From: an uncultured Myxococcales bacterium
GTDB lineage: Bacteria > Myxococcota_A > UBA9042 > DTJE01
Assembly: GCA_903936705.1 (NCBI GenBank)
Contig: CAIZWN010000045.1
Span: 1 to 64,000, forward strand
Direction of reading: 5' to 3'
Length of the DNA stretch: 64,000 nt
Made by a program: the position numbers and the translations under genes. The notes under the pieces are model-generated. The model saw only the letters and a program-made list of their open reading frames with translations, made no database searches and was not told the DNA's origin. Below, one piece after another: positions 1 through 64,000 of this stretch; within the stretch, counting starts at the first letter, position 1; the number at the start of each line of letters is the position of its first letter.

Positions 1-234
1 ACGGGCTCCAGAGAGTTTCCTGCTCACCACCCGCCACGGTCGCCTCCAGTTGCGCTCATGATAGATGAAGGTGATAATAATCTCAAGGCGTTATGTGCGA
101 TTTGTTCGCTGAATTTCAGCCTTGGATGAATAAGGTGGGATGAAAGGAACGGTCTCCCGGAAGTCTACCCCGATCCCGGGCGTGAAATCCATGCCGCGCG
201 ACCGCTCGGTTTCGCTTTCTTCGATGAGTAGTCG

Positions 235-732
235 TCAGTGTGTCGCGATGGTTCCGCTGGTCAGCGCCAGTGGAAGAGTGAACCGGAAGCAGGTTCCCAG
301 ACCCATACCGTTGTCGCGAATGAAAAACACGGTATCGGTGCCCTGCAACTCGGCGCCGATTTCGATCCGGGGTGACGGCTGATCGCCGATGTACTTGACA
401 GCGTTCTCGATCAGATTCTGCCAGACCTCCTCCAGTCGCATGCGATCCCCGATCAGGGTCAGGCTGGGGACCATCACCCGGACATCCACGCCGCGTTTCG
501 AAATTGCGCCAGCAACTCCGTTCAAGGCTTCCCGGATGATATCGACAAGGTTCATTTCAACCGAAGGACTCGAAATCCGTCCAGCGCGGTTTATCTCAAG
601 AAGGTCATCCAGCAGACGAGACATCTTCTGTGTTGCTTTGCGTATGAAATCCATGTCGATCGTGATGCGTTCATTATTACCCTGCCGCAGATCTTGCTCT
701 AGGTATCCCAGGAAGGTCGTGACCGTTTCCAT
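235..732 (-). pseudogene. Decayed histidine kinase (partial DHp plus internally deleted ATPase domain)
   Basis: The 165-residue product aligns along its length with the C-terminal half of the kinase encoded at 8580-9827: the second DHp helix (FIRKA..K.SRL..LLEI.RAGR), the N-box (NLIENAVKYIGDQPSPRIEIG) and the DNG motif are shared. It lacks the phosphoacceptor His helix. It also jumps from DNGMG straight to LGTCFRFTLPL, so about 50 residues that carry the G1/G2 ATP-lid region (TGLGLSLV in the paralogue) are missing. It cannot be an active kinase as written. It lies 40 bp downstream of the NtrC-type regulator on the same strand and may be co-transcribed. Retention of an open frame leaves a regulatory or dimerisation role possible; decay is the simpler reading. 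Confidence 0.75.
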
Positions 733-772
733 CCGCCAGTTTGCGGCCGGCAGAGTAAAAACTCCGAAAGGC

Positions 773-2257
773 CTAAGGGCCGTGGGATGCGTCGCGACCG
801 TTGCGTGGCGCTGCGGGATAAAGGCGATCCAACCCGTACTTTTTCAGTTTGGTCCGTAACGTCTTAGGATCGACGTTCAGCATTCCGGCAAGCCTCGCCG
901 GGCTGACATGCTGCCTCATCAGCAGCGAGCTAAGAAACGAGCGCTCTGCCTGTTCGGCAGCATGGTTGCCGACCGACTTCATGTCGAGGTCTGTCGTGGC
1001 AATCGCGAAGGATATGTCGATTCGAACCGATTCCTCGGTCTCGGGTTCGGTCTTCGCCGATGGGATGGAAACAGCGTTCGCAACGTTAGCAACGTTCGCA
1101 ATGCTGATCTTGCTTGATCGGCTGTCACGGGTGATGGTTTCGGGCAAGTGCTCGGGGCGGACCACGTCGTCCGCGCGTACAACCGCGGACTTCATTGCGT
1201 TTTCCAGTTCGCGGATGTTGCCGGGCCAGGTCCAGGCTTCGAGTATGGCAAGAGCCGAATCCGAGATGCCGTCGGCTGCGCAGCCGAACCGGCTTGAATA
1301 CAAGCGAACGAAATGACGGGCCAGCGGACCGATGTCGCCGTTGCGATCACGCAGTGGTGGCAGTTCGATCGTCATCTCGTTGAGGCGGTAATACAGGTCT
1401 TCGCGAAAGCGGCCGTCGCGGACCGCTTCCCTGAGGTTAACATTGGTCGCGGAAACGACGCGTACGTCCAGACGGATGGTTTCCCTGCCGCCTACCCGCA
1501 CAAAGCTTCGCTCTTGCAGCACGCGCAGCAGTTTTGCCTGGAATGGCATCGGCAGATTGCCGATCTCGTCCAGAAAGAGGGTTCCGCCCTGGGCTGCCTC
1601 GAAGCGGCCGACCCGCGTCGACGTCGCTCCCGTGAACGCGCCTCGCTCGTGGCCGAACAACTCGCTTTCGAACAGCGTCTCTGGTAGCGACGAGCAATCG
1701 ACCGCGGCGAACGGGCGTGACCGCCGCTTGCTGGCTTGGTGGATGGTCCGTGCGAACAGTTCCTTGCCCGTTCCGGTCTGGCCCAGCAGCAGCACGTTGA
1801 TATCAGGCACCGCGAATCGCATGGCCATGTCCATGGCGTCGCGAAATGCCCTGCTGGTCCCGATGACCTCCGGTAGTCCATCTGGTTGTCGCCCGGCAGA
1901 GATTTGTATCAGCGCGTCGATGTTTTCCAGCAACGTGTCGTTGGAGAACGGCTTGGAGATGAAGTCGGTGGCGCCCAGCCTCATGGCTGCGACCGCGTCC
2001 TGAATGCTGCCGTAGGCCGTCATCATCATTACCATGATGGCAGGGAATTCGTGCTTCAGGCGCCTCAGTACCTCCAGCCCGTCCATCTTGCCTAGATTCA
2101 GGTCCAGCAGGACGATGTCCGGGACGGTCTTTCTGGCAGAGTCCAGTGCTGCCTCTCCGGACTGGACCGCGGCGATCTCGTGGCCCCGGTCGTGCAGCAC
2201 GGTCGTGAGGATGCGACACCAGTCCAGTTCGTCATCGACGATCATCAGGCGTGCCAT
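773..2257 (-). CDS. NtrC-family sigma-54-dependent response regulator
   Basis: A 494-residue cytoplasmic transcription activator. The receiver domain covers residues 1-118 with phosphoacceptor Asp52 (IVLLDLNLG) and the acidic pair DD at 8-9. The AAA+ sigma-54 interaction domain follows, with Walker A GQTGTGKE (159-166), the sigma-54 contact loop GAFTGA (206-211) and Walker B GGTLFLDE (224-231). The C-terminus has a Fis-type helix-turn-helix (about 455-490). I chose the start at MARLMIVDDE because the longer frame only reads backwards into the upstream kinase. It overlaps the 3' end of that kinase gene by 13 bp, so the two form a cognate pair. The linker before the HTH is longer than usual (about 90 residues). 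Its targets would be sigma-54 promoters; none was identified in the window. Confidence 0.93.
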   Translation of the reverse strand: MARLMIVDDELDWCRILTTVLHDRGHEIAAVQSGEAALDSARKTVPDIVLLDLNLGKMDGLEVLRRLKHEFPAIMVMMMTAYGSIQDAVAAMRLGATDFISKPFSNDTLLENIDALIQISAGRQPDGLPEVIGTSRAFRDAMDMAMRFAVPDINVLLLGQTGTGKELFARTIHQASKRRSRPFAAVDCSSLPETLFESELFGHERGAFTGATSTRVGRFEAAQGGTLFLDEIGNLPMPFQAKLLRVLQERSFVRVGGRETIRLDVRVVSATNVNLREAVRDGRFREDLYYRLNEMTIELPPLRDRNGDIGPLARHFVRLYSSRFGCAADGISDSALAILEAWTWPGNIRELENAMKSAVVRADDVVRPEHLPETITRDSRSSKISIANVANVANAVSIPSAKTEPETEESVRIDISFAIATTDLDMKSVGNHAAEQAERSFLSSLLMRQHVSPARLAGMLNVDPKTLRTKLKKYGLDRLYPAAPRNGRDASHGP

Positions 2258-3615
2258 TCTTTCCCCGCGGATGTTTGGACGGCAGGCAGCACCAGAGTGA
2301 AAAGGACCGAACCGGCGATGTTCTGTCCGAGGACGTCGCCGCCATGGGCCCCGGCGATCTGCTTCGACAGGTAAAGGCCCAGCCCCGTTCCTTCGGTCTT
2401 GGTGGTGTAGTAGGGCCGGAACAGGTTTGGCAGGACCTCGTCCGGGATGGGAGGCCCGTTGTTTTCGACCTCGACCGAGGCGCTGCTGGAATCCGGATAC
2501 CACCGTGTGCGGACGGTCAGCGTGTCGCCGCGCTCGCGCATCGCGTCCAGGGCATTCTTGATCAGGTTCAGGACAATCCCCTTCAGGCCGATGATGTCCA
2601 TGCTGACCGGCGGCAACGTACTGTCCGCCAGCATCGTAAAGCGCACCCCACGCCGCCGGCATTCCGGTGCCGTGAAAGTCAGCACCTCCGAAATCACTGT
2701 GTTCAGGTCCACGTCGATCGCCGGGTTCTGCTTTGATGCGGCGAAGTCCCGCATTGTCCGCAGCATTCCGTCCATGCGATCGACGCTTTCCAGCGCCATC
2801 CGGGTGAACTCGCCATCGGGCGAGTCATCGTCTCCTTTGTGCTTGCCCTGCAGGTACTGGAGGCCGGAACTGATGATCGCCAGGGGGTTCCCCAGTTCGT
2901 GGGCGATACCGGCCGCCATCTGTCCCAGCGTGACCATGTTTTCCGATCGCATCAATCGTCTGAGGCTGGTGCCACCCGGAGGCGTAAGGAATTCAAGGTC
3001 AGCAGGAACGTCCCCGACGGACGATGCCTGAAGCGTGTTCAAGTAGTCCCGGCAGAATGCGACCGCGAAGGGGGCGCTGGTGACGAGATCGCTGGACGAC
3101 ATCAAGGTCCTGGCTGCAGCGTCGGACAGGCCGTCAAATCGGTAGGCGGCAAAGAGGATGGGCGCATTTGCCGCGGTGAGGTTCTGGATACAGGCCTTGT
3201 GGGACCTTAAGGTGGGCGCATATGTTCCCAGTGTGCTGTCGGTTCCCAAGGGCAGTTCGACCCAGACGATTGCTTCGGGGTCCAGCGCGATCGCGTCGTT
3301 CATGGCCGTTCGTATGGTCTGACTGCGCCTTTTGCGGTCGGTTGCCGGGCAGCCGGACTGGGGCAATGCAGCCGTGAACCTCACGGCCAGTGCGGTGTCC
3401 TTGTCGAGCTCGGCGACGTCGGCGCGCGTCTGATCGCAATCCGATTGCGTTCCGATGAAATGCAGGCTGGTGTCCCACTCGCGGCAGAAGGTCGACATCG
3501 CGATCAGCGTACGCGCCCGCTCCATTGCGTCACGGTAGTAGATGCTTCCGCGGAATCGCACCGGTTCGCGGCAACGTCCACCGGCTGCAGGCTGCGTGCT
3601 GTTCTGGGTACTCAT
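2245..3615 (-). CDS. Sensor histidine kinase (soluble, NtrB-like transmitter)
   Basis: A 456-residue kinase that should phosphorylate the NtrC-type regulator encoded immediately downstream. The first about 215 residues form an input domain I do not recognise; there is no signal peptide or membrane segment, so sensing is probably cytoplasmic. The HisKA helix carries the phosphoacceptor His239 in GIAHELGNPLA, followed by the HATPase domain with N-box NLIKNALDA, a degenerate NNGPPIP in place of DxGxG, and G2 box TGLGLYLS. The ATG overlaps the stop of the upstream AAA+ gene by 4 bp (ATGA), which indicates translational coupling. The phosphoacceptor motif HELGNPL is typical of NtrB/ZraS-like kinases. 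Confident as a kinase; the stimulus is unknown. Confidence 0.92.
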   Translation of the reverse strand: MSTQNSTQPAAGGRCREPVRFRGSIYYRDAMERARTLIAMSTFCREWDTSLHFIGTQSDCDQTRADVAELDKDTALAVRFTAALPQSGCPATDRKRRSQTIRTAMNDAIALDPEAIVWVELPLGTDSTLGTYAPTLRSHKACIQNLTAANAPILFAAYRFDGLSDAAARTLMSSSDLVTSAPFAVAFCRDYLNTLQASSVGDVPADLEFLTPPGGTSLRRLMRSENMVTLGQMAAGIAHELGNPLAIISSGLQYLQGKHKGDDDSPDGEFTRMALESVDRMDGMLRTMRDFAASKQNPAIDVDLNTVISEVLTFTAPECRRRGVRFTMLADSTLPPVSMDIIGLKGIVLNLIKNALDAMRERGDTLTVRTRWYPDSSSASVEVENNGPPIPDEVLPNLFRPYYTTKTEGTGLGLYLSKQIAGAHGGDVLGQNIAGSVLFTLVLPAVQTSAGKEWHA

Positions 3616-5795
3616 GTCGGCCTCCCCATCGGTTCGCGGGTGTCACGTGTTTCCCGGATTGCGTCCAGCAGAGATTTCCGGCCGATCACCAGGGCCTCGA
3701 AGCCCTGGCCGTCGGGATGACTGGACAGGAATTCACGTACGGTCATGCGGGCCGCACGTCGGCAGATCGAGTCGATGTCCGCACCCGTCATGCCTTCCGT
3801 TTCGCCAGCAAGTTCCCTGGGAACCACGCCGTCCCCGATCGGACGGTTCTTCAGATGAATCGCGAAAATTTCGGTGCGGCCATCCAGGTCTGGCGGTGGG
3901 ATCTCCAGCAGCAGGTCGAACCTGCCAGGCCGCAGAAGGGCCGGATCCAGCATGTCGCGCCTGTTGGTCGCGGCGATCACAAGGACGCCCTTCAGATCCT
4001 CGATGCCATCCAGTTCCGTCAGGATCTGGCTGATTACTCGCTTGGCGACACCCGATCCGTCGTCGGAGGATGATCGCGTCGAGGCGATCGCGTCGAACTC
4101 GTCGAAGAACAGAATACACGGCGAGGCCTGGCGCGCCTTCTTGAAGACCTCGCGCACCCCCTTTTCGCTTTCGCCCACGAACTTCGACAAAAGCGCAGGG
4201 CCCTTCACCGAAATAAAATTTACGCCGCTCTGCGACGCGACTGCCTTCACCAACAGGGTCTTCCCGGTGCCAGGAAGCCCGTACAGTAGAATGCCCTTCG
4301 ACGCCTTGACGCCGGCTCGTTCCAGCAGGTGTGCGTGGGTCAACGGCCATTCGACCGCTTCGCGCAGTTCCCGCTTGACCCCGGCCAGGCCGCCGACCTG
4401 GTCCCAGGCAATATCGGGAACCTCGACGACCACCTCGCGGATAGCCGAAGGTTCGATCTCGTTCTTGGCGGCCAGGAAGTCGTCCATGGTGACCTTCAGG
4501 GACACCAGAACCTCGTACGGCAGCGCCTCGGCCGCCATGTCGATTTCGGGCATGACCGCCCGCAGTCGCGTCATCGCTGCTTCGCGGCACAGCGCCTGGA
4601 GGTCGGCGCCTACGAAGCCGTGCGTCGAGGCCGCCAACTTGCCCACGTCGACGTCGTCCGCAAGGGGCATGCCGCGCGTGTGGATGTCCAGGATCTGGCG
4701 GCGCGCCATGGTGTCCGGAATGCCGATCTCCATCTCGCGGTCGAAGCGGCCCGGGCGCCGCAGCGCCGGGTCCAGAAGGTTAGGCAGGTTGGTTGCCGCG
4801 ATGACGATGATCTGCCCGCGCGTTTCCAGTCCATCCATCAAGGCCAGCAACTGTGCTACGACGCGTTTTTCGACGTCGCCCTGGACGTTCTCCCGCTTGG
4901 GCGCGATGGCGTCGATCTCGTCCAGGAAGATGATGCATGGGGCGCTCTTTCGAGCCTGCTCGAAGATCCCTCGTAGCTTGGCTTCGCTTTCCCCGTAGAA
5001 CTTGTGGATGACCTCAGGTCCGCTGACCGAAATGAAGGCAGCTTCCGTTTCGTGCGCGACGGCGCGGGCCAGCAGTGTCTTGCCAGTACCCGGGGCGCCG
5101 TGCAGCAGCACGCCCTTCGGCGCGTCGATGCCCAGCCGCTCGAAGACCTGCGGAAAGCGCAGTGGCAGTTCGATCATCTCGCGCAGCCGCCGGATTTCCT
5201 TGCCCAGCCCGCCCACGTCCTCGTATGAAACACCAGCCGGTTTCGTCCCACGGGGCCCGTTGTCGGCCTCGATCGAAATCTCGGTCTGGGCACCGATTAC
5301 CACGACGCCCTTCGGCTTGGTGGATACGATCTCGAAATCCTGGAAGCGGGCGCCGAAAAGCGCGGCCCTGACCCGGTCTCCGGCCACGACCGGCAGGCCC
5401 TCCAGCAGGCGCCCCACATACCGCGAGTCGTCGCGCTTCAGGGCCGCCGCGGAACCGCCCACCTGCCTCACCGCGATGGTCAGGGCCGCGAGGTGGCGGA
5501 CCTTGCGCACGGTCACCCGGTCGTCCAGGCCCACGCCTGCATTTCCGCGAATGATGCCGTCAACCTGGATCACGCTTTTTCCGCGGGCATCGGCGTACGA
5601 GGGCATGGCCTTGGCGACCGTGGTTCGCTGACCTGCGATTTCAAGGATGTCCCCCACGGCCGCGCCAAGCTGGGCCAGGTCCTTCGGATCCAGGCGCGCT
5701 ATTCCTCGGCCGACATCCTTTCCCCCTGCCTCGGCGATCCGTAACTGGAGAGCGTCGCCGGAACCCGAATCAGGTTTCTTCGTGTCTGCTTTCAT
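3612..5795 (-). CDS. Cdc48/VAT-type AAA+ ATPase with two ATPase rings
   Basis: A 727-residue protein with the full architecture of the Cdc48/p97/VAT family: an N-terminal substrate-binding double-psi-barrel-like region (about 15-185), then two AAA+ modules. D1 has Walker A GAPGTGKT (233-240), Walker B IIFLDE (288-293) and arginine fingers in RRPGRFD; D2 has GLPGTGKT (506-513) and ILFFDE (561-566). The family unfolds or remodels protein complexes. It is frequent in archaea and patchy in bacteria. Here it is sandwiched between an unknown 218-residue gene (26 bp overlap) and a histidine kinase (4 bp overlap), so it belongs to a coupled operon ending in a sigma-54 regulator. The substrate is unknown. 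All key ATPase residues are intact. Confidence 0.95.
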   Translation of the reverse strand: MKADTKKPDSGSGDALQLRIAEAGGKDVGRGIARLDPKDLAQLGAAVGDILEIAGQRTTVAKAMPSYADARGKSVIQVDGIIRGNAGVGLDDRVTVRKVRHLAALTIAVRQVGGSAAALKRDDSRYVGRLLEGLPVVAGDRVRAALFGARFQDFEIVSTKPKGVVVIGAQTEISIEADNGPRGTKPAGVSYEDVGGLGKEIRRLREMIELPLRFPQVFERLGIDAPKGVLLHGAPGTGKTLLARAVAHETEAAFISVSGPEVIHKFYGESEAKLRGIFEQARKSAPCIIFLDEIDAIAPKRENVQGDVEKRVVAQLLALMDGLETRGQIIVIAATNLPNLLDPALRRPGRFDREMEIGIPDTMARRQILDIHTRGMPLADDVDVGKLAASTHGFVGADLQALCREAAMTRLRAVMPEIDMAAEALPYEVLVSLKVTMDDFLAAKNEIEPSAIREVVVEVPDIAWDQVGGLAGVKRELREAVEWPLTHAHLLERAGVKASKGILLYGLPGTGKTLLVKAVASQSGVNFISVKGPALLSKFVGESEKGVREVFKKARQASPCILFFDEFDAIASTRSSSDDGSGVAKRVISQILTELDGIEDLKGVLVIAATNRRDMLDPALLRPGRFDLLLEIPPPDLDGRTEIFAIHLKNRPIGDGVVPRELAGETEGMTGADIDSICRRAARMTVREFLSSHPDGQGFEALVIGRKSLLDAIRETRDTREPMGRPT

Positions 5796-6426
5796 TGTCG
5801 CCGTCCTTCCTTTTTTGATACGGGTTCGAGCCGAACGGGAGACTGTGAATCAACTGCCTTACCTGGACCTGGTCCGCGATTATTTCATCCACGCGATGCA
5901 GCATTCCCAGGAACGCGATCCCTGTCTCGCCTTCCTGCAGTGTTTCCGCGATCCGTTGTGCGATGTAGGTGTCGCGCTCGGCCAGGATGATGTCCCCCTC
6001 GCGTCGCAGTTCATCCAGCGTGCCGTTGGGCACGTTTTCCATCGTTGCCGTTACCAGTGCCTTGGTGCGCTGGTATTCGCGGATCATCAGTTTCGGATCC
6101 TCGGTACCCATCAGGATGGCGCCGCGCTCGATCAGGCGCAGCAGCAAGGAATGGTTCTGGCTTCCCGTCGTCGCCACGTCCCGGACGATGTCGATCTCGC
6201 GCCCGCAGACCGGCAGCCCGTCCTGGTACAGCCTGACCTGGCTCCAGACCAACGGCATCGCGCCCAGCCGGTCGTTCAGGCCCTTCCACATCGCATCGAC
6301 CGCCGCGGCCCTGCGTTTCCATGCGTCCTCGCCGTATATCTCGGAAAACCCGCGGCGGACATCGGCCAGGAGGCTGCCCATATCAGCTTCGGAGTGGACG
6401 ATCGGCACGTAAATTAGAACGCGCAA
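5770..6426 (-). CDS. Conserved-looking protein of unknown function, first gene of Cdc48 operon
   Basis: A 218-residue soluble protein; I do not recognise the family. The N-terminus reads MRVLIYVPIVHSEADMGSL, a beta strand followed by a His/Glu/Asp-containing loop that looks like a conserved active or metal site. The C-terminal half has ERDTYIAQRI..TL..GETGIAFLGMLHRV, a pattern reminiscent of the RD..IA..I and gxxH segments in TraB/ChaN-like proteins, but this resemblance is weak. There is no signal peptide or membrane segment. It overlaps the Cdc48-type ATPase gene by 26 bp and is therefore probably its translationally coupled functional partner (substrate, adaptor or effector). The charged tail (KRKDGDNESRHEET) is likely disordered. 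Confidence 0.8.
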   Translation of the reverse strand: MRVLIYVPIVHSEADMGSLLADVRRGFSEIYGEDAWKRRAAAVDAMWKGLNDRLGAMPLVWSQVRLYQDGLPVCGREIDIVRDVATTGSQNHSLLLRLIERGAILMGTEDPKLMIREYQRTKALVTATMENVPNGTLDELRREGDIILAERDTYIAQRIAETLQEGETGIAFLGMLHRVDEIIADQVQVRQLIHSLPFGSNPYQKRKDGDNESRHEET

Positions 6427-6598
6427 ACTGGTCGACTCCGTTGCATCGCGATAATACGTGCGAACCAGGATTCCGATCTATCGGCCTTGGCTGAAAAAGG
6501 TGTAGGCGAGGGACTACAAAACTATCGGCTGATCCATGACCCCAAGGTTTGCCGGCAGTTGTCGGTCCGGGCCGTAAGCCCCTCCGGGCATGATGTGT

Positions 6599-7222
6599 TC
6601 AGACCAGTCCATGCGTCAGGGCATAGCGGACCAGTTCGACGTCGTTGGTCACGCCCAGTTTCTCCCAGATGCGGGTGTGGTAGGTGCTGATCGTCTTGGG
6701 GCTCAGGGAAAGTTCGCGGGCCATGTCCTGGATGGACTGACCCGAACACAGCCGTCGCAGAACCTCGTACTCCCGGTCGGACAGGCGGTCGTGCGGCGTT
6801 TCGTCAGCCTGCCAGATCTCGTTTGCGAACCGTTCGGCCAGGCTGGCGCTGACGTACCGCCCCCCGGCCAGGATCTTTCGGACCGCCAGGACCAGTTCCT
6901 CGGCCGCTACCTGTTTGTTAAGGTACCCCCGGGCGCCGCTCCTCAGTACCCGGACCGCCAATTGCTCCTCCGGCGCGCTGCTCAGGACCAGGACGGGCAG
7001 GCTGGGATATTGGGTCCTCACCTCGTGCAGTACTTCGAGGCCGCTGCGACCCGGCATGAACATGTCCAGCACCAGCACGTCCCAGCTTTCCCGGCCCAGG
7101 GCGGCCAGGGCTTCCATTACCGACCCGGCCTGGCCGAAGTGCGCTTCGGGAAACGCCTCGGCCAGGATCTGCATCAGGCCCTTCCTCAGGACCGCATGAT
7201 CATCGGTCAGGAGGATGTTCAT
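6599..7222 (-). CDS. NarL/FixJ-type response regulator
   Basis: A 207-residue DNA-binding regulator. The receiver domain has Asp53 (VLVLDMFMPG) and DD at 7-8; the C-terminal LuxR-type HTH (about 143-190) reads LSDREYEVL...G.S..DMARELSLSPKTISTYHTRIWEKLGV. The start at MNILLTDDH is supported by receiver-domain alignment and by the 4 bp ATGA overlap with the stop of the upstream kinase, which identifies the pair as cognate. The longer open frame (28 extra residues) runs into the kinase gene and is rejected. Target genes are not evident. Confidence 0.93.
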   Translation of the reverse strand: MNILLTDDHAVLRKGLMQILAEAFPEAHFGQAGSVMEALAALGRESWDVLVLDMFMPGRSGLEVLHEVRTQYPSLPVLVLSSAPEEQLAVRVLRSGARGYLNKQVAAEELVLAVRKILAGGRYVSASLAERFANEIWQADETPHDRLSDREYEVLRRLCSGQSIQDMARELSLSPKTISTYHTRIWEKLGVTNDVELVRYALTHGLV

Positions 7223-8343
7223 GGCGTTGTCTCCAGGGGTTCCTGTCTGTTTCCACGCGGCAGCCGCACCTCGATCAATGTTCCGGAATCGGGCCCTCGG
7301 CAAATCTCGCAACTTCCCCCCAGCAGATGCGCCCTCTCCCGCATGCCAGCCAAGCCGATGGATTCGTGGTGGGTCAGCGATTCCAGTGGGATGCCGTCGC
7401 CGTTGTCCAGGATACGCAACACCAGGTCATCGCCGTCCGGTCTAAGGACGATATGTACTCGGGTGGCGCCGGCGTGACGAGCGACGTTGGTCAGCCCCTC
7501 CTGCAGGATTCGGAACAGCGCAGTAGCAACATTGGGATCCACCGGAAGGTCGTCCCAGTCAACGCTCGTCTCGACCGGGATTTCATTTCGACCCTGGAAG
7601 TCCCGTGCCACCCATTCCACGGTGGCGAACAGTCCCAGGCTGTCGAGCACCGCCGGACGCAGGGCGGTGGCGATGTGCTGCACGGCATGGATTGCATGAT
7701 CCGCCAGGTCGCTCATCTCGACCACCCGATCGATCAAGGTTTCCATGGTCAAGGCCGCGCCTGGTCGCTCAAGTCGGCCGCGCAGCCAGGCAAGGTCGAT
7801 CTTCAGGCAGGTCAGATCCTGGGCCAGCACGTCATGAATTTCGCGTGCCAGGGCTTTTCGTTCCTCCTCGCGAACCGCCTGAAGCCGCCCGGCCAGTGCG
7901 CGCAGTTGCTCGCGGGAGTTAAACAGTTCTTGCTGGCCTCGCAGGTGGTCTTTTCGCGCCTGCCAATCGTGCATGACGCGATCGATGACGTGCGACATGT
8001 CCGCGAATGCCGCCGATGACTTTACTACATAGTCCATCGCGCCGGCCTTGAGGGCCTCGACGGCAGCCTGTTCATCACCCTGGCTGGTCATTACGATGAC
8101 CGGAAATCTACCGGCTTCAGGGAGGCTTGACAGAAACTCGGTCGCTCGTCCGTCGGGCAGGTTCAAGTCGATCAGGGCGATATCGGGTGCGCTGGCTGTC
8201 ACGACCTCCCGGCATTCCTGCAGCGAGCTGGCAGTGCACAGTGTCACGTTCGGCCAGGCCGTCAGCAGGCTCCTCTTGACGGCAACGATATGAGCCGGCT
8301 CGTCATCCACGATCATGATGATGCCGATTCCCTCGGGGTTCAC
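7219..8343 (-). CDS. Receiver-HisKA_3 histidine kinase (NarX/DesK-type transmitter)
   Basis: A 374-residue soluble protein with an N-terminal receiver (Asp59 in IALIDLNLPDG), a short coiled-coil linker (130-160), a HisKA_3 dimerisation domain with phosphoacceptor His170 in LAREIHDVLAQDL, and a HATPase domain (NVARHAGA N-box, DNGDGI, SIGLAGMRERA). The receiver at the N-terminus means its activity is itself controlled by phosphorylation from another kinase. The start is GTG preceded by GGAGGG. It overlaps the NarL-type regulator by 4 bp and should phosphorylate it. It is divergent from the receiver-kinase at 8580, sharing a 236 bp promoter region. Confidence 0.93.
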   Translation of the reverse strand: MNPEGIGIIMIVDDEPAHIVAVKRSLLTAWPNVTLCTASSLQECREVVTASAPDIALIDLNLPDGRATEFLSSLPEAGRFPVIVMTSQGDEQAAVEALKAGAMDYVVKSSAAFADMSHVIDRVMHDWQARKDHLRGQQELFNSREQLRALAGRLQAVREEERKALAREIHDVLAQDLTCLKIDLAWLRGRLERPGAALTMETLIDRVVEMSDLADHAIHAVQHIATALRPAVLDSLGLFATVEWVARDFQGRNEIPVETSVDWDDLPVDPNVATALFRILQEGLTNVARHAGATRVHIVLRPDGDDLVLRILDNGDGIPLESLTHHESIGLAGMRERAHLLGGSCEICRGPDSGTLIEVRLPRGNRQEPLETTP

Positions 8344-8579
8344 TAGCCCTCCATGAAACCGGTCGAAAACCCGTTTCGCAGCAAGTCGTCGAAGTATTGT
8401 AGCCCGGGTCGGGGCATAAAGGTTAGACCGGACCGCGCGACGAAGGCGTGTTCCTGGTATCGGCTTGTCACGGGATCAGCGGACCAGTATCATCCCGCCT
8501 TCATACGGATTGCCTGGGCGGTTCGCCCTTGCACGATTCCGGAGTCGACGGGAATTTCGATGGCGAAGGAAAATTTGAC

Positions 8580-9827
8580 ATGGGTTTGACCGGAGTTGAC
8601 GGGTGTGGCGTTCTAGTGGTGGACGACTCGCCGGCGAACCTCGAGTTGATGAGCGACCTGCTTGCAGGGGAGGGCTATTGGGTCCGTTCGGCTGGCAGCG
8701 GCCAGGAGGCTCTTGATCTTGTCGAGGCGTTCCCGCCGGACCTTATCCTTCTTGATATCCGGATGCCGGGCATGGACGGATTCGATGTTTTGCGTTGCCT
8801 GCGTGTCAGTCCCAAGAGCCAGGACATCCCGGTTGTATTCCTGAGTGCGTCCTCGGACGCCGCGGAACGGATCCAGGGCCTTCGGCTGGGTGCGGTGGAT
8901 TTCATCAACAAGCCGTTCAAGATCGAGGAAGTGCGTGCTCGCATCTGCACGCACCTGGAGATGTCCAGGCTGCGAACACGCCTGCGCAGCCAGGCCGAAG
9001 ATCTGCTGGGAGCCAACGAGCGTCTGTTGGCCGAGGTGAACGAACGCCGGAGGGTCGAAACCAGCCTCTTGGACGACGTCGCCGAGCGTGCCAGGCACGC
9101 GCAATCGTTGCGCGAGAAGAACGCCGAACTGGAGCGATTCTGCTATCTGGTGTCCCATGATCTCAAGAGTCCGGCGTTGACGATCGAGGCTTTCTCAGGC
9201 TTCCTTGAACTTGATCTGGCGAACGGTGATCTGGCGAAGGTACAGACTGATATTGGTTTCATTCGCAAGGCGGCGAACAAGGTATCCCGCATGCAGGTGG
9301 AACTTCTTGAAATCTCGCGCGCTGGACGGGTCCAGAGTGCCGAAGAGACGGTGTCACTGCGGGACCTGGTTGACGAGGCCAAGGGTCTTGTGGCAGGCCA
9401 GGCTTCCGTGCGCGGGGTGATTATAGACATCCCGGTCGAACCATTGGAACTTGTCGGGGACCGACCACGTCTGGTGGGGGTGTTCCAGAATTTGTTGGAC
9501 AACGCGATCAAGTTCCTGGGGGACCAGCCGGCTCCGCGCATCGAGGTCGGCTTTGAGCGGCAGGGGACTGATACGGTTTTGTTTGTCCGCGATAACGGAC
9601 GCGGTATCGAGTCGCGCCATCTGGACGAAATCTTTGGTCTGTTCAAGCGCCTGGATACCAATACCGACGGTACCGGCCTGGGCCTTTCGTTGGTGCGCAG
9701 TATTGTGGAATCGCATGGCGGGCGGATCTGGGCCGAATCGGAAGGCCTGGGAATGGGTGCGACGTTCCGCTTTACCCTGCCGACCAGGGCGCGAACCGGC
9801 CACGTTCCATCGCGTAAAGATGCCTGA
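8580..9827 (+). CDS. Receiver-histidine kinase (response regulator fused to HisKA transmitter)
   Basis: A 415-residue cytoplasmic kinase. The receiver has Asp59 (LILLDIRMPGMDG), followed by a coiled-coil linker (about 130-185), a HisKA domain with phosphoacceptor His193 in YLVSHDLKSP, and a HATPase domain with NLLDNAIKFL, DNGRGI and TGLGLSLV. This layout (receiver first, no transmembrane region) is common in phytochrome-like and phosphorelay kinases of deltaproteobacteria and cyanobacteria. I chose the ATG after GGCGAAGGA; the longer frame has no domain content. It converges with the Rcp1-like receiver gene at 9843, a plausible phosphotransfer partner. The fragment at 235-732 is a decayed paralogue. 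Confidence 0.93.
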   Translation: MGLTGVDGCGVLVVDDSPANLELMSDLLAGEGYWVRSAGSGQEALDLVEAFPPDLILLDIRMPGMDGFDVLRCLRVSPKSQDIPVVFLSASSDAAERIQGLRLGAVDFINKPFKIEEVRARICTHLEMSRLRTRLRSQAEDLLGANERLLAEVNERRRVETSLLDDVAERARHAQSLREKNAELERFCYLVSHDLKSPALTIEAFSGFLELDLANGDLAKVQTDIGFIRKAANKVSRMQVELLEISRAGRVQSAEETVSLRDLVDEAKGLVAGQASVRGVIIDIPVEPLELVGDRPRLVGVFQNLLDNAIKFLGDQPAPRIEVGFERQGTDTVLFVRDNGRGIESRHLDEIFGLFKRLDTNTDGTGLGLSLVRSIVESHGGRIWAESEGLGMGATFRFTLPTRARTGHVPSRKDA

Positions 9828-9842
9828 TAGAGCCGGATTTGG

Positions 9843-10286
9843 TCAGGCCCGGAAGCGGTTCCAGGTCAGCCAGTAGAATTTGAATGATTCCATCAGCCTT
9901 TTGAATTTGTCGAAATCGACAGGTTTGACCAGATAGGACCCGGCGCCTTGCTCGTAGACTTTCAGGATGTCCGCATTGGCGTTGGACGTCGACAGCACGA
10001 CTGTCGGAATGTGGCGCAGACCAGGGTCCTGCTTGATTCGCGAAAGCACTTCGAGCCCGTCCACCCGGGGCAGACGCAGATCCAGGAGGATCATGTGCGG
10101 CTGCGGATATGCAGTCTGGTCCGTGAAGATGCCCTGGTGGAAAAGGTAGTCCAGAGCAGCCTGGCCGTCCTCGAGGTGGACCATCCGGTTTTCAACCGGG
10201 AAATCCGTCAGGTTGCGCCGGACGATTTCGGCGTGTGCCGGATCGTCTTCCACCAGCAGGATGTTGATGGGCGTTCCAGTCGGCAT
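9843..10286 (-). CDS. Stand-alone receiver domain protein, Rcp1-like
   Basis: A 147-residue single-domain response regulator without an output domain. The acidic pair is ED-D at 13-15, phosphoacceptor Asp69 lies in MILLDLRLPRVDG, then Thr/Ser in VVLSTSN and Lys in YLVKPVDF. The insert DGQAALDYLFHQG is characteristic of the Rcp1 family, which serves as phosphoacceptor for phytochrome-like receiver kinases. The start is ATG preceded by AAGGAGAC at 7 bp. It faces the receiver-kinase gene tail to tail, separated by 15 bp, so it probably acts as a diffusible phosphate shuttle or sink for that kinase. Confidence 0.92.
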   Translation of the reverse strand: MPTGTPINILLVEDDPAHAEIVRRNLTDFPVENRMVHLEDGQAALDYLFHQGIFTDQTAYPQPHMILLDLRLPRVDGLEVLSRIKQDPGLRHIPTVVLSTSNANADILKVYEQGAGSYLVKPVDFDKFKRLMESFKFYWLTWNRFRA

Positions 10287-10495
10287 TGTCCAAGTCTCCT
10301 TCCCACAGCAGGCTTCCACACGGTTGACACCGAGTTTCGCCTGGATTCTGAACTGTGCTAGCCACTCATTGAAGCAAACTATAATTCAGCCTGTTGCTTG
10401 AACACAAGCTTCAGTGGACCCGTAAGGCTTGCCGTCCGGCCCTCATTTTCCTATCCTCGCCGCATCTGAAGCGGCATTGACAGCGAGGTACGTTC

Positions 10496-12487
10496 ATGAA
10501 GATTCTGCTGATCAACCCTGGCAGCAGCGAGGACATCCTGACTCGTGTAATGCGCGAGATTCCCTATCTGGATTCGCCGGCATTTTTTGCGCCACACGCG
10601 CTTGCGGCTGTCGCGGCAGTGACTCCCGAGGGGCATGACGTCCGCATTCACGACGAGAACCTGCGTGGTCCGGTTGATGGGTTGCTGAAGTCCGAACCTT
10701 TCGATGTCATAGGGATTACGCTGACGACCAATCAGTTGCGGCGCACGCTGGCCATCGTTGAATTGTGCAAGCAGCATGGTGTTTCGGGGCGGATAGTGGT
10801 GGGTGGCATCGGCGCCGGAACCATGATGGCGCGTCTGCACGAGAAGGTTGGAACGCTGTTCTGGGGCGAGGTCGAGGACACCTGGCCGCGTTTTGTTCGC
10901 GACATGGCGGCCGGCTGTCCGAAAGATGTCTACCAGCAGGTTGCGAAGCCCGATATGGCGAACACGCCGGTTCCAAGGTGGGACCTGATAGGCGGTGACA
11001 TCCGGCGGTATTGTGCGGTCTCGGTCCAGACGGCTCGCGGTTGCCCTTTCGACTGCGCGTTCTGCGACGTGATCTATACCTACGGTCGCAAGGTACGCAT
11101 GAAGCCGGTCGAGCGGGTGCTGGACGAGGTGCGCCAACTGGAGCGGCTGGGCGCCAAGATGGTGATGTTTGCGGACGACAACTTCGCGGCCGATCGCGCT
11201 TATGTGAAGGACCTGTTGCGCAAACTGGGGCCGTTGAACAACTCGTTCTCGCTGCCTTTGGGGTTCCTGACGCAGCTTGACATCACGATTGCCGAGGACG
11301 ACGAGTTGCTGGAACTGCTGGCCGACTCGAATTTCGTCGAGGTGCAGATAGGCATCGAATCGACCAGCGCCGCGTCCCTGAAGGACATGAACAAGCACCA
11401 GAACCTGAAGGGAGACATCGTCCAGGCCGTGAAGAAGATCCAGTCGTACGGCATCGTCGTAATGGCTCATATGATAATCGGGACCGACAGCGACGATGCG
11501 ACGGCGTTTGAACGGACTGCGGCTTTCCTGCGTGACGCGAACATCACGCACCACCAGTGTCACCCGTTGATAGCGCCCCCCGGCACGAAGATGTGGTACG
11601 ACCTGAAGCGGCAGGGGCGTCTGGTTGCCTTCACGGATGACATGCGGGATCGACTGGATATTACGACCAACATATTGCCTGCACAGATGACGCGCGTGGA
11701 ACTCATGGAGGGCCTGGCCGACTACTGGGATCGGGTGCACGACCCGGCTGATTACACGCAGCGCGCCCTGGCTTTCCTGGCCGGGATCAAGCGTCGGCCC
11801 AAGGTCAAGGAGGCGATGCTGGTCAGCCTGTGGCGGAACCGTTCCATGATGACCGGTACCTTCGCCTACTACACGCGCAAGGTTCCACCTCAGCAACGCA
11901 AGGCCTTCTTCGATGTGGTCAAGGCGACGCAGAAGGTGTCGCCTTCGCTGATGCCGCGGATGATGTTCGTGCACACCGGATACTGGATGGACTGCCTGCG
12001 GGCGCGTCATGCCAGCGCCATCGCGCGGGACCAGGCCGCGCTTGAAAAGTCGCAGCCACAGCGGATACAGGCGCTGTCCAAACAAACGCTGATATCGGTG
12101 GCTCTCAGAGACCGGATGCCGGAGATCGCACGGGCTGCATACGCGAGGATCAGGCCGCAGGTGGCCAGCCGCGAGGAACTGTTCGCCAGGACGCTTGAGG
12201 CGATCATCGACTATCACGACCGATTCGGGGCAACGCTCGAGACCTTCGATGAGGTCCATGCAGACCACCTCTCGATGGCCTGCGATCGAGTGCTTGCGAG
12301 GGCAGCAGGAACGGCGGAAGTCGGGGGTGGAAACGCTTCCCTGGATTTGCAGGCGCAGGACGGGAATTTCGGGTCCCTGGCAGCTGGACCACCTCCGGGA
12401 TTTGCACGGGAGATTCTTGACGCGTTGGACCGGGCTGTGAATGTCGCACACGGGGGTTGGGAGGACATGGAATCGGTCCCCGGCTAG
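10496..12487 (+). CDS. B12-binding-domain radical SAM protein
   Basis: A 663-residue enzyme with an N-terminal cobalamin-binding-type Rossmann domain (1-150), a radical SAM core whose 4Fe-4S cysteines are 183, 187 and 190 (GCPFDCAFC), and a long C-terminal region (about 420-600) like the extension in the hopanoid methylase (HpnP)/DUF4070 group. Such proteins methylate or rearrange unactivated carbons, often of lipids. No DxHxxG cobalamin ligand motif is visible, which is common in this class. The gene converges with a polyprenyl diphosphate synthase, compatible with an isoprenoid substrate, but that is inference. The substrate cannot be assigned from sequence alone. Confidence 0.9.
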   Translation: MKILLINPGSSEDILTRVMREIPYLDSPAFFAPHALAAVAAVTPEGHDVRIHDENLRGPVDGLLKSEPFDVIGITLTTNQLRRTLAIVELCKQHGVSGRIVVGGIGAGTMMARLHEKVGTLFWGEVEDTWPRFVRDMAAGCPKDVYQQVAKPDMANTPVPRWDLIGGDIRRYCAVSVQTARGCPFDCAFCDVIYTYGRKVRMKPVERVLDEVRQLERLGAKMVMFADDNFAADRAYVKDLLRKLGPLNNSFSLPLGFLTQLDITIAEDDELLELLADSNFVEVQIGIESTSAASLKDMNKHQNLKGDIVQAVKKIQSYGIVVMAHMIIGTDSDDATAFERTAAFLRDANITHHQCHPLIAPPGTKMWYDLKRQGRLVAFTDDMRDRLDITTNILPAQMTRVELMEGLADYWDRVHDPADYTQRALAFLAGIKRRPKVKEAMLVSLWRNRSMMTGTFAYYTRKVPPQQRKAFFDVVKATQKVSPSLMPRMMFVHTGYWMDCLRARHASAIARDQAALEKSQPQRIQALSKQTLISVALRDRMPEIARAAYARIRPQVASREELFARTLEAIIDYHDRFGATLETFDEVHADHLSMACDRVLARAAGTAEVGGGNASLDLQAQDGNFGSLAAGPPPGFAREILDALDRAVNVAHGGWEDMESVPG

Positions 12488-12511
12488 GGACTGGGCTGGT
12501 CTGCCTTGGGA

Positions 12512-13420
12512 TCAATGATTTCGCGACATGCACAGCGCTACGAACCCGCGCAGGATGGCTGCCGCCGGTCTGTTGGCAACCGGTTCCAGGGCTTCAAGTG
12601 CCTGGCGGGACCAGTCTTCGGCCCACCTGCGGGTGCCATCCACGCCCAGGGCTCTAACCAGCGTCGGCATCTGGCGCGATTGGTCCTTTCCTGGCGTCTT
12701 TCCAAGGACCTCGCGGCTGGCGGTGGTGTCCAGCACGTCGTCCATGGCCTGGAACGCCATCCCCAGGGCGATACCGTAGCAGCGCAGTGATGCGACTGCC
12801 TCGACACTACCTCCGCCCAGGATTGATCCGATTGCGGCCGAGGCCCCAAGGAGAGCTGCGGTCTTTCCGGCGTGGATGCGCTCGACGTCGGCCAGGCCAA
12901 CCGGCTTTCCGGCACCCTCCAGGTCCAGTTGCTGCCCGCCAACCATGCCTTGCGACCCTGCGGCACCAGCCAGTTCCCTGACTGCCAGCAACACGCGAAC
13001 GGAATCGCGCGGGGATTCGGTCATCAGAGAGAATGCGTCGGTCAAAAGCCCGTCGCCTGCCAGAATCGCCGTTGCCTCGTCGAAGGCGACGTGGCAGGTC
13101 GGCCGCCCTCGACGAAAATCATCGTTGTCCATGGCCGGCAGATCATCATGGATCAGCGAATAGGTGTGCAGCATCTCGATCGCGCAGGCAGCTGGCAAGG
13201 CGTCATCGGCGCACCCGCCAACGACCTCGGCGGCAGCAAGGCACAGCGCGGGTCTGATGCGCTTTCCGCCAGCCTCCAGAGTGTGGCGCATGGCGGCGAT
13301 CAGTCTGGGTGGGGCCTTGTCGCGCCTGTCCATCGTTTGTGACAGGAACGTTTCCACGAGGCTTGCCGTTGCAGTCAGGAAGGTCGATGCCAGTTCGTGG
13401 TTTTCGGAACGGGTAACCAT
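12512..13420 (-). CDS. ispA: Polyprenyl (farnesyl/geranylgeranyl) diphosphate synthase
   Basis: A 302-residue all-alpha prenyltransferase that condenses isopentenyl diphosphate with allylic diphosphates. The first Asp-rich motif DDLPAMDNDD (92-101) and the second DDVLD (227-231) bind Mg-diphosphate; GGKRIRP and the conserved Lys/Gln residues (GKT, QAMDD) are present. The length fits IspA (about 300). Of several in-frame ATGs, the one at 13420 has GGAG 7 bp upstream and gives the family-typical N-terminus; the longer forms add up to 32 residues of unlike sequence. Chain-length specificity (C15 or C20) cannot be fixed with certainty. It converges with the radical SAM gene. Confidence 0.9.
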   Translation of the reverse strand: MVTRSENHELASTFLTATASLVETFLSQTMDRRDKAPPRLIAAMRHTLEAGGKRIRPALCLAAAEVVGGCADDALPAACAIEMLHTYSLIHDDLPAMDNDDFRRGRPTCHVAFDEATAILAGDGLLTDAFSLMTESPRDSVRVLLAVRELAGAAGSQGMVGGQQLDLEGAGKPVGLADVERIHAGKTAALLGASAAIGSILGGGSVEAVASLRCYGIALGMAFQAMDDVLDTTASREVLGKTPGKDQSRQMPTLVRALGVDGTRRWAEDWSRQALEALEPVANRPAAAILRGFVALCMSRNH

Positions 13421-13733
13421 CGTCATGCTCCAGCCTTTGGCCGTCATCTCCATGGGCGTTGCAACAGGTGCCTTGCAAACGATGCTACCCCCTGACGGTG
13501 TCGTGAAGAAAGCCATGTTTTCATTTTGGGCTCATGCCGTCGGGAAGGCTCACGTCTCTCCGAAGGATATACCGGGATTGGATCGGCAGGCCGTATGGCG
13601 GGATGCGTGGAAATACCGGCATCTCCCAGCGATTCCCGCTCCGATTCAAGAATATCTGTTGAATTCCCCCGCGAATACAGTAATAAAGCGCGCAGTCGGT
13701 TCGTTTTTTTTCCGGCAGTCAGGGAGGTCGAAG
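13421..13733. other. Divergent intergenic region
   Basis: A 313 bp stretch between the prenyl synthase and the CoA-transferase. Apart from a candidate plus-strand promoter (13659-13686) and an AT-rich tract just upstream of the CoA-transferase, I see no gene or RNA element in it. In-frame extensions of both neighbours into it lack family sequence. Confidence 0.5.
13659..13686 (+). promoter_or_regulatory. Candidate sigma-70 promoter for the CoA-transferase
   Basis: The -35-like TTGAAT and -10-like TAATAA are separated by 16 bp, in the most AT-rich part of the intergenic region and about 50 bp upstream of the chosen start codon. Prediction by eye only. Confidence 0.35.
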
Positions 13734-15452
13734 ATGGGCTTGTGGATGAAGGCATCTGTGATGAAGTCGGCGCTCACGTGGGCGTTGAACAAAGGGAAGA
13801 TCGACCTTGACTACATGCCTGTGGGCGTCAATAGCGCCAAGTTCATGACGGGTCGTCAGGCGGCAAGGAACATTCCCGACGGAGCGGTAATCGTCGGTTG
13901 CGGTATGACAGCCAGCATGCGTCCGGCGGCCTGCTATCACCTGGTGCGGGATTCGTTCCAAAGGACCGGCCATCCGGCCAATATCACCTGGATCAGCGCG
14001 GGGGGGGCCGGAGCTCGCGGCAAGGCGCCGGGCAGTGTCGAGGAGTGTTGCAAGAAGGGACTGATCACGTGGTTCATCAGCGGCCACCACGAGACGGTTC
14101 GCGCCGTGCTGGACATGGCCGATCGCGACGAGGTCACCCTGTCGGTCATTCCACAGGGGACCATTACTCATCTGATCGAAGCGCAGGGGCGCGGCGAGGA
14201 TTCGGTCCTGACAGACGTCGGTGTTGGGACGTTCGTGGATCCGCGCGTCGGAACAGGAACTGTGATCCAGAAGGGCAAGGGCCAGCAGTTGGTGTCGGTC
14301 GAGGGCGACAAGCTGCGCTACCGGATGCCGACGATCACCACCACAGCCCTGATGGCCACATACGCGGATGCCGACGGCAACATCTACATGAAGGACAGCC
14401 CCATGTACACGGAGGTCCGCGAGGGCGCGCTGGCGGCCAGGGCGAACAAGGGCTTCGTGATCATCTCGGTGACTGGCATCATTCCGCGTGACGACAGTGC
14501 GATTTTTCTTCGCGAGGATCAGGTCGATGCGATCGTCGTGAACCCGCGCAACGAACAGACATTGATGATTCCCCAGAAGAAGTGCTTCAAGCAGTTCACG
14601 CTGGGGCAGAACGCGGAACTGAAGCCTACGATGGAGAAATTGGCGGCCTTCAACAAGGTGACCAAGCTGGACCCGGTGCGTGGCCCGGTCGAACACGCAC
14701 TGGCGCGCCAGGCTGCGGCCGTGTTTGCCGGTGTCGGTTTTCCGGGCGTACGAACGGTCATCGGCTACGGCCTTCCACAGGAGGTTGGCCGGCTGGCAGT
14801 CGAGGGTGGCCTGGGTCGCGAGATCACTTTCATGATCGAGACCGGCGTCATCGGCGGGACTCCGGCGCCGGGTTTCTTCTTCGGGATGGCTATCAATCCG
14901 CAGAAACTGATCACCTCGGCCGAGATGTTCCACTACATCGAGGAACACCTTGATGTGACGATCCTTGGCATGCTGCAGGTCGATGCCAAGGGAAACGTGA
15001 ACGTGTCGAAGAAGTCGCCTGCGGTCAAGGAATACGTAGGCCCGGGCGGCTTCATCAACCTCGTCACCTACGCGCGCAATATCGTGTTCGTTGGCCAGTG
15101 GATGGCCCGTGCGCAGATGAAGATCGAGGGCGGTAAACTGTCGATCCTGAAGACCGGTATTCCCAAGTTCGTCGAGAAGGTCGAGGAGATCACGTTCAGC
15201 GCGCAAGAGGCTCTGAAGAAGGGCCAGAACGTGTTCTACTGCACCAACGTCGGCAACTTCAGACTGACCGCGCGCGGCGTGGAACTGTACCAGGTTGCTC
15301 CGGGTATCGATATCCAGCGCGACATACTGGCCGCGGCGCCTGACGCAAGAATCGTCCTGCCCGAGGACGGGAAGGTCGAGGTTCTATCAACCGCGATTCT
15401 GACGGGTGAAGGCTTCCGACTGAACTGGCAGGCCAAGCCTGTGTCTGCCTAG
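13734..15452 (+). CDS. Family I acyl-CoA:carboxylate CoA-transferase (fused alpha/beta)
   Basis: A 572-residue enzyme that transfers CoA between acyl-CoA and a free carboxylate through a glutamyl-CoA thioester. Both halves of the family are fused in one chain: the N-terminal half has GTFVDPRV (166-173) and the C-terminal half carries the catalytic Glu369 in FMIETGVIGGTPAPG, as in propionate/acetate CoA-transferases. The length is about 50 residues longer than many fused members. The start at 13734 has GGGAGG 7 bp upstream. The substrate is not determined; the prpBCD operon elsewhere in the window makes propionate a reasonable candidate. It is a single-gene unit followed by the trp operon 190 bp downstream. 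Confidence 0.85.
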   Translation: MGLWMKASVMKSALTWALNKGKIDLDYMPVGVNSAKFMTGRQAARNIPDGAVIVGCGMTASMRPAACYHLVRDSFQRTGHPANITWISAGGAGARGKAPGSVEECCKKGLITWFISGHHETVRAVLDMADRDEVTLSVIPQGTITHLIEAQGRGEDSVLTDVGVGTFVDPRVGTGTVIQKGKGQQLVSVEGDKLRYRMPTITTTALMATYADADGNIYMKDSPMYTEVREGALAARANKGFVIISVTGIIPRDDSAIFLREDQVDAIVVNPRNEQTLMIPQKKCFKQFTLGQNAELKPTMEKLAAFNKVTKLDPVRGPVEHALARQAAAVFAGVGFPGVRTVIGYGLPQEVGRLAVEGGLGREITFMIETGVIGGTPAPGFFFGMAINPQKLITSAEMFHYIEEHLDVTILGMLQVDAKGNVNVSKKSPAVKEYVGPGGFINLVTYARNIVFVGQWMARAQMKIEGGKLSILKTGIPKFVEKVEEITFSAQEALKKGQNVFYCTNVGNFRLTARGVELYQVAPGIDIQRDILAAAPDARIVLPEDGKVEVLSTAILTGEGFRLNWQAKPVSA

Positions 15453-15545
15453 GGCTGCGTGGCTCCCGCTTTGCCCAAGCCCGATCCTGATGTATTCATC
15501 GGGGGCCGTGGCTGACCTGGGTTTCGTCCTTCCTGCCTCCATTGC

Positions 15546-15575
15546 TTGGACCCGGCTGTCGGTTATGGCTACCAT
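15546..15575 (+). promoter_or_regulatory. Candidate promoter of the aromatic amino acid operon
   Basis: TTGGAC and TACCAT separated by 18 bp, about 70 bp upstream of the trpE-G start. No Trp-rich leader peptide, T-box or attenuator hairpin was recognised between this point and the gene, so regulation may be by feedback inhibition or by a repressor whose site I cannot identify. Confidence 0.3.
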
Positions 15576-15643
15576 GCGTGGTATGTAAGTGAAATGCCGG
15601 TCAGTGATTTAATGGTTGCGTGGCAGTGGTGGAGATGCGGGTA

Positions 15644-17602
15644 ATGGGAACATCCTGGCAGAAGGTGGCGGCAGCGTCGGCACAGGCGCAGGCGCCTTAT
15701 CTGGCGTATGCGGGAGAAGTTTTCCGGGTCGGCACCGTGCATGTGCGCGGCGTTGCCAGGGCGGACGGCTGGGAGGTCGAGGGGCTGACTGACAAGGGGC
15801 GCCTGTTGGCAGAAAGGCTGCCTTCGACGGTACCCCCGATCGAGCCGGTGGGATACGAGGATCGTCGCCTGCGGCGGTCGTCCCCGTTACAGGTGCTTCG
15901 CGTGCTGGCCGAGGAGGCAGGGCGCGAGGGACTGCATCTGCTGGGACTGCTGTCCTACGAGGCCGCCCATATCCACGAGGACCTGCCGCTGCCAAGCGAA
16001 CCGTTCCTGGAATTCCTGGTTGTCGATGGCGGGATGACGCAGGTCCCATGGCCTTCAGTCGGTGAGCCAGCGGCGCGGGTGTCCCCCCCAGCCACGACGT
16101 TGTTGGAGGATACCAGCGACCGTTTCGCCGCGTCATTCGAGGCATCGCGTGGGCATTTACGCGCGGGTGACATATACGAGATCGTGCTGTCGCGCCGTTG
16201 GACCTTTGCAACCGACGTTGCAAGGATGCGCGAATTCCTGGCCAGAACGATGGATCAGCGACGGGCTCCGTACCGTTTCGTGCTGGACTTTCCGCTGACG
16301 TGCCTGGTGGGCGCCAGCCCCGAGTTGCTGGTGCGCGTGGACGGTCGCGAGGTAACCACCCGGCCCATCAGCGGCAGCATGCGGCGCGAGGGCGGCGGAG
16401 CGAATTTGACCGACGCCGAACGGGCGACCTTCGAGGAACTCCTGCGGTCCGAGAAGGAAAAAAGCGAACTGGACATGCTGGTGGACCTGGCGCGACACGA
16501 CCTGCACAGGGTGTGCGACGGCGTGCGGGTCGAGCGGTATCGCGACGCTCTTGTGCTGGAGACCGTGGTCCACACCGAAGCGACAGTCAGGGGCACCCTG
16601 AAGAAAGGCTGTGACGGCCTGGACGCGCTGCTGTCTTGCCTGAATGCCGGTACGCTGGTCGGGGCGCCCAAGAAGAAGGCCATGGAGATCCTGGCGCGCC
16701 TGGAGGGCGGGCCGCGGCGTGCGTACGGCGGGACTCTGGTGCACGTATTACCGGGGGGGGACGTTCGAGCGACGATCCTGATTCGCACGGCCTTCCTGGA
16801 TGAAGGGCGCCTGGTGTTGCAGGCCGGGGCCACGGTGCTGCTGGATTCGGACGCAGACTACGAGTTCTGGGAGTGCGGTGCCAAGGCCAGGTCGTTGCTG
16901 GAGGAGATCGGTCACGGAGGGCTGTGCTTTGGCGCGGGCGAGCCTCCCTCGATCGTTTCGGGGAGGGATGTGGCGGCGCCGCGGGATGCGTTTTTGGACC
17001 CGTTCCCGGCGGGGGAGGCGGAAGACCTGCGTTTGTTGCTGGTGGACAACGAGGACAGTTTCACATTCAACCTGGCGGCTTTGTTCCGGGGCCTGGGGTG
17101 CCGGCTGGACGTGGTGCGCAACAGCACGCGGGTCGAGGACCTCGACGCCTACGACGGCATCGTCCTGTCACCGGGACCCTCGTCGCCTGCCGAGGCCGGC
17201 TTTCTTCTGGACTATGTAAGACGGTGTGGGGGTAACCGGCCGGTCTTTGGGGTATGCCTGGGCATGCAGGCGATGGCTCTGGGCCTGGGCGGAGAGCTGG
17301 CGCGCATGGAGTGGCCGTTGCACGGCAAGCGAAGGCCGGTATTGCTGGCGGGCCGCAGCCGGTATTTCGAGGGAATTCCAGATGGGTTCATGGCTGCGCG
17401 CTACCACTCGCTGCACGTGACCCGGGTGCCGGATCCCCTGGTTGTAACGGCGCGTGACGAGAACGGCGTCGTGCTGGCCGTGGAGGGCCCTGCGGTGTGG
17501 CCGCCATTCGTGGGCGTGCAATTCCATCCGGAAAGCTTCCTGACCGGCGAGCCGGGGATCAGGCTGGCGCGTAACTGGCTGGAAGCCCTGCGGGGGGCTT
17601 GA
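15644..17602 (+). CDS. trpE(G): Anthranilate synthase, fused TrpE-TrpG
   Basis: A 652-residue fusion that converts chorismate and glutamine to anthranilate. The N-terminal TrpE (about 1-440) has VGASPELL, the RPISGSMRREGG segment (PIAGT in most TrpE, here with Ser), VHTEATVRG with the catalytic His, and GAPKKKAMEIL. The C-terminal TrpG glutamine amidotransferase (about 460-650) has nucleophile Cys538 in GVCLGMQ and the His628/Glu630 pair in FHPES. The TrpE-TrpG order matches the fused enzyme of rhizobia and PhzE-type proteins, not the usual separate subunits. The start at ATG 15644 follows GGAG by 9 bp; GTG 15620 is an alternative. It is the first gene of the operon, with 1 bp before trpDCF. 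Confidence 0.93.
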   Translation: MGTSWQKVAAASAQAQAPYLAYAGEVFRVGTVHVRGVARADGWEVEGLTDKGRLLAERLPSTVPPIEPVGYEDRRLRRSSPLQVLRVLAEEAGREGLHLLGLLSYEAAHIHEDLPLPSEPFLEFLVVDGGMTQVPWPSVGEPAARVSPPATTLLEDTSDRFAASFEASRGHLRAGDIYEIVLSRRWTFATDVARMREFLARTMDQRRAPYRFVLDFPLTCLVGASPELLVRVDGREVTTRPISGSMRREGGGANLTDAERATFEELLRSEKEKSELDMLVDLARHDLHRVCDGVRVERYRDALVLETVVHTEATVRGTLKKGCDGLDALLSCLNAGTLVGAPKKKAMEILARLEGGPRRAYGGTLVHVLPGGDVRATILIRTAFLDEGRLVLQAGATVLLDSDADYEFWECGAKARSLLEEIGHGGLCFGAGEPPSIVSGRDVAAPRDAFLDPFPAGEAEDLRLLLVDNEDSFTFNLAALFRGLGCRLDVVRNSTRVEDLDAYDGIVLSPGPSSPAEAGFLLDYVRRCGGNRPVFGVCLGMQAMALGLGGELARMEWPLHGKRRPVLLAGRSRYFEGIPDGFMAARYHSLHVTRVPDPLVVTARDENGVVLAVEGPAVWPPFVGVQFHPESFLTGEPGIRLARNWLEALRGA

Positions 17603-17603
17603 G

Positions 17604-19970
17604 ATGCAGGCCGAAACGATCGTCGCTGCGATCCTGCGGGGCGAGCCGGGCGCCGCCTTCCTGGAGGCCACTGACACGTTTCCTGATGCCGGATTGATGT
17701 CCCAGGTGGTCCTTCAGCTGCGGCTGACTGCGGCTGTCCCGGATCGGTTGCTGGAGGCGGCCGGTGCACTGGCGTGCCCGGTGGTTGACTTGTGCGGTAC
17801 CGGCGGCAGTTCCGGGAACCGGCTGAACACCTCGACACTGGCTGCCCTGATGGCCCCCGATCTGGGCGTTGCTGTGGTGAAGCACGGCGGGCGTTCGGCC
17901 AGCGGCAAGGTTGGATCACTGGACCTGCTGGAGCGCCTGGGCCTGTCCCTGGCGGTGCTGTTCGATAACGCTGCAGAAAGCCTGCGGACCCAGGGACTTT
18001 CATTCCTGCCAGCGGGGATGACGTATTCGTCCTTTGCCCGTTGGGCTGCCGCGCGCAAGGCATTCGGTCGGCCAACCCTTTTCAACCGGCTGGGGCCGCT
18101 GTTGAACCCGGTCATGCCTACGCACCGGTTGATGGGGGCCTGGTCACCAGAGGTGGCCGAGACTTCTGCCGAGGTGTTGCGTGTCCTGGGCCAGCGGGCC
18201 TTCGTGGTTTGTTCGGAAGGTGACAAGGGATTCCTGGACGAGGCGTCGCCATTCGCGCAGACGCGGTTGTGGGACGTGTCGAATGGCGGCGTCAGGCAGC
18301 GGCTGCTGCCGGCCCTGGAGACTGGGCCGGCGCCATTGGCGCCCGCTTTTGCGGACGGTGTGTCTGTTGCTTTGCGGCTGCTGGAGTGCGCGGATGATGC
18401 CGAGGCGCAGGCTGGCGCCGCCCTGGTGGCATACAACCTGGCACTGGTTGGCGTGCTGACGCACGGTTGTGAAGGTGACGCAACCATTGACGACGATACG
18501 GTGTTCGCGGCCAGGGTGGCAGGCGCGTACCGTGGCATCCGGGCCACTTTCGCCGCGCGGTGCGTGCGTGCGTTGGGGCGTGTCCAGTATCTGAAGGCAA
18601 TGGTGCCCCAGCATGCGGCTACGCCTGTCACGGTGGCTTGCCAGGTCGATTCAGGTGGCGCAGGCGCCTTCGCAAAGGACCTGTCTCCCCTGGCCTGCCA
18701 CCGGGATGCGTTCCAGCCGCTGCGCGACCTGCATGCGGGTGCGCCGGGTTGGGTCTTTGCCGAAGTGAAACTGCGGACGCCGTTGAGGTCCTTCGGAGGG
18801 CCGTCGCTGGATGATCGGGTCGCTGCCTACGTCGCCGGGGGAGCCCACGCGGTCAGCGTCGTTACGCACCCGTCCTTCGGAGGCAGCCTGGCCCTGTTGC
18901 GGCAGGTGCGGGCATTGACCGACCTGCCGGTGCTGGCAAAGGACTTTCTGCGCCAGGTCGAGGAGGTCGAAGCCCTGGCCAGGGCCGGTGCCGACGGCAT
19001 CCTGTTGCTGGAAGACATGGTGGGTGCAGCGGGTGTCGCGCAATTGGCCGACGCGTGTCGGCGCCTTGGTGTGACGCCGTTCGTGGAAGGCAGTTGGACG
19101 GTGCCGGACGCTGCAGCGCCGGTAGGTGGCATCCCGGTATTCAACGCGCGCAACCTTTTCACGCTGGCCGAGGGCCGTGCCTACCGTGACGGCGCTGCCT
19201 TCAAGGCGGCCCGCCACCGACCGGACCTGCGCGCGGTGCTGGCCAGCGGCGCCGACGACCCTGTGGACGGTGCGTTGCTGCGGCAGTTCTCCCGGGGGAT
19301 CATCGTGGGATCCGCGTTGATGCGGCTGACGAATGGCGATGCCATCCGCGATTTCGTGCGCGACTGCGTTGCTGCCCGGCCACTGCTGAAGGCTTGCGGT
19401 GCTGCGTGTGCCGCGGACGTCGAAGCGGCCCTTGAGGCAGGCGCGGATCTGGTGGGCGTGAATCTGGTGCCGTCGTCCCGGCGTGTGGTCTGCGAGGCGG
19501 AACTGGCTGGAATCGTGGCGGCTGCCGGCAACTGGCCGAGGCGCCTGGTATTCGTGACCGCGTCCGACAGTCCCAGGGCGCTGCTGGAACGGGCGCTGCG
19601 CTGTGCCGCCTTCGAGCAGCCATACGGCGTGCCAATGCTGCCCGGGAGCCTGGGCATGCTGGTTCCGTCGTCCGTTGCAGACCATCTGGGCATGCGGTTG
19701 CGAGTGCTGGACGGTCCAGGCCCAGGTTCCGGCGTTGCGTACGACTACGCGGCCAACCATCGGGGTGATGGCGCTCCCGTCCTTGCGTCTGGCGGGGTCC
19801 GGCCCGAGAATGCAGGGCTGAGGATGGCGGCAGCGCGGTCCGCTGGATGGGCGGTCGCGGGCGTGGACGCCGCAACCGGGGTCGAAGGGTTACATGGGCC
19901 GGGACGCTTCGACCCGGCCAAGATTCGGGCCTTGCGGCAGGCCGTGGACGCGGCATCGGGGAAGGGATGA
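17604..19970 (+). CDS. trpDCF: Trifunctional TrpD-TrpC-TrpF fusion
   Basis: A 788-residue protein carrying three consecutive Trp steps. Residues 1-335 resemble anthranilate phosphoribosyltransferase (DLCGTGGSSGN..NTST, VVKHGGRSASGK, LDEAS); 340-590 resemble indole-3-glycerol phosphate synthase (FAEVKLRTP, catalytic Lys446 in LAKDF, PFVEGSW, NARNL); 592-785 resemble phosphoribosylanthranilate isomerase (KACG with the catalytic Cys, LDG with the general acid Asp, GVDAATGVEG). The sequence is divergent: TrpD has Ser where GTGGD has Asp, and the TrpC ESG motif is VLASG, lacking the Glu. TrpC-F fusions are common; D-C-F is unusual. The last codon overlaps the trpB start (ATGA). Function is inferred from motifs and position, since no other trpD/C/F is in the cluster. 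Confidence 0.88.
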   Translation: MQAETIVAAILRGEPGAAFLEATDTFPDAGLMSQVVLQLRLTAAVPDRLLEAAGALACPVVDLCGTGGSSGNRLNTSTLAALMAPDLGVAVVKHGGRSASGKVGSLDLLERLGLSLAVLFDNAAESLRTQGLSFLPAGMTYSSFARWAAARKAFGRPTLFNRLGPLLNPVMPTHRLMGAWSPEVAETSAEVLRVLGQRAFVVCSEGDKGFLDEASPFAQTRLWDVSNGGVRQRLLPALETGPAPLAPAFADGVSVALRLLECADDAEAQAGAALVAYNLALVGVLTHGCEGDATIDDDTVFAARVAGAYRGIRATFAARCVRALGRVQYLKAMVPQHAATPVTVACQVDSGGAGAFAKDLSPLACHRDAFQPLRDLHAGAPGWVFAEVKLRTPLRSFGGPSLDDRVAAYVAGGAHAVSVVTHPSFGGSLALLRQVRALTDLPVLAKDFLRQVEEVEALARAGADGILLLEDMVGAAGVAQLADACRRLGVTPFVEGSWTVPDAAAPVGGIPVFNARNLFTLAEGRAYRDGAAFKAARHRPDLRAVLASGADDPVDGALLRQFSRGIIVGSALMRLTNGDAIRDFVRDCVAARPLLKACGAACAADVEAALEAGADLVGVNLVPSSRRVVCEAELAGIVAAAGNWPRRLVFVTASDSPRALLERALRCAAFEQPYGVPMLPGSLGMLVPSSVADHLGMRLRVLDGPGPGSGVAYDYAANHRGDGAPVLASGGVRPENAGLRMAAARSAGWAVAGVDAATGVEGLHGPGRFDPAKIRALRQAVDAASGKG

Positions 19971-21121
19971 TCGAAGAACCGACAATCTGGCAGCGAATGG
20001 AAGCTGCGGACGGCTTTGTTCCGCCGCTTTTGGCTCCGGCTTTGAAGGCATTGGAGGCCGGCTTCCTGGGATTCCTGGACGATGCCGCCGCTCGCGCCGA
20101 ACTGGACGGGCTGCTGCTGACTTTCGCCGGGCGGCCGACCCCTCTGACCGAGGCCGCCCATCTGGGCCAGCGCTGGGGCGGCCGGGTCTTCCTGAAACGG
20201 GAGGATATGGTCCATGGCGGCGCCCACAAGCTGAACAACGCTCTTGGACAGTGCTTCCTGGCGCGATACATGGGATTTCGCGAGGTCATCGCCGAGACCG
20301 GCGCCGGTCAGCATGGCGTGGCCACTGCTATTGCGGCGGCGCGCTTTGGCCTGAAGGCGCAAGTGTACCAGGGGGCGATTGACGTCGAGCGGCAGGCCCT
20401 GAATGCCCACCGCATGCGGCTTTTCGGCGCCACACTTCACCCGGTGCACGAGGGCAGCAAGACCCTGAACGAAGCCGTGAACGCGGCGTTGCGCGTATGG
20501 GTGTCGCGGCACCGGGAGGCGGCATACTGTCTGGGGTCGGTGACGGGGCCGCGGCCTTATCCGGGAATAGTGCGGCACTTCCAGAGGGTCATCGGTGACG
20601 AGGCCCGGAGGCAGGTGCTGGAAGCCACTGGCGGGTTGCCCGGCTGCGTAGTGGCGTGCGTGGGTGGTGGCAGCAATGCGGCTGGGCTTTTTTCCGCCTT
20701 CGTGGGCGACCCTGGTGTAGGAATGTTGGCATGCGAGGCGGCCGGGGCGGCCAGCCTGACGTACGGCACGATGGGTACTCTGCACGGGATGGAATCGCTG
20801 GTACTGCAGACTCCCGAACGCAATATCGCAGCCACCCACAGCATCAGCGCCGGCCTGGACTACCCTGGCGTCGGGCCGTGGCTGGCGGGGTTGAAGATAG
20901 GCGGCCGCATGGACTCGTTGGCGGTGACCGATGACGAGGCTTTGGACGGCCTGGAGGAACTGGCTCGCGAGGAAGGCGTGCTGTGTGCGCTGGAATCCGC
21001 CCACGCCGTGGCAGGGGCGCGGACATGGTTGGCGAGGCATCCTGGCGAGGTCTGCGTCATCGGGATCAGCGGCCGTGGGGACAAGGATCTGGACAGCTAT
21101 CTGAGGGCCCGCGGGGATTGA
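19967..21121 (+). CDS. trpB: Tryptophan synthase beta chain
   Basis: A 384-residue PLP enzyme joining indole and serine. The Schiff-base lysine is Lys88 in GGAHKLNN, AETGAGQHG carries the catalytic Glu, the phosphate-binding loop is CVGGGSNAAGLF, and GLDYPGVGP and SGRGDKD are intact. The length is slightly short of the typical 397 residues, mainly at the N-terminus. The ATG overlaps the trpDCF stop by 4 bp, so translation is coupled; trpA follows after about 80 bp. This is the TrpB1 (TrpA-partner) type judged by motif layout. Confidence 0.96.
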   Translation: MIEEPTIWQRMEAADGFVPPLLAPALKALEAGFLGFLDDAAARAELDGLLLTFAGRPTPLTEAAHLGQRWGGRVFLKREDMVHGGAHKLNNALGQCFLARYMGFREVIAETGAGQHGVATAIAAARFGLKAQVYQGAIDVERQALNAHRMRLFGATLHPVHEGSKTLNEAVNAALRVWVSRHREAAYCLGSVTGPRPYPGIVRHFQRVIGDEARRQVLEATGGLPGCVVACVGGGSNAAGLFSAFVGDPGVGMLACEAAGAASLTYGTMGTLHGMESLVLQTPERNIAATHSISAGLDYPGVGPWLAGLKIGGRMDSLAVTDDEALDGLEELAREEGVLCALESAHAVAGARTWLARHPGEVCVIGISGRGDKDLDSYLRARGD

Positions 21122-21202
21122 GAGCTCCGGAACCTGAAGGCGCGGGAAGCATGATGGCTTTCGGTGCTGCGTATCGGTACTGAGGAAATAGGGGTGCGTC
21201 GG

Positions 21203-21955
21203 ATGCGCGTCGGGATCTATTTCACGCTGGGCGACTTCGGGCTGGATGGCAGCCTGGGAATTCTGCAGGCTGCTGCGCGGGCGGGGGCGGGGCTGCTGGA
21301 AGTCGGACTGCCGTTCTCGGACCCGCTGCTGGACGGGCCGGTGATCCAGGCTGGTCACCAGCGTGCCCTGGCAGGCGGCGAGATTCCCTGGGACGACGTT
21401 TGCGCGGCCGTTGCCGAGGTTCGCCGCACGTGCGGCGGCGCGCTGGTTTCCGTGATGACAGCCAGCCAGTTGCTGTACGACCCGGTGCGGGCCGGGCGTT
21501 TGCCCCAGGTGGACGGGATCCTGGTGACCGACATCGCCTGGGACCGCCCCAGTCCGGTGCGCCTGACTTCGCCTCGGGTCTGGTTCCTGTCCCAGGCCGT
21601 GGTGATGCAGGACAGCTTTGCAATGCCTCCCGAGCCTGTGTCTCTGGTCTACCTGACGCGTGTGCAGGGAATCACCGGCGCCGACCAGCGGGCGTCGGGG
21701 ACCACGGCCGAGGCGGTGCGACGGGTCCGCGAAAGGACCGGCGCGGGGCTTTGGCTGGGCTTTGGTGCATCGACGCGGGAGGATATCCAGGCGGCGGCGG
21801 GCGACGGGGCGGATGGCGTCGTGATAGGCAGTGCCTTCGTGGCCGAGATGTCCCGGCGAGGCGGAGCGATTTCCGCTGAGGCGCCTGCAGGGGAACGCGT
21901 GCGAGTGTTGTCCGAGGCGGCGGGCGAGTGGGTGGACAGGCTGGTGCGGGAGTGA
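21203..21955 (+). CDS. trpA: Tryptophan synthase alpha chain (short N-terminus)
   Basis: A TIM-barrel of about 250 residues that cleaves indole-3-glycerol phosphate. The catalytic Glu in LLEVGLPFSDP and the catalytic Asp in PFSDPLLDGP are present, and GFGAS and VVIGSAFV form the phosphate-binding loops. The chain starts directly at the first barrel strand (VGIYFTLGDFG), so the N-terminal helix 0 that normally precedes it, about 15 residues, is absent. ATG 21203 and GTG 21194 are both usable starts (GAGGAAATAGGGG lies just upstream) and neither restores the helix. It is seven bp before the DAHP synthase gene. Confidence 0.92.
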   Translation: MRVGIYFTLGDFGLDGSLGILQAAARAGAGLLEVGLPFSDPLLDGPVIQAGHQRALAGGEIPWDDVCAAVAEVRRTCGGALVSVMTASQLLYDPVRAGRLPQVDGILVTDIAWDRPSPVRLTSPRVWFLSQAVVMQDSFAMPPEPVSLVYLTRVQGITGADQRASGTTAEAVRRVRERTGAGLWLGFGASTREDIQAAAGDGADGVVIGSAFVAEMSRRGGAISAEAPAGERVRVLSEAAGEWVDRLVRE

Positions 21956-21962
21956 CGCAACT

Positions 21963-23303
21963 ATGACCTTGCTTGAACCGTCGCGGGTGGATTCCTGGAA
22001 GGCGCTGCCGGCCGAGCAGTTGGCCAGCTACGAGGACCCCGCGCTGGTGACTCGTGTTCTCCAGCAGTTGGCCGGGCGTCCTCCGTTGGTGCATCCGGGC
22101 GAGTCTGACCGTCTGACGAGGTATCTTGCCGATGCGTCGCGCGGGCGCCGTTTCGTGCTCCAGGCCGGAGACTGTGCCGAATTGTTCTCGGAGTGCACCG
22201 TTCAGGACATAACTGACAAGTTCAAGATCATTCTGCAGATGAGCCTGCTGATCTTCTACGGGCTGCGTAAACCGGTTGTTCGTATTGGCCGTATTGCCGG
22301 GCAGTTTGCCAAGCCGCGCTCGTCCGATATGGAGCGAATCGGGGGCGTCGAACTGCCAAGTTATCGGGGTGACCTGATCAACGGGTTCCCGTTTACTCCG
22401 GAGGATCGTCGTCACGATCCGCTTCGCATGTTGACCGCCTATGATTGTTCGGTGCAGACGTTGAACTGGCTGCGTTCACTGAACGATTCTGGCTTTGCGG
22501 ACGTGCGGCATCCCGAGATGTGGGCGCTGTCATACCGCAACGAGCGGGAGGCTCCGCGGTTCTACCTGGACCTGGCCGATCGCGTCCGGGAAGCGAACCG
22601 CTTTCTGGAGCTTGTCGGCGGCGGGAACCAGGAGTTCATGAGTCGTGTCGATGTGTTCACGTCCCACGAGGCGCTGCACCTGGACTACGAGACTGCGTTG
22701 ACGCGGCGCATGCCCGAGACAGGCGGGCGGCTGTACAACCTGGGCGCGCACTTCCTGTGGTTGGGCGATCGCACGCGCCAGCCGGATGGTGCACATGTGG
22801 AGTACCTGCGCAGCATTGCGAACCCTATAGGAATGAAGGTTGGCCCCGATGCCGACCCGGCGGAAGTCGTGGAGATTGCGCGCCGCCTGAACCCGGACAA
22901 CACACCTGGCCGGCTGACTCTGATCACGCGCATGGGAGTCGCGAAGGCCAAGTCCCGTGTGAAGCGGCTGGCGGCGGCGGTGCACAAGGCTGGCCTGGTG
23001 GTCACCTGGTCCTGCGATCCCATGCACGGAAACAACATACGAACGCGCCTTGGGACCAAGACCCGATCCTTTGACGACATCCTGGCCGAACTGAAGCTGA
23101 CAGAGGAGTCGCATCGTGCCGCTGGCGGACAGTTGCACGGCGTTCACCTGGAACTGACTGGATCGGATGTGACAGAGTGCACTGGCGGTGCGGTCGGACC
23201 CAGCGAGGAAGGGCTGGCACGGAACTACCGCACCCATTGCGACCCGCGCCTGAACTACTTCCAGAGCATGGAGATCGCCACCTTGATTGCTGACCACTTC
23301 TGA
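21963..23303 (+). CDS. Class II (plant-type) DAHP synthase
   Basis: A 446-residue metal-dependent aldolase condensing PEP and erythrose 4-phosphate, the first shikimate step. It is diagnosed by RPPLVHPGESDRL, FVLQAGDCAE (metal Cys), RIAGQFAKPR, MKVGPDADP, LITRMG, WSCDPMHGN and GGQLHGVHLELTG, all landmarks of the AroA-II family and unrelated in sequence to the AroG type at 37250. The start is ATG 21963 with a weak GGAG at 10 bp; the longer frame runs back into trpA. Its place between trpA and aroB suggests it supplies flux to the whole operon. Feedback sensitivity cannot be read from sequence; actinobacterial homologues form allosteric complexes with chorismate mutase. Confidence 0.95.
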   Translation: MTLLEPSRVDSWKALPAEQLASYEDPALVTRVLQQLAGRPPLVHPGESDRLTRYLADASRGRRFVLQAGDCAELFSECTVQDITDKFKIILQMSLLIFYGLRKPVVRIGRIAGQFAKPRSSDMERIGGVELPSYRGDLINGFPFTPEDRRHDPLRMLTAYDCSVQTLNWLRSLNDSGFADVRHPEMWALSYRNEREAPRFYLDLADRVREANRFLELVGGGNQEFMSRVDVFTSHEALHLDYETALTRRMPETGGRLYNLGAHFLWLGDRTRQPDGAHVEYLRSIANPIGMKVGPDADPAEVVEIARRLNPDNTPGRLTLITRMGVAKAKSRVKRLAAAVHKAGLVVTWSCDPMHGNNIRTRLGTKTRSFDDILAELKLTEESHRAAGGQLHGVHLELTGSDVTECTGGAVGPSEEGLARNYRTHCDPRLNYFQSMEIATLIADHF

Positions 23304-23423
23304 CCCCTTGCCGGGCCGGTTGGTCCTGATGCTGGCCGCGTGCCATTTTGCCGGGTGGGCTGTGGCATCGTTGGCCGCGGATGTTTATTCAAGGAGCGGG
23401 CCCGTGGGGCCAAGGAGTCAGTA

Positions 23424-24470
23424 GTGCTTGACGCGGCCGACGACATTCTTGTCAATGTGTCCGGCGAGGTGGAACCCTGCCGCGTGTATGTTGGCCCTGA
23501 TGTATCGGCGCCGATTTCTGAAAGGGCCCTGGTGGTGGTTGATGCCAGGGTGGCACGGCAGCACCCTGATCGCGTACCGGCAGGGCCGTGCCTTGAGATT
23601 GCCGGTGGCGAGGGCGCCAAGACACTGGCCTCGGTGGAAGTCTTGTGGCGCTTTTTTGCGGACCACGAAGCCGACCGGCGCACGATGGTCGTCGGTGTGG
23701 GCGGTGGTACGGTGACGGATCTGGTGGGCTTTGCGGCATCCACGTGGCTGCGGGGGATGCCGTTCGGATTTGTGGCGACGACGTTGCTGGCCCAGGTGGA
23801 CGCGGCCCTGGGGGGCAAGAACGGCATCAACTTCCTGGGTTTCAAGAATCAGGTCGGACTGGTACGGCAGCCATCATTTGTGACCTGCGACCCGGCATTC
23901 CTGCTGTCGTTGTCCGCGCGCGACTACGTGGCGGGTCTTGCCGAGGTGGTGAAGTACGCGTTGATTGGGAGTCCGGGGCTGCTGGAGCTGTTGGAGGACA
24001 GTGTGGATGCCCTGCGCGACCGGGACGGCGGCGTGCTGGCGAGGGTGGTTCGGGCCAGCGTTGCGGCGAAGGTTGCAGTTGTGCAGGCGGATCCTTACGA
24101 ACGTGGTTACCGACGTGTCCTGAACCTGGGACACACGGTGGGGCATGCCTACGAGGCGGTGCTGGGGGTGAATCACGGCGAGGCGGTTGCTGCCGGCCTG
24201 ATTGACGCCTGCGAACTGTCGGTGCGGCGAGGCCTGCTGGATCCTGCGGTGACGGTGCGTTTGCGGCGACTGCTGGAGGCGCTGGGGCTGCCTGGCCGGC
24301 TGGATGCGCCGTCATCGGCCCTGTCGGCAGCCCTGCGTCGGGACAAGAAGCGCGAGGTTGGACAGGTATTCTTCGTGTTTCTGCGGGGTGTGGGCCAGCC
24401 GGTCGTCGAGTCGGTGCCGCTGGACTTTCTGGACGCGTATCTCGATGGGTCTGCTGGCGGGGGCGCGTAA
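23424..24470 (+). CDS. aroB: 3-Dehydroquinate synthase
   Basis: A 348-residue NAD- and metal-dependent cyclase converting DAHP to 3-dehydroquinate. Landmarks are GGGTVTDLVGFAA (NAD loop), FVATTLLAQVDAALGGKNGIN, the metal ligands Glu (GLAEVVKYALI), His (LNLGHTVGHAYE) and His (NHGEAVAAG), and RRDKK. The start is GTG with AAGGAG 6 bp upstream; the longer frame adds 28 unlike residues. TAA and the next ATG share one base (TAATG), so it is translationally coupled to aroDEK. Confidence 0.96.
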   Translation: MLDAADDILVNVSGEVEPCRVYVGPDVSAPISERALVVVDARVARQHPDRVPAGPCLEIAGGEGAKTLASVEVLWRFFADHEADRRTMVVGVGGGTVTDLVGFAASTWLRGMPFGFVATTLLAQVDAALGGKNGINFLGFKNQVGLVRQPSFVTCDPAFLLSLSARDYVAGLAEVVKYALIGSPGLLELLEDSVDALRDRDGGVLARVVRASVAAKVAVVQADPYERGYRRVLNLGHTVGHAYEAVLGVNHGEAVAAGLIDACELSVRRGLLDPAVTVRLRRLLEALGLPGRLDAPSSALSAALRRDKKREVGQVFFVFLRGVGQPVVESVPLDFLDAYLDGSAGGGA

Positions 24471-26566
24471 TGACCGGGCTGCCGCGCATCTGTCTGTCGG
24501 TCACGGCAGCCGAGGCCGAGGTCGGGCTGCCCCAGCTTGGTGCCTCATTCCTGCTGGAGTTGAGACTTGATTCGCACCCTGCGACCACGGCCGATCTGTT
24601 GCGCCTTCTGGCATTAAGCCCCTGGACCCTGGCCACATGTCGCCCTGGTGTGCGCAGCGAAGCCGAGTGTGGCGAGGTGCTGTTGAGGGCGCTGGCTGCC
24701 GGGGCAACGCTGGTGGATCTGGATCGGACCACGTCGGCGGCCGTGCTTCAGGGAGTGGCGGCCCAGTCGCGGCGCCTGGGGCGCAAGCTGGTTGTCTCGC
24801 ACCACGATTTTGATGGGACGCCGTCGGGTGACGTCCTGTGCGACCTGGTTGAGGATTGCTTCTCGAAGGGGGCCGACATCGCCAAGCTGGCGTGCATGGC
24901 CGTCACCCCGGAAGATAATCGGCGAATGATGGCCCTGTACGATGGCGAGGCGCGCCCCCTGGTCGCCTTCTGCATGGGCCAAGTCGGGCGGCCGACCAGG
25001 ATGCAGGCGCTGGGCTTGGGCGCGCCCTTCATGTACGGCTCGGCCGGACCGGGGCGCGAAACGGCTTTGGGGCAGGTCGAGGCAGCCGAGATGGTGCGGA
25101 TTCTGGGCGTCCATGAGGATTTGCCGAACCGGAATCCCCTGCCGGCCATAGTGCATGTTTCCGAAGGGAGACAGCCCTCCATTGCGGCCGAATCTCCTGT
25201 GCGATTCGGGGTGACAGCAAGGCCGATGACCGAGGGAAGTGAGTTTCCTGTCCTGGGGGCTGCCGGAACGTTCGCGGTCGCTGGGGCTCCGATCCTGCAC
25301 AGCCGCAGCCCTGCGATTCACCAGGCGGTTTTTTCCGGCCTTGGCCTGCCCTGGCGGTACACGCGGGTCCGTGCAGCTCGGCCGGACATGCTGAGGCGCG
25401 TGATGCAGGGGGTGCCCCTGTCGGGCGTGAACCTGACCGCGCCCTTGAAGTTGTCGTGCCTGCCTCTGGCTGATACGCTGGAGAAAGACGCCCGTGACAC
25501 CGGCGCGGTGAACACGCTGGTGCTTGGGCCGGGTGGCCGCTGGATCGGAGCCAACACCGACGGCGAGGGTGTGCTGGGGGCGTTGGTTGGAGTGGGTGCG
25601 GTGCTGGCTGGCCGTCCGGCCGTCGTGCTGGGGGCTGGGGGTGCGGCCAGGTCTGCGGCGAGGGCCCTGGTCGGGGCCGGCTGCGCAGTGACGGTCGTGA
25701 ACCGTACTGCCGTCAGGGCGCAGGCTTTGGCCCGGGACCTGGGGTGCGCGTTCGCGCCATGGGGGGGACTGCGCGACGTGCTGAGGTGCGGCCCGGTAGT
25801 CGTGTCGGCGCTGCCGGCGCTGGCCGTGGCGGACGTGCCGGCAGAGTGGCTGGAACCCGGATCGGTTCTCCTGGACGCCGACTATGCGATCGGCGACCTG
25901 GGCCGGCGGGCGGCGGGACGGGGTTGCACGGTAGCGACGGGCCTGGACTGGCTGGCGTGGCAGGCCATGGGTGTGGCGCGCCGATTCACTGGTCGCGACA
26001 TTGGCATCCAGACGGTTCGCGATGCCTTGGCGGCGTCGTCTGCAATGCCGCCCCAACGAATCGCGCTGGTCGGTTTCATGGGTGCGGGGAAATCTGTGGT
26101 GGCTGCCCGGGTGGCGGCGTCCCTGGGCTGGGATGTCGTGGAAACCGACGAGCTGCTGGAGACCCGCTTTGGCCGGCCCGTCGCCCGGATTTTTGCCGAC
26201 GAGGGCGAGGCGGCCTTTCGCATGGCGGAATCCGAGGTGCTGCGGGACCTGGCGTCGCGTCAACGGGTAGTCGTGTCCTGCGGCGGTGGCCTGCCTGCCC
26301 ACGGCGATAATTCAGCGGTGCTGCGGGACCTCTTTGCTGGCTTCTGGCTTCACGTGTCGCTGGAAACTGCAATGGCTCGTGCGGGGGACGACCCGGCCCG
26401 GCCGCTGCTGCACGGCGCCCCGCGTGAACGTCTGGCAGGGTTGCTGGAATCCAGGACGGACGCGTATGTTGCATCGTCGCGGGTCATAGTGGACGCGGAA
26501 GAAGGTAGCGCCGACACGGTGGCGGAGGGGATATTCGATGAAGTGCGTCGTGCCCTCGCGGGTTGA
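24470..26566 (+). CDS. aroDEK: Trifunctional AroD-AroE-AroK fusion
   Basis: A 698-residue protein with three successive shikimate enzymes. Residues 1-215 are type I 3-dehydroquinate dehydratase (catalytic His in SHHDF at 110-114, Schiff-base Lys139 in ADIAKLA, ending MYGSAGPGRETALGQ). Residues about 255-520 are shikimate dehydrogenase (SRSPAIHQ, GVNLTAPLK with the catalytic Lys, ANTDGEG with the Asp, VLGAGGAARSA, VVNRT). Residues 530-698 are shikimate kinase (P-loop GFMGAGKS at 535-542, ETDELLE, SCGGG, RPLL). D-E fusions occur in plants and some bacteria; adding AroK is unusual. One-base overlap with aroB and 29 bp overlap with aroA indicate coupled synthesis. All catalytic residues appear intact. 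Confidence 0.95.
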   Translation: MTGLPRICLSVTAAEAEVGLPQLGASFLLELRLDSHPATTADLLRLLALSPWTLATCRPGVRSEAECGEVLLRALAAGATLVDLDRTTSAAVLQGVAAQSRRLGRKLVVSHHDFDGTPSGDVLCDLVEDCFSKGADIAKLACMAVTPEDNRRMMALYDGEARPLVAFCMGQVGRPTRMQALGLGAPFMYGSAGPGRETALGQVEAAEMVRILGVHEDLPNRNPLPAIVHVSEGRQPSIAAESPVRFGVTARPMTEGSEFPVLGAAGTFAVAGAPILHSRSPAIHQAVFSGLGLPWRYTRVRAARPDMLRRVMQGVPLSGVNLTAPLKLSCLPLADTLEKDARDTGAVNTLVLGPGGRWIGANTDGEGVLGALVGVGAVLAGRPAVVLGAGGAARSAARALVGAGCAVTVVNRTAVRAQALARDLGCAFAPWGGLRDVLRCGPVVVSALPALAVADVPAEWLEPGSVLLDADYAIGDLGRRAAGRGCTVATGLDWLAWQAMGVARRFTGRDIGIQTVRDALAASSAMPPQRIALVGFMGAGKSVVAARVAASLGWDVVETDELLETRFGRPVARIFADEGEAAFRMAESEVLRDLASRQRVVVSCGGGLPAHGDNSAVLRDLFAGFWLHVSLETAMARAGDDPARPLLHGAPRERLAGLLESRTDAYVASSRVIVDAEEGSADTVAEGIFDEVRRALAG

Positions 26567-27788
26567 CGGGACGTTGGCTGCGCCTGCGTCCAAGAGTGTT
26601 CTGCAGCGCCTGGTTGCGTTGGGCGTCCTGACTTCCGGGCGCACGGTCATCGACGGGGCCTCATTGTGCGACGACGTCCGGGCTTCCTTGGGCGTGGCTG
26701 TCGCGATGGGTGCCCGCGTTTCGTGGGAAGGAAATCGTCTGTTGCTGGATGGGCCGGGTTTTCCCCAGTCGGGCGCCTTCGACTGTGGCGAGTCGGGCCT
26801 GTGCTTGCGGATGTTCTCGGCGGTTGCTGCCCTGCTGCCAGGCGAATCGGTGCTGCATGCCCGAGGTTCCCTGCGGAGTCGCCCGGTGTCCATGCTGGTC
26901 GATCCGCTGCGTGTACTGGGCGTCGCCTGCGACAGCCGCGACGGCCTGCCGCCGGTCACGGTGCGGGGGCCGATGACTGGGGGGAGGGTGACGATCCCCG
27001 GGGACGTAAGTTCGCAGTTCCTGACGGGCCTACTGATCGCGCTGCCCACGGCCAAGGCCGACACGGTACTGGACGTCGTGGATTTGAAGAGCACTCCCTA
27101 TGTCGATCTGACGCTGGACCTTGTGGCTCGGGCGGGCGCAGAGGTGGTTCGCGACGGCTTCCGGCGTTTCGATGTGAGGGGCGGACAGTCATATTCTGCG
27201 CGGTCCTGGGCTGCCGAGGGCGACTGGAGCGGCGCGGCCTTTTTGCTGGTGGCCGGAGCCCTGGCTGGGCGCGTTCGTGTGACTGGACTGGATTTGGCTT
27301 CGCGGCAGGCTGATGTGCGCATACTTGAAGCGCTGCGGGCTTGTGGGGCGGGCCTGGTTGCCGGCCCCGGTGCGGTTGAATGTGCCGCTGGACACCTGCG
27401 GTCTTTCGAGTTCGACGCGACCGATTGCCCCGACCTGCTGCCTCCGCTGGTGGCGCTGGCGGCCAACTGTGCGGGGGTGTCCGTGCTGCATGGCTCGGCG
27501 CGCCTGCGCCACAAGGAGAGCGACCGGTCGGCAGCGTTGCGGGCCGAGTTTGGCCAACTGGGCGTGGTGATCGATGATGACGGAGAGGCTCTGCGGGTGT
27601 TGGGCGGCCCGATTTCGGGAGGGCAGGCGTCCTCCCGGGGAGATCATCGCATTGCGATGGCGCTGGCGGTGGCGGCCCTTGTGGCCCGGGCGCCAGTGAC
27701 CATCGAGGGCGATGCCTGCGTCGCCAAGTCCTACGAGGGTTTCTTTTCGGACCTGGCCTCGCTGGGGGCCGTGGTGGAGGAGGTCTAG
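26538..27788 (+). CDS. aroA: EPSP synthase
   Basis: A 416-residue 5-enolpyruvylshikimate-3-phosphate synthase acting on shikimate 3-phosphate and PEP. Landmarks are PASKSVLQR (substrate Lys-Ser), GESGLCLRMFS (PEP loop), RSRPVSML, SSQFLTGLL, LKSTPYVDLT, GDWSGAAF, LRHKESDR and GDHRIAMA. The PEP loop differs from the class I GNAGTAMR form: it has ES and LCL around the conserved Gly, like EPSPS of Bacteroidetes and archaea. The first 29 bp overlap aroDEK. aroC begins immediately after the stop. Confidence 0.94.
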   Translation: MKCVVPSRVDGTLAAPASKSVLQRLVALGVLTSGRTVIDGASLCDDVRASLGVAVAMGARVSWEGNRLLLDGPGFPQSGAFDCGESGLCLRMFSAVAALLPGESVLHARGSLRSRPVSMLVDPLRVLGVACDSRDGLPPVTVRGPMTGGRVTIPGDVSSQFLTGLLIALPTAKADTVLDVVDLKSTPYVDLTLDLVARAGAEVVRDGFRRFDVRGGQSYSARSWAAEGDWSGAAFLLVAGALAGRVRVTGLDLASRQADVRILEALRACGAGLVAGPGAVECAAGHLRSFEFDATDCPDLLPPLVALAANCAGVSVLHGSARLRHKESDRSAALRAEFGQLGVVIDDDGEALRVLGGPISGGQASSRGDHRIAMALAVAALVARAPVTIEGDACVAKSYEGFFSDLASLGAVVEEV

Positions 27789-28811
27789 GTGAACAGCTTC
27801 GGACGCGTGTTCCGCCTGTCCATCTTTGGCGAGTCCCACGGCCCCGCGGTCGGAGTCGTCATCGATGGTTGCCCACCCGGGATTCAGGTGTCAGTCGAGG
27901 ACTTTCTACCCGACCTGGACCGTCGTCGCAGTGGCGCCGAAGGCACCACCCCGCGCCGCGAGCCCGACTTGCCGGTGCTGGTGTCCGGCGTCCACCTGGG
28001 TTTCACGACGGGCGCTCCGTTGACCGTGCAGGTGGCCAACACGGACATCCGTTCGCAGGACTACGACCTTGCTTCAACGCCGCGCCCGGGTCATGCGGAT
28101 TTCAGCGGCAATGCGAAGTGGGCCGGTTTCAACGACCCTCGCGGTGGCGGCCACTTTTCGGGGCGTTTGACGCTGTGCTTGGTGCTGGCCGGTGTCGTTG
28201 CAAAGAAGCTGCTGCCTGGCGTGACCTTCCGGGCGCGTCTGACGCAGGCCGGCGGATCGGCAGACGTGGAGGCCGCAGTTCGGGCAGCCATGGCCGACGG
28301 CGACTCGGTGGGTGGTTTGGTGGAGTGCACGGTTGATGGTTTGCCACCTGGCCTGGGCGAACCGTTCTTTGACTCGCTTGAATCGCTTCTGGCGCACATG
28401 CTGTTCGCGATCCCGGCGGTGAAGGGCGTGGATTTCGGGTCGGGCTTTGCCGCGGCCACCATGCGAGGCAGCGCGCACAACGACGTCTTCGTCGCAACCA
28501 ATGGCCATACCGCGACCAACCACGCTGGCGGCATCAACGGGGGTATCTCGAACGGCAATCCCGTCGAGTTCCGGGTCGCCGTGAAGGCTACTTCCAGCAT
28601 TGGCCGTCCTCAGCAAACGCTGGATTTCGAAACGGGGAAACCTGTGACGCTGGCAGTTCGCGGGCGTCACGACGCCTGTATCGCCTTGCGGGTCCCGGTT
28701 GTCGTCGAGGCCGCCGCTGCCCTGGTTCTGGCGGACCTCTCACTGTTGCGTCTTACCCAGATGCCGCAGTCTTCAGGAAGATCCTTTTTTGGCCACGGCA
28801 CGGGAACCTGA
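27789..28811 (+). CDS. aroC: Chorismate synthase
   Basis: A 340-residue FMN-dependent enzyme making chorismate. The signatures are FGESHGPAVG, TPRPGHADF, RGGGHFSGR, NHAGGINGGISNG and GRHDACI. It starts with GTG directly after the aroA stop (TAG GTG), with AGGAGG 8 bp upstream. It is the last gene of the nine-gene aromatic run; about 100 bp separates it from the SDR gene. The run of T residues just beyond the stop lacks a convincing hairpin, so termination is not established. Confidence 0.96.
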   Translation: MNSFGRVFRLSIFGESHGPAVGVVIDGCPPGIQVSVEDFLPDLDRRRSGAEGTTPRREPDLPVLVSGVHLGFTTGAPLTVQVANTDIRSQDYDLASTPRPGHADFSGNAKWAGFNDPRGGGHFSGRLTLCLVLAGVVAKKLLPGVTFRARLTQAGGSADVEAAVRAAMADGDSVGGLVECTVDGLPPGLGEPFFDSLESLLAHMLFAIPAVKGVDFGSGFAAATMRGSAHNDVFVATNGHTATNHAGGINGGISNGNPVEFRVAVKATSSIGRPQQTLDFETGKPVTLAVRGRHDACIALRVPVVVEAAAALVLADLSLLRLTQMPQSSGRSFFGHGTGT

Positions 28812-28910
28812 CCAATCCCCTTTTTTTGCTGATTGAACCGGTATTTCATCGCTTGTTGTGGTCTGTCTCGGGGGGTAGGATCCAGCCTCAAAGCAAGGGG
28901 GGGGACCACT

Positions 28911-29735
28911 ATGGCCCGGCCGACTTTCAACGGCAAGAACGTCTATATCTTCGGTGGGTCGTCGGGGATCGGCCTCGAAACCGCGAAGCTGCTGGCCCAG
29001 CGAGGGTCGAATTTGATCCTGTTCGCGCGTAATCGTGACCGCCTGGAACGCGCGGTCGAGGAGGTTTCCGGCCAGCGCCTGGCCAGAAGCCAGACATTCA
29101 CCAGCCGTGTTCTTGACGTGTCCGATCGCGACGCGGTTGACGCCGTGGTCAAGGAAGCCGTTACCGGGTTCGGCGTACCGCAGATCGTGGTCAACGCCGC
29201 CGGCCGCGCCATTCCCAGGCACTTTGAGGAGATTACCCAGCAGCAGTTCGACGAGACGATGAAAATCAATCTTTACGGCGTCTGGAACACCGTGTCGGCC
29301 GTGCTTCCGTTCATGAAGGAGCGCGGCGGGACCATTGTCAACACGTCGTCAGTGGGCGGGTTCGTGGGCGTCTTCGGATACGCCGACTACGCGGCATCGA
29401 AATTCGCCGTGATCGGGCTGTCCGAGGTGTTGCGCGCCGAATTGAAAAAATACGGAATCAACGTCGCCGTGCTGTGCCCGCCCGACACGGACACTCCCGG
29501 TTTCGAGGTCGAGAACCTTACCAAGCCTGCAGAAACCATGATGATTTCGGAAGGCGCCGGACTGATGCTGCCGGTGGAAGTGGCGCGCGCCCTGCTGAGC
29601 GGGATCGAGTGCGGCGACCCGGTCATTGTTCCTGGCTTCGAGGGCAGGCTGACCTGGTTCATGAAGCGGCACGTTCCAGCGCTGGTGGACTTCGTCATGG
29701 AACGAGGCATTCGCAAGGCACAGCGCAAGGCGTAG
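28911..29735 (+). CDS. Short-chain dehydrogenase, 3-ketodihydrosphingosine reductase-like
   Basis: A 274-residue classical SDR. The cofactor loop is GGSSGIG, followed by NAAG, a catalytic Ser in NTSSVGG, and YADYAASK with Tyr and Lys. The segment CPPDTDTPGFEVEN..KPAET closely matches the PPDTDTPG motif of eukaryotic KDSR/TSC10 enzymes, which reduce 3-ketosphinganine. A C-terminal hydrophobic/basic tail (about 235-274) may contact membrane. The start is ATG 28911. Eleven bp separate it from the extended SDR that follows, so they form one unit. Sphingoid specificity is inference from one motif; a different 3-keto lipid is possible. No serine palmitoyltransferase gene is in the window. Confidence 0.85.
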   Translation: MARPTFNGKNVYIFGGSSGIGLETAKLLAQRGSNLILFARNRDRLERAVEEVSGQRLARSQTFTSRVLDVSDRDAVDAVVKEAVTGFGVPQIVVNAAGRAIPRHFEEITQQQFDETMKINLYGVWNTVSAVLPFMKERGGTIVNTSSVGGFVGVFGYADYAASKFAVIGLSEVLRAELKKYGINVAVLCPPDTDTPGFEVENLTKPAETMMISEGAGLMLPVEVARALLSGIECGDPVIVPGFEGRLTWFMKRHVPALVDFVMERGIRKAQRKA

Positions 29736-29746
29736 GAGGTTTCCAG

Positions 29747-30739
29747 ATGAAGGGTCGGAAGAAATGCCTGGTGACCGGGGCGACCGGATTCCTTGGAACC
29801 AACCTGGTTCACGCCCTGTTACGGGACGGTTGGGAGGTGCGAGCCTTCGGGCTTGAGGGGTCGGAGACGCGCTATATCCGCGAACTGCCGATCGAGATCG
29901 TCACCGGCGATGTCACCCGCGAGTCAGATGTCGATCGGGCCGTGCAGGGGGTCGAAGTGGTCTTCCACCTGGCTGGCGACACATCGTGGTGGCGGCGAAA
30001 TTTCGAACGCCAGCGGCGGATAAACGTGGATGGCGTTGTGAACGTGGCCAACGCGTGCAGGTCGCACGGCGTCAGGCGGTTGGTGCACACATCGACCGTC
30101 GATGCGCTGGGGTACAATCCCGGCGGCCTCGCCGACGAGAAGTGGCTTGACTACAACTATGGCGGTACCGGGTACAATTACGCGGATACCAAGCGTGAAG
30201 GCGAGCGGCTGGTCCGCGAGTTCAACAAGGACGGCCTGGAGGTCGTCGTCGTCTACCCGGGCAGCATGATCGGCCCGTACGATTTCACTTTGCAATACGG
30301 TCGGCTGTTTTTTGACTTGCGGGACGGCAAGGTTCCTGGCTGTCCCCCGGGTGGCGTCAGTTTCGGACACGTGGCGGCGGTTGCGCGGGCCCACATCAGC
30401 GCAGCGACGTCGGGGCGGCCAGGCGAAGGCTATGTTTGTGCCGGCGTGAATGTCACCTACAAGGAATTGTTCCAGTCGATTGCCGGTTGCTTTGGCCGAC
30501 CCGCGCCGAAACTGGTCTTCCCGCGCCCGGTCTTCGTCGCCTACGGATATGCGATGCAGGCGCTGTCCGCCTTGACGGGCCAGGCGCCCGAGGTCGATCC
30601 CGGCATGGCTCGCTATATGTCGGTGAACGCGTACTACGATTCCAGCAAGGCCGTTTCCGAACTGGGTTACGAGGTCGTCGGTCTGAATTCAATGATTGGT
30701 GATGCCTACGAATGGTACCGTAGAAACGGCTTTTTCTAG
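29747..30739 (+). CDS. Extended SDR (NAD-dependent epimerase/dehydratase, reductase-like)
   Basis: A 330-residue extended short-chain dehydrogenase. The NAD(P) loop is TGATGFLGTNL; catalytic YNYADTK provides Tyr and Lys, and TSTVDAL supplies the Ser/Thr. The overall layout resembles dihydroflavonol-4-reductase/3beta-hydroxysteroid-type enzymes, a group that also contains bacterial ceramide reductase (CerR). The start is ATG with AGGAGG 7 bp upstream. It is cotranscribed with the KDSR-like gene, so both may act on the same keto lipid. The substrate is not determinable from sequence. Confidence 0.85.
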   Translation: MKGRKKCLVTGATGFLGTNLVHALLRDGWEVRAFGLEGSETRYIRELPIEIVTGDVTRESDVDRAVQGVEVVFHLAGDTSWWRRNFERQRRINVDGVVNVANACRSHGVRRLVHTSTVDALGYNPGGLADEKWLDYNYGGTGYNYADTKREGERLVREFNKDGLEVVVVYPGSMIGPYDFTLQYGRLFFDLRDGKVPGCPPGGVSFGHVAAVARAHISAATSGRPGEGYVCAGVNVTYKELFQSIAGCFGRPAPKLVFPRPVFVAYGYAMQALSALTGQAPEVDPGMARYMSVNAYYDSSKAVSELGYEVVGLNSMIGDAYEWYRRNGFF

Positions 30740-30905
30740 GCCGAAAATCCGAACGGCACGATTGATCGAGATTCCCTGCCAACTTGCGTATCAGTTCGAT
30801 CAGGATTCTGCGCGCCATGTCATTGGAACCCTTTGAATTCCAGCGCAAAGCGCACGTTGCGAGGCCTTCCGACGTACACTTCGACAGTTCATCCGGGGGA
30901 AATCC

Positions 30906-32423
30906 GTGCCGCAAGGCTATCTGAAACGTATCCTGAAGGCGCGCGTCCACGATGTCGCCATCGAATCACCTCTCGAACTGGCTCCGCGTCTGTCGCGCCG
31001 GCTGGGCGCCCAGGTGCTGCTGAAGCGCGAGGACTTGCAGCCGGTGTTCTCGTTCAAGCTGCGAGGGGCGGCCAACCGTATTGCCAGGATTCCGGCCGAG
31101 GACGTCGGGCGTGGGGTCATCTGCGCGTCGGCCGGCAATCATGCCCAGGGTGTTGCCTTGGCTGCCAAGCGGCGTGGCTTGCGGGCCGTAATCGTCATGC
31201 CGGTGACCACCCCTTCCATCAAGGTCGCAGCCGTGCGGGATCTGGGTGGCGAGGTCGTGCTGTGCGGGGACGACTATGACGCGGCCTCGCTGAAGGCACG
31301 CGAACTGGCCGATCGCGACGGGATGGTATTCGTCCACCCTTTCGACGACCCGGAGGTCATCGCCGGGCAGGGGACCATTGCCCTGGAATTGTTGCGCCAG
31401 CGTCCCGAGGGGTTTCACGCGGTATTCGTTCCGATCGGCGGCGGCGGCCTGATCGCAGGCGTTGGCACCTGTCTGAAGGCGTTGCACCCGGAGATTCGAA
31501 TCATCGGTGTTGAACCCGAGGACGCTCCCACGATGCACGCCGCGCTTGCCGCAGGGGCGCCGGTGACGCTGCTGCGGGTCGGGCTGTTTGCCGATGGCGT
31601 AGCCGTGCGTCGTGTGGGGGACGAGACCTTCCGCCTGGCCAGGGACTGCGTGGACGAGATAGTGCTGGTGTCCAACGACGAGATCTGTGCCGCTGTACAG
31701 GACATCTTCGAGGACACGCGGTCGATTGCCGAGCCTGCCGGTGCGCTGGCAGTGGCCGGCCTGAAGCGCTGGGCCGCATCGAACCCGGTTGCCGGCCTGA
31801 CGGTCGTCACTCTGGTCAGCGGCGCCAATATGAACTTCGATCGACTGCGCCACGTTGCCGAGCGGGCCGACTTGGGCGCCGATCGCGAGGCTTTGCTGGC
31901 GGTCGAGATCCCTGAACGGCCCGGGTCCTTTTTGGCCTTCTGTGCTGTCATCGGGTCCCACTTCGTTACCGAGTTCAACTACCGCTATGGCGACCCGGCC
32001 AACGCGCGTGTCTTCGTGGGTCTGGCCCTGTCAGGAGGCCGGGACGAGAAGGCGAAAGTAGTCGAGGCGATCCGTGCTGCCGACCTTCAGGTAGTCGACA
32101 TGAGCGGCGACGAGATGGCCAAGTTGCACGTGCGCTACATGGTTGGCGGTCGTGTGGCAGGCCTTCGGCACGAACGCTTGTTCCGCTTCGAGTTCCCCGA
32201 ACGGCCGGGCGCGTTGCTGGGATTCCTTACGTCGGTCGGGTCCACCTGGAACATATCGCTGTTCCACTACCGGAACCATGGCGCCGACTATGGCCGTGTG
32301 CTGGTGGGGATTCAGGTTGCCCCCGACGATGATGCTGCATTTCGGACCCATCTCGAGGCGCTGAACTTTTCGTGGGCCGAGGAGACGGACAACCCCGCCT
32401 ACCGGCTGTTTCTGGCGCCCTGA
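30906..32423 (+). CDS. ilvA: Biosynthetic threonine dehydratase
   Basis: A 505-residue PLP enzyme deaminating threonine to 2-oxobutyrate, the first step to isoleucine. The PLP lysine is Lys51 in SFKLRGA; SAGNHAQGVA and GGGGLIAGV bind cofactor. The C-terminus holds two ACT-like regulatory domains (about 325-410 and 420-500; ERPGSFLAFC, ERPGALLGFL), as in the isoleucine-inhibited biosynthetic form rather than the short catabolic form. It starts at GTG 30906. 2-Oxobutyrate can also feed propionyl-CoA, which the prpBCD cycle in this window would consume. Confidence 0.95.
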   Translation: MPQGYLKRILKARVHDVAIESPLELAPRLSRRLGAQVLLKREDLQPVFSFKLRGAANRIARIPAEDVGRGVICASAGNHAQGVALAAKRRGLRAVIVMPVTTPSIKVAAVRDLGGEVVLCGDDYDAASLKARELADRDGMVFVHPFDDPEVIAGQGTIALELLRQRPEGFHAVFVPIGGGGLIAGVGTCLKALHPEIRIIGVEPEDAPTMHAALAAGAPVTLLRVGLFADGVAVRRVGDETFRLARDCVDEIVLVSNDEICAAVQDIFEDTRSIAEPAGALAVAGLKRWAASNPVAGLTVVTLVSGANMNFDRLRHVAERADLGADREALLAVEIPERPGSFLAFCAVIGSHFVTEFNYRYGDPANARVFVGLALSGGRDEKAKVVEAIRAADLQVVDMSGDEMAKLHVRYMVGGRVAGLRHERLFRFEFPERPGALLGFLTSVGSTWNISLFHYRNHGADYGRVLVGIQVAPDDDAAFRTHLEALNFSWAEETDNPAYRLFLAP

Positions 32424-32564
32424 AAACTGGAACTGTTCCTCGAGTCGAGATCGAACCATGTGTCTGGTGAGCAGTGAAACATTCGCTGTGCCTGATGGCG
32501 ATGTTTGACTCGGTTCGGACAGGTAGCTAGGATGCCTTTAGGCCTGTAGCAATGGGGCTGGGGT

Positions 32565-34976
32565 TTGGGAGCAGCGGCGTTGCGCCTGGGTCGGATCGTG
32601 TTGTCTGGCCGCGATGTGCAGGCGGATGGCCTAGCCCACGGTGAGCCTACCCTGGCCATCGAGTTCTCTGCCGGCGCGGGGCCTATAGGCACTGCCGTTT
32701 CTGGTTTCGTGTCGCAGTACCGACCGGGCGTGCTTTTCCTGGATGTGCCATCCGACGACATGATTGCCACCGTGAGGGCAGTGTCTGGTTGTGGCCTGCC
32801 GCTGGTTCTGGCGCCGCCTGTCGCCGTTGTTGTCGAAGATCTGGACGTCATTCGGTCAATCGTCGATGCAGCAGGTGTCCCGGCCATGGTGGGGCACCGG
32901 TTGCCATTTCAAGCCGGCCTCCTGCGGATCGCCGCGCTTTGCGGCAATGGCTATGGCCAGCGAGTAACGCGGTTTGAACTGCGCCTGCGCGCGGGCCTTG
33001 GTCGCATGCAGGACGCGCTGGACTCGGTGGCCGCCTTCGACCGATTGTTTGGCCATGTGACTGACGCTTTGTCGCTGCTGTCGCACATGGGGATTCCCAC
33101 CGCCGGCCTGAAGATCTCGAACACGATCGACCCGTCGTACTGGGGTGGCATGAGGCTTGGGCTAGACGCTGGTGGCGGCCTCGAAGGCCATGGGCTTCTG
33201 GTTCCCGGTGGGAGCGAATCACTGAAGCTTGTGGCACCCGACATGGAAGTGGATTGGCGCCTGGACGATTCGGGCGAGCATATCGAAGTGCGCGCCGGCC
33301 GACGCGTTTCGCGCACCGACCTGCCTCCGACAGACTTTCCTGGCGGGCTTGTCGAAGCTTTTAGTGATCTTCTGGGGCGTGGGCTGCCGTTGTGGGAAGG
33401 GCTGGATACCCTTTCGTCAGTGCTTCCTAAAGCGATCGAGCTTGTCGATGAGTATCTGCACGAAAATTCTGTTGCTGTACGGGCCTCCAGTCCAGGAATG
33501 GTGCGTCGGGAAGGCACGACTACGGGCGATGCGTTCTGGGATGCTTTCACGCCGACACGCATGGGGCAGGATTGGGGGTTGACCGCCCAGCCATCGGCGG
33601 CCGCCATTTTCCTTAAGCCATTGGAAACGGCCTTTCCGTTGTTGCTGGTCAGGGTGCCGTTGGCCAGCACGCGAGAAATTGATGTTCCATTCCCGCCTCT
33701 GGCGCTGGCGAGACTGGCTGGGATGGCGGCTTGCATCGGCGGACAGACCGTGCAGATCGACCTTGCTTGCGACTTCGAGCCTGGACCAGAGGTTGATCTG
33801 TCGAGGATCGACCTTGATGCGATGTGTGCCAGGCTGTCCGCCGAGTCAGGCGAACGCACCTTCGAATTGGCCGGGTTTTCGATCGAGGACCCAGACGCCT
33901 GGCCGGTGGTCGAGGCGCTTGCCCGTCACGTCAAGGCGAAAGGAATAGCAACCAGTGTCGTCGTCGGCGGGCGTGGGTTGCAAGGGATCGACAGGTCGCG
34001 AGTCGCGCAGTGCCGCGACCTGGATTTCCTGGTGCAAGGGGAAGGCGAGTTGCCTTTGTTGAGGCTGATGCAATTCCTGCGCGGACTGGCGGACGAGGCC
34101 AGTGTGCCGGGCCTGTGGCGCACCAGTTGGCCGCTGGATCGTTCGGCTAATGCCATTCTAGTGGCCGACCTGTCCCTGTTCCCGACGCCGGATTTCGCGG
34201 GGACCGACCTTACTCGATATGCATCCCTGAGCGAAGTCATAGGGACGCCATTCCTGTCCTACCTGTTCATACTGGGATGCCCTCAGCGGTGCGCGTTCTG
34301 TTCCAACACCTCCAGCCAGAAGGCCAGGACCCGTCCCGTGGCAGACGTCGTCAACGATCTGAGGGTGCTGCGCGATCGGCATGGGGTGCGGGATTTCTAT
34401 TTCCTGAACAACATGATCAACACGTCAGTCCCATACATGCGCCAGTTCCTGACGGCTATGGAGTCGGCGGATCTGGGTATTCGCTGGTGTGATTGCGCGC
34501 GACCGGCCGCATTATCTCGTGAAGACGTGGTGCGCCTGGCGCGCGTCGGCTGCGTGGAACTGACCTGGGGGGTCGATGCCGCAACACAGCGTCTGGCCGA
34601 CTTCGCGCACAAGGCCAGCCGGTTGGATAAGACACGCGTCATTCTGCGCGACGCCAGCGAGGCTGGAATCCGCAACATTGTGAATCTGATTGTAGGTCTG
34701 CCCAGCGAGACCGAGGACGACTTCTTGCAGACGATGCAATTCGTCAGCGAGATGGACCAGTACGTCGCGTCCTTCCGGGTGATGAACTACAGCTTCCAGG
34801 AGGGTTCGCCATTTCGCGAGTCGCCCCGCCAGTTCGGTCTCAGGCGCCGCGCCGACCGGTACGACGAGCTGGGTGGCGTTCGCTGGGCCCAGCACGAACA
34901 GTCCATGTTGCGGCGTTCCCGGATGTTGTCTGACCTGGTGTCGCGCCTCAAGCGCGCCAAGGGTGGCGGTGATTGA
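32565..34976 (+). CDS. Gfo/Idh/MocA-like domain fused to B12-binding radical SAM enzyme
   Basis: An 803-residue fusion. Residues 1-320 follow the Gfo/Idh/MocA oxidoreductase pattern (VLFLDVPSDDM, the later VGHRLPF at 109-114, SYWGGM..GLDAGGG, GLPLWEGLDTLS) but lack a GxGxxG NAD loop, and the catalytic EKP triad is APP (83-85), so this part is probably a pseudo-oxidoreductase. Residues about 350-520 form a cobalamin-binding-type domain (PFPPLALARLAGMAA) and 550-760 a radical SAM core with Cys572/576/579 (GCPQRCAFC), GVDAATQ and GLPSETEDDF. The start is TTG, following an in-frame stop at 32547; an ATG at 32552 in another frame encodes GLGFG, raising the possibility of a sequence or real frameshift. 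The role is unknown. Confidence 0.85.
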   Translation: MGAAALRLGRIVLSGRDVQADGLAHGEPTLAIEFSAGAGPIGTAVSGFVSQYRPGVLFLDVPSDDMIATVRAVSGCGLPLVLAPPVAVVVEDLDVIRSIVDAAGVPAMVGHRLPFQAGLLRIAALCGNGYGQRVTRFELRLRAGLGRMQDALDSVAAFDRLFGHVTDALSLLSHMGIPTAGLKISNTIDPSYWGGMRLGLDAGGGLEGHGLLVPGGSESLKLVAPDMEVDWRLDDSGEHIEVRAGRRVSRTDLPPTDFPGGLVEAFSDLLGRGLPLWEGLDTLSSVLPKAIELVDEYLHENSVAVRASSPGMVRREGTTTGDAFWDAFTPTRMGQDWGLTAQPSAAAIFLKPLETAFPLLLVRVPLASTREIDVPFPPLALARLAGMAACIGGQTVQIDLACDFEPGPEVDLSRIDLDAMCARLSAESGERTFELAGFSIEDPDAWPVVEALARHVKAKGIATSVVVGGRGLQGIDRSRVAQCRDLDFLVQGEGELPLLRLMQFLRGLADEASVPGLWRTSWPLDRSANAILVADLSLFPTPDFAGTDLTRYASLSEVIGTPFLSYLFILGCPQRCAFCSNTSSQKARTRPVADVVNDLRVLRDRHGVRDFYFLNNMINTSVPYMRQFLTAMESADLGIRWCDCARPAALSREDVVRLARVGCVELTWGVDAATQRLADFAHKASRLDKTRVILRDASEAGIRNIVNLIVGLPSETEDDFLQTMQFVSEMDQYVASFRVMNYSFQEGSPFRESPRQFGLRRRADRYDELGGVRWAQHEQSMLRRSRMLSDLVSRLKRAKGGGD

Positions 34977-35019
34977 TCGTTGCGGTGTGGTTGCACGGGC
35001 TGCGGGTCGGACACGATTA

Positions 35020-36210
35020 TCACGTTGCGGATTTCGGCGTCTTCCTTGCGCCAGCCTTCTGCGGCGCCGACAGTCCTGCCAGCGCGGGATAGCTGCCCAG
35101 CACCTTCAGGAATCGCGTTTCGTCGCGCAGTTTGTCCAGTGCCTCGCTGGTCCCTGGGGCGGCTGCGTTGCCTTCCACATCGATGTAGAAAAGGTACTCC
35201 CAGGGGGTTCTGGGCAGGGGTCGGCTCTCCAGTTTTGTCAGGTTCAGGTGGTGGGTAGCCAGCAGGTCCAGGCAGCGAGCCAGGGCGCCCTCACGGTGGT
35301 CGGTTGACAGCACCAGGGAAGTCTTGCACGGGGTTCGCAGGTCAACGGTGCGAGGTTCCCGGGCCACCACCACAAAGCGGGTAAAGTTCTCGGGCTGGTT
35401 GGCGATCCCGCGCTTCAGGACGCGCAGTCCAAAATGATCGGCAGCGGCCTCGCTGGCAATCGCCGCCTGCACCACGTCGCCTTCGTCGCGCACCTTCTCG
35501 ACTGCCATCGCGGTGTCCGTATAGCTTTCGACGCGGCAGCCCGTCAGCGTCGCCAGGAAATCGCTGCACTGGGCCAGGGCCTGTGGGTGCGAATACACGC
35601 GCTTCAGGCTGGACAAAGGCACGTCCTCAATCGCCAGAAGACAGTGATCGACCTCCTGGACCGCCTCGCCCACGATCGACACGTTTGCACGCCGCAGCAG
35701 GTCGTAGACTTCGTTGATGCTTCCAGCCGTCGTGTTCTCGATGGGCAGCACTCCGTAGTCGGCCTCGCCGGCCTCGACGGCGTCGGTGACTTCGGGGAAT
35801 GTGTTCAGACCCGAAAACGACACCCGCTGAAGGACCGGCGCAAAGTGCTTCCTGGCCGCCAGATGGCTGTATGCGCCTTCGGTACCCTGGTATGCAACGC
35901 GTACCGCCAACCGTGCGGCCTTCCCGCCGCCGTCCTCGCGCAGCAGCAGTTCACGTTGGATGTCCAGCGCATGGTCGATGATCGGGTGGAAAAGTCGGGT
36001 CAGGTAGCCCGCGTCCAGCCCGTGCTCGCGGCCCAGACGAATCACCGAGGCCAGTACCGCGCCCTCGCGTGCCCGGTCCCGCAGGTCCAGGCCATTTTCT
36101 ATCTTGATGGCCACTATGCGCTTTACCAGTTCCTGCCGTTGTGCCAGTGCCTCGACGATTCGCCCATCCTGGCGACTCACCTGGCGTCGAAGCAATTCCA
36201 GAGCCTTCAT
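35020..36210 (-). CDS. pheA: Chorismate mutase-prephenate dehydratase (P-protein)
   Basis: A 396-residue bifunctional enzyme taking chorismate through prephenate to phenylpyruvate. The N-terminal AroQ chorismate mutase (1-95) has LRRQVSRQDGRIVEALAQR; the prephenate dehydratase (about 105-280) has AYQGTEGAYS, PIENTTAGSI and the catalytic Thr-Arg-Phe in NFTRFVVV; the ACT regulatory domain (about 290-370) has KTSLVLSTDHREGAL and the Phe-binding ESRP, so feedback inhibition by phenylalanine is expected. The ATG overlaps the aminotransferase stop by 4 bp. It is the last gene of the three-gene minus-strand operon and converges with the radical SAM fusion gene. Confidence 0.95.
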   Translation of the reverse strand: MKALELLRRQVSRQDGRIVEALAQRQELVKRIVAIKIENGLDLRDRAREGAVLASVIRLGREHGLDAGYLTRLFHPIIDHALDIQRELLLREDGGGKAARLAVRVAYQGTEGAYSHLAARKHFAPVLQRVSFSGLNTFPEVTDAVEAGEADYGVLPIENTTAGSINEVYDLLRRANVSIVGEAVQEVDHCLLAIEDVPLSSLKRVYSHPQALAQCSDFLATLTGCRVESYTDTAMAVEKVRDEGDVVQAAIASEAAADHFGLRVLKRGIANQPENFTRFVVVAREPRTVDLRTPCKTSLVLSTDHREGALARCLDLLATHHLNLTKLESRPLPRTPWEYLFYIDVEGNAAAPGTSEALDKLRDETRFLKVLGSYPALAGLSAPQKAGARKTPKSAT

Positions 36211-37253
36211 GTCGCCTCCATTTTCGGATCCTCAAAGGCCCTTACGTTTACAGTCCATCCGAACGGGTCGGGCCGCGTGCCGGACCTGATGCCTGCCAAG
36301 ACTTCGGCCACCCTGGATGCGACTTGCGGTGGGCCCAGCGGACACTCCCAGCCGTCGCCGCCCAGCGCCGCCACGGATCGCACGGTCCATCCCGTTCCCG
36401 TGCAGAATACCTCGCGGGCCCGGGCGCGCACCTCGGCCAGGGTCAGCGGGCGTTGTTCGGTCGGAAGGTCAAGTACTTCGCGGACAACGCGCATGACGGA
36501 ATCGCGGGTTATTCCCGGAAGAATCGTGTCGTCCAGAGGAGGTGTCGCCACCGTTCCGTCATCCAGCACACAGAAAAGGTTTGCGCCCGAGGCTTCGCCC
36601 AGTTGCGTGCGGCCCGATCCGTCCAGGAACAGCAGGTCGTCAAAGCCCTCGCGAACCGCCGCTTCCTTGTGCAGCAGGACGCCCGCATAGTTTCCCATTG
36701 CCTTGGCGCCGCCCGTGCCACCATCGGCGGCTCGCGCCGTACCCATTACTTTCAGGCGCAAGCCCCTGTCACCGCCGAAGGAATCTCCTACGGGCGATGC
36801 GTACGCAATCATGCCGGCCAGTCGCGGCCGTCGGGCGCCCAGAAGCGGTTCGGTACCGTGCATCATTGGCCTCAGATACAGCGTTCCCTTTCCTGCGGGC
36901 GGCACGAAGCGGTCGTTGCGTCGGGCCAGACCGGCGGCCATGGCGACGAAACCTGCCACCGGGAATGGAGGCAGGGCAAGGCGCAGTGCCGACCGGGCGA
37001 GGCGCTCGCCGTGGGCGTCGGGCCTGAACAGCCGCACGTGACCGTCCATGCCGCGCTGCGCCTTCATGCCCTCGAAGCATCCGCAACCGTAGGACAAGAC
37101 CGCGGCCGCAGGCGACAGCGACACGTCGCCGAATGGCACATAGCGGCCAGCATCCCAGGCTGGGTCGCGTTCCGCATCGGCCTCGGCGCGATACATCCAG
37201 TCCGTCGGCAGGAAGGCAAAGCCCAGCGAATCCCAGTCGGGGGTTGCGTTCAT
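36207..37253 (-). CDS. Class IV aminotransferase, branched-chain type
   Basis: A 348-residue PLP fold-type IV aminotransferase. The Schiff-base Lys184 lies in GGAKAMGNYAG, with SYGCGCFEGMKA and GEASGANLFCV; the order and length match eukaryotic-type branched-chain aminotransferases (IlvE/BCAT). It lies inside an operon with class I DAHP synthase and pheA, joined by ATGA overlaps on both sides. I infer that it transaminates phenylpyruvate and perhaps hydroxyphenylpyruvate, or is shared with branched-chain synthesis. No other aromatic aminotransferase gene is in the window. Confidence 0.9.
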   Translation of the reverse strand: MNATPDWDSLGFAFLPTDWMYRAEADAERDPAWDAGRYVPFGDVSLSPAAAVLSYGCGCFEGMKAQRGMDGHVRLFRPDAHGERLARSALRLALPPFPVAGFVAMAAGLARRNDRFVPPAGKGTLYLRPMMHGTEPLLGARRPRLAGMIAYASPVGDSFGGDRGLRLKVMGTARAADGGTGGAKAMGNYAGVLLHKEAAVREGFDDLLFLDGSGRTQLGEASGANLFCVLDDGTVATPPLDDTILPGITRDSVMRVVREVLDLPTEQRPLTLAEVRARAREVFCTGTGWTVRSVAALGGDGWECPLGPPQVASRVAEVLAGIRSGTRPDPFGWTVNVRAFEDPKMEAT

Positions 37254-38317
37254 CTGGAGGCCTCCACTGACGGACGCAAGCGCTCTCGGGCGTCGCGCAG
37301 AACTTGTGCTGTAGTGTCCCAGTCAAGGCATGCGTCGGTGATCGATACGCCGTAACGCAGGGTCGAAGGATCGGGGCCCAGTGGCTGACTGCCCGCGTTC
37401 AGGTGGCTCTCCAGCATGATGCCGACGATCGAACGGTTCCCGGCCAGGCGTTGGCGTACGCAATCATCCAGAACTTCGGGCTGCATCTGGGCGTCTTTTC
37501 GCGAGTTGCCGTGGCTGCAATCAACCACGATTCGGGCCGGCAGGCCGTCCGCATCAAGCGCCGACTCGGCCCGGGCAACCGTCGCAGCATCGTAGTTTGG
37601 CTGGTCCCCGCCTCGCAGTATCAAATAGCCGTGGCGGTTGCCGCGGGTCCTGAAAACCGCGCACTGTCCCTGCTGGTCGATGCCGAGGAATGAATGGGGC
37701 CGTGAGGCTGCCTGAAGGGCATTGACGGCAGTTGCCAGATCGCCGTCGGTGCCGTTCTTGAAGCCGACTGGCGTCGACAGGCCGCTTGCCATCTCGCGGT
37801 GAGTCTGGGATTCGGTCGTCCGGGCGCCGATGGCAGAAACGGTGATCAGGCTGCCCAGGTACTGTGGCGTGATGGGGTCCAAAGTCTCGGTGGCAGCGGG
37901 CAGACCCATGACGGCCAGTTCCAGCAGTAGGGTGCGGGCCATCAGCAGCCCGTCGGCGATGCAAAACGAGTCGTCCAGGAACGGGTCGTTGACGAACCCC
38001 TTCCACCCGATCGATGTCCTGGGCTTCTCGAAATAGACTCGCATCACCAGGAACAGCGTGTCCGCCACTTCGTCGGCAAGTTCGCGAAGGCGTTGGGCAT
38101 ACTCCCTGGCCGACGTCAGGTCGTGGATCGAACAGGGGCCGACCACCGCGAACCAGCGCGGGTCCCTGCCTTCCAGGATTTCGGCCACGGTATGACGGCC
38201 GCTTGCTACCGAAGCGATCGCCTCGGGAGTCATCGGCATGCGCTTCTCGACTTCACGTGGCGTGGGCAGCAAGGTCTTTGAAACTACGTTGACGTCCTGC
38301 AGCGGATTCCTGTCCAT
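37250..38317 (-). CDS. aroG: Class I DAHP synthase (AroG/F/H type)
   Basis: A 355-residue aldolase for the first shikimate step, isofunctional with the class II enzyme at 21963. Motifs are VVGPCSIHD (metal Cys), MRVYFEKPRT, GWKGFVNDP, GARTTESQTHRE, GFKNGTDG, LRGGDQPNY, VDCSHGNS and the metal ligands in MLESHLNAG; the N-terminal extension is of the feedback-regulated E. coli type. The start at 38317 has GGAG 6 bp upstream; the longer frame adds 26 unlike residues. It is the first gene of the operon with the aminotransferase and pheA, suggesting control tied to Phe. Confidence 0.95.
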   Translation of the reverse strand: MDRNPLQDVNVVSKTLLPTPREVEKRMPMTPEAIASVASGRHTVAEILEGRDPRWFAVVGPCSIHDLTSAREYAQRLRELADEVADTLFLVMRVYFEKPRTSIGWKGFVNDPFLDDSFCIADGLLMARTLLLELAVMGLPAATETLDPITPQYLGSLITVSAIGARTTESQTHREMASGLSTPVGFKNGTDGDLATAVNALQAASRPHSFLGIDQQGQCAVFRTRGNRHGYLILRGGDQPNYDAATVARAESALDADGLPARIVVDCSHGNSRKDAQMQPEVLDDCVRQRLAGNRSIVGIMLESHLNAGSQPLGPDPSTLRYGVSITDACLDWDTTAQVLRDARERLRPSVEASR

Positions 38318-38374
38318 CCCGTTCTCCGGCGGGGACCCCGAGGCACCTTGCCACGGTCCTGGCCTTTCCGCGAG

Positions 38375-38380
38375 TATAAT
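38375..38380 (+). promoter_or_regulatory. Candidate -10 element upstream of tyrA
   Basis: A consensus TATAAT in the 149 bp divergent region between the aroG and tyrA genes. A plausible -35 (TTGCCA) lies 21 bp upstream, longer than optimal, so the -35 assignment is uncertain. Confidence 0.35.
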
Positions 38381-38466
38381 GGCGCCGGGATTCATGGGTT
38401 AGACCGTGCCCGCCAATGCGCCATTGGCGCGGGCTGAACCTGTTGAAAGCCCCCGGTGGAGGAACC

Positions 38467-39594
38467 ATGCCTTGCAACGATTTAAGGGAACTACGGGATC
38501 GCCTGGACGCGCTGGACGACGACCTTGTGTCGCTGGTGGCCCGGCGCATGGAGCTGGTGGCCGAGATTGGGCGTGTGAAAAGGGCCGCGGGACGTCCCGA
38601 TCGTGATCAAGGACGCGAAGACGAGGTGATGGCGCGGGCTCGCAAGGCGGCCGTGCGGGTTGGGGTGCCCCCCGAGTTGGCGGTCAGCCTGTTGCAGTCG
38701 CTGGTGAGGGCTTCGCTGCAGGTGCAGGAGCAGGATCGTGTGGTGGCGCGTGGCTCGGGCGCGGGCCGGACGGCTTTGGTTATTGGCGGCGAGGGACGCA
38801 TGGGGCGATGGTTCGGGCGCTTCCTGCGGTCACAGGGCTTCCGCGTGATCTCGGCCGACCCGGCTGGCCCGGCAGACCCGGCCGATCAGGCGGATCACGT
38901 GGCAGACTGGCACGGCCTGGAGGTTTCCCCTGACGTGATCGTCGTCGCGGCGCCATTGGAGGCTACAGGCAGGATCCTGCGAGAGTTGGCGGACAGCCGC
39001 CCTCGTGGTCTCGTTTTTGACGTTGGCTCCCTGAAGAGTCCGTTGAGGGGCGCCTTCGAGGCACTGGTGGCGGCGGGTGTCCGCGTTGCGTCGGTTCATC
39101 CGATGTTCGGTCCCGACGTGGCCCTACTGTCTGGTCGGCACGTCATCTTCGTCGATGTGGGCGTGCCGGTGGCCACGCAGGAGGCCAAGGTTCTGTTTGC
39201 TGCGACGATGGCCGACGTGGTGGACATGAGCCTCGACGATCACGATCGAGTAATCGGCTATGTGCTGGGCATGTCCCACGCGCTGAACATCGCCTTTTTC
39301 ACGGCCCTGGCGCGCAGCAAACTGGATGCCGCATCCCTGGACAGCATTTCCAGCACCACCTTCGATGCACAGATGGATGTAGCCTCCCGCGTCGCCCGCG
39401 AGAATCCACGACTTTACTACGAGATCCAGGCGCTGAACGCCCACGGTCGTGCCCCCCTGGAAGCCCTCCGACAGGCGATCGAGGAGGTTGTAGGCAAGGT
39501 CGTGCATGGTGACGAGGCCGGCTTTGTCTCGTTGATGGAGATCGGCCGCGAATATCTTGATGGGTTGCGTGCCCGGACGGTTTCGGCGCCGTGA
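38467..39594 (+). CDS. tyrA: Chorismate mutase-prephenate dehydrogenase (T-protein)
   Basis: A 375-residue bifunctional enzyme, close to the E. coli T-protein in length and order. The AroQ mutase occupies 1-95 (LRDRLDALDDDLVSLVARR), followed by the NAD-dependent prephenate dehydrogenase with Rossmann loop VIGGEGRMG, VGSLKSP, the catalytic-type His in SVHPMFGPD, and GMSHALN. The start at ATG 38467 follows GGAGG by 4 bp; the 17-residue extension has no homology. It is divergent from the Phe operon and completes the set of aromatic amino acid enzymes in the window. Tyr feedback sensitivity is expected for T-proteins but not visible here. Confidence 0.95.
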   Translation: MPCNDLRELRDRLDALDDDLVSLVARRMELVAEIGRVKRAAGRPDRDQGREDEVMARARKAAVRVGVPPELAVSLLQSLVRASLQVQEQDRVVARGSGAGRTALVIGGEGRMGRWFGRFLRSQGFRVISADPAGPADPADQADHVADWHGLEVSPDVIVVAAPLEATGRILRELADSRPRGLVFDVGSLKSPLRGAFEALVAAGVRVASVHPMFGPDVALLSGRHVIFVDVGVPVATQEAKVLFAATMADVVDMSLDDHDRVIGYVLGMSHALNIAFFTALARSKLDAASLDSISSTTFDAQMDVASRVARENPRLYYEIQALNAHGRAPLEALRQAIEEVVGKVVHGDEAGFVSLMEIGREYLDGLRARTVSAP

Positions 39595-39781
39595 CTTCGT
39601 GATGATCCGGTTTTCAGCGCCGGCATCACAGCCCGTTCAGGTAGTCGGCGTGTATCAGTCGTAGATCTCCACGTTCCAGTTGCGGACAACGGATGGGATA
39701 TTGGCAGGCTACCCCCGGCGGACGTCACTTGACCATCTTCTGCCGGACCGCCGATACTCCAGTCCACGGAGGGCGACGTCC

Positions 39782-42088
39782 ATGAACAATTTCGCAGTTT
39801 CGATGGTCGTGCTATCGGCGGTTACAGTGGTGCTGTCCGGGTGTGCCGGCAGCGATGGTGGCAGGGACCTGTTGCCTGATTCGGCATCTTTTGACGATGC
39901 TGCAGACGTGCAGGATATCCCGGAGGCGATGGACTCGATTGATCCTGGTACGGACTTGGAGGCTGCCGACGCCGTGGACGCGGCGGATGCAAATGTCGAT
40001 GCCACGGATGCTGGCGATGTGGCGCCGGGCGACTTGGGTCCGCAGGTGCCGGACGTGGCTGCGGCAACTCGCGCATTCAAGCTGTACTACCGGGAACGGG
40101 TCGAGCGGGCAATCGTTGCCTACAACCGCTTCATGCTGTTCGGGGGGACCACCTTCGGCACGAACATCGGGAAGGCCGGGGTCAGTCTTCAGGGGGATCA
40201 GTGGGAGGTGGTTCCAGGGCCGAACGACAACAACCGCATTGGCGGTTCGTTGCGAACGACGTGGTACGCCTACCAGATTTTTCGTTCACGGCCGTTGGCT
40301 CTAAGTCTGATCAGGATGTTCGAGGGATTGTCGTTCCTTGAGGCAGTCAGCGGTCATCCAGGCGTGACCGCGCGCATGGTCTACCCGGGTTGGACAATGG
40401 ATATCGATGGCGTGGCTGGCAATGTCCAATTGACGAGGGGAGGATCTCCCGTCCAGCCTCCCCAGGCCCCTGACGCCAGCCTTGAGAGCGAGATTCTGTC
40501 CGCGTTCTTCAACGGCGTGAAAATCAGGTATCGCGAGGAACCTGATGACATCCTTCTGAACTACATGCCGGCGCAGGAGGTGGGTCCGTACTCTACGACG
40601 TACAGCTTCCACATGTTGCCAGCCTATCTGCGAGTCAGCGATTGCTGCACCTCGTTGATGCGGACGCCCGAACCCTATGCGTGGGCCGGGGCCTTCTGGG
40701 GCAACCACAACTCGCGCGACAACTTCCCGGACCTCGGCATGGGATTCGTGGCAGCGATGGTGGCGAAGGATGACCAACTGGCCGATGCCGACGTGAGGGC
40801 GTCGGCGTCGCGGGCATGGGAGGCCGGGAAGCGCATCGGTGACCTGGTCCAGGCCAACGGCAGCAAACTTATGACCGTTGACGAACACAACCCCTACGAC
40901 ACCCTGGTCGTCGCAGGGGCCGTGCGACCTGACGGGGAGACCGAGAACGAGGACCTGGGCAGCCTTGCCGACTGCCAGATGGTCTACCTTGGCCGCGCCC
41001 TGTCGTCGCAGGGCCTGGCTTTGCCGCTGCCGGTATTGCCATCGCCTGGCACCGTCGAAAGTCTGCTGTACGGGCTGATGGGTGACGATTCTGGGTGCGT
41101 CGTTGCGAACCCGATTCAGCAATGCAGCGGGCTGGGGGATGCCTTCTGCGGAAAGACCTGGTCGACTTTGGAGCAACTGGAGATAAACGGCACTGGATGG
41201 CTGGATGTGGCGAGAAACGTCGAGGAGCAGTCGCCCGGGTCCTCCGACCTTATTCTGGGTAACTTTGCCGACGTCCTGGGCCAGAGCACTGACGGCGCAA
41301 TCACCCTGGTCGATTATGCCAGGGGCGTCGCGGAACCGGGGCTGCTGGCACAGACGCTGAAGGCTCTGGGCGAGGCCACCACCCTTCTGCGCACCTTTGC
41401 CGATATCCTGTACACAAAGACCAATCCCAATCGTCTTGCCGAGAAGCGATACGACGCGACCCTGCTGGACGCGCAGGCGGGTCTGGTTGTTGGCAGGACG
41501 TCCGACCTGCTGGATTTTGCTCCAGCCGAGGCCCAGATCGCACGTCTTGAGGCCATGCTGGAAATGGCCCCGACCCAGGCGGCTGCAGTGCGCACGGACC
41601 AGCAGATTCTCGAGGCCGCCGAGAACGAGTGGAACGGGCGCAGTGACACCGTCAAGAAGCGTTATCGCGATGCGTTCGGGCAGACTCCGCCGGTGCGGCC
41701 GGCAGGTGACGGCTATGAGGCTCGAGTGTTTCACGAAGGGGCTGTCGGGCCATGGAATCCGGTTCCGGCGCCGCGGCATTTTGTGCTGGGGGGCATCCAG
41801 TTGCTGGAGGCTCTGCCACTGTGTTTGACCAACACAGGCATACTGGACTGTACGTGGGCCCGTTTGGGATGCCAGCGTCCGGATTTGGACAGCAACGGCA
41901 AGGTGGACGCGGCCGACCGTGCCATGTTCGATGCGGCCTCAAGTGCCAGCGTAGGTGTTGCGTGCAATGTGGCCGACGATTGGTGCCAGAAGGCGGATCT
42001 GGATCACAGCGGTGCCGTTGACAACCTCGATGCGGCCTTCATGGCGGCGGCCGAGGGTTGCCACTACACGTTGCCTGGGCCAGGTTGA
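39782..42088 (+). CDS. Large surface lipoprotein with dockerin-like EF-hand pair
   Basis: A 768-residue exported lipoprotein with lipobox LSGC (Cys21), followed by an Asp/Ala-rich linker (about 25-95) and a large globular region (100-690) that I do not recognise. That region is rich in Trp, Tyr and Asp and contains VDEHNPYDTLVV. The C-terminus holds two calcium-loop motifs, DLDSNGKVDAAD and DLDHSGAVDNLD, arranged like a type I dockerin. Dockerins bind cohesins or act as calcium-stabilised tags; no cohesin is evident in the window. The start at ATG 39782 has GGAGGG 8 bp upstream. The spacing of Cys residues suggests disulfides. Confidence 0.75.
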   Translation: MNNFAVSMVVLSAVTVVLSGCAGSDGGRDLLPDSASFDDAADVQDIPEAMDSIDPGTDLEAADAVDAADANVDATDAGDVAPGDLGPQVPDVAAATRAFKLYYRERVERAIVAYNRFMLFGGTTFGTNIGKAGVSLQGDQWEVVPGPNDNNRIGGSLRTTWYAYQIFRSRPLALSLIRMFEGLSFLEAVSGHPGVTARMVYPGWTMDIDGVAGNVQLTRGGSPVQPPQAPDASLESEILSAFFNGVKIRYREEPDDILLNYMPAQEVGPYSTTYSFHMLPAYLRVSDCCTSLMRTPEPYAWAGAFWGNHNSRDNFPDLGMGFVAAMVAKDDQLADADVRASASRAWEAGKRIGDLVQANGSKLMTVDEHNPYDTLVVAGAVRPDGETENEDLGSLADCQMVYLGRALSSQGLALPLPVLPSPGTVESLLYGLMGDDSGCVVANPIQQCSGLGDAFCGKTWSTLEQLEINGTGWLDVARNVEEQSPGSSDLILGNFADVLGQSTDGAITLVDYARGVAEPGLLAQTLKALGEATTLLRTFADILYTKTNPNRLAEKRYDATLLDAQAGLVVGRTSDLLDFAPAEAQIARLEAMLEMAPTQAAAVRTDQQILEAAENEWNGRSDTVKKRYRDAFGQTPPVRPAGDGYEARVFHEGAVGPWNPVPAPRHFVLGGIQLLEALPLCLTNTGILDCTWARLGCQRPDLDSNGKVDAADRAMFDAASSASVGVACNVADDWCQKADLDHSGAVDNLDAAFMAAAEGCHYTLPGPG

Positions 42089-42115
42089 CGCCTCCCCTGG
42101 CCGCCGATAGGCTTG

Positions 42116-42595
42116 ATGCCCAAGGTCATGCCGGAGGGCTGGGTGGAGTCGATCAATGTATGGTGGGTGTGGATCCTCGCGGGCCTCGGCCTGCTGGTCC
42201 TTGAGATCGTTACGCCCGGCCTGGTGCTGATGTTCTTTGGCGTGGCGGCGTTGCTGGTGGGAACCGTGCTGTGGGTCGGCATCCTGATGCCGGCCTGGGC
42301 GACGTTGCTGGCATTTTCCGTCCTGTCGATCGTGCTGCTGCTGGCCTTCCGTGGCCCGTTGATGCGCCGCATGGGATCATTGCCAGGCGATCCTCCACGG
42401 ATCGACCGTCTTGAGGACGAAGTTGCCACGGCCTTGCAGGATATTGCGGCTGGTTCGGTCGGACGGGCCGAGTTGCGAGGCACTACCTGGGCTGCCAGGA
42501 ACGTGGACGAGATTTCCATACCGCAAGGCAGCAGGTGTCGCGTCGTCCGTGTGGACGGCCTGACCCTGCTGGTGTCTATCGAGACGGCCGCCTGA
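42116..42595 (+). CDS. NfeD-like membrane protein
   Basis: A 159-residue protein with three or four N-terminal transmembrane helices (about 12-85) and a soluble C-terminal OB-fold domain (about 95-159; GRAELRGTTWAARN, IPQGSRCRVVRVDGLTLLV), matching the short NfeD family. NfeD proteins pair with SPFH/stomatin proteins in membrane microdomains, and the next gene, 24 bp downstream, is exactly that. The start is uncertain among ATG 42116 and 42128. Confidence 0.88.
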   Translation: MPKVMPEGWVESINVWWVWILAGLGLLVLEIVTPGLVLMFFGVAALLVGTVLWVGILMPAWATLLAFSVLSIVLLLAFRGPLMRRMGSLPGDPPRIDRLEDEVATALQDIAAGSVGRAELRGTTWAARNVDEISIPQGSRCRVVRVDGLTLLVSIETAA

Positions 42596-42619
42596 CGGCG
42601 ACCGGCGTGGAGAATGTTT

Positions 42620-43555
42620 ATGGAAGCCCCCCTGATCGTCTTCGGAGTCCTGGCCCTGGTGGTGGTCGTAATCCTGTTCAAGACCGCGGTCGTGGTCCCC
42701 CAACAGAATGCCTATGTGGTTGAGCGCCTGGGCAAGTTTCACGCGACGATGGAAGCTGGGTTCCATGTGCTGCTGCCTTTCGTCGATGTGATCCGGTACC
42801 GGCATCTTCTGAAGGAGCGGGCCATCGATATCCCCGAGCAGGTCTGCATCACACGGGACAATGTGCAGGTCGGCGTGGACGGGGTGCTGTACCTGAAGGT
42901 GATGAATGCCGACAAGGCTTCGTACGGCGTGTCCGACTATGTGTATGCCTTGATGCAGCTTGCTCAGACGACGCTGCGTTCCGAGGTTGGCAAGATTGAT
43001 CTGGACAAGACGTTCGAGGAGCGTACCCACATCAACAGCCAGGTAATCTGCGAGCTGGACAAGGCGTCCGAGTCCTGGGGCGTCAAGGTGCTGCGCTACG
43101 AGATCAAGAACATCACTCCGCCGCATGACGTCCTGGCAGCCATGGAAAAGCAGATGCGTGCCGAGCGGGAAAAGCGCGCCGTCATCCTGACATCCGAGGG
43201 AGCGCGAGATGCGGCCATCAACAATGCCGACGGCGCCAAGCAGCAGGTAATCAAGGCATCCGAGGCGTCGCGCCAGCAGAAGATCAACGATGCCGAGGGG
43301 CAGGCGGCAGCGATCCTGGCGGTTGCTACGGCGACTGCCGAAGGCATTCGCAAGGTCGGCGAAACTATCCGTGGCACGGGAGGCATGGAGGCCGTTCAAC
43401 TGCGAGTGGCCGAGCAGTACCTGACGAAGTTTGGCGAGCTTGCCCAGGCCAGCAACACGACCCTGATCGTGCCGGCGAACGTAGCCGACGTCGCGTCAAT
43501 GGTCACCATGGCCATGAACTTCGTGCAGAAGGCCAAGGGACCGTCTGCAAGTTGA
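42620..43555 (+). CDS. SPFH/band 7 stomatin-like protein (QmcA type)
   Basis: A 311-residue membrane-anchored scaffold. One N-terminal transmembrane helix (about 5-25) is followed by an SPFH domain (VVPQQNAYVVERLGKF, ITRDNVQVGVDGVLYLKV) and an Ala/Glu-rich coiled coil (about 170-250). Such proteins oligomerise into membrane microdomains and often modulate FtsH-type proteases. ATG 42620 has GGAG at 7 bp; ATG 42614 is too close to that site. It is paired with NfeD upstream, the conserved arrangement for this family. Confidence 0.92.
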   Translation: MEAPLIVFGVLALVVVVILFKTAVVVPQQNAYVVERLGKFHATMEAGFHVLLPFVDVIRYRHLLKERAIDIPEQVCITRDNVQVGVDGVLYLKVMNADKASYGVSDYVYALMQLAQTTLRSEVGKIDLDKTFEERTHINSQVICELDKASESWGVKVLRYEIKNITPPHDVLAAMEKQMRAEREKRAVILTSEGARDAAINNADGAKQQVIKASEASRQQKINDAEGQAAAILAVATATAEGIRKVGETIRGTGGMEAVQLRVAEQYLTKFGELAQASNTTLIVPANVADVASMVTMAMNFVQKAKGPSAS

Positions 43556-43622
43556 CCGTCCGGCAGTTGACCCGCCGGCAGTAAACCTCGTCCGTTCACG
43601 ATATCTGCAAGGATGGCTGGCG

Positions 43623-45062
43623 CTATATCACGAACAGATCGACGAATTCGCTGACGGGCATGGCTTGCAGCCTGACCGGGCCCAAACAGACGTTCAGGAT
43701 TGCCTGTCGCTGCGCGGGTGGAAAGCGACGTGCAAGGTTGACCTTGAACTTTTCCACCAGCAGGGGCATGCCCTCGGTGCGCCGGCGACTGTGGCCGATA
43801 GGGTACTCGCAGACTACCTCTTCAAGCTTCTGGCCGTCCTCGAATTCGACGGTCAGGGCGTTGGCGATCGATCGCTTGCCGGGGTCGTGGTAGTCCTGCG
43901 TGAAACCTTTGTCCTCGACGCAGGTGATCCGCTGGCGTAGAGCGTCGATGCGAGGGTCGGCGGCAATACCGTCTTCATAGTCTGCGGCGGTCAGTCGCCC
44001 GAATATGATCGGGATGGCAACCATGTACTGGATGCAGTGGTCGCGGTCGGCCGGGTTGTCCAACGGTCCCTGCTTGTCGATGATGCGCATGCAAGCCTCG
44101 TGCGTGCGTATTGTTATCTTCTTGATTTCCTGGGGTTTGCGGCCCAACAGCTGCATCATGGCGTGGATTTGAACCGCACACTCGGCCGCAGTCTGGGCGT
44201 GGAATTCGGCCGGGAACGAGACCTTGAACAGGACGTTTTCCATCACGTACGATCCGAACGGGCGCTGGAAGGTGAACTCCTTGCCCCCGAATGACACGTC
44301 ATAGAAACCCCACGTTTTTGCCGTCAGCACCGATGGATAGCCCATTTCGCCCGTCCTCGAAATCAACGCCAGCCTAACCGCACGGCTGGTGGCGTCACCC
44401 GCGGCCCAGCTCTTGCGCGAACCGGCGTTCGGCGCGTGGCGGTAGGTGCGCAGCGACTGCCCATCGACGAAGGCTTGCGACACAGCGTTCACCACCTGGT
44501 CGTACGTGCAGCCAATCAGGTGCGCCACCACCGCGGTCGAGGCGACCTTGACCAGCAGCACGTGGTCCAGGCCCACGCGGTTGAAGCTGTTTTCAAGCGC
44601 AAGAACCCCTTGTATCTCGTGCGCCTTGATCATGCCTTCCAGGACATCGCGCATCAGCAGTGGGGAACCGGCGCTGCGCGACATCCAGTCGGCCGCGGCC
44701 AGAATACCGCCCAGGTTGTCGGAAGGGTGGCCCCACTCGGCCGCCAGGAATGTGTCGTTGAAGTCCAGCCAGCGGATCATTGCTCCGATGTTGAACGCGG
44801 CCTGGACAGGGTCCAACTGGAACCCGGTGCCTGGGACTTTGGCGCCGTTCGGCACGACAGTTCCCGGTACGATCGGTCCCAGCAGGCGCGTGCAGGCCGG
44901 GTACTCCAGGGCCTCGAATCCGCAGCCCAGCGTGTCCATCAGGCAATGGCGCGCGGTGTCCATGGCCTCCAGGCTGCCTACTTTGTACCCGGTGGCGTAG
45001 TCGGCGATCCGGGTTATGACTTCGTCGAACCTGGGGCGGACGTTTGAAACGGGTATCGACAT
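43623..45062 (-). CDS. prpD: 2-Methylcitrate dehydratase
   Basis: A 479-residue MmgE/PrpD-fold enzyme converting 2-methylcitrate to 2-methyl-cis-aconitate. Typical segments are [64 protein letters not shown] and GHSRRR. It is the last gene of the prpB-prpC-prpD operon, 52 bp after prpC. No separate acnD/prpF is seen, so the PrpD route plus an aconitase would complete the cycle. Confidence 0.95.
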
Positions 45063-45114
45063 GACTTAAACCATCCTGGTGTCTAGTTCGTCAGAAAGCA
45101 TTGCGACATTGCAA

Positions 45115-46269
45115 CTATCTGTTCTTCAGCGAAACCCACTTCCGGTTCCCCGGGCCAGTATAGCTGGCGCTGGGGCGGATGATCTTGCCGTCGGCCCGCT
45201 GCTCCATGACGTGAGCCGACCAGCCACTGGTGCGCGCGATGACGAACAGCGGCGTGAACATCGCCGTCGGAACGCCCATCATGTGATAACTGGTTGCGCT
45301 GTACCAGTCCAGGTTGGGGAACATCTTCTTTTCGCGCCACATCACATTCTCGATGCGGGCCGAGACGTCGAAGTACCGCATGTCGCCCGCCTCTTCGGAC
45401 AGGCGCCGGGCAACTTCCTTGATCACCTGGTTGCGCGGATCGGCAACCGTGTACACCGGGTGACCGAAGCCGATGATCACCCGCTTCTCATCGACCTGCC
45501 TGACGATGTCTGCCTCGGCATCATCGACCGAGTCGTAGCGTCCGATGACGTCAAAGGCAAACTCGTTGGCGCCGCCATGCTTGGGGCCCTTCAACGCACC
45601 GATTGCTCCAGTGACCGCTGAGTACATGTCTGAACCGGTGCTTGCGATGACCCGGCCAGCGAAGGTGGATGCGTTGAACTCGTGCTCGGCGTAAAGGTTC
45701 AGCGATGTGTGCATCGCGCGTACCCACATCTCGCTGGGCTTGCGGCCGTGCAGCAGGCTTAGGAAATGTCCGCCGATCGAATCGTCTTCGGTCTCGATGT
45801 CTATTCGACGCCCCGAATGCGAATAGTGGTACCAGTACAGCAGCATGGAACCAAAGCTGGCCAAAAGGCGGTCGGCGATGCCCTGCGCCTCGGGGACCCG
45901 TTGGGTCGGATTTTCGGGCAGCACCGAACCCAGAGCCGAGCAGGCGGTGCGCATGACATCCATTGGAAGGGCGCTTGCCGGGATGCATTCCAGGATGCGC
46001 AACACGGCCGCGGGAATGCGGCGCAGGCCCCTCAATTTCGTCTTGTAGGCGGACAGTTCCGCGGCATTCGGCAACTTGCCGTGCACCAGCAGATACGCAA
46101 CCTCCTCGAACTCCGCCACGTCGGCGAACTCCAGGATGTCATAGCCGCGATAGTGCAGGTCGTTGCCCGTGCGCCCGACCGAACACAAGGCCGTGTTGCC
46201 GGCGGAAACGCCCGACAGCGCGACCGATTTCTTGGACCTAGGCGCCGCCGCGGGTTGAGAATAGCTCAT
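45115..46269 (-). CDS. prpC: 2-Methylcitrate synthase
   Basis: A 384-residue citrate synthase-fold enzyme condensing propionyl-CoA and oxaloacetate. The catalytic residues are visible in [25 protein letters not shown] (His), [13 protein letters not shown] (His) and the Asp in [14 protein letters not shown]. The N-terminus [26 protein letters not shown] is the PrpC signature. The start at MSYSQP avoids a 30-residue extension into prpB. It overlaps prpB by 32 bp. Confidence 0.95.
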
Positions 46270-47128
46270 CAAGTTTTCTCTCGTATGCGTGGTAACCAAG
46301 GAACTCGTAGAGCTGTTCGCGCGTCTGCATCGATTCGACGACACCCTTCTGGGTGCCATCGCGGCGCAGCGTCTGGTAGACGTTCAGCGCGGCCTGGTTC
46401 ATGGCGCGAAACGGGGACAGCGGGTACAGCGCCAGCGCCACGTCGACCCCGCGCAGTTCCTCCAGGGTGAACAGGGGAGTCCTGCCGAACTCGGTGATGT
46501 TGGCCAGTATCGGTACCTTCAGTGTGTCGGCGAACTGGCGATACATCGAAAGTTCGGTGATTGCTTCCGGGAAGATCATGTCGGCCCCGGCTTCGACGTA
46601 GGCTTGTGCGCGTTCCAGTGCCTGCTGAAGTCCCTCGCCGGCCAGCGCGTCAGTGCGTGCCATGATGACGAAGTCGGGGTCGCTGCGGGCATCGACCGCG
46701 GCCTTGATCCGGTCGCACATCTCGTCCTTCGAGACCAGTTCCTTCCCTGGACGGTGGCCGCAGCGCTTGGCTGCAACCTGATCCTCGATGTGCATCGCGG
46801 CCGCGCCGGCCTTGATGACGGCCGCCGTGGTGCGTGCGACGTTGAACGCGCCCGGGCCAAAGCCTGTATCGACATCGACCAGCAGGGGTGTGTCGCAGAC
46901 GTCGGTGATTCGCCTGATGTCGACAAGCACGTCGTCAAGGCCCGATATGCCCAGGTCCGGCACGCCCAGCGATCCCGCGGCAACACCTCCGCCCGACAGA
47001 TAAATTGCGCGGTAGCCCGAGTGTCTGGCCATCAACGCGTGATAGGCGCAGATCGCGCCAACCACCTGCAAGGGCGATTCATCCGTCACCGCCTTGCGAA
47101 ACCTGGCTCCTGGCGAATCTTGGATCAT
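46238..47128 (-). CDS. prpB: 2-Methylisocitrate lyase
   Basis: A 296-residue member of the ICL/PEP mutase family, cleaving 2-methylisocitrate to pyruvate and succinate. The catalytic Cys is in KRCGHRPGK; other landmarks are [25 protein letters not shown] and IMARTDA. The start at MIQDSPG has AGGAGG 7 bp upstream. It is the first gene of the operon that detoxifies and uses propionyl-CoA; the promoter at 47196-47224 lies about 70 bp upstream. Confidence 0.95.
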
Positions 47129-47195
47129 CAAGGTCCTCCTGGGCGATGGACCGCACCCCCAGCAACTTACTTCTACCAAAGCGGTCCGGATTTAG

Positions 47196-47224
47196 AGTAT
47201 CGCGGGCGCGCTCTCGGGAGTCAA
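47196..47224 (-). promoter_or_regulatory. sigma-70-type promoter for prpBCD
   Basis: On the minus strand TTGACT (47219-47224) and GATACT (47196-47201) are spaced exactly 17 bp. The implied transcript starts near 47189, leaving a leader of about 60 nt before prpB. No PrpR-type operator was recognised. Confidence 0.55.
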
Positions 47225-47299
47225 CGCGATGTTGGGAAAGCCGCGAGGAAAGGGGATGTCGGCCGGACGGTAGAGTTGCCTGAAAACGGCCAGCCGGCA

Positions 47300-47641
47300 T
47301 CAAGCCCCATTTTCGGGGAACGCGAATGCGAACCAGACTGCCAGGGCGATCAGGCCGAACGACACCAGGGTGTTCCAGCGCATGCGCTCGCCCAGGTACA
47401 GCCATGCGAAGCCTGCGAACACCGTCAGGCTGATGACTTCCTGGATCACCTTCAGTTGCGTCGCGCTGAACTGGCCATAGCCTATGCGGTTTGCCGGGAC
47501 TTGCAGGCAGTACTCGAAGAAGGCTATTCCCCAGGACGCAAGGATCGCGATCCACAGTGGCGACGTCTTGAACTTCAGGTGGCCGTACCACGCCGCCGTC
47601 ATGAACAGGTTCGAGGCTACCAGCAGCAGCACGGTCCACAT
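47300..47641 (-). CDS. DMT-superfamily small membrane protein (DUF486)
   Basis: A 113-residue integral membrane protein with four predicted helices. WYGHLKFK, WGIAFFEYCLQVPANRIGY and SATQLKVIQEVISLTVF are hallmark segments of the DUF486 family, related to drug/metabolite transporters. Substrate unknown. GGAGG precedes the ATG by 7 bp. Monocistronic; divergent from the molybdate transporter. Confidence 0.9.
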   Translation of the reverse strand: MWTVLLLVASNLFMTAAWYGHLKFKTSPLWIAILASWGIAFFEYCLQVPANRIGYGQFSATQLKVIQEVISLTVFAGFAWLYLGERMRWNTLVSFGLIALAVWFAFAFPENGA

Positions 47642-47804
47642 GGGCAGCCTCCGGGATGGTTAGGCCGGATTCTAGGCGAATGCTGGGGCAAGGGTGCAGA
47701 GAAGGACGGTCCCGACTTTCCTGCCGATCAGGATGTGCTGCCATGCCCGCAGCATTCGAACCCGGGTCCGGTGTAGAATCCGGGCGGCCATTACGAGACC
47801 CTTC

Positions 47805-48974
47805 ATGTTCGCATCGATCCGCGACACGTTGCGTCACGCCAGACTGAATCGCCACGAGATCGGCGGGTCCCTGGGCGACCTTGGGACGTTCCTGCCGCTG
47901 CTGGTTGGGATGGCCGCTACGAACGGGCTGGACTTTGCGGCGTCGCTGTTTTTTGCCGGTCTCTTCAATGTGTTGACCGGCCTGGCATTCACGATCCCGA
48001 TGGCGGTGCAGCCGATGAAGGCCATCGCGGCGGTGGCCCTGACCGAGGGCCTGACAGTGCCGCAGATCATGGCGGCCGGCATCACGGTCAGCGTCGTGCT
48101 GCTGGTGCTGGGGCTGACCGGGCTGATCGATTGGCTGAACCGCGCAGTGCCGCGCAGTGTTGTTCGGGGGCTGCAACTGGCGCTGGGGCTTTCGTTGCTG
48201 ATGAAGGGCCTGCGCATGGTCGAGGCCACGGGCGTCGTGGTGGCCTGGGACTCGTGGATAACTGCGGCTCTGGCCGCGCTGGTGGTACTGGGGCTGACAT
48301 TCTCGAGGCGTGTGCCGGCCGCCATGGTACTGTTCCTGGCGGGGCTGACGCTGGCGATAGTCACTCGTCCCGACGCCGCTGACAGCCTTCGTATCGGCCT
48401 CAGCTTCCCGTCGTGGTCGCCTCCGGTGTGGGATGACTTCGTTCAGTCGTTCCCGCGCGCCGCTCTGCCCCAGATCCCGCTGTCCACGTTGAACTCGGTC
48501 ATTGCCGTCTGCGCGCTTGCGACCGACCTTTTCCCGGATCGCCCCGTCAAACCGCGCCGTGTCGCGGTGTCGGTTGGCGTGATGAACATGGTGGCGTGCG
48601 TTTTTGGCGGGATGCCTATGTGCCATGGCGCGGGCGGGTTGGCGGGGCAGCACCGCTTTGGGGCGCGTACCAACGGGTCCATCCTGTTCCTGGGCGGGGT
48701 GAAGATGGCTGTTGCCGTCCTGCTGGGGGCGCCGTTGATGGTCCTTTGCCAGGCGTTCCCTGGCAGTATTTTGGGCGTTATGCTGGCGTTTTCAGGCATA
48801 GAACTGGCAATGGTGACCCGGGACCAGGTGCGCAAGACCGACGCCTTCGTGATGCTGCTGACGGCCGGGGCCTGCCTGGGTTTGACGAACATGGCCGCCG
48901 GCTTCGTGATCGGGTGGGTGCTGGCCCTGGTGCTGCGCCTGCCGGTCCTGGGCATCGAGCGCGCCAGGGACTGA
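47805..48974 (+). CDS. MOT1/SulP-like molybdate or sulfate transporter
   Basis: A 389-residue polytopic membrane protein with about ten helices. GSLGDLGTFLPLLVG near the N-terminus and the MPMCHGAGGLAGQHRFGART segment are diagnostic of the MOT1 molybdate transporter family (MFS_MOT1). The start at ATG 47805 is preceded by a TAGAAT that may be a -10 element. No molybdenum cofactor genes or Moco riboswitch were seen nearby, so the substrate (molybdate or sulfate) rests on family resemblance. Confidence 0.88.
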   Translation: MFASIRDTLRHARLNRHEIGGSLGDLGTFLPLLVGMAATNGLDFAASLFFAGLFNVLTGLAFTIPMAVQPMKAIAAVALTEGLTVPQIMAAGITVSVVLLVLGLTGLIDWLNRAVPRSVVRGLQLALGLSLLMKGLRMVEATGVVVAWDSWITAALAALVVLGLTFSRRVPAAMVLFLAGLTLAIVTRPDAADSLRIGLSFPSWSPPVWDDFVQSFPRAALPQIPLSTLNSVIAVCALATDLFPDRPVKPRRVAVSVGVMNMVACVFGGMPMCHGAGGLAGQHRFGARTNGSILFLGGVKMAVAVLLGAPLMVLCQAFPGSILGVMLAFSGIELAMVTRDQVRKTDAFVMLLTAGACLGLTNMAAGFVIGWVLALVLRLPVLGIERARD

Positions 48975-49069
48975 GCGTGAAACCCGACGCCTTGTTGTCC
49001 CGTGCCCGGTTCGATTGCCAGATGGATTGTCGTTGGCGTACCACTTCGGCTTTGCATTCGGTCGATTGC

Positions 49070-49098
49070 TTGCGAATGCGGCCCCTTATCGGGACAAT
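49070..49098 (+). promoter_or_regulatory. Candidate promoter of Cys-rich lipoprotein gene
   Basis: TTGCGA and GACAAT with a 17 bp spacer, 28 bp upstream of the start codon, which leaves room for the AAGGAGG ribosome binding site. This implies a short leader and a stand-alone transcript. Confidence 0.4.
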
Positions 49099-49125
49099 CG
49101 GTATGTTGCAGCCAAGGAGGAGCGC

Positions 49126-50328
49126 ATGAAGTCGACGATATGCCTTGGTGTCCTTTTGGCTGCAGCCGCGTTCGCTTGCGGACCTGCCAAGACGTCGAAT
49201 GTCGGCCCGGATGCTTCTGACGTCATAAGCGATGTCGTTGTGACGGACGTCCTTGTTGATGTCCCCGATTTTTCCCACGTGCCGGATACCGGGGCCGACC
49301 TTAACGCGCCCGACGCCTGGGTTGACCCTCCTGGTTCCTGGGACCTGGGATCCCCGGACACCGGACATGTCGATCTTCCAGTTGACCATGCTGCCGATGT
49401 CTCAGCCGACGCTTCAGCCGACATTCCAGTCGACCTTCCCAACGACCCAGGCCTGCCGCCAGATGTCCACTGCTGGCCTGGGGACGTGGTTTTCCCGGAC
49501 TTCGAGCGCGGCTGCACGCAGGATGCCGAGTGCGGCCTGGCTTTCCACAGGTCCGATTGCTGCGGGTCAATCGTTGTGCGTGGCATCCGAGCGGACCGGT
49601 TGGGCGATTTCAAGGCGGCTGAGGACACATGCACTGCCCAGTGGCCAGCCTGTGGTTGCGCGGCTCGCATCTCTTCTGCAGATGACGGAAGTGTGTCGGG
49701 GGATCCTGGGGACTTCGAGGTGCGCTGCGAATCGGGCCAGTGCCTCAGTCGGGTGCTTGCAGGATGCGGCGACCTTCAGCGGCGTGTCGACGTGGCCCTT
49801 GCGGCCGTTGGCGCCTGTGGCGTCGGCAACGGATGTGTGGCGCGTGAGATAGGGCCGGTCTGCGGTTCCTTCAGTTGTCGACAGGTCGCTGTGGCTTCGA
49901 ACGCCTCAAACGAGGGTTTGGCTGCACTGGATGTTCTTGGTGGGGAGGGGATGACCCTGGGTTGCCAGGATTTCCATTGCGGCTGCGGCTATCTGGGCGT
50001 GCCGGCATGCGTAGAAGGGCAATGCAGCATGTTGTCGCCGGGCGACGATTGCGATGCCGTGAAGGCTCGTTTTGACGAAGTATTGGCCGATCCGGCAACG
50101 CTGGCTTGCGGGAAGGATGCCGATTGTGCGGGGACCACCATGGCTTTCGCGCCATTCTGCTCCAGCGAATGTGCCTGTGCCGTTGTCACCAACCAGGCTG
50201 CCACAAGAGGGATCCTGGCCATTTCGGCCCGGTGGCAGGATTTGGGGTGCCCGACCGAATTGTGTTCTTGCGCCAAGTGCGCCACGGTCCTGCGTTGTGT
50301 CGAGGGGCGGTGCAAGGGGCGGCTTTGA
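49126..50328 (+). CDS. Cys-rich secreted lipoprotein of unknown function
   Basis: A 400-residue exported protein. The signal peptide ends in lipobox FAC (Cys18). A long Asp/Val/Pro/Ala-rich linker (about 20-120, with repeated DVP/DLP/SAD units) precedes three Cys-rich blocks of similar design (about 122-210, 215-300, 305-400), each with patterns such as CTQDAEC, SDCCGS, CGCA, CESGQC and CVEGQC. The blocks look like internal duplications stabilised by disulfides. I do not recognise a catalytic motif. Deltaproteobacteria encode many proteins of this style. AAGGAGG lies 7 bp before the ATG. Confidence 0.8.
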   Translation: MKSTICLGVLLAAAAFACGPAKTSNVGPDASDVISDVVVTDVLVDVPDFSHVPDTGADLNAPDAWVDPPGSWDLGSPDTGHVDLPVDHAADVSADASADIPVDLPNDPGLPPDVHCWPGDVVFPDFERGCTQDAECGLAFHRSDCCGSIVVRGIRADRLGDFKAAEDTCTAQWPACGCAARISSADDGSVSGDPGDFEVRCESGQCLSRVLAGCGDLQRRVDVALAAVGACGVGNGCVAREIGPVCGSFSCRQVAVASNASNEGLAALDVLGGEGMTLGCQDFHCGCGYLGVPACVEGQCSMLSPGDDCDAVKARFDEVLADPATLACGKDADCAGTTMAFAPFCSSECACAVVTNQAATRGILAISARWQDLGCPTELCSCAKCATVLRCVEGRCKGRL

Positions 50329-50403
50329 TCCGGGGAGGCAAGCTTTTCCACGTCATTGGAAGTTGCTACTCTGTCTCCCAAGGGCGATTGCTGCGGGCTG
50401 GTG

Positions 50404-50652
50404 ATGCCATTTTTTGCTTACATCCTTCGATGTTCCGACGATACCCTATACACAGGCTACACCCGGGACGTCGACAAGCGCGTTGCAACTCATAACGCGG
50501 GCCTGGGCGCCGCTTACACGCGTGGGCGCAGGCCGGTCCGGCTGGTCCATGTGGAATCGTTTGATACCAGGTCCCAGGCAATGCGCCGCGAGTGCCAGTT
50601 GAAGAGGTTGTCGCGGGCCCAGAAAGTGGCGTTGATAACAGAAATCTGGTGA
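50404..50652 (+). CDS. GIY-YIG nuclease domain protein (UPF0213/URI type)
   Basis: An 82-residue single-domain protein: FFAYILRCSDDTLYTGYTRD contains the Y-I..LYTGYT version of the GIY-YIG core, followed by Arg (KRVATHN) and the catalytic Glu region (RRECQLKRLSRAQK). Small stand-alone members resemble YhbQ, with proposed DNA repair nuclease activity. The ATG at 50404 matches the family start; the longer frame is unsupported. The ribosome binding site is weak. Confidence 0.9.
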   Translation: MPFFAYILRCSDDTLYTGYTRDVDKRVATHNAGLGAAYTRGRRPVRLVHVESFDTRSQAMRRECQLKRLSRAQKVALITEIW

Positions 50653-51221
50653 GTCGTTCGAAATCACCAGATCAACCTTCGCGAAGATCGTTCGCTGCGA
50701 AAGCATATCGATATTGCTTGGCCTGAAGCCACAAGAAAGGCGTCCTGCGTTCCAGGCCCATGCTGGCCATCGTAATCTTTTTCGTTGTGGCGTTGACTCC
50801 ATAGATGACTGTCAGCAATCATGCCCTCGGTATTTCCGCTGCGCCTGGGTGGGAAGGACTGACAGTCGTGGAAGAGAATCTGAGACTATCGGCAGGAATG
50901 TTCCTTCATGCCCCGGGGCCCATGGCACCTGCGTTTTTCCACAGTCTGGGACCTGAGACGGTTCGTTTGAGGCCGGCAGTTGCATGGGCGTGGTGATGGT
51001 GGAAGTGCAGAGCGGTGTTACCTTGGGTTGGGACCAGGCCTGTCGAGAGCGGCGAAACTTGCGGCCTCGACGAGTTCACATTGGATGGATTGCTAGCAGG
51101 GCAGGGGCCAGATGGCGGGTCCTGCGACGACGGTGGCTGAAGGCTGCCTGTTGCAACTGGTTCAAGTGGGTAGGGGTTCGCGCCAGATCTGTCTTCCCGG
51201 CGCTGATGGGGGATCTGAATC
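50653..51221. other. Gene-free stretch upstream of the phosphoesterase
   Basis: A 569 bp stretch with no ORF that I can support. Short open frames in it show neither ribosome binding sites nor family sequence. It contains a GACTGTCAG/CTGACAGTC inverted pair (near 50803-50868) whose role is unknown. Any promoter for the downstream phosphoesterase should lie here, but I could not single one out. Confidence 0.4.
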
Positions 51222-54008
51222 ATGAAGCACTCATTCCTGATGATCTTTGGATTGATGACGATTGCTGCCTGCGCCAACACTGTCACGTCCGATCCCACGC
51301 TTGTGACGATTCCAGGTCGGTGCGGAGGGGATGTGACGACACATCAGTCGCGTGTCACGATCCACAATCTGGGTGTCACGTTGTCGCCGCTGGGTCGGCT
51401 GACGGAGGTTGGCAACTTTCCTACGGGCGGAGCGCTGACGCTGGACGGCAAGCAGTACTGGGCGGTTGACTCGGGGTTCGGCCTGAATGACGTGCAGATT
51501 GTCGATATGGCCTCGGGAGTGGTGATCCAGACGCTGCCACTACCTGGTGCATTCGGCGGGATGGTGTTTTCGCCTGACGGCCTGACGGCCTACGTCTCGG
51601 GCCAGCGTACCGGCAGCGGCAACGCGGTGGCGCCCGCGGGTATGGTGGGCACCGAGGGCGACGTCATCCACGTCTTTACGCGAAATATCGCGACGGGCCT
51701 CGCCACCGAGCAGGCGCCGCTGGTCCTGCCTGTCACGACGGGTGGAAGCGGCCGCACGAACGACCTGAAACCCAATCCCAATGGGCCGGCCTGGCCGGTC
51801 GGGCTGGCCGTAAGCCCCGATGGCAAGAAGCTTGTAGTGGCACTGAACATGGCCGACCGGGCTGTGGTCTTTGCGCTGCCAGCCGGAACCGGCACGGTCG
51901 TGACCGCCGGGAACTATCCCTTCGGTGCAGCGATCGAACGCACCGGCCGTTTCGCTTACGTCAGCAACGAACTCGACGGTACGTTGACGAAGATCGACCT
52001 GGGTGACAACAGCACGACGACGGTAAGCGGTCTGGGTGGCGCCATTGGCGACTACAATGCGCATCCGCAGAATCTGTTGGCCGACCCGCGCGCCGATCGG
52101 TTGTATGCCGTGGTCACGAATCGCGATGCGGTGGCCGTGATCGACACCACCGATGATTCCATCGTGCGGTTGATTTCGCTGGTCCGGCCCGAAGGTTTTG
52201 GTGCCGCTCCAGTGGCGCTGGCCCTGGCGCCCGACGGCGGCACTCTGTATGTGGCGAACGCGGGCGAAAACGCCATTGTCGGGATCGCGTTGACCGCCCG
52301 TCCCGGCGGGGCCGACGCTTTTACAATATTGGGCAAGTTGCCCACGGCGGACTATCCCCACGACGTGCAGGTCACGCCGGACGGGTGCACCCTGGTCTGG
52401 AGCGCCGCGCGGGGCCTGGGAACCTCGGGCAATCCCGATTACAAAGTCCACACGTTCGGCCCGCCCTCGCCGTATCCCAGCTACGTGCCGCAGTTGCTGA
52501 CCGGGCAGGTCGGCGTGGTGCCTGTTCCCACCGACGCCTATTTCGCCCTGGCACAGGCCACCGTGGACGCCGCAACGGTCCCCGGCGACGGCAGCGGCAC
52601 ACGGCCAGTCGTGCCGGCAAGTACGCCAGTGGTGGGGGCGAACGGCGGGCCGTCGGATCAGATAAAGCACGTCTTCTACATCGTTCGGGAGAATCGTTCG
52701 TACGACCAGATCTTCGGCAGCGACCCGCGGGGCGACGGTGATCCTTCCTTGCAGTTGTTCGACGACAACGGCGCGCCCGCCCCGGTCGGCGGCATCACTC
52801 CCAACGCGCACGCTCTGTCGCGGGAATTCCTGTTACTGGACCGTTTCTTCAGCAACAGCGAGATTTCGGTTGATGGGCACGTCATCACCAGTGGCGCCTA
52901 TGCCACGGACTACACTGTCAAGGGATCTCCCCAGAACTACTCCCAGCGCGGCAGGCCCTTCGACTTCGGCATCTTTCCGGTGAGCTTCCCGCCCAAGGGC
53001 TTCCTGTTCGACGAGGCCTTGCGGCAGAATCCGCCGATTACCTTCAGCAATTACGGCGAAATTTCTGCTGGTGTGTACGTTGGCGGACAGGACCGCTTGG
53101 AAATCCAGCCCGTGGTACAGGCCAATACCGACTCGAGCTATCCGATCATCCTGCAGGTCGGCTGCACCTCGGTCGCTGCTGGCGCTCCCAACACCCCAGA
53201 CTGCTTCTTCGACTCCGGCCTGGGGGCCGCGCCGCCGAATGCGCCGTCGCGGGTAGATATCTTCCAGAAGCGGTTCGCCCAGCAACTGGCCGACGGGCAG
53301 GTGCCACAGTTCAACTACATCGTGCTGCCCAGCGACCACACCACTGGCGTGCCAGCCAGCGGACGCGACCCGCTGGCGATGATCGCGGACAATGATTTGG
53401 GCCTGGGGCAGATGGTGCAGTTGATTTCGCACTCCGATGTCTGGCCGGAAAGCGTGATTTTCGTCATAGAGGACGACAGCCAGGACGGTGCCGACCACGT
53501 CGATGCGCATCGTGCGCCGGCCCTGGTCATCGGCCCGTGGGTGAAGCGCGGCGGCGGCGTGATCCACACGCACTACAACCAGTACTCGGTCATCCGGACG
53601 ATGGAACTGATCCTGGGAATGGATCCGCTGTCGATCCACGACGCCAATGCAGTGCCGATGTTCGACGTGTTTACGATGACGGCGGACAACACGCCGTACA
53701 CGGCCATCCAGCCGACCCAGGACATCAAGGCGATGTGTCCCTGCGGCGTTTCCTCGGCCAGCAGTGCGCTGTCGGCCGCGCTGCCCTGGAATATCACCGA
53801 CGCTGTGCCTCAGCAAATCAGCGATCGCCTGCTGTGGCAGCGGGTGTTCGGGGCGAACGTGCCGCCTCCCATGCCGGGACCGAACGCGTCACGAGCCGAG
53901 CACGAGCGCGCGGTTCGCGCCATGGAAATCTTCCATAAGTACGCGGATCGCCCGGCGGTCGCGCGGCGCGAACTGCTGGCATATCTGGGCGGCGGCGACG
54001 CTGATTGA
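51222..54008 (+). CDS. Secreted beta-propeller plus alkaline phosphatase-family phosphoesterase
   Basis: A 928-residue exported protein with a lipoprotein-type signal peptide (AAC, Cys17). Residues about 40-400 form a YncE/YVTN-type propeller, with recurring units such as PVGLAVSPDGKKLVVAL and ALALAPDGGTLYVANAGEN. Residues 480-890 are a phosphoesterase (phospholipase C/acid phosphatase superfamily) with HVFYIVRENRSYDQIFG, DRFFSNSEISVDGH, LPSDHTTG and VIEDDSQDGADHVDAHR, which supply the metal-binding Asp/His residues. This two-domain layout is a known family; the substrate may be a phospholipid or phosphomonoester. The start at 51222 has GGGGG upstream. Confidence 0.9.
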   Translation: MKHSFLMIFGLMTIAACANTVTSDPTLVTIPGRCGGDVTTHQSRVTIHNLGVTLSPLGRLTEVGNFPTGGALTLDGKQYWAVDSGFGLNDVQIVDMASGVVIQTLPLPGAFGGMVFSPDGLTAYVSGQRTGSGNAVAPAGMVGTEGDVIHVFTRNIATGLATEQAPLVLPVTTGGSGRTNDLKPNPNGPAWPVGLAVSPDGKKLVVALNMADRAVVFALPAGTGTVVTAGNYPFGAAIERTGRFAYVSNELDGTLTKIDLGDNSTTTVSGLGGAIGDYNAHPQNLLADPRADRLYAVVTNRDAVAVIDTTDDSIVRLISLVRPEGFGAAPVALALAPDGGTLYVANAGENAIVGIALTARPGGADAFTILGKLPTADYPHDVQVTPDGCTLVWSAARGLGTSGNPDYKVHTFGPPSPYPSYVPQLLTGQVGVVPVPTDAYFALAQATVDAATVPGDGSGTRPVVPASTPVVGANGGPSDQIKHVFYIVRENRSYDQIFGSDPRGDGDPSLQLFDDNGAPAPVGGITPNAHALSREFLLLDRFFSNSEISVDGHVITSGAYATDYTVKGSPQNYSQRGRPFDFGIFPVSFPPKGFLFDEALRQNPPITFSNYGEISAGVYVGGQDRLEIQPVVQANTDSSYPIILQVGCTSVAAGAPNTPDCFFDSGLGAAPPNAPSRVDIFQKRFAQQLADGQVPQFNYIVLPSDHTTGVPASGRDPLAMIADNDLGLGQMVQLISHSDVWPESVIFVIEDDSQDGADHVDAHRAPALVIGPWVKRGGGVIHTHYNQYSVIRTMELILGMDPLSIHDANAVPMFDVFTMTADNTPYTAIQPTQDIKAMCPCGVSSASSALSAALPWNITDAVPQQISDRLLWQRVFGANVPPPMPGPNASRAEHERAVRAMEIFHKYADRPAVARRELLAYLGGGDAD

Positions 54009-54019
54009 CGTTCCTGTCG

Positions 54020-54664
54020 TTACCTGACTGTGTAACCCTTCCCCTCCAGGCAGGCGCCAAATCCCCTGTTGAACCCTGCTTGCCGTTGCTGGGCATAGGC
54101 CCGCGTTTCGGCTTCGGCTCTCTGCTCGGCCTGTTTCTGGGCCACTATGCGATTCCTCATACCCCGCATCACGCCTGCAGTGGCGCCTATGGCCGCCCCT
54201 CTTCCAGCGTCACCTGCGATGGCGCCTATCGCCGCCCCGCCAATGGCTCCGCCTACCGTACCCGCCGCAACCGCCCCGGTGCCCGGGGGCGGCTTGCCCT
54301 GACCACCCTGCTGCAAAGGCGGAGGCGGGCCAAGCGGGTCTATGCCAGTGGCGTCCTTTGACCACTTGTAGCAGTCGAACTCGTCCTTGTCCTGAACGTC
54401 CCTGGTTTGCCCCTTGGCCGGGAACACGACCAGTCCCCACTGCTGGGCCAGCCCCTTCTGGAATTGGGGCTGCGGGGCAACCGGCTGCGCAACTGCGGGC
54501 TGCGCAACTACTGGCTGCGCGGCTATCGGCTGCGGTGTCGACGGTGCCTGCTGGATCTGCGGGGCCGGCTGGGTCGGTTGTGACGGCGCTACGGCCGTCC
54601 CTTGCTGTGCCTGTGCGTTCCAGGCAAGCAGAGTCATCGCGGTCACCAGGAGTTGTCTATTCAT
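54020..54664 (-). CDS. Glycine-zipper envelope protein with Pro/Gln linker
   Basis: A 214-residue exported protein with a cleavable signal (MNRQLLVTAMTLLAWNAQAQ). A linker of QPVVAQPAVAQPVAPQ-type repeats (about 25-80) is followed by FDCYKWSKDATG, then a glycine zipper (about 135-175: GTVGGAIGGAAIGAIAGDAG..GAAIGA) and a Gln/Arg coiled segment ending GFGACLEGKGYTVR. Glycine-zipper proteins of this type (YMGG-like) insert in or associate with the outer membrane. The start at ATG 54664 has GGAGG 7 bp upstream. It converges with the phosphoesterase. Confidence 0.85.
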   Translation of the reverse strand: MNRQLLVTAMTLLAWNAQAQQGTAVAPSQPTQPAPQIQQAPSTPQPIAAQPVVAQPAVAQPVAPQPQFQKGLAQQWGLVVFPAKGQTRDVQDKDEFDCYKWSKDATGIDPLGPPPPLQQGGQGKPPPGTGAVAAGTVGGAIGGAAIGAIAGDAGRGAAIGATAGVMRGMRNRIVAQKQAEQRAEAETRAYAQQRQAGFNRGFGACLEGKGYTVR

Positions 54665-54853
54665 CTTGAGCCTCCGCCATTCGAACTGCGTACGAACCAC
54701 CAGTCGCCTTGCCAGTCTTCAGAAACCCAACGCATGTCGCGTCCCGCTCAGTTCCGATGCGGGTTTCCTGTTTACATCGATTCTCGCGCGCGTTCAACCA
54801 GCAGGCCGTCGGGCTTAAAAACTCACGTGTTTGGGTTTTGGCACTGGAGCAAA

Positions 54854-56647
54854 TCAATTTCCTGTCGGCAGAACACGGATGGACGCCCGTTCCTTGGCTT
54901 TGATATTGGCAATCGTGAAAAATTCTTCAACTGAGGCGAACCAGCCTTTTTTGTCGCGAATCTCGATCAGTTTCTTTGCTCTGGCGGCAGTGATGCCGGT
55001 GAACATGCGGAAATCCATTTCTTCGGCGGCGTTCAGATCCACCTCGAATGGGAGGCACCTTCCGTATTCGTTGCAGAGTTTTTTTCCTTCGATACGCACC
55101 CAAAGAGAAGGTCCGCATGCTGCAAATAAAAGATCGGCATCTTCGATTTCGTCTGCTTTCGCCAGCAATTCGTCCATCAAGACAAATGCCTGGTTCGGTT
55201 TCTTGCTTGAGGGCGAACCAATCTCATTGGCGGCCAGAAACCGTCGGATTTTACTGGCAAGTTCAAGCGAAACTGTGACACCCATCGTGGTCGAGACGAT
55301 TGTACGTACGACGATGGCGGTGTCCGATGGCAATACCTTCAGCCACGTTTTCATCAATTCATGAAATCCGGCATCAAGCATCACCAGATTCGGGTTGACG
55401 CCATCCATGGAAAGAATCACCAGAACCAGACGCAGCATTCCGCGTCCCTCCGGCCCAAGGCCTGCCAACCAGTCAGCCGGGGTGATATCAGTTGGTACAA
55501 CCTTCGCAAGAAGATCGGCCGGAATCGGGGCTTCCTGCAGATCCTGGTTCGCTGCCAGCCGCAGGAACAGGGATGCCATGACGCCTTCGGTGGCCATTTG
55601 CGCCCTGCAAGGTCTCAATCGATGGTTGTCAATCGGCATGCTGTTGCGATACAGCAGCAGCGAGGCATCAAATCCAAGGGTGGCCTCCTGTTCGGGCGTT
55701 GGCATTGGCGGTTCAAAGATGAGGCGGTTCCATCGAATCATGTCCTCGCGCGTGGGTCTTGTGGTGTGACGACTGACGGCCGACAAAGCCTTCTTTGGGT
55801 CCAGTTTCCACTGATCCACCACACCGACAGGCTTGTTCAGACTTGCAAGAACCGGCCAGGTCTCGGCCAGACCCTCGTCCATCGCGTAGCTGTCAAATGT
55901 GGTGAGCTGGATGTCATGCAATGGTCCTCCGCGCATTCTGGCTACGGAACTGATCCGCTCCAGCGAACCCGTCCTGCCGCACAAAATCGTCCAAGGGCCA
56001 ACCAGCCACGGCGCGCCAGCCCAGTGGAATAGGATGTGGCCCGTTTCGTGAAAAAGCAGGTCCATGAATATTGGTTCCGACATTTTATCCACAGACGTGG
56101 CACCGCCTATGAAGTGCGTCAGCAGATGATCCTCGTCGCCCTGTTCCGTGCGGATCACGAGTCCCACCCAGGCATTGTCGGAAAGATCACCTTCAATCGC
56201 GAGGTACAACGGGTCATCAAGCGACCTTTGCCAGTTCACGGGATCGAGTCCTGCCGGTACCTTGCCGGAACTTGAATGAAACCTTCTGGCAGCTTGAATC
56301 AACTCCACCAGCAGGCGGTATTCACGATTCGCCGAGTAGAGTTGCCGAAACACGACAAACCTCGGATCGTCGTCCGGCAGTCGCGAATAGACACCATAAT
56401 TTTTGTCACCGCGGGTGACGGTCATTTCTTCGCCTTTGTCGTTCTTCAACTGCGCCAGCAGAATTGGCGGACGCAGGGACGGGTCGCCCACAATTGTTTT
56501 GGGATGATCAGGGTCGGAAGGTGAAGGCTTCCCGCCAGGGTTGATTCCGCCAGTAGGTTTGATCGTCAAGTCGGACTTGGCGAAACATGCAGTCAGAAGG
56601 CCTGACAATAGGATGGCGGCAGCCAGAAATTTCAATGAATATTGCAT
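54854..56647 (-). CDS. Lipoprotein with HEXXH metallopeptidase-like site and C-terminal helix-hairpin-helix
   Basis: An exported protein of about 597 residues with lipobox LTAC. The middle part contains LLFHETGHILFHW, a zinc HEXXH motif, and a downstream MDEGLAETW whose Glu could be the third ligand (gluzincin-like). The last about 50 residues read VDLNAAEEMDFRMFTGI..ARAKKLIEIRDKKGWFASVEEF, a ComEA/T2SS-type helix-hairpin-helix normally found in DNA-binding or pseudopilin-related proteins. I do not know a family with both. Codon use is visibly more AT-rich than in neighbours. The start at MQYSL (56647) is preferred; ATG 56662 is possible. Confidence 0.75.
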   Translation of the reverse strand: MQYSLKFLAAAILLSGLLTACFAKSDLTIKPTGGINPGGKPSPSDPDHPKTIVGDPSLRPPILLAQLKNDKGEEMTVTRGDKNYGVYSRLPDDDPRFVVFRQLYSANREYRLLVELIQAARRFHSSSGKVPAGLDPVNWQRSLDDPLYLAIEGDLSDNAWVGLVIRTEQGDEDHLLTHFIGGATSVDKMSEPIFMDLLFHETGHILFHWAGAPWLVGPWTILCGRTGSLERISSVARMRGGPLHDIQLTTFDSYAMDEGLAETWPVLASLNKPVGVVDQWKLDPKKALSAVSRHTTRPTREDMIRWNRLIFEPPMPTPEQEATLGFDASLLLYRNSMPIDNHRLRPCRAQMATEGVMASLFLRLAANQDLQEAPIPADLLAKVVPTDITPADWLAGLGPEGRGMLRLVLVILSMDGVNPNLVMLDAGFHELMKTWLKVLPSDTAIVVRTIVSTTMGVTVSLELASKIRRFLAANEIGSPSSKKPNQAFVLMDELLAKADEIEDADLLFAACGPSLWVRIEGKKLCNEYGRCLPFEVDLNAAEEMDFRMFTGITAARAKKLIEIRDKKGWFASVEEFFTIANIKAKERASIRVLPTGN

Positions 56648-56728
56648 GAAAATCATCCGCAAAAATCAGCATGAGCAAGCATATACAGGCTCGGGAATGA
56701 TGGCGACTATTTGTACCAGACAGGAATG

Positions 56729-57976
56729 TCACGGCCACTCTAGCCGGACCGACACCCCGTAGTGGTCCGACAGGCGGCTCGTCACAGGCCCTGCCACGGT
56801 TTGGAGGATCACCGGGTCGGTGAACTCTCGGGCCGGGGTCGCGGTCGAGGCGTCCGGCGTCCGGACCAGCAAGACGTGGTCGATGATCTCGCTGTTGCCG
56901 TCGCGCACGAGTGGATTGTCGGCGCACCACGAGCACACGGGCGCCGCCGCCTCAGCAAATGGGTCGGCGTACCCCGCGTTCCGGAACGTAGCGTAGTTTT
57001 CGACGTGGACACCCTGGATAGAGGGAGGCAGGTCGGGGCCGCTGTTCATATCGCCCAGCAGTACCGCGGCGGTTCGGCCGACAGCCGGGGCATTCTCGCC
57101 GATCCATGCCACCAGCGCCGTTGCCTGGGCCCCCTGCTCCTCGCCCCACGAGGCGTAGGTGCCGGCGTACTTCACGTCGGGGGCCAAGTCGGCGGTCAGG
57201 TGCGTGCAGAAGACGTCCACGGGGTCGAGTCCGGTGGGCGCGATTACGGCGTGCAGGGCTACTCGTACGTTCAGGTACGAATCGAACTTCACGAACCCGG
57301 TTCCCGACATGGGGAAGCGGGACAGCAGCAGCAGGCCGTTGCGTCCCTCGTAGGCGTAGGAGCCCCCCGAGGCCGTCGTGCAGGTTGTCAGGATGTCGTC
57401 GATGGACTTGCCGATATTGGCGGCTATGCAGGTCGAGCAGTCGCTAGGCAGCGCCCCGAACTCGTCCCCGCAGTTGCCAAGGGCACAGGTGGCCAGGTCG
57501 GCGGGCGCCACGCCAGCGCAGTTTGCGTCCACGCAGGTCTTCAGGGGCGCTACGTCCTCGGTTGTGCACGCCGCAGCGCCGGATCCGTCCCCGCCGCCGT
57601 CGGTGACCTCGAGGTAGTGGTAGGGGTAAACATCGTTCGTGGCGGCTAGGATCGCGTCGGCGCTGGCCTGGGTCCAAACTTCCTCCAGGCAGACCACGTC
57701 CGCCGCCCGAGCAGCCACGGCCGGCCCGATGAGGGGCTGACGCAAATCAGCGGCGTCCACGAACCCAAAGGCGAGGCCTGCGTTGAAGGTCAGGAACGTC
57801 AACTGCTTCGCGGGGACAGTAACGTCGGTGGGCGGAACGTCTACCGATGGCACGTCAAGAGCGTCGACGACCGGGATGTCGGGAACCCCGGGGACGTCCG
57901 AGCCGGAAGACGAGGACGAGCAGGCGCCGAAGCACAGCAAGAACCCGGCCGCGATCACGAAGACACGCACGTTCAT
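56729..57976 (-). CDS. Lipoprotein of the endonuclease/exonuclease/phosphatase superfamily
   Basis: A 415-residue exported protein with lipobox FGAC (Cys19), Asp/Val/Pro-rich linker (about 25-55) and an EEP fold. Landmarks are LTFLTFNAG (Asn), CLEEVW (metal Glu), THLTAD, LLGDMNSGPD (Asp-Asn) and SDHYGV (catalytic His). The superfamily includes DNase I-like nucleases and sphingomyelinases. A Cys-rich insert (about 135-190; CTTEDVAPLKTCVDANC, CSTC) is unusual and probably disulfide-bonded. GGAGGAC precedes the ATG. The actual substrate cannot be told from sequence. Confidence 0.88.
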   Translation of the reverse strand: MNVRVFVIAAGFLLCFGACSSSSSGSDVPGVPDIPVVDALDVPSVDVPPTDVTVPAKQLTFLTFNAGLAFGFVDAADLRQPLIGPAVAARAADVVCLEEVWTQASADAILAATNDVYPYHYLEVTDGGGDGSGAAACTTEDVAPLKTCVDANCAGVAPADLATCALGNCGDEFGALPSDCSTCIAANIGKSIDDILTTCTTASGGSYAYEGRNGLLLLSRFPMSGTGFVKFDSYLNVRVALHAVIAPTGLDPVDVFCTHLTADLAPDVKYAGTYASWGEEQGAQATALVAWIGENAPAVGRTAAVLLGDMNSGPDLPPSIQGVHVENYATFRNAGYADPFAEAAAPVCSWCADNPLVRDGNSEIIDHVLLVRTPDASTATPAREFTDPVILQTVAGPVTSRLSDHYGVSVRLEWP

Positions 57977-58322
57977 GAAGTCCTCCGGACATCTGTGATG
58001 CGGACATTATAGCGCCGTTACTTGCCAAGACTCTATGGGCCCCGATCAGGAATCAGACCTGCCGGATGTGATCTGTTCCGGCCCGTATCGAACGGCGGAT
58101 GGAATATTGGCCAGCCGCAGCCTGTTGCTTGGGCGGCTTTGCGGCGTGCGCAAGCTCCAGCGAAATCCTTAGAAAGCGCCTGTGTCTCCTCAGGAGTTCA
58201 TCGGCCTTGATCTGGCGGCGAAGGCGCGGAAAGACTGGCATTTGATGGCAGACGGACCATTAAGAAGGGACTGCTGTTCAGGATTCGCGCCCGGGTTCCG
58301 GGCAAAGCCCCACTGCCCTGAT
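57977..58322. other. Gene-free stretch between two minus-strand lipoprotein genes
   Basis: A 346 bp stretch with no supported gene. It should contain the promoter for the EEP lipoprotein (next to its start) and possibly the end of the downstream transcript, but I find no convincing -35/-10 pair or terminator hairpin. Confidence 0.4.
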
Positions 58323-60164
58323 TCATTTGCGACCCGCGATCAGCGCCAGTTTGGCGGCAGTATCGGCACTCACGAGTTGGACGTGTGAGGGCAATAACTT
58401 GACCAGCGCCATGAACGAGTTTTCGAGGTTCAGCCCCCCGTCACTGGTCATGTATACGCCCGTGACCGTGCCTGGCGGGTAGCTGCCCAGTTCCTCGGCC
58501 ATCTTCTGCGGGCTGAGGAAGAAGGCGTCGGTGTCGTCGTTGATACCCCTCCACTCGCGAGGCAGGAATACCACCACCTCGCCGCCGTCTTTGCCGACAA
58601 GTACCTTGAAGAACTGTTCGGAAGGCCACCAGGTGAATGCGGGTAACATATACGGCACGTTGACGGGAAACACGCCGCGGATGACGCCGTCGGTCCGGGC
58701 GTACCTGGGCAAGAAGTGGTCTTCTGCGTCACCCCAGGTGTCGGCCCAGTCCCAGTGAACCGTGCTGTGGATGCCCAGGACGCGGGCGTCCTGTTCCGTC
58801 GCCAAGACGAATCGGCCCTGGTCTTCCTCTGCCAGCGAGCTGGGGTAGGCGTAGAGGTGTCCGCTGGGCGGGAGAATGAAGTAGTCTTTTCCGGTCCTGT
58901 GACTAGTCTTGTAATACCACTCGAGCACGTCTGGCGCGATGCGAGCAAGGTGCGGAGAAATGCTCCAGGTGATCGGCTGGCACGAGTTGTCGGCCTGCTC
59001 GCAGTCAGAGAGCCGCTGACTAAGCCATTCGTTTCTGGCAGTCATGATGAACCTGACATTGTCCCCGTCGCCAATCACGAACGCCACGTAGGTCTTGCCC
59101 GGGTCGTACGTGACGTCCTCCGGTTGGTTGTGTTCGAGTTCGTTCGCATCCAGGATCGGCGCCCTTCGAGAGGAGAAGAAAGACAGGTTGCCCGTTTCGG
59201 TGGGGATGGCCCCCATGTTGCGAGAGTCCAGGCATCGTGTCTGGGCTTCGTAGTAGTATCCGCCGAATAGATTCCAGGAATTGTTATAACCATATACGCC
59301 CAGAGGTGTCGGCCAGTGGCCGGCGTTGACAATGTCGTGCAGAAGTTCCTTTTCGGGGTCCGAATCCTTGCAACCGTTGACCAGAAAGACGACGAACAGT
59401 TTCTGAGAGAACACGAAGTCGACCAGGGCCGATGGCATGTCCCCCGTCAGGTCCGGATTCGAGAGATCGCTGGCGTGCTGGTCGTATCCGGGGTTCAGCA
59501 TGGCCAACCCAGTGGTCTGTTCAACGTAGTTCTCGAAGACGTACTTAGTGGCGAGATAGGGGGTGTTCCTTTCATCGAATTCCAGGGTGGCGTCGAACGC
59601 GACGTCGCCGCAGCCGACTGTCAGCCCCACGTCCAGCGGTACCGAGCCCAGCGCCGCCGCCACGGTCAGGATACTTGGCAGCAATTCCTGCTGATCGTCG
59701 TAGGAGTAGCGCACACAGGACGGAAACCTGGCCAAACATGCATCCAGAAAGCCTAGGGCGCTGACGACGTCGTTCGGTTGCAGGCCGAGTTGGTCCAGCC
59801 ATCGCCCATCGTGAGCTTCCATCTGGATATAGACCGAGCCGCCGTTCTCGCGATTGTGCAGGCCGGCACAGGCTTGTACCGCCAACTGCATCGGGGCCGA
59901 TGCCCCCGGATCGACCTCGACGACCGTGAATCCGCCCCCAGCGATCCCCTCATCGCCATCGGTCATGTCGCCGTCGTTGGCGTCAGCGTCGCCGTCGTTG
60001 GCGTCAGCGTTGCCGTCGTTGGCGTCAGCGTTGCCGTCGTTGGCGTCAGCGTCGCCGTCGGCTGCGGAGTCGGGATGGCTTCCCGTGGTCGAACCCTCCC
60101 CCTGGCAACCGGCGGTAAACAGCAGGAAGACTCCAAGGATTCCGATAAGAATGGCCTGTTTCAA
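58323..60164 (-). CDS. GxGYxYP-type putative glycoside hydrolase lipoprotein
   Basis: A 613-residue exported protein with lipobox TAGC (Cys20), followed by an Asp/Asn/Ala repeat linker (about 30-75) encoded by a 21 bp tandem repeat. The large domain (about 80-605) resembles the GxGYxYP family: FVIGDGDNVRFIMTARN and PSGHLYAYPSSLA match its two best-conserved segments. The family is annotated as putative glycoside hydrolase without firm biochemical proof. The start is TTG, not ATG: it sits 7 bp behind AAGGAG and gives a good signal peptide, while the ATG inside the spacer is out of frame. Confidence 0.8.
   Translation of the reverse strand: MKQAILIGILGVFLLFTAGCQGEGSTTGSHPDSAADGDADANDGNADANDGNADANDGDADANDGDMTDGDEGIAGGGFTVVEVDPGASAPMQLAVQACAGLHNRENGGSVYIQMEAHDGRWLDQLGLQPNDVVSALGFLDACLARFPSCVRYSYDDQQELLPSILTVAAALGSVPLDVGLTVGCGDVAFDATLEFDERNTPYLATKYVFENYVEQTTGLAMLNPGYDQHASDLSNPDLTGDMPSALVDFVFSQKLFVVFLVNGCKDSDPEKELLHDIVNAGHWPTPLGVYGYNNSWNLFGGYYYEAQTRCLDSRNMGAIPTETGNLSFFSSRRAPILDANELEHNQPEDVTYDPGKTYVAFVIGDGDNVRFIMTARNEWLSQRLSDCEQADNSCQPITWSISPHLARIAPDVLEWYYKTSHRTGKDYFILPPSGHLYAYPSSLAEEDQGRFVLATEQDARVLGIHSTVHWDWADTWGDAEDHFLPRYARTDGVIRGVFPVNVPYMLPAFTWWPSEQFFKVLVGKDGGEVVVFLPREWRGINDDTDAFFLSPQKMAEELGSYPPGTVTGVYMTSDGGLNLENSFMALVKLLPSHVQLVSADTAAKLALIAGRK
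59970..60053. repeat. 21 bp coding tandem repeat, four copies
   Basis: Four near-identical head-to-tail copies differing only at C/T positions. On the minus strand each encodes the heptapeptide DANDGNA or DANDGDA in the linker of the GxGYxYP lipoprotein. The unit is in frame, so copy number changes would only lengthen or shorten the linker. Confidence 0.9.
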
Positions 60165-60397
60165 CTGGCATCTCCTTTACTTTTAACCGGTCTCGGTCGG
60201 TCGCAATATCGGTCAAAACTACGCAGACACTCCTCCGAATCCCATTACGTTCCATGTAGAATGAGATGTTACCTTCGTAAAAACCGGTGTCAATCGCCGA
60301 GCCGATCCTGGCCAAAGGTACCCTTCAAGAGCAGTATGGTTTCACCTGACCATCGACTTGTAGAACATATTGTCGAGGACCCAAGGGGCGGAAGGAC

Positions 60398-61402
60398 CTA
60401 CTTGTCCTCGAGGGCAAAGACGCGGACGTAGTCGATGAGCGTCCGGTCGGGCAGTTTGGCGTTCTCGATCGCGTCGGTCATGACCCAGGTGGAGTTGGAG
60501 ATCTCGTCGGTCAGGATCGCGTACTCGGGGACTTGGCAGACGCCCCCGACCGTGGTGCGCCAGGTCTCCACCCCGTCGAGGTAGAAGATGTACATGTCGG
60601 ACCGCCACCATACAGCCAGGGAGTGGAAGGCCGTCTGATCGGCGGGTGGCGGCAGGGTCCCGAGGTTGACGCCGCGGCTTTTCGCGTCGTCGGCCTCGCC
60701 CATGTCCCAGTGGACCGCCGACTGGATCTGCGAGGGCGCGACCTTGCCGTAGGGCGTCTCGGCGATGTCGATCTCAGCGCCGTCGGTACCCCCCGGGACC
60801 TGCTGGCTGGAGCCGAAAGGCATCAGCCACCATCCGAACCAGTGGCCCTCGTCCTTCTGGAGGAGCACCCGGGCCTCCCAGTAGCCGAAGGCCTGGTTGA
60901 ATTTACCGTCGGTCCCGAAGCCGCCGTCGTAGTACTTCCCGTCCTTCTCGAAGGTCGTGATTGCCGCGTGGCCCATGCCGTCGAGGGTGACCGCCTCGTG
61001 GACCCAGTAGCCGTCGCGGCGTGGCTGGGGGCTGTCCATCGTCCCGCCGTACCGAGTCCACTTCGTCAGGTCGAGGGTGGTCCCGTCGAACTCATCGTTG
61101 AAGGTCATGACCCATTTCTTTCCCACCAGCGGCTCGGGCAGAAAGGCCTGGTCCGCCGGGATGGCCCGGGGGTCAACGGCGTCGGGGCCGACGTCGGTCC
61201 CGGGGGCCACGGCGTCAGGGCCGACGTCGGTTCCGGGGTCCACGGCGTCAAGGCCGACGTCGGTTCCGGGGGCAACGTCCGGCGAGGCCATATCCAGGTC
61301 GAGGGTCGAGTCCGCGGACGCGAGTACGTCGGTCGAGGACGCGTCCGCGTTCAAGTTGCAGGAAGCCACAACGAGGGGCAGCAGGAGCATAATCCGGCGC
61401 AT
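60398..61402 (-). CDS. Glycoside hydrolase family 16 lipoprotein
   Basis: A 334-residue exported enzyme with lipobox ASC (Cys15), linker of repeated (A/D)PGTDVGPDAV units (about 35-80), and a GH16 jelly-roll. The catalytic ExDxxE motif is GAEIDIAETP; other landmarks are FNDEFDGTTLDLTKWT, YWEARVLLQ, GWWLMP, HSLAVWW and FYLDGVETWR. GH16 enzymes cleave beta-1,3/1,4-glucans such as laminarin, or related polymers. The start at ATG 61402 has AGGAG 7 bp upstream. It probably acts on algal or fungal polysaccharide at the cell surface. Confidence 0.92.
   Translation of the reverse strand: MRRIMLLLPLVVASCNLNADASSTDVLASADSTLDLDMASPDVAPGTDVGLDAVDPGTDVGPDAVAPGTDVGPDAVDPRAIPADQAFLPEPLVGKKWVMTFNDEFDGTTLDLTKWTRYGGTMDSPQPRRDGYWVHEAVTLDGMGHAAITTFEKDGKYYDGGFGTDGKFNQAFGYWEARVLLQKDEGHWFGWWLMPFGSSQQVPGGTDGAEIDIAETPYGKVAPSQIQSAVHWDMGEADDAKSRGVNLGTLPPPADQTAFHSLAVWWRSDMYIFYLDGVETWRTTVGGVCQVPEYAILTDEISNSTWVMTDAIENAKLPDRTLIDYVRVFALEDK
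61178..61276. repeat. 33 bp coding tandem repeat, three copies
   Basis: Three in-frame copies in the linker of the GH16 lipoprotein, each encoding an 11-residue unit of the type PGTDVGPDAVD. Differences among copies are mainly silent, consistent with slippage or unequal exchange followed by drift. Confidence 0.85.
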
Positions 61403-61468
61403 TCTTCTTCTCCTGGCGACGGGTGAAAGCATCGGGGATCGGGGGGGCCAAAGTCAAGGCGGCGCAAG

Positions 61469-61657
61469 GGATCCATCCGGTTCCGGAGCGCCGAGCCCCC
61501 CAAGCGCGAGGAAGGGCCCGGCGTCGATCCCGAACGGGTGTTCTGGGTCGCCCTCTCGAAGGTCTGGTCGGGTTGGCGGGCTACACCGCCGATGCGTACG
61601 CTGCAGCAAAGGAACATGCTTCCCGCGCTCAACACCCGACGAAACCGGGGCGATTAA
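61469..61657 (+). pseudogene. Transposase N-terminal remnant (integrase-core type)
   Basis: A frame without start codon reads ...EPPKREEGPGVDPERVFW then VALSKVWSGWR, matching the region near the N-terminus of a widespread integrase-core transposase group (typical form: DRxFWVxLSRxWxGWR). Homology then stops and the frame ends at TAA inside the repeat motif at 61641. It shows decay and lies upstream of the toxin-antitoxin-like pair. The rest of 61403-61772 shows no other gene. The match is short. Confidence 0.4.
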
Positions 61658-61675
61658 TTTTTGAGGAGGCACAGG
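61641..61675 (+). repeat. Dispersed motif copy 1 (GAAAC-CGGGG-CGATTAATTTTTGAGGAGGC)
   Basis: First of three similar copies on the plus strand, with consensus GA-RAC-CGGG-YCGATKRA-TTTTRAGGAGGC-CRG. The others are at 62536-62568 and 62903-62937. All lie in non-coding spacers between small accessory genes. Confidence 0.6.
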
Positions 61676-61772
61676 CGCAGGCTGCCTCGTAATCTTGGCA
61701 TACAACCTCGAGCAGGACGGGCAGTTCGCGGCCAGACTTTACGGGATGCGTGTGGGACCGTAAACTCGTTGC

Positions 61773-62012
61773 ATGGGGTGGACGCAGAAAACCGTCGGTC
61801 ACCGGGCGGAACGTTGGCGCGTGACGTCGGCAGAGGCTGCCGCTTGGCAGGAACAGGTTGCCGCTTGGCATCCCGGTCAGGCAGTGTGCGAAAGTGGCGT
61901 TCACCGCTTCCGGACCTTTGACGAGGCTGACCTGTGGATGACCGACCAGATGGCGAAAAAGGCCCGCGAACGCCGACGCCCCGGGACCTCGAAAGAATCG
62001 CGCGAAGTCTGA
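61773..62012 (+). CDS. Small partner protein of nucleotidyltransferase (putative antitoxin or toxin)
   Basis: A 79-residue acidic/basic mixed protein with RFRTFDEADLWMTDQMAKKARERR near its C-terminus, a pattern I associate with the small first gene of nucleotidyltransferase pairs. It overlaps the next gene by 79 bp, a tight arrangement suggesting coupled expression, as in toxin-antitoxin modules. No ribosome binding site is obvious at the ATG, so the start may lie further in (GTG at residue 17). The function is inferred from context. Confidence 0.55.
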   Translation: MGWTQKTVGHRAERWRVTSAEAAAWQEQVAAWHPGQAVCESGVHRFRTFDEADLWMTDQMAKKARERRRPGTSKESREV

Positions 62013-62425
62013 ACGGTTTAGGCTGCCGCTATGCCGTGATCGGCGGTTTCGCGATGCTACACTACGGTTTCGCCCGTCCGACGCAGGACATCAACCTCCT
62101 GATCGACCCGACCCCGGCCAACGTGGACAGGGTCCGGACTGCACTATCGATCCTGGCCGACCATGCCTCGCTGGAGGTCGCGCCCGACGACTTGCAGACT
62201 TACTCCGTCGTCCGGATCGCGGATGAGATCGTGATCGATCTCCTGGGTAGCGCCTGCGGTATCACGTTTGGGGACATCGAGACGAGGCTCGAGTACGAGC
62301 GAGTCGGCGGCACAGAGATCCCTTTCGCCGGACCTCGGGATCTATTTCAGACCAAGGCGTCCATCCGTCCTAAAGACGCGATGGACCGCGATTTCCTGGC
62401 TCGGTTGCTGAGCGAAGAATCCTGA
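61934..62425 (+). CDS. Nucleotidyltransferase (MNT/AbiEii-like), putative toxin-antitoxin component
   Basis: A 163-residue protein of the polymerase-beta nucleotidyltransferase superfamily: YAVIGGFAMLHYGFARPTQDINLLID has the GG(x)9-12..D layout. The second metal-binding position is Asn (DIN) where DxD is usual, although a further Asp follows (LLID), so catalytic competence is uncertain. The C-terminal half has GDIETRLEYERV and ASIRPKDAMDRDFLARLL, typical of these domestic or TA nucleotidyltransferases. It overlaps the 79-residue partner gene by 79 bp. Such pairs act as toxin-antitoxin or phage-defence modules. Confidence 0.75.
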   Translation: MDDRPDGEKGPRTPTPRDLERIARSLNGLGCRYAVIGGFAMLHYGFARPTQDINLLIDPTPANVDRVRTALSILADHASLEVAPDDLQTYSVVRIADEIVIDLLGSACGITFGDIETRLEYERVGGTEIPFAGPRDLFQTKASIRPKDAMDRDFLARLLSEES

Positions 62426-62536
62426 CAGTCCCTCCTTAATAATCTGTTTGCCCTGAAATGCTTGTCTTTTCCCGCCTTCGCCAAGTAGGTTGCGGGACCA
62501 TGAATCGACTTCTCCAGACGCTGATCAGCTTGGCCG
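62426..62536 (+). repeat. 111 bp direct repeat, copy A
   Basis: Aligns without gaps to 63668-63778 at roughly 85 percent identity, including identical blocks TTGTCTTTTCCCGCCTTCG and CATGAATCGACTTCTCCAGA. With the adjacent motif at 62536-62568 it forms a 133 bp unit (62431-62563) bounded by inverted CCTCCTTAA / TTAAGGAGG ends. Confidence 0.75.
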
Positions 62537-62568
62537 AGACCGGGTCGATGAATTTTAAGGAGGCTCGG
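62536..62568 (+). repeat. Dispersed motif copy 2
   Basis: Reads GAGACCGGG-TCGATGAA-TTTTAAGGAGGC and provides the right inverted end of the 133 bp element. It is preceded by TTGGCC, which also precedes copy 3 as CTGGCC. Confidence 0.6.
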
Positions 62569-62589
62569 CACCCTACAAAAGCGAATTGA

Positions 62590-62823
62590 CTACAGCAAGT
62601 CGCGGAACTCGTCCAGCGTCAGGCCCATGTCTTCGATGATGGCGGCCACGAGCCTGCCCGCGCCAGGCGTGACCTTGCCGAGCGTGATCCGGACGACGCG
62701 CACCCGCTGGCTCTGGCCCGTGCCCTGGGCTTGCCGTTGTGGACGAACGACCACGATCTGGAAGGTCACGGTGTCGAGTGCTTCCCGACCGCACGGTTGC
62801 TGAAGGAACTGGAGGGCAGGTGA
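62590..62823 (+). pseudogene. PIN-domain toxin remnant, 5' truncated
   Basis: Following a TGA at 62587, a frame without start codon reads RDLAERDPDDAHPLALARAL then GLPLWTNDHDLEGHGVECF and ends TARLLKELEGR-stop. This is the C-terminal half of a VapC/PIN ribonuclease, including DPDD, WTNDHD (acidic site) and the final helix. The N-terminal half with the first catalytic Asp is missing; the truncation point coincides with the end of the 133 bp repeat element. It is too short for a functional PIN fold. Confidence 0.65.
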
Positions 62824-63055
62824 ATTTCACCACCTGCTTCGACGGCCCGATTCTCAGTCGTCGCGCCGTCAACAGTATCGGTTCCGGCGCTCCATACTGG
62901 CCGAAAACGGGCCGATGGACTTTTGAGGAGGCACAGGACATGCCGGTAAAGTAAGGTCGCTCACCGGGTTTTCCACGCGCCCGGGACTTGATTTCGCGGT
63001 CTGGCATCCCCACCGTCCGACTGCAGACAACTTCATTGATGGAAGGGAGGACACA
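62824..63055. other. Accessory spacer with repeat motif
   Basis: No supported gene. It holds dispersed motif copy 3 (62903-62937) and the upstream region of the peroxiredoxin gene. Confidence 0.4.
62903..62937 (+). repeat. Dispersed motif copy 3
   Basis: Reads GAAAACGGG-CCGATGGA-CTTTTGAGGAGGCACAGG. The GAGGAGGCACAGG end is shared with copy 1, and a shorter AAGGAGGCACAGG recurs at 63625, just after the peroxiredoxin gene. Confidence 0.6.
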
Positions 63056-63619
63056 GTGAGAAACACATTCACCATCGCCGCAGTGGCCGCGTTGATGCTG
63101 GCGGCCTGCACCGGAAAGGCCGACGCCGATGAGTCAAGGACTCTGAAGATCGAGGTGGGCGCGAAGGCCCCAGACTTCAGCGCGTTCTCGTCCACGAGCG
63201 GCACCATTGCCTTGAAGGACCTGAAGGGAAAGGTGGTCGTACTGTACTTCTACCCAATGGACGACACGCCGGGGTGCACTGTCGAGGCCAAGGGGTTCCG
63301 GGACTACGCCGCGGACTTCACCAAGGCGGGCGCCGTGGTGCTGGGCGTCAGCAAGGACGGCCTGGACAGCCACGCAAAGTTCGCGAAGAAGTTCGACCTG
63401 ACCTTCGCCCTGCTGGCCGACACTGACGGCAAAATCCACGACGCGTACGGGGCCTGGAAGGAAGGGTCGATCTTCGGCCACACCGCCCTGGGCGTGAACC
63501 GGTCCACGTTCGTCATCGACGGGAACGGCGAGGTCCGGAAGGTCTGGCGATCCGTAAACCCCGACGGCCACGCCGAGGAAGTCCTGGCATTCGTGAAGAG
63601 CCTAGCCCCAGCCAGGTAG
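63056..63619 (+). CDS. Lipoprotein peroxiredoxin (Bcp/PrxQ-like, 1-Cys)
   Basis: A 187-residue exported thiol peroxidase. The signal peptide ends in LAAC (Cys18). The thioredoxin-fold domain has LYFYPMDDTPGCTVEA with peroxidatic Cys74, and GVSKD, LADTDG and STFVIDGNG. The resolving Cys normally five residues after the peroxidatic one is Lys79, so this is a 1-Cys form needing an external thiol. It starts at GTG with GGGAGG 7 bp upstream. A surface peroxiredoxin would protect envelope lipids or proteins from peroxides. Confidence 0.92.
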   Translation: MRNTFTIAAVAALMLAACTGKADADESRTLKIEVGAKAPDFSAFSSTSGTIALKDLKGKVVVLYFYPMDDTPGCTVEAKGFRDYAADFTKAGAVVLGVSKDGLDSHAKFAKKFDLTFALLADTDGKIHDAYGAWKEGSIFGHTALGVNRSTFVIDGNGEVRKVWRSVNPDGHAEEVLAFVKSLAPAR

Positions 63620-63667
63620 CAGAAGGAGGCACAGGAAAAACGGTCGTCGAGTAGCCAGGGTAGGTTG

Positions 63668-63778
63668 CTGTCACTCCTCAATAATCCGTCTGCGTTGAAT
63701 TGTTTGTCTTTTCCCGCCTTCGGCAGGTAGGCTGCCCGACCATGAATCGACTTCTCCAGACGCCTTTCAGTTTGGCCG
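63668..63778 (+). repeat. 111 bp direct repeat, copy B
   Basis: The second copy of the 62426-62536 repeat in the same orientation. Homology ends at TTTGGCCG; beyond it the sequence differs from copy A and leads, 45 bp later, into the transposase fragment. Confidence 0.75.
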
Positions 63779-63823
63779 CGTGCGTCATGGCCGCCTCGGG
63801 CTCGATCCCGAAGTCCTGGAACT

Positions 63824-64000
63824 GACCGGCGACAGATCGTCCACTTCGGCGTGACTGCGAATCCCACGTCGGCCTTGACGGGACAGCAACTGGTCGAGGC
63901 GTTCCTGTGGGCCACGGTACCCAGATACCTGCTCCACGATCGCGACGCCATATTCAGCCACGACTTCCGACGCCGGGTCCAGGGAATGGGTATCGAGGAG
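63824..64000 (+). mobile_element. Integrase-core (rve) transposase fragment, cut by window end
   Basis: The frame reads DRRQIVHFGVTANPTSALTG then QQLVEAFLWATVPRYLLHDRD and continues AIFSHDFRRRVQGMGIEE to the window edge. It matches the DDE/rve core of the transposase group whose hallmark is RYLIRDRDGIFG..FRRRVKGMGIEE. The upstream part seems shifted by one frame (VLELTGDR just before), so the gene is probably broken or 5' truncated at repeat copy B. Whether it is complete to the right cannot be seen. Confidence 0.7.

Follow-up and report, generated by a model that had tools for sequence, protein, structure and literature searches.

A degenerate Gfo/Idh/MocA domain fused to a cobalamin-type radical SAM enzyme in an uncultured Myxococcales bacterium

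Class 1 cobalamin-dependent radical SAM enzymes such as TsrM, TokK and OxsB, and likewise CysS, consist of a cobalamin-type Rossmann domain, a radical SAM core and a C-terminal part. To our knowledge, most B12-binding radical SAM proteins have no known substrate, and we know of no function for the N-terminal domain of OxsB, an enzyme of solved structure. For a domain lying ahead of the cobalamin domain, OxsB itself provides the structural precedent (PMC13331322). A gene in the 64,000-nucleotide stretch of DNA analysed here (the window) encodes a protein with the same three parts, which differs from TsrM, TokK, OxsB and CysS in its extra N-terminal domain, a degenerate Gfo/Idh/MocA dehydrogenase as judged from sequence and model. 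This domain has in common with the Gfo/Idh/MocA oxidoreductases (PF01408) the fold and a residual sequence similarity, but it lacks the GxGxxG loop, the EKP lysine, the catalytic histidine and any Pfam match, and it is fused to a B12-binding radical SAM enzyme. The fusion is real and rare; what it adds is a new architecture within a class of enzymes already known, rather than a new class of system. An earlier note on this DNA knew of no described family with such a domain order; in this line, no NCBIfam model matched the window protein above its own cutoff, and none of the papers in the literature collection searched combined a Gfo/Idh/MocA domain with a B12-binding radical SAM enzyme in one protein.

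Domain layout of the fusion protein

The layout of the protein was confirmed as a degenerate Gfo/Idh/MocA domain, followed by a cobalamin-type Rossmann domain and then by a radical SAM core (Table 1), with all three catalytic features of MocA enzymes lost from the first domain. The likelier start, read by eye, is the in-frame TTG at 32580, which has a GGGAG 8 nt upstream; the protein would then begin with MRLGRIVLSG..., resembling a worn MocA start.

Table 1. Features of the fusion gene and its surroundings (window positions).
Feature	Position	Strand	Details and basis
Fusion gene	32565..34976	+	803 aa from TTG 32565; 798 aa from likelier TTG 32580
Degenerate Gfo/Idh/MocA domain, residues about 6-330	32580..33554	+	hhalign, AF2 model, Foldseek against PDB
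Place of GxGxxG loop, now LSGRDV (lost)	32601..32618	+	Alignment with 25 MocA proteins
Place of catalytic EKP, now APP (lysine lost)	32811..32819	+	Alignments with paralog and MocA proteins
Cobalamin-binding-type Rossmann domain, residues about 357-500	33633..34064	+	Sub-threshold Pfam B12-binding; profile match to TsrM, TokK, CysS
Radical SAM core, residues about 563-735	34251..34769	+	Pfam PF04055, 8.6e-18
CxxxCxxC motif (C572, C576, C579)	34278..34301	+	Invariant in 7 homologs
C-terminal tail, kept in relatives (FGLRRR...YDE.GG..W)	34770..34973	+	Homolog alignments
Segment between ilvA end and pheA 3' end, absent in both congeners; fusion gene its sole content	32424..35048		DNA alignment; gene order

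The N-terminal domain is hidden from standard searches. Residues 1-330 gave no Pfam match with E up to 1 and did not reach the gathering score of PF01408, and a search of the own genome with this model matched three genes, the fusion gene not among them. A profile of the window protein and its paralog (see below), scanned over 379 genomes, returned weak matches (E 1e-5 to 1e-3), mostly to proteins with a MocA motif including EKP. When compared by hhalign with MocA proteins chosen through Pfam, and thus independently of the N-terminal query, the domain aligned with an E of 1.8e-4 and a probability of 48%, a value that 40 column shuffles never approached (at most 3.6%). The alignment with the nearest MocA proteins was stronger (E 5e-11, 97%), this set having itself been picked with the same profile. 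Against PDB sequences, the top match of a three-row profile was a MocA-family dehydrogenase, with a non-significant E of 0.12.

The earlier note would have been contradicted by a different predicted fold. An AF2 model of residues 1-330, which depends on the MocA rows present in its alignment (pLDDT 78.9, pTM 0.80), gave the two-domain Gfo/Idh/MocA fold, composed of a Rossmann and an alpha/beta domain. Foldseek aligned this model over its full length with MocA structures of the PDB (E 2.6e-14 to 2e-11, TM about 0.5-0.66), and the 50 best fold matches were dehydrogenases with a MocA-type fold. A full-length AF2 model from two sequences reached a pLDDT of 35 and was left unused. Alignment with the 25 MocA proteins located the losses, which the paralog also shows: the dinucleotide loop reads VLSGRD in the window protein and RPGRLS in the paralog, EKP is replaced by APP and ASP, respectively, and the segment of the DMGxH histidine has become HVTDAL and EVANAL. 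Profile comparison, predicted fold and motif alignment together confirm, at the level of sequence and model, the reading of residues 1-330 in the earlier note as a Gfo/Idh/MocA domain stripped of its catalytic residues.

The second half of the protein is apparently intact. The Pfam Radical_SAM match spans residues 568-727, and the cysteine motif, already described as intact in the earlier note, was found unbroken. The Pfam B12-binding match at residues 415-499 remained sub-threshold, with 14.5 bits for the window protein and 29.2 bits for its paralog against a cutoff of 32.1. A family profile aligned with TsrM, TokK and CysS over the B12-binding and radical SAM regions, taking in the cobalamin domains of TokK and CysS, and AprD4 matched as well. 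The hallmarks of class 1 are thus present as a CxxxCxxC core and, ahead of it, a Rossmann domain of the cobalamin-binding type recognised by profile match though below the Pfam cutoff, from which we infer that the fusion protein uses cobalamin. NCBIfam matches were to generic B12-binding radical SAM models far below their cutoffs, led by a ladderane-type model (rSAM_ladder_B12, the best match, 4.9e-22), ApyD, ocin_1 and PhpK. The RiPP radical SAM C-methyltransferases ocin_1 (TIGR03975) and ApyD (NF050148) are among the nearest curated families, but the window protein scores far below their cutoffs (74.4 versus 281.85 bits and 76.7 versus 750 bits, respectively) and no precursor gene adjoins it.

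Relatives of the fusion protein

The search for homologous fusions proposed in the earlier note returned two close relatives, more distant Polyangium-type proteins and sister proteins whose dead domain is of another kind. The paralog, on contig C15 of the same genome, has 797 aa, an ATG start and 45% identity across its full length. A third member of about 784 aa (L117, JAJYLH010000094.1) came to light in a Myxococcales MAG when some 85,000 species genomes were scanned, and its N-terminal domain aligned with that of the window protein with a hhalign probability of 95% (E 1.7e-8); L117 and the Polyangium type surfaced with a broader alignment, a narrower first scan having given no match. The cores of these three proteins group into one supported clade (95/94). 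Strong matches to the N-terminal profile, sought in 379 genomes of the phylum and in 52 genomes of the class, were confined to the window's own genome, which indicates that this type is rare.

A draft assembly of 84 contigs and a non-ATG start might raise the suspicion that two genes were joined by mis-assembly or by a frameshift, or that the gene is a pseudogene in decay. Such an artefact is extremely improbable and is refuted by the homologs: since a full-length paralog on a separate contig shows the same layout, as does the third member, the fused sequencing error that the earlier note named as a refutation is ruled out, and both halves of the gene have a coding-type codon pattern. Between the window gene and its paralog, the first two codon positions have changed less than the third in either half, so the dead domain too is held under constraint.

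The Polyangium-type proteins, from Polyangium fumosum and others, have about 820-880 aa. Their N-terminal domain aligned with MocA proteins with an E of 1.8e-4 and a score of 38 (at most 18.6 in 60 shuffles), and gave no alignment (0.4%) with the MocA set chosen through Pfam. They thus seem to carry a MocA remnant too, on weaker support than in the window type. Profile comparison detected no direct homology between the N-termini of the two types, so that a single fusion event is not demonstrated. The sister proteins (L046, L047 and L131, the second from the same genus) have a homologous core with 34-35% identity, but their N-terminal domain aligned with radical SAM/SPASM enzymes of the HxsC type (probability 96%, E 4e-9, with shuffles reaching 1.1% at most), and no CxxxCxxC was seen in it. 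As judged from these alignments, related cores bear dead domains of two different enzyme kinds in the same N-terminal place. Elsewhere in the own genome, nine stretches akin to B12-type radical SAM proteins lie within about 45 kb (contig C76:5747-49566).

Another genome of the phylum encodes a giant protein of 1539 aa (L027 354-4973; similar ORF in L028) in which three radical SAM-like parts are joined to a MocA domain that looks intact. As in the window protein, radical SAM and MocA share one chain, but in the opposite order, with the MocA domain at the C-terminus and its GxG loop and EKP kept; the first part is homologous to neighbours of Polyangium-type genes. The existence of this protein, as well as pocket-type residues conserved between window protein and paralog (VGHRLPF, DEYLH), would fit an N-terminal domain that is not dead but bifunctional, that is, an altered enzyme or sensor of MocA fold using another cofactor and coming into play either ahead of the radical step or following it. 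This appears improbable, as lysine, histidine and dinucleotide loop are all lost in window protein and paralog, and L117 is more eroded still, with most of its first strands gone.

Genomic context of the two copies

From its place between ilvA and pheA, the earlier note had proposed for the gene a role in amino acid or aromatic metabolism, a suggestion that comparison with two congeners (G001 and G002) did not sustain. In both, the DNA alignment stops at 32423 and restarts at 35049/35050, and ilvA, pheA, ilvE, aroG and tyrA are collinear with 78-91% protein identity; ilvA adjoins pheA and only the fusion gene is missing. This adjacency points to an insertion specific to this lineage, in a cluster of aromatic amino-acid genes that is otherwise conserved; on the sequences compared, the gene either was inserted at ilvA-pheA or was lost in both congeners. 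Recent transfer was also judged by base composition and rejected, the GC of the gene (0.61-0.64) being close to that of its surroundings. Searches of plasmid and phage families gave generic radical SAM matches or none, and PADLOC a single weak generic match.

The cluster itself (15620-39594) is an aromatic supercluster with fused trpE-G, fused trpD-trpC, trpB, trpA, a class II DAHP synthase, aroB, a three-domain AroD-AroE-AroK fusion (24470-26566), aroA, aroC, ilvA, pheA, ilvE, a class I DAHP synthase and tyrA, so that both classes of DAHP synthase are present. Between aroC and ilvA lie an SDR and an HpnA/SdmB-like reductase (28833-30739), which in the congeners are not beside ilvA and whose ORFs probably start further downstream than listed.

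Around the paralog we find a DUF6395 gene and a radical SAM gene distantly like HxsC4, with plsB adjoining. In the congeners, a DedA-like gene follows about 5 kb beyond plsB and the fusion paralog is absent there; for the stretch with paralog, DUF6395 and radical SAM gene, no long DNA match was found in the genus. Since both copies sit in stretches missing from the congeners, little about the role of the window gene can be read from its neighbours. The DUF6395 protein (L029 11596-13401, contig C15) has a PP-loop-like SGGMDS motif; none was found in the 52 other related genomes searched, and its annotated plasmid relative is near galU and a glycosyltransferase gene.

Two readings of the substrate draw on these neighbourhoods. 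The trp/aro/phe/tyr genes and a TsrM-type similarity would suggest a TsrM-like enzyme whose substrate is an amino acid or an aromatic metabolite belonging to the cluster around it, which we hold to be quite unlikely: both congeners keep the ilvA-to-tyrA part without the fusion gene, paralog and L117 are located elsewhere, and the similarity to TsrM is no greater than that to other B12-binding radical SAM families. Unlikely too, if somewhat less so, is the same enzyme class with its dead domain acting on a lipid or polyketide-like substrate of a hopanoid-, ladderane- or sterol-type pathway. The leading NCBIfam model and a further match to HpnJ point in this direction, along with the reductase and SDR upstream of ilvA and the plsB next to the paralog. 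Those matches, on the other hand, reflect a generic similarity among B12-binding radical SAM enzymes, the congeners have plsB without the fusion gene, and ilvA stands between the insertion and the HpnA-like gene.

A proposed peptide-type substrate and docking role

A tentative reading, to which we give somewhat under an even chance, is that of a class-1-like cobalamin-dependent radical SAM enzyme with a RiPP-like peptide as substrate and the dead dehydrogenase as its recognition or assembly module. The radical SAM half would cleave SAM reductively and, together with cobalamin, modify an unactivated position, most likely by C-methylation. Placed ahead of the cobalamin domain, the MocA domain would have neither its usual NAD(P) binding nor hydride transfer; it would keep its fold and act in substrate recognition or assembly. 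As the enzyme's substrate we would most expect a ribosomal peptide, from a RiPP-like pathway in which HxsC-type radical SAM enzymes also take part. Methylation, peptide substrate and docking role are all parts that we infer.

A peptide-modifying pathway is favoured by the genes beside Polyangium-type relatives, by the HxsC-like dead domain that the sister proteins carry, and by the distantly HxsC-like radical SAM gene near the paralog. In a Sandaracinaceae MAG (L123), a Polyangium-type gene stands beside HxsC4 and HxsA4 (9929-11256), the latter an HGS-repeat peptide and both above their NCBIfam cutoffs. In other genomes (L124 and L127), the Polyangium-type gene is beside a dual radical SAM protein, one half of which is HxsC-like. 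The RiPP maturases ApyD and ocin_1, leading NCBIfam matches although below their cutoffs, are in agreement. Against it, the HxsA4/HxsC4 neighbourhood was seen once and in a different clade, the NCBIfam model that the window protein matches best belongs to a lipid pathway, and B12-binding is under its Pfam cutoff. Moreover, no precursor peptide was found in the vicinity of window gene, paralog or L117, and no HxsA4-type repeat peptide in the window or around the paralog. The genome's only HGS-repeat peptide stretch, HxsA4-like and with 29 overlapping matches, is at contig C51:75158-75444. HGS-repeat peptides were rejected as a specific partner, being present in all 11 genomes searched and, here, on another contig. 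A peptide-type substrate thus stands as the single likeliest reading, short of an even chance, and not as a result.

A broader proposal, more doubtful than the peptide reading itself, is that in Myxococcota one B12-binding radical SAM core has received different dead enzymes in one and the same N-terminal place, by which pathway partners that were once catalytic may have become substrate-docking modules, a kind of plug-in pseudo-enzymes for radical SAM peptide maturases. The dead domains on these radical enzyme cores are probably docking modules for the substrate. Gfo/Idh/MocA and HxsC-like folds would thereby join the candidate pseudo-enzyme modules, and such recognisable dead enzymes in the N-terminal place known from OxsB offer a testable handle on substrate recognition and pathway membership.
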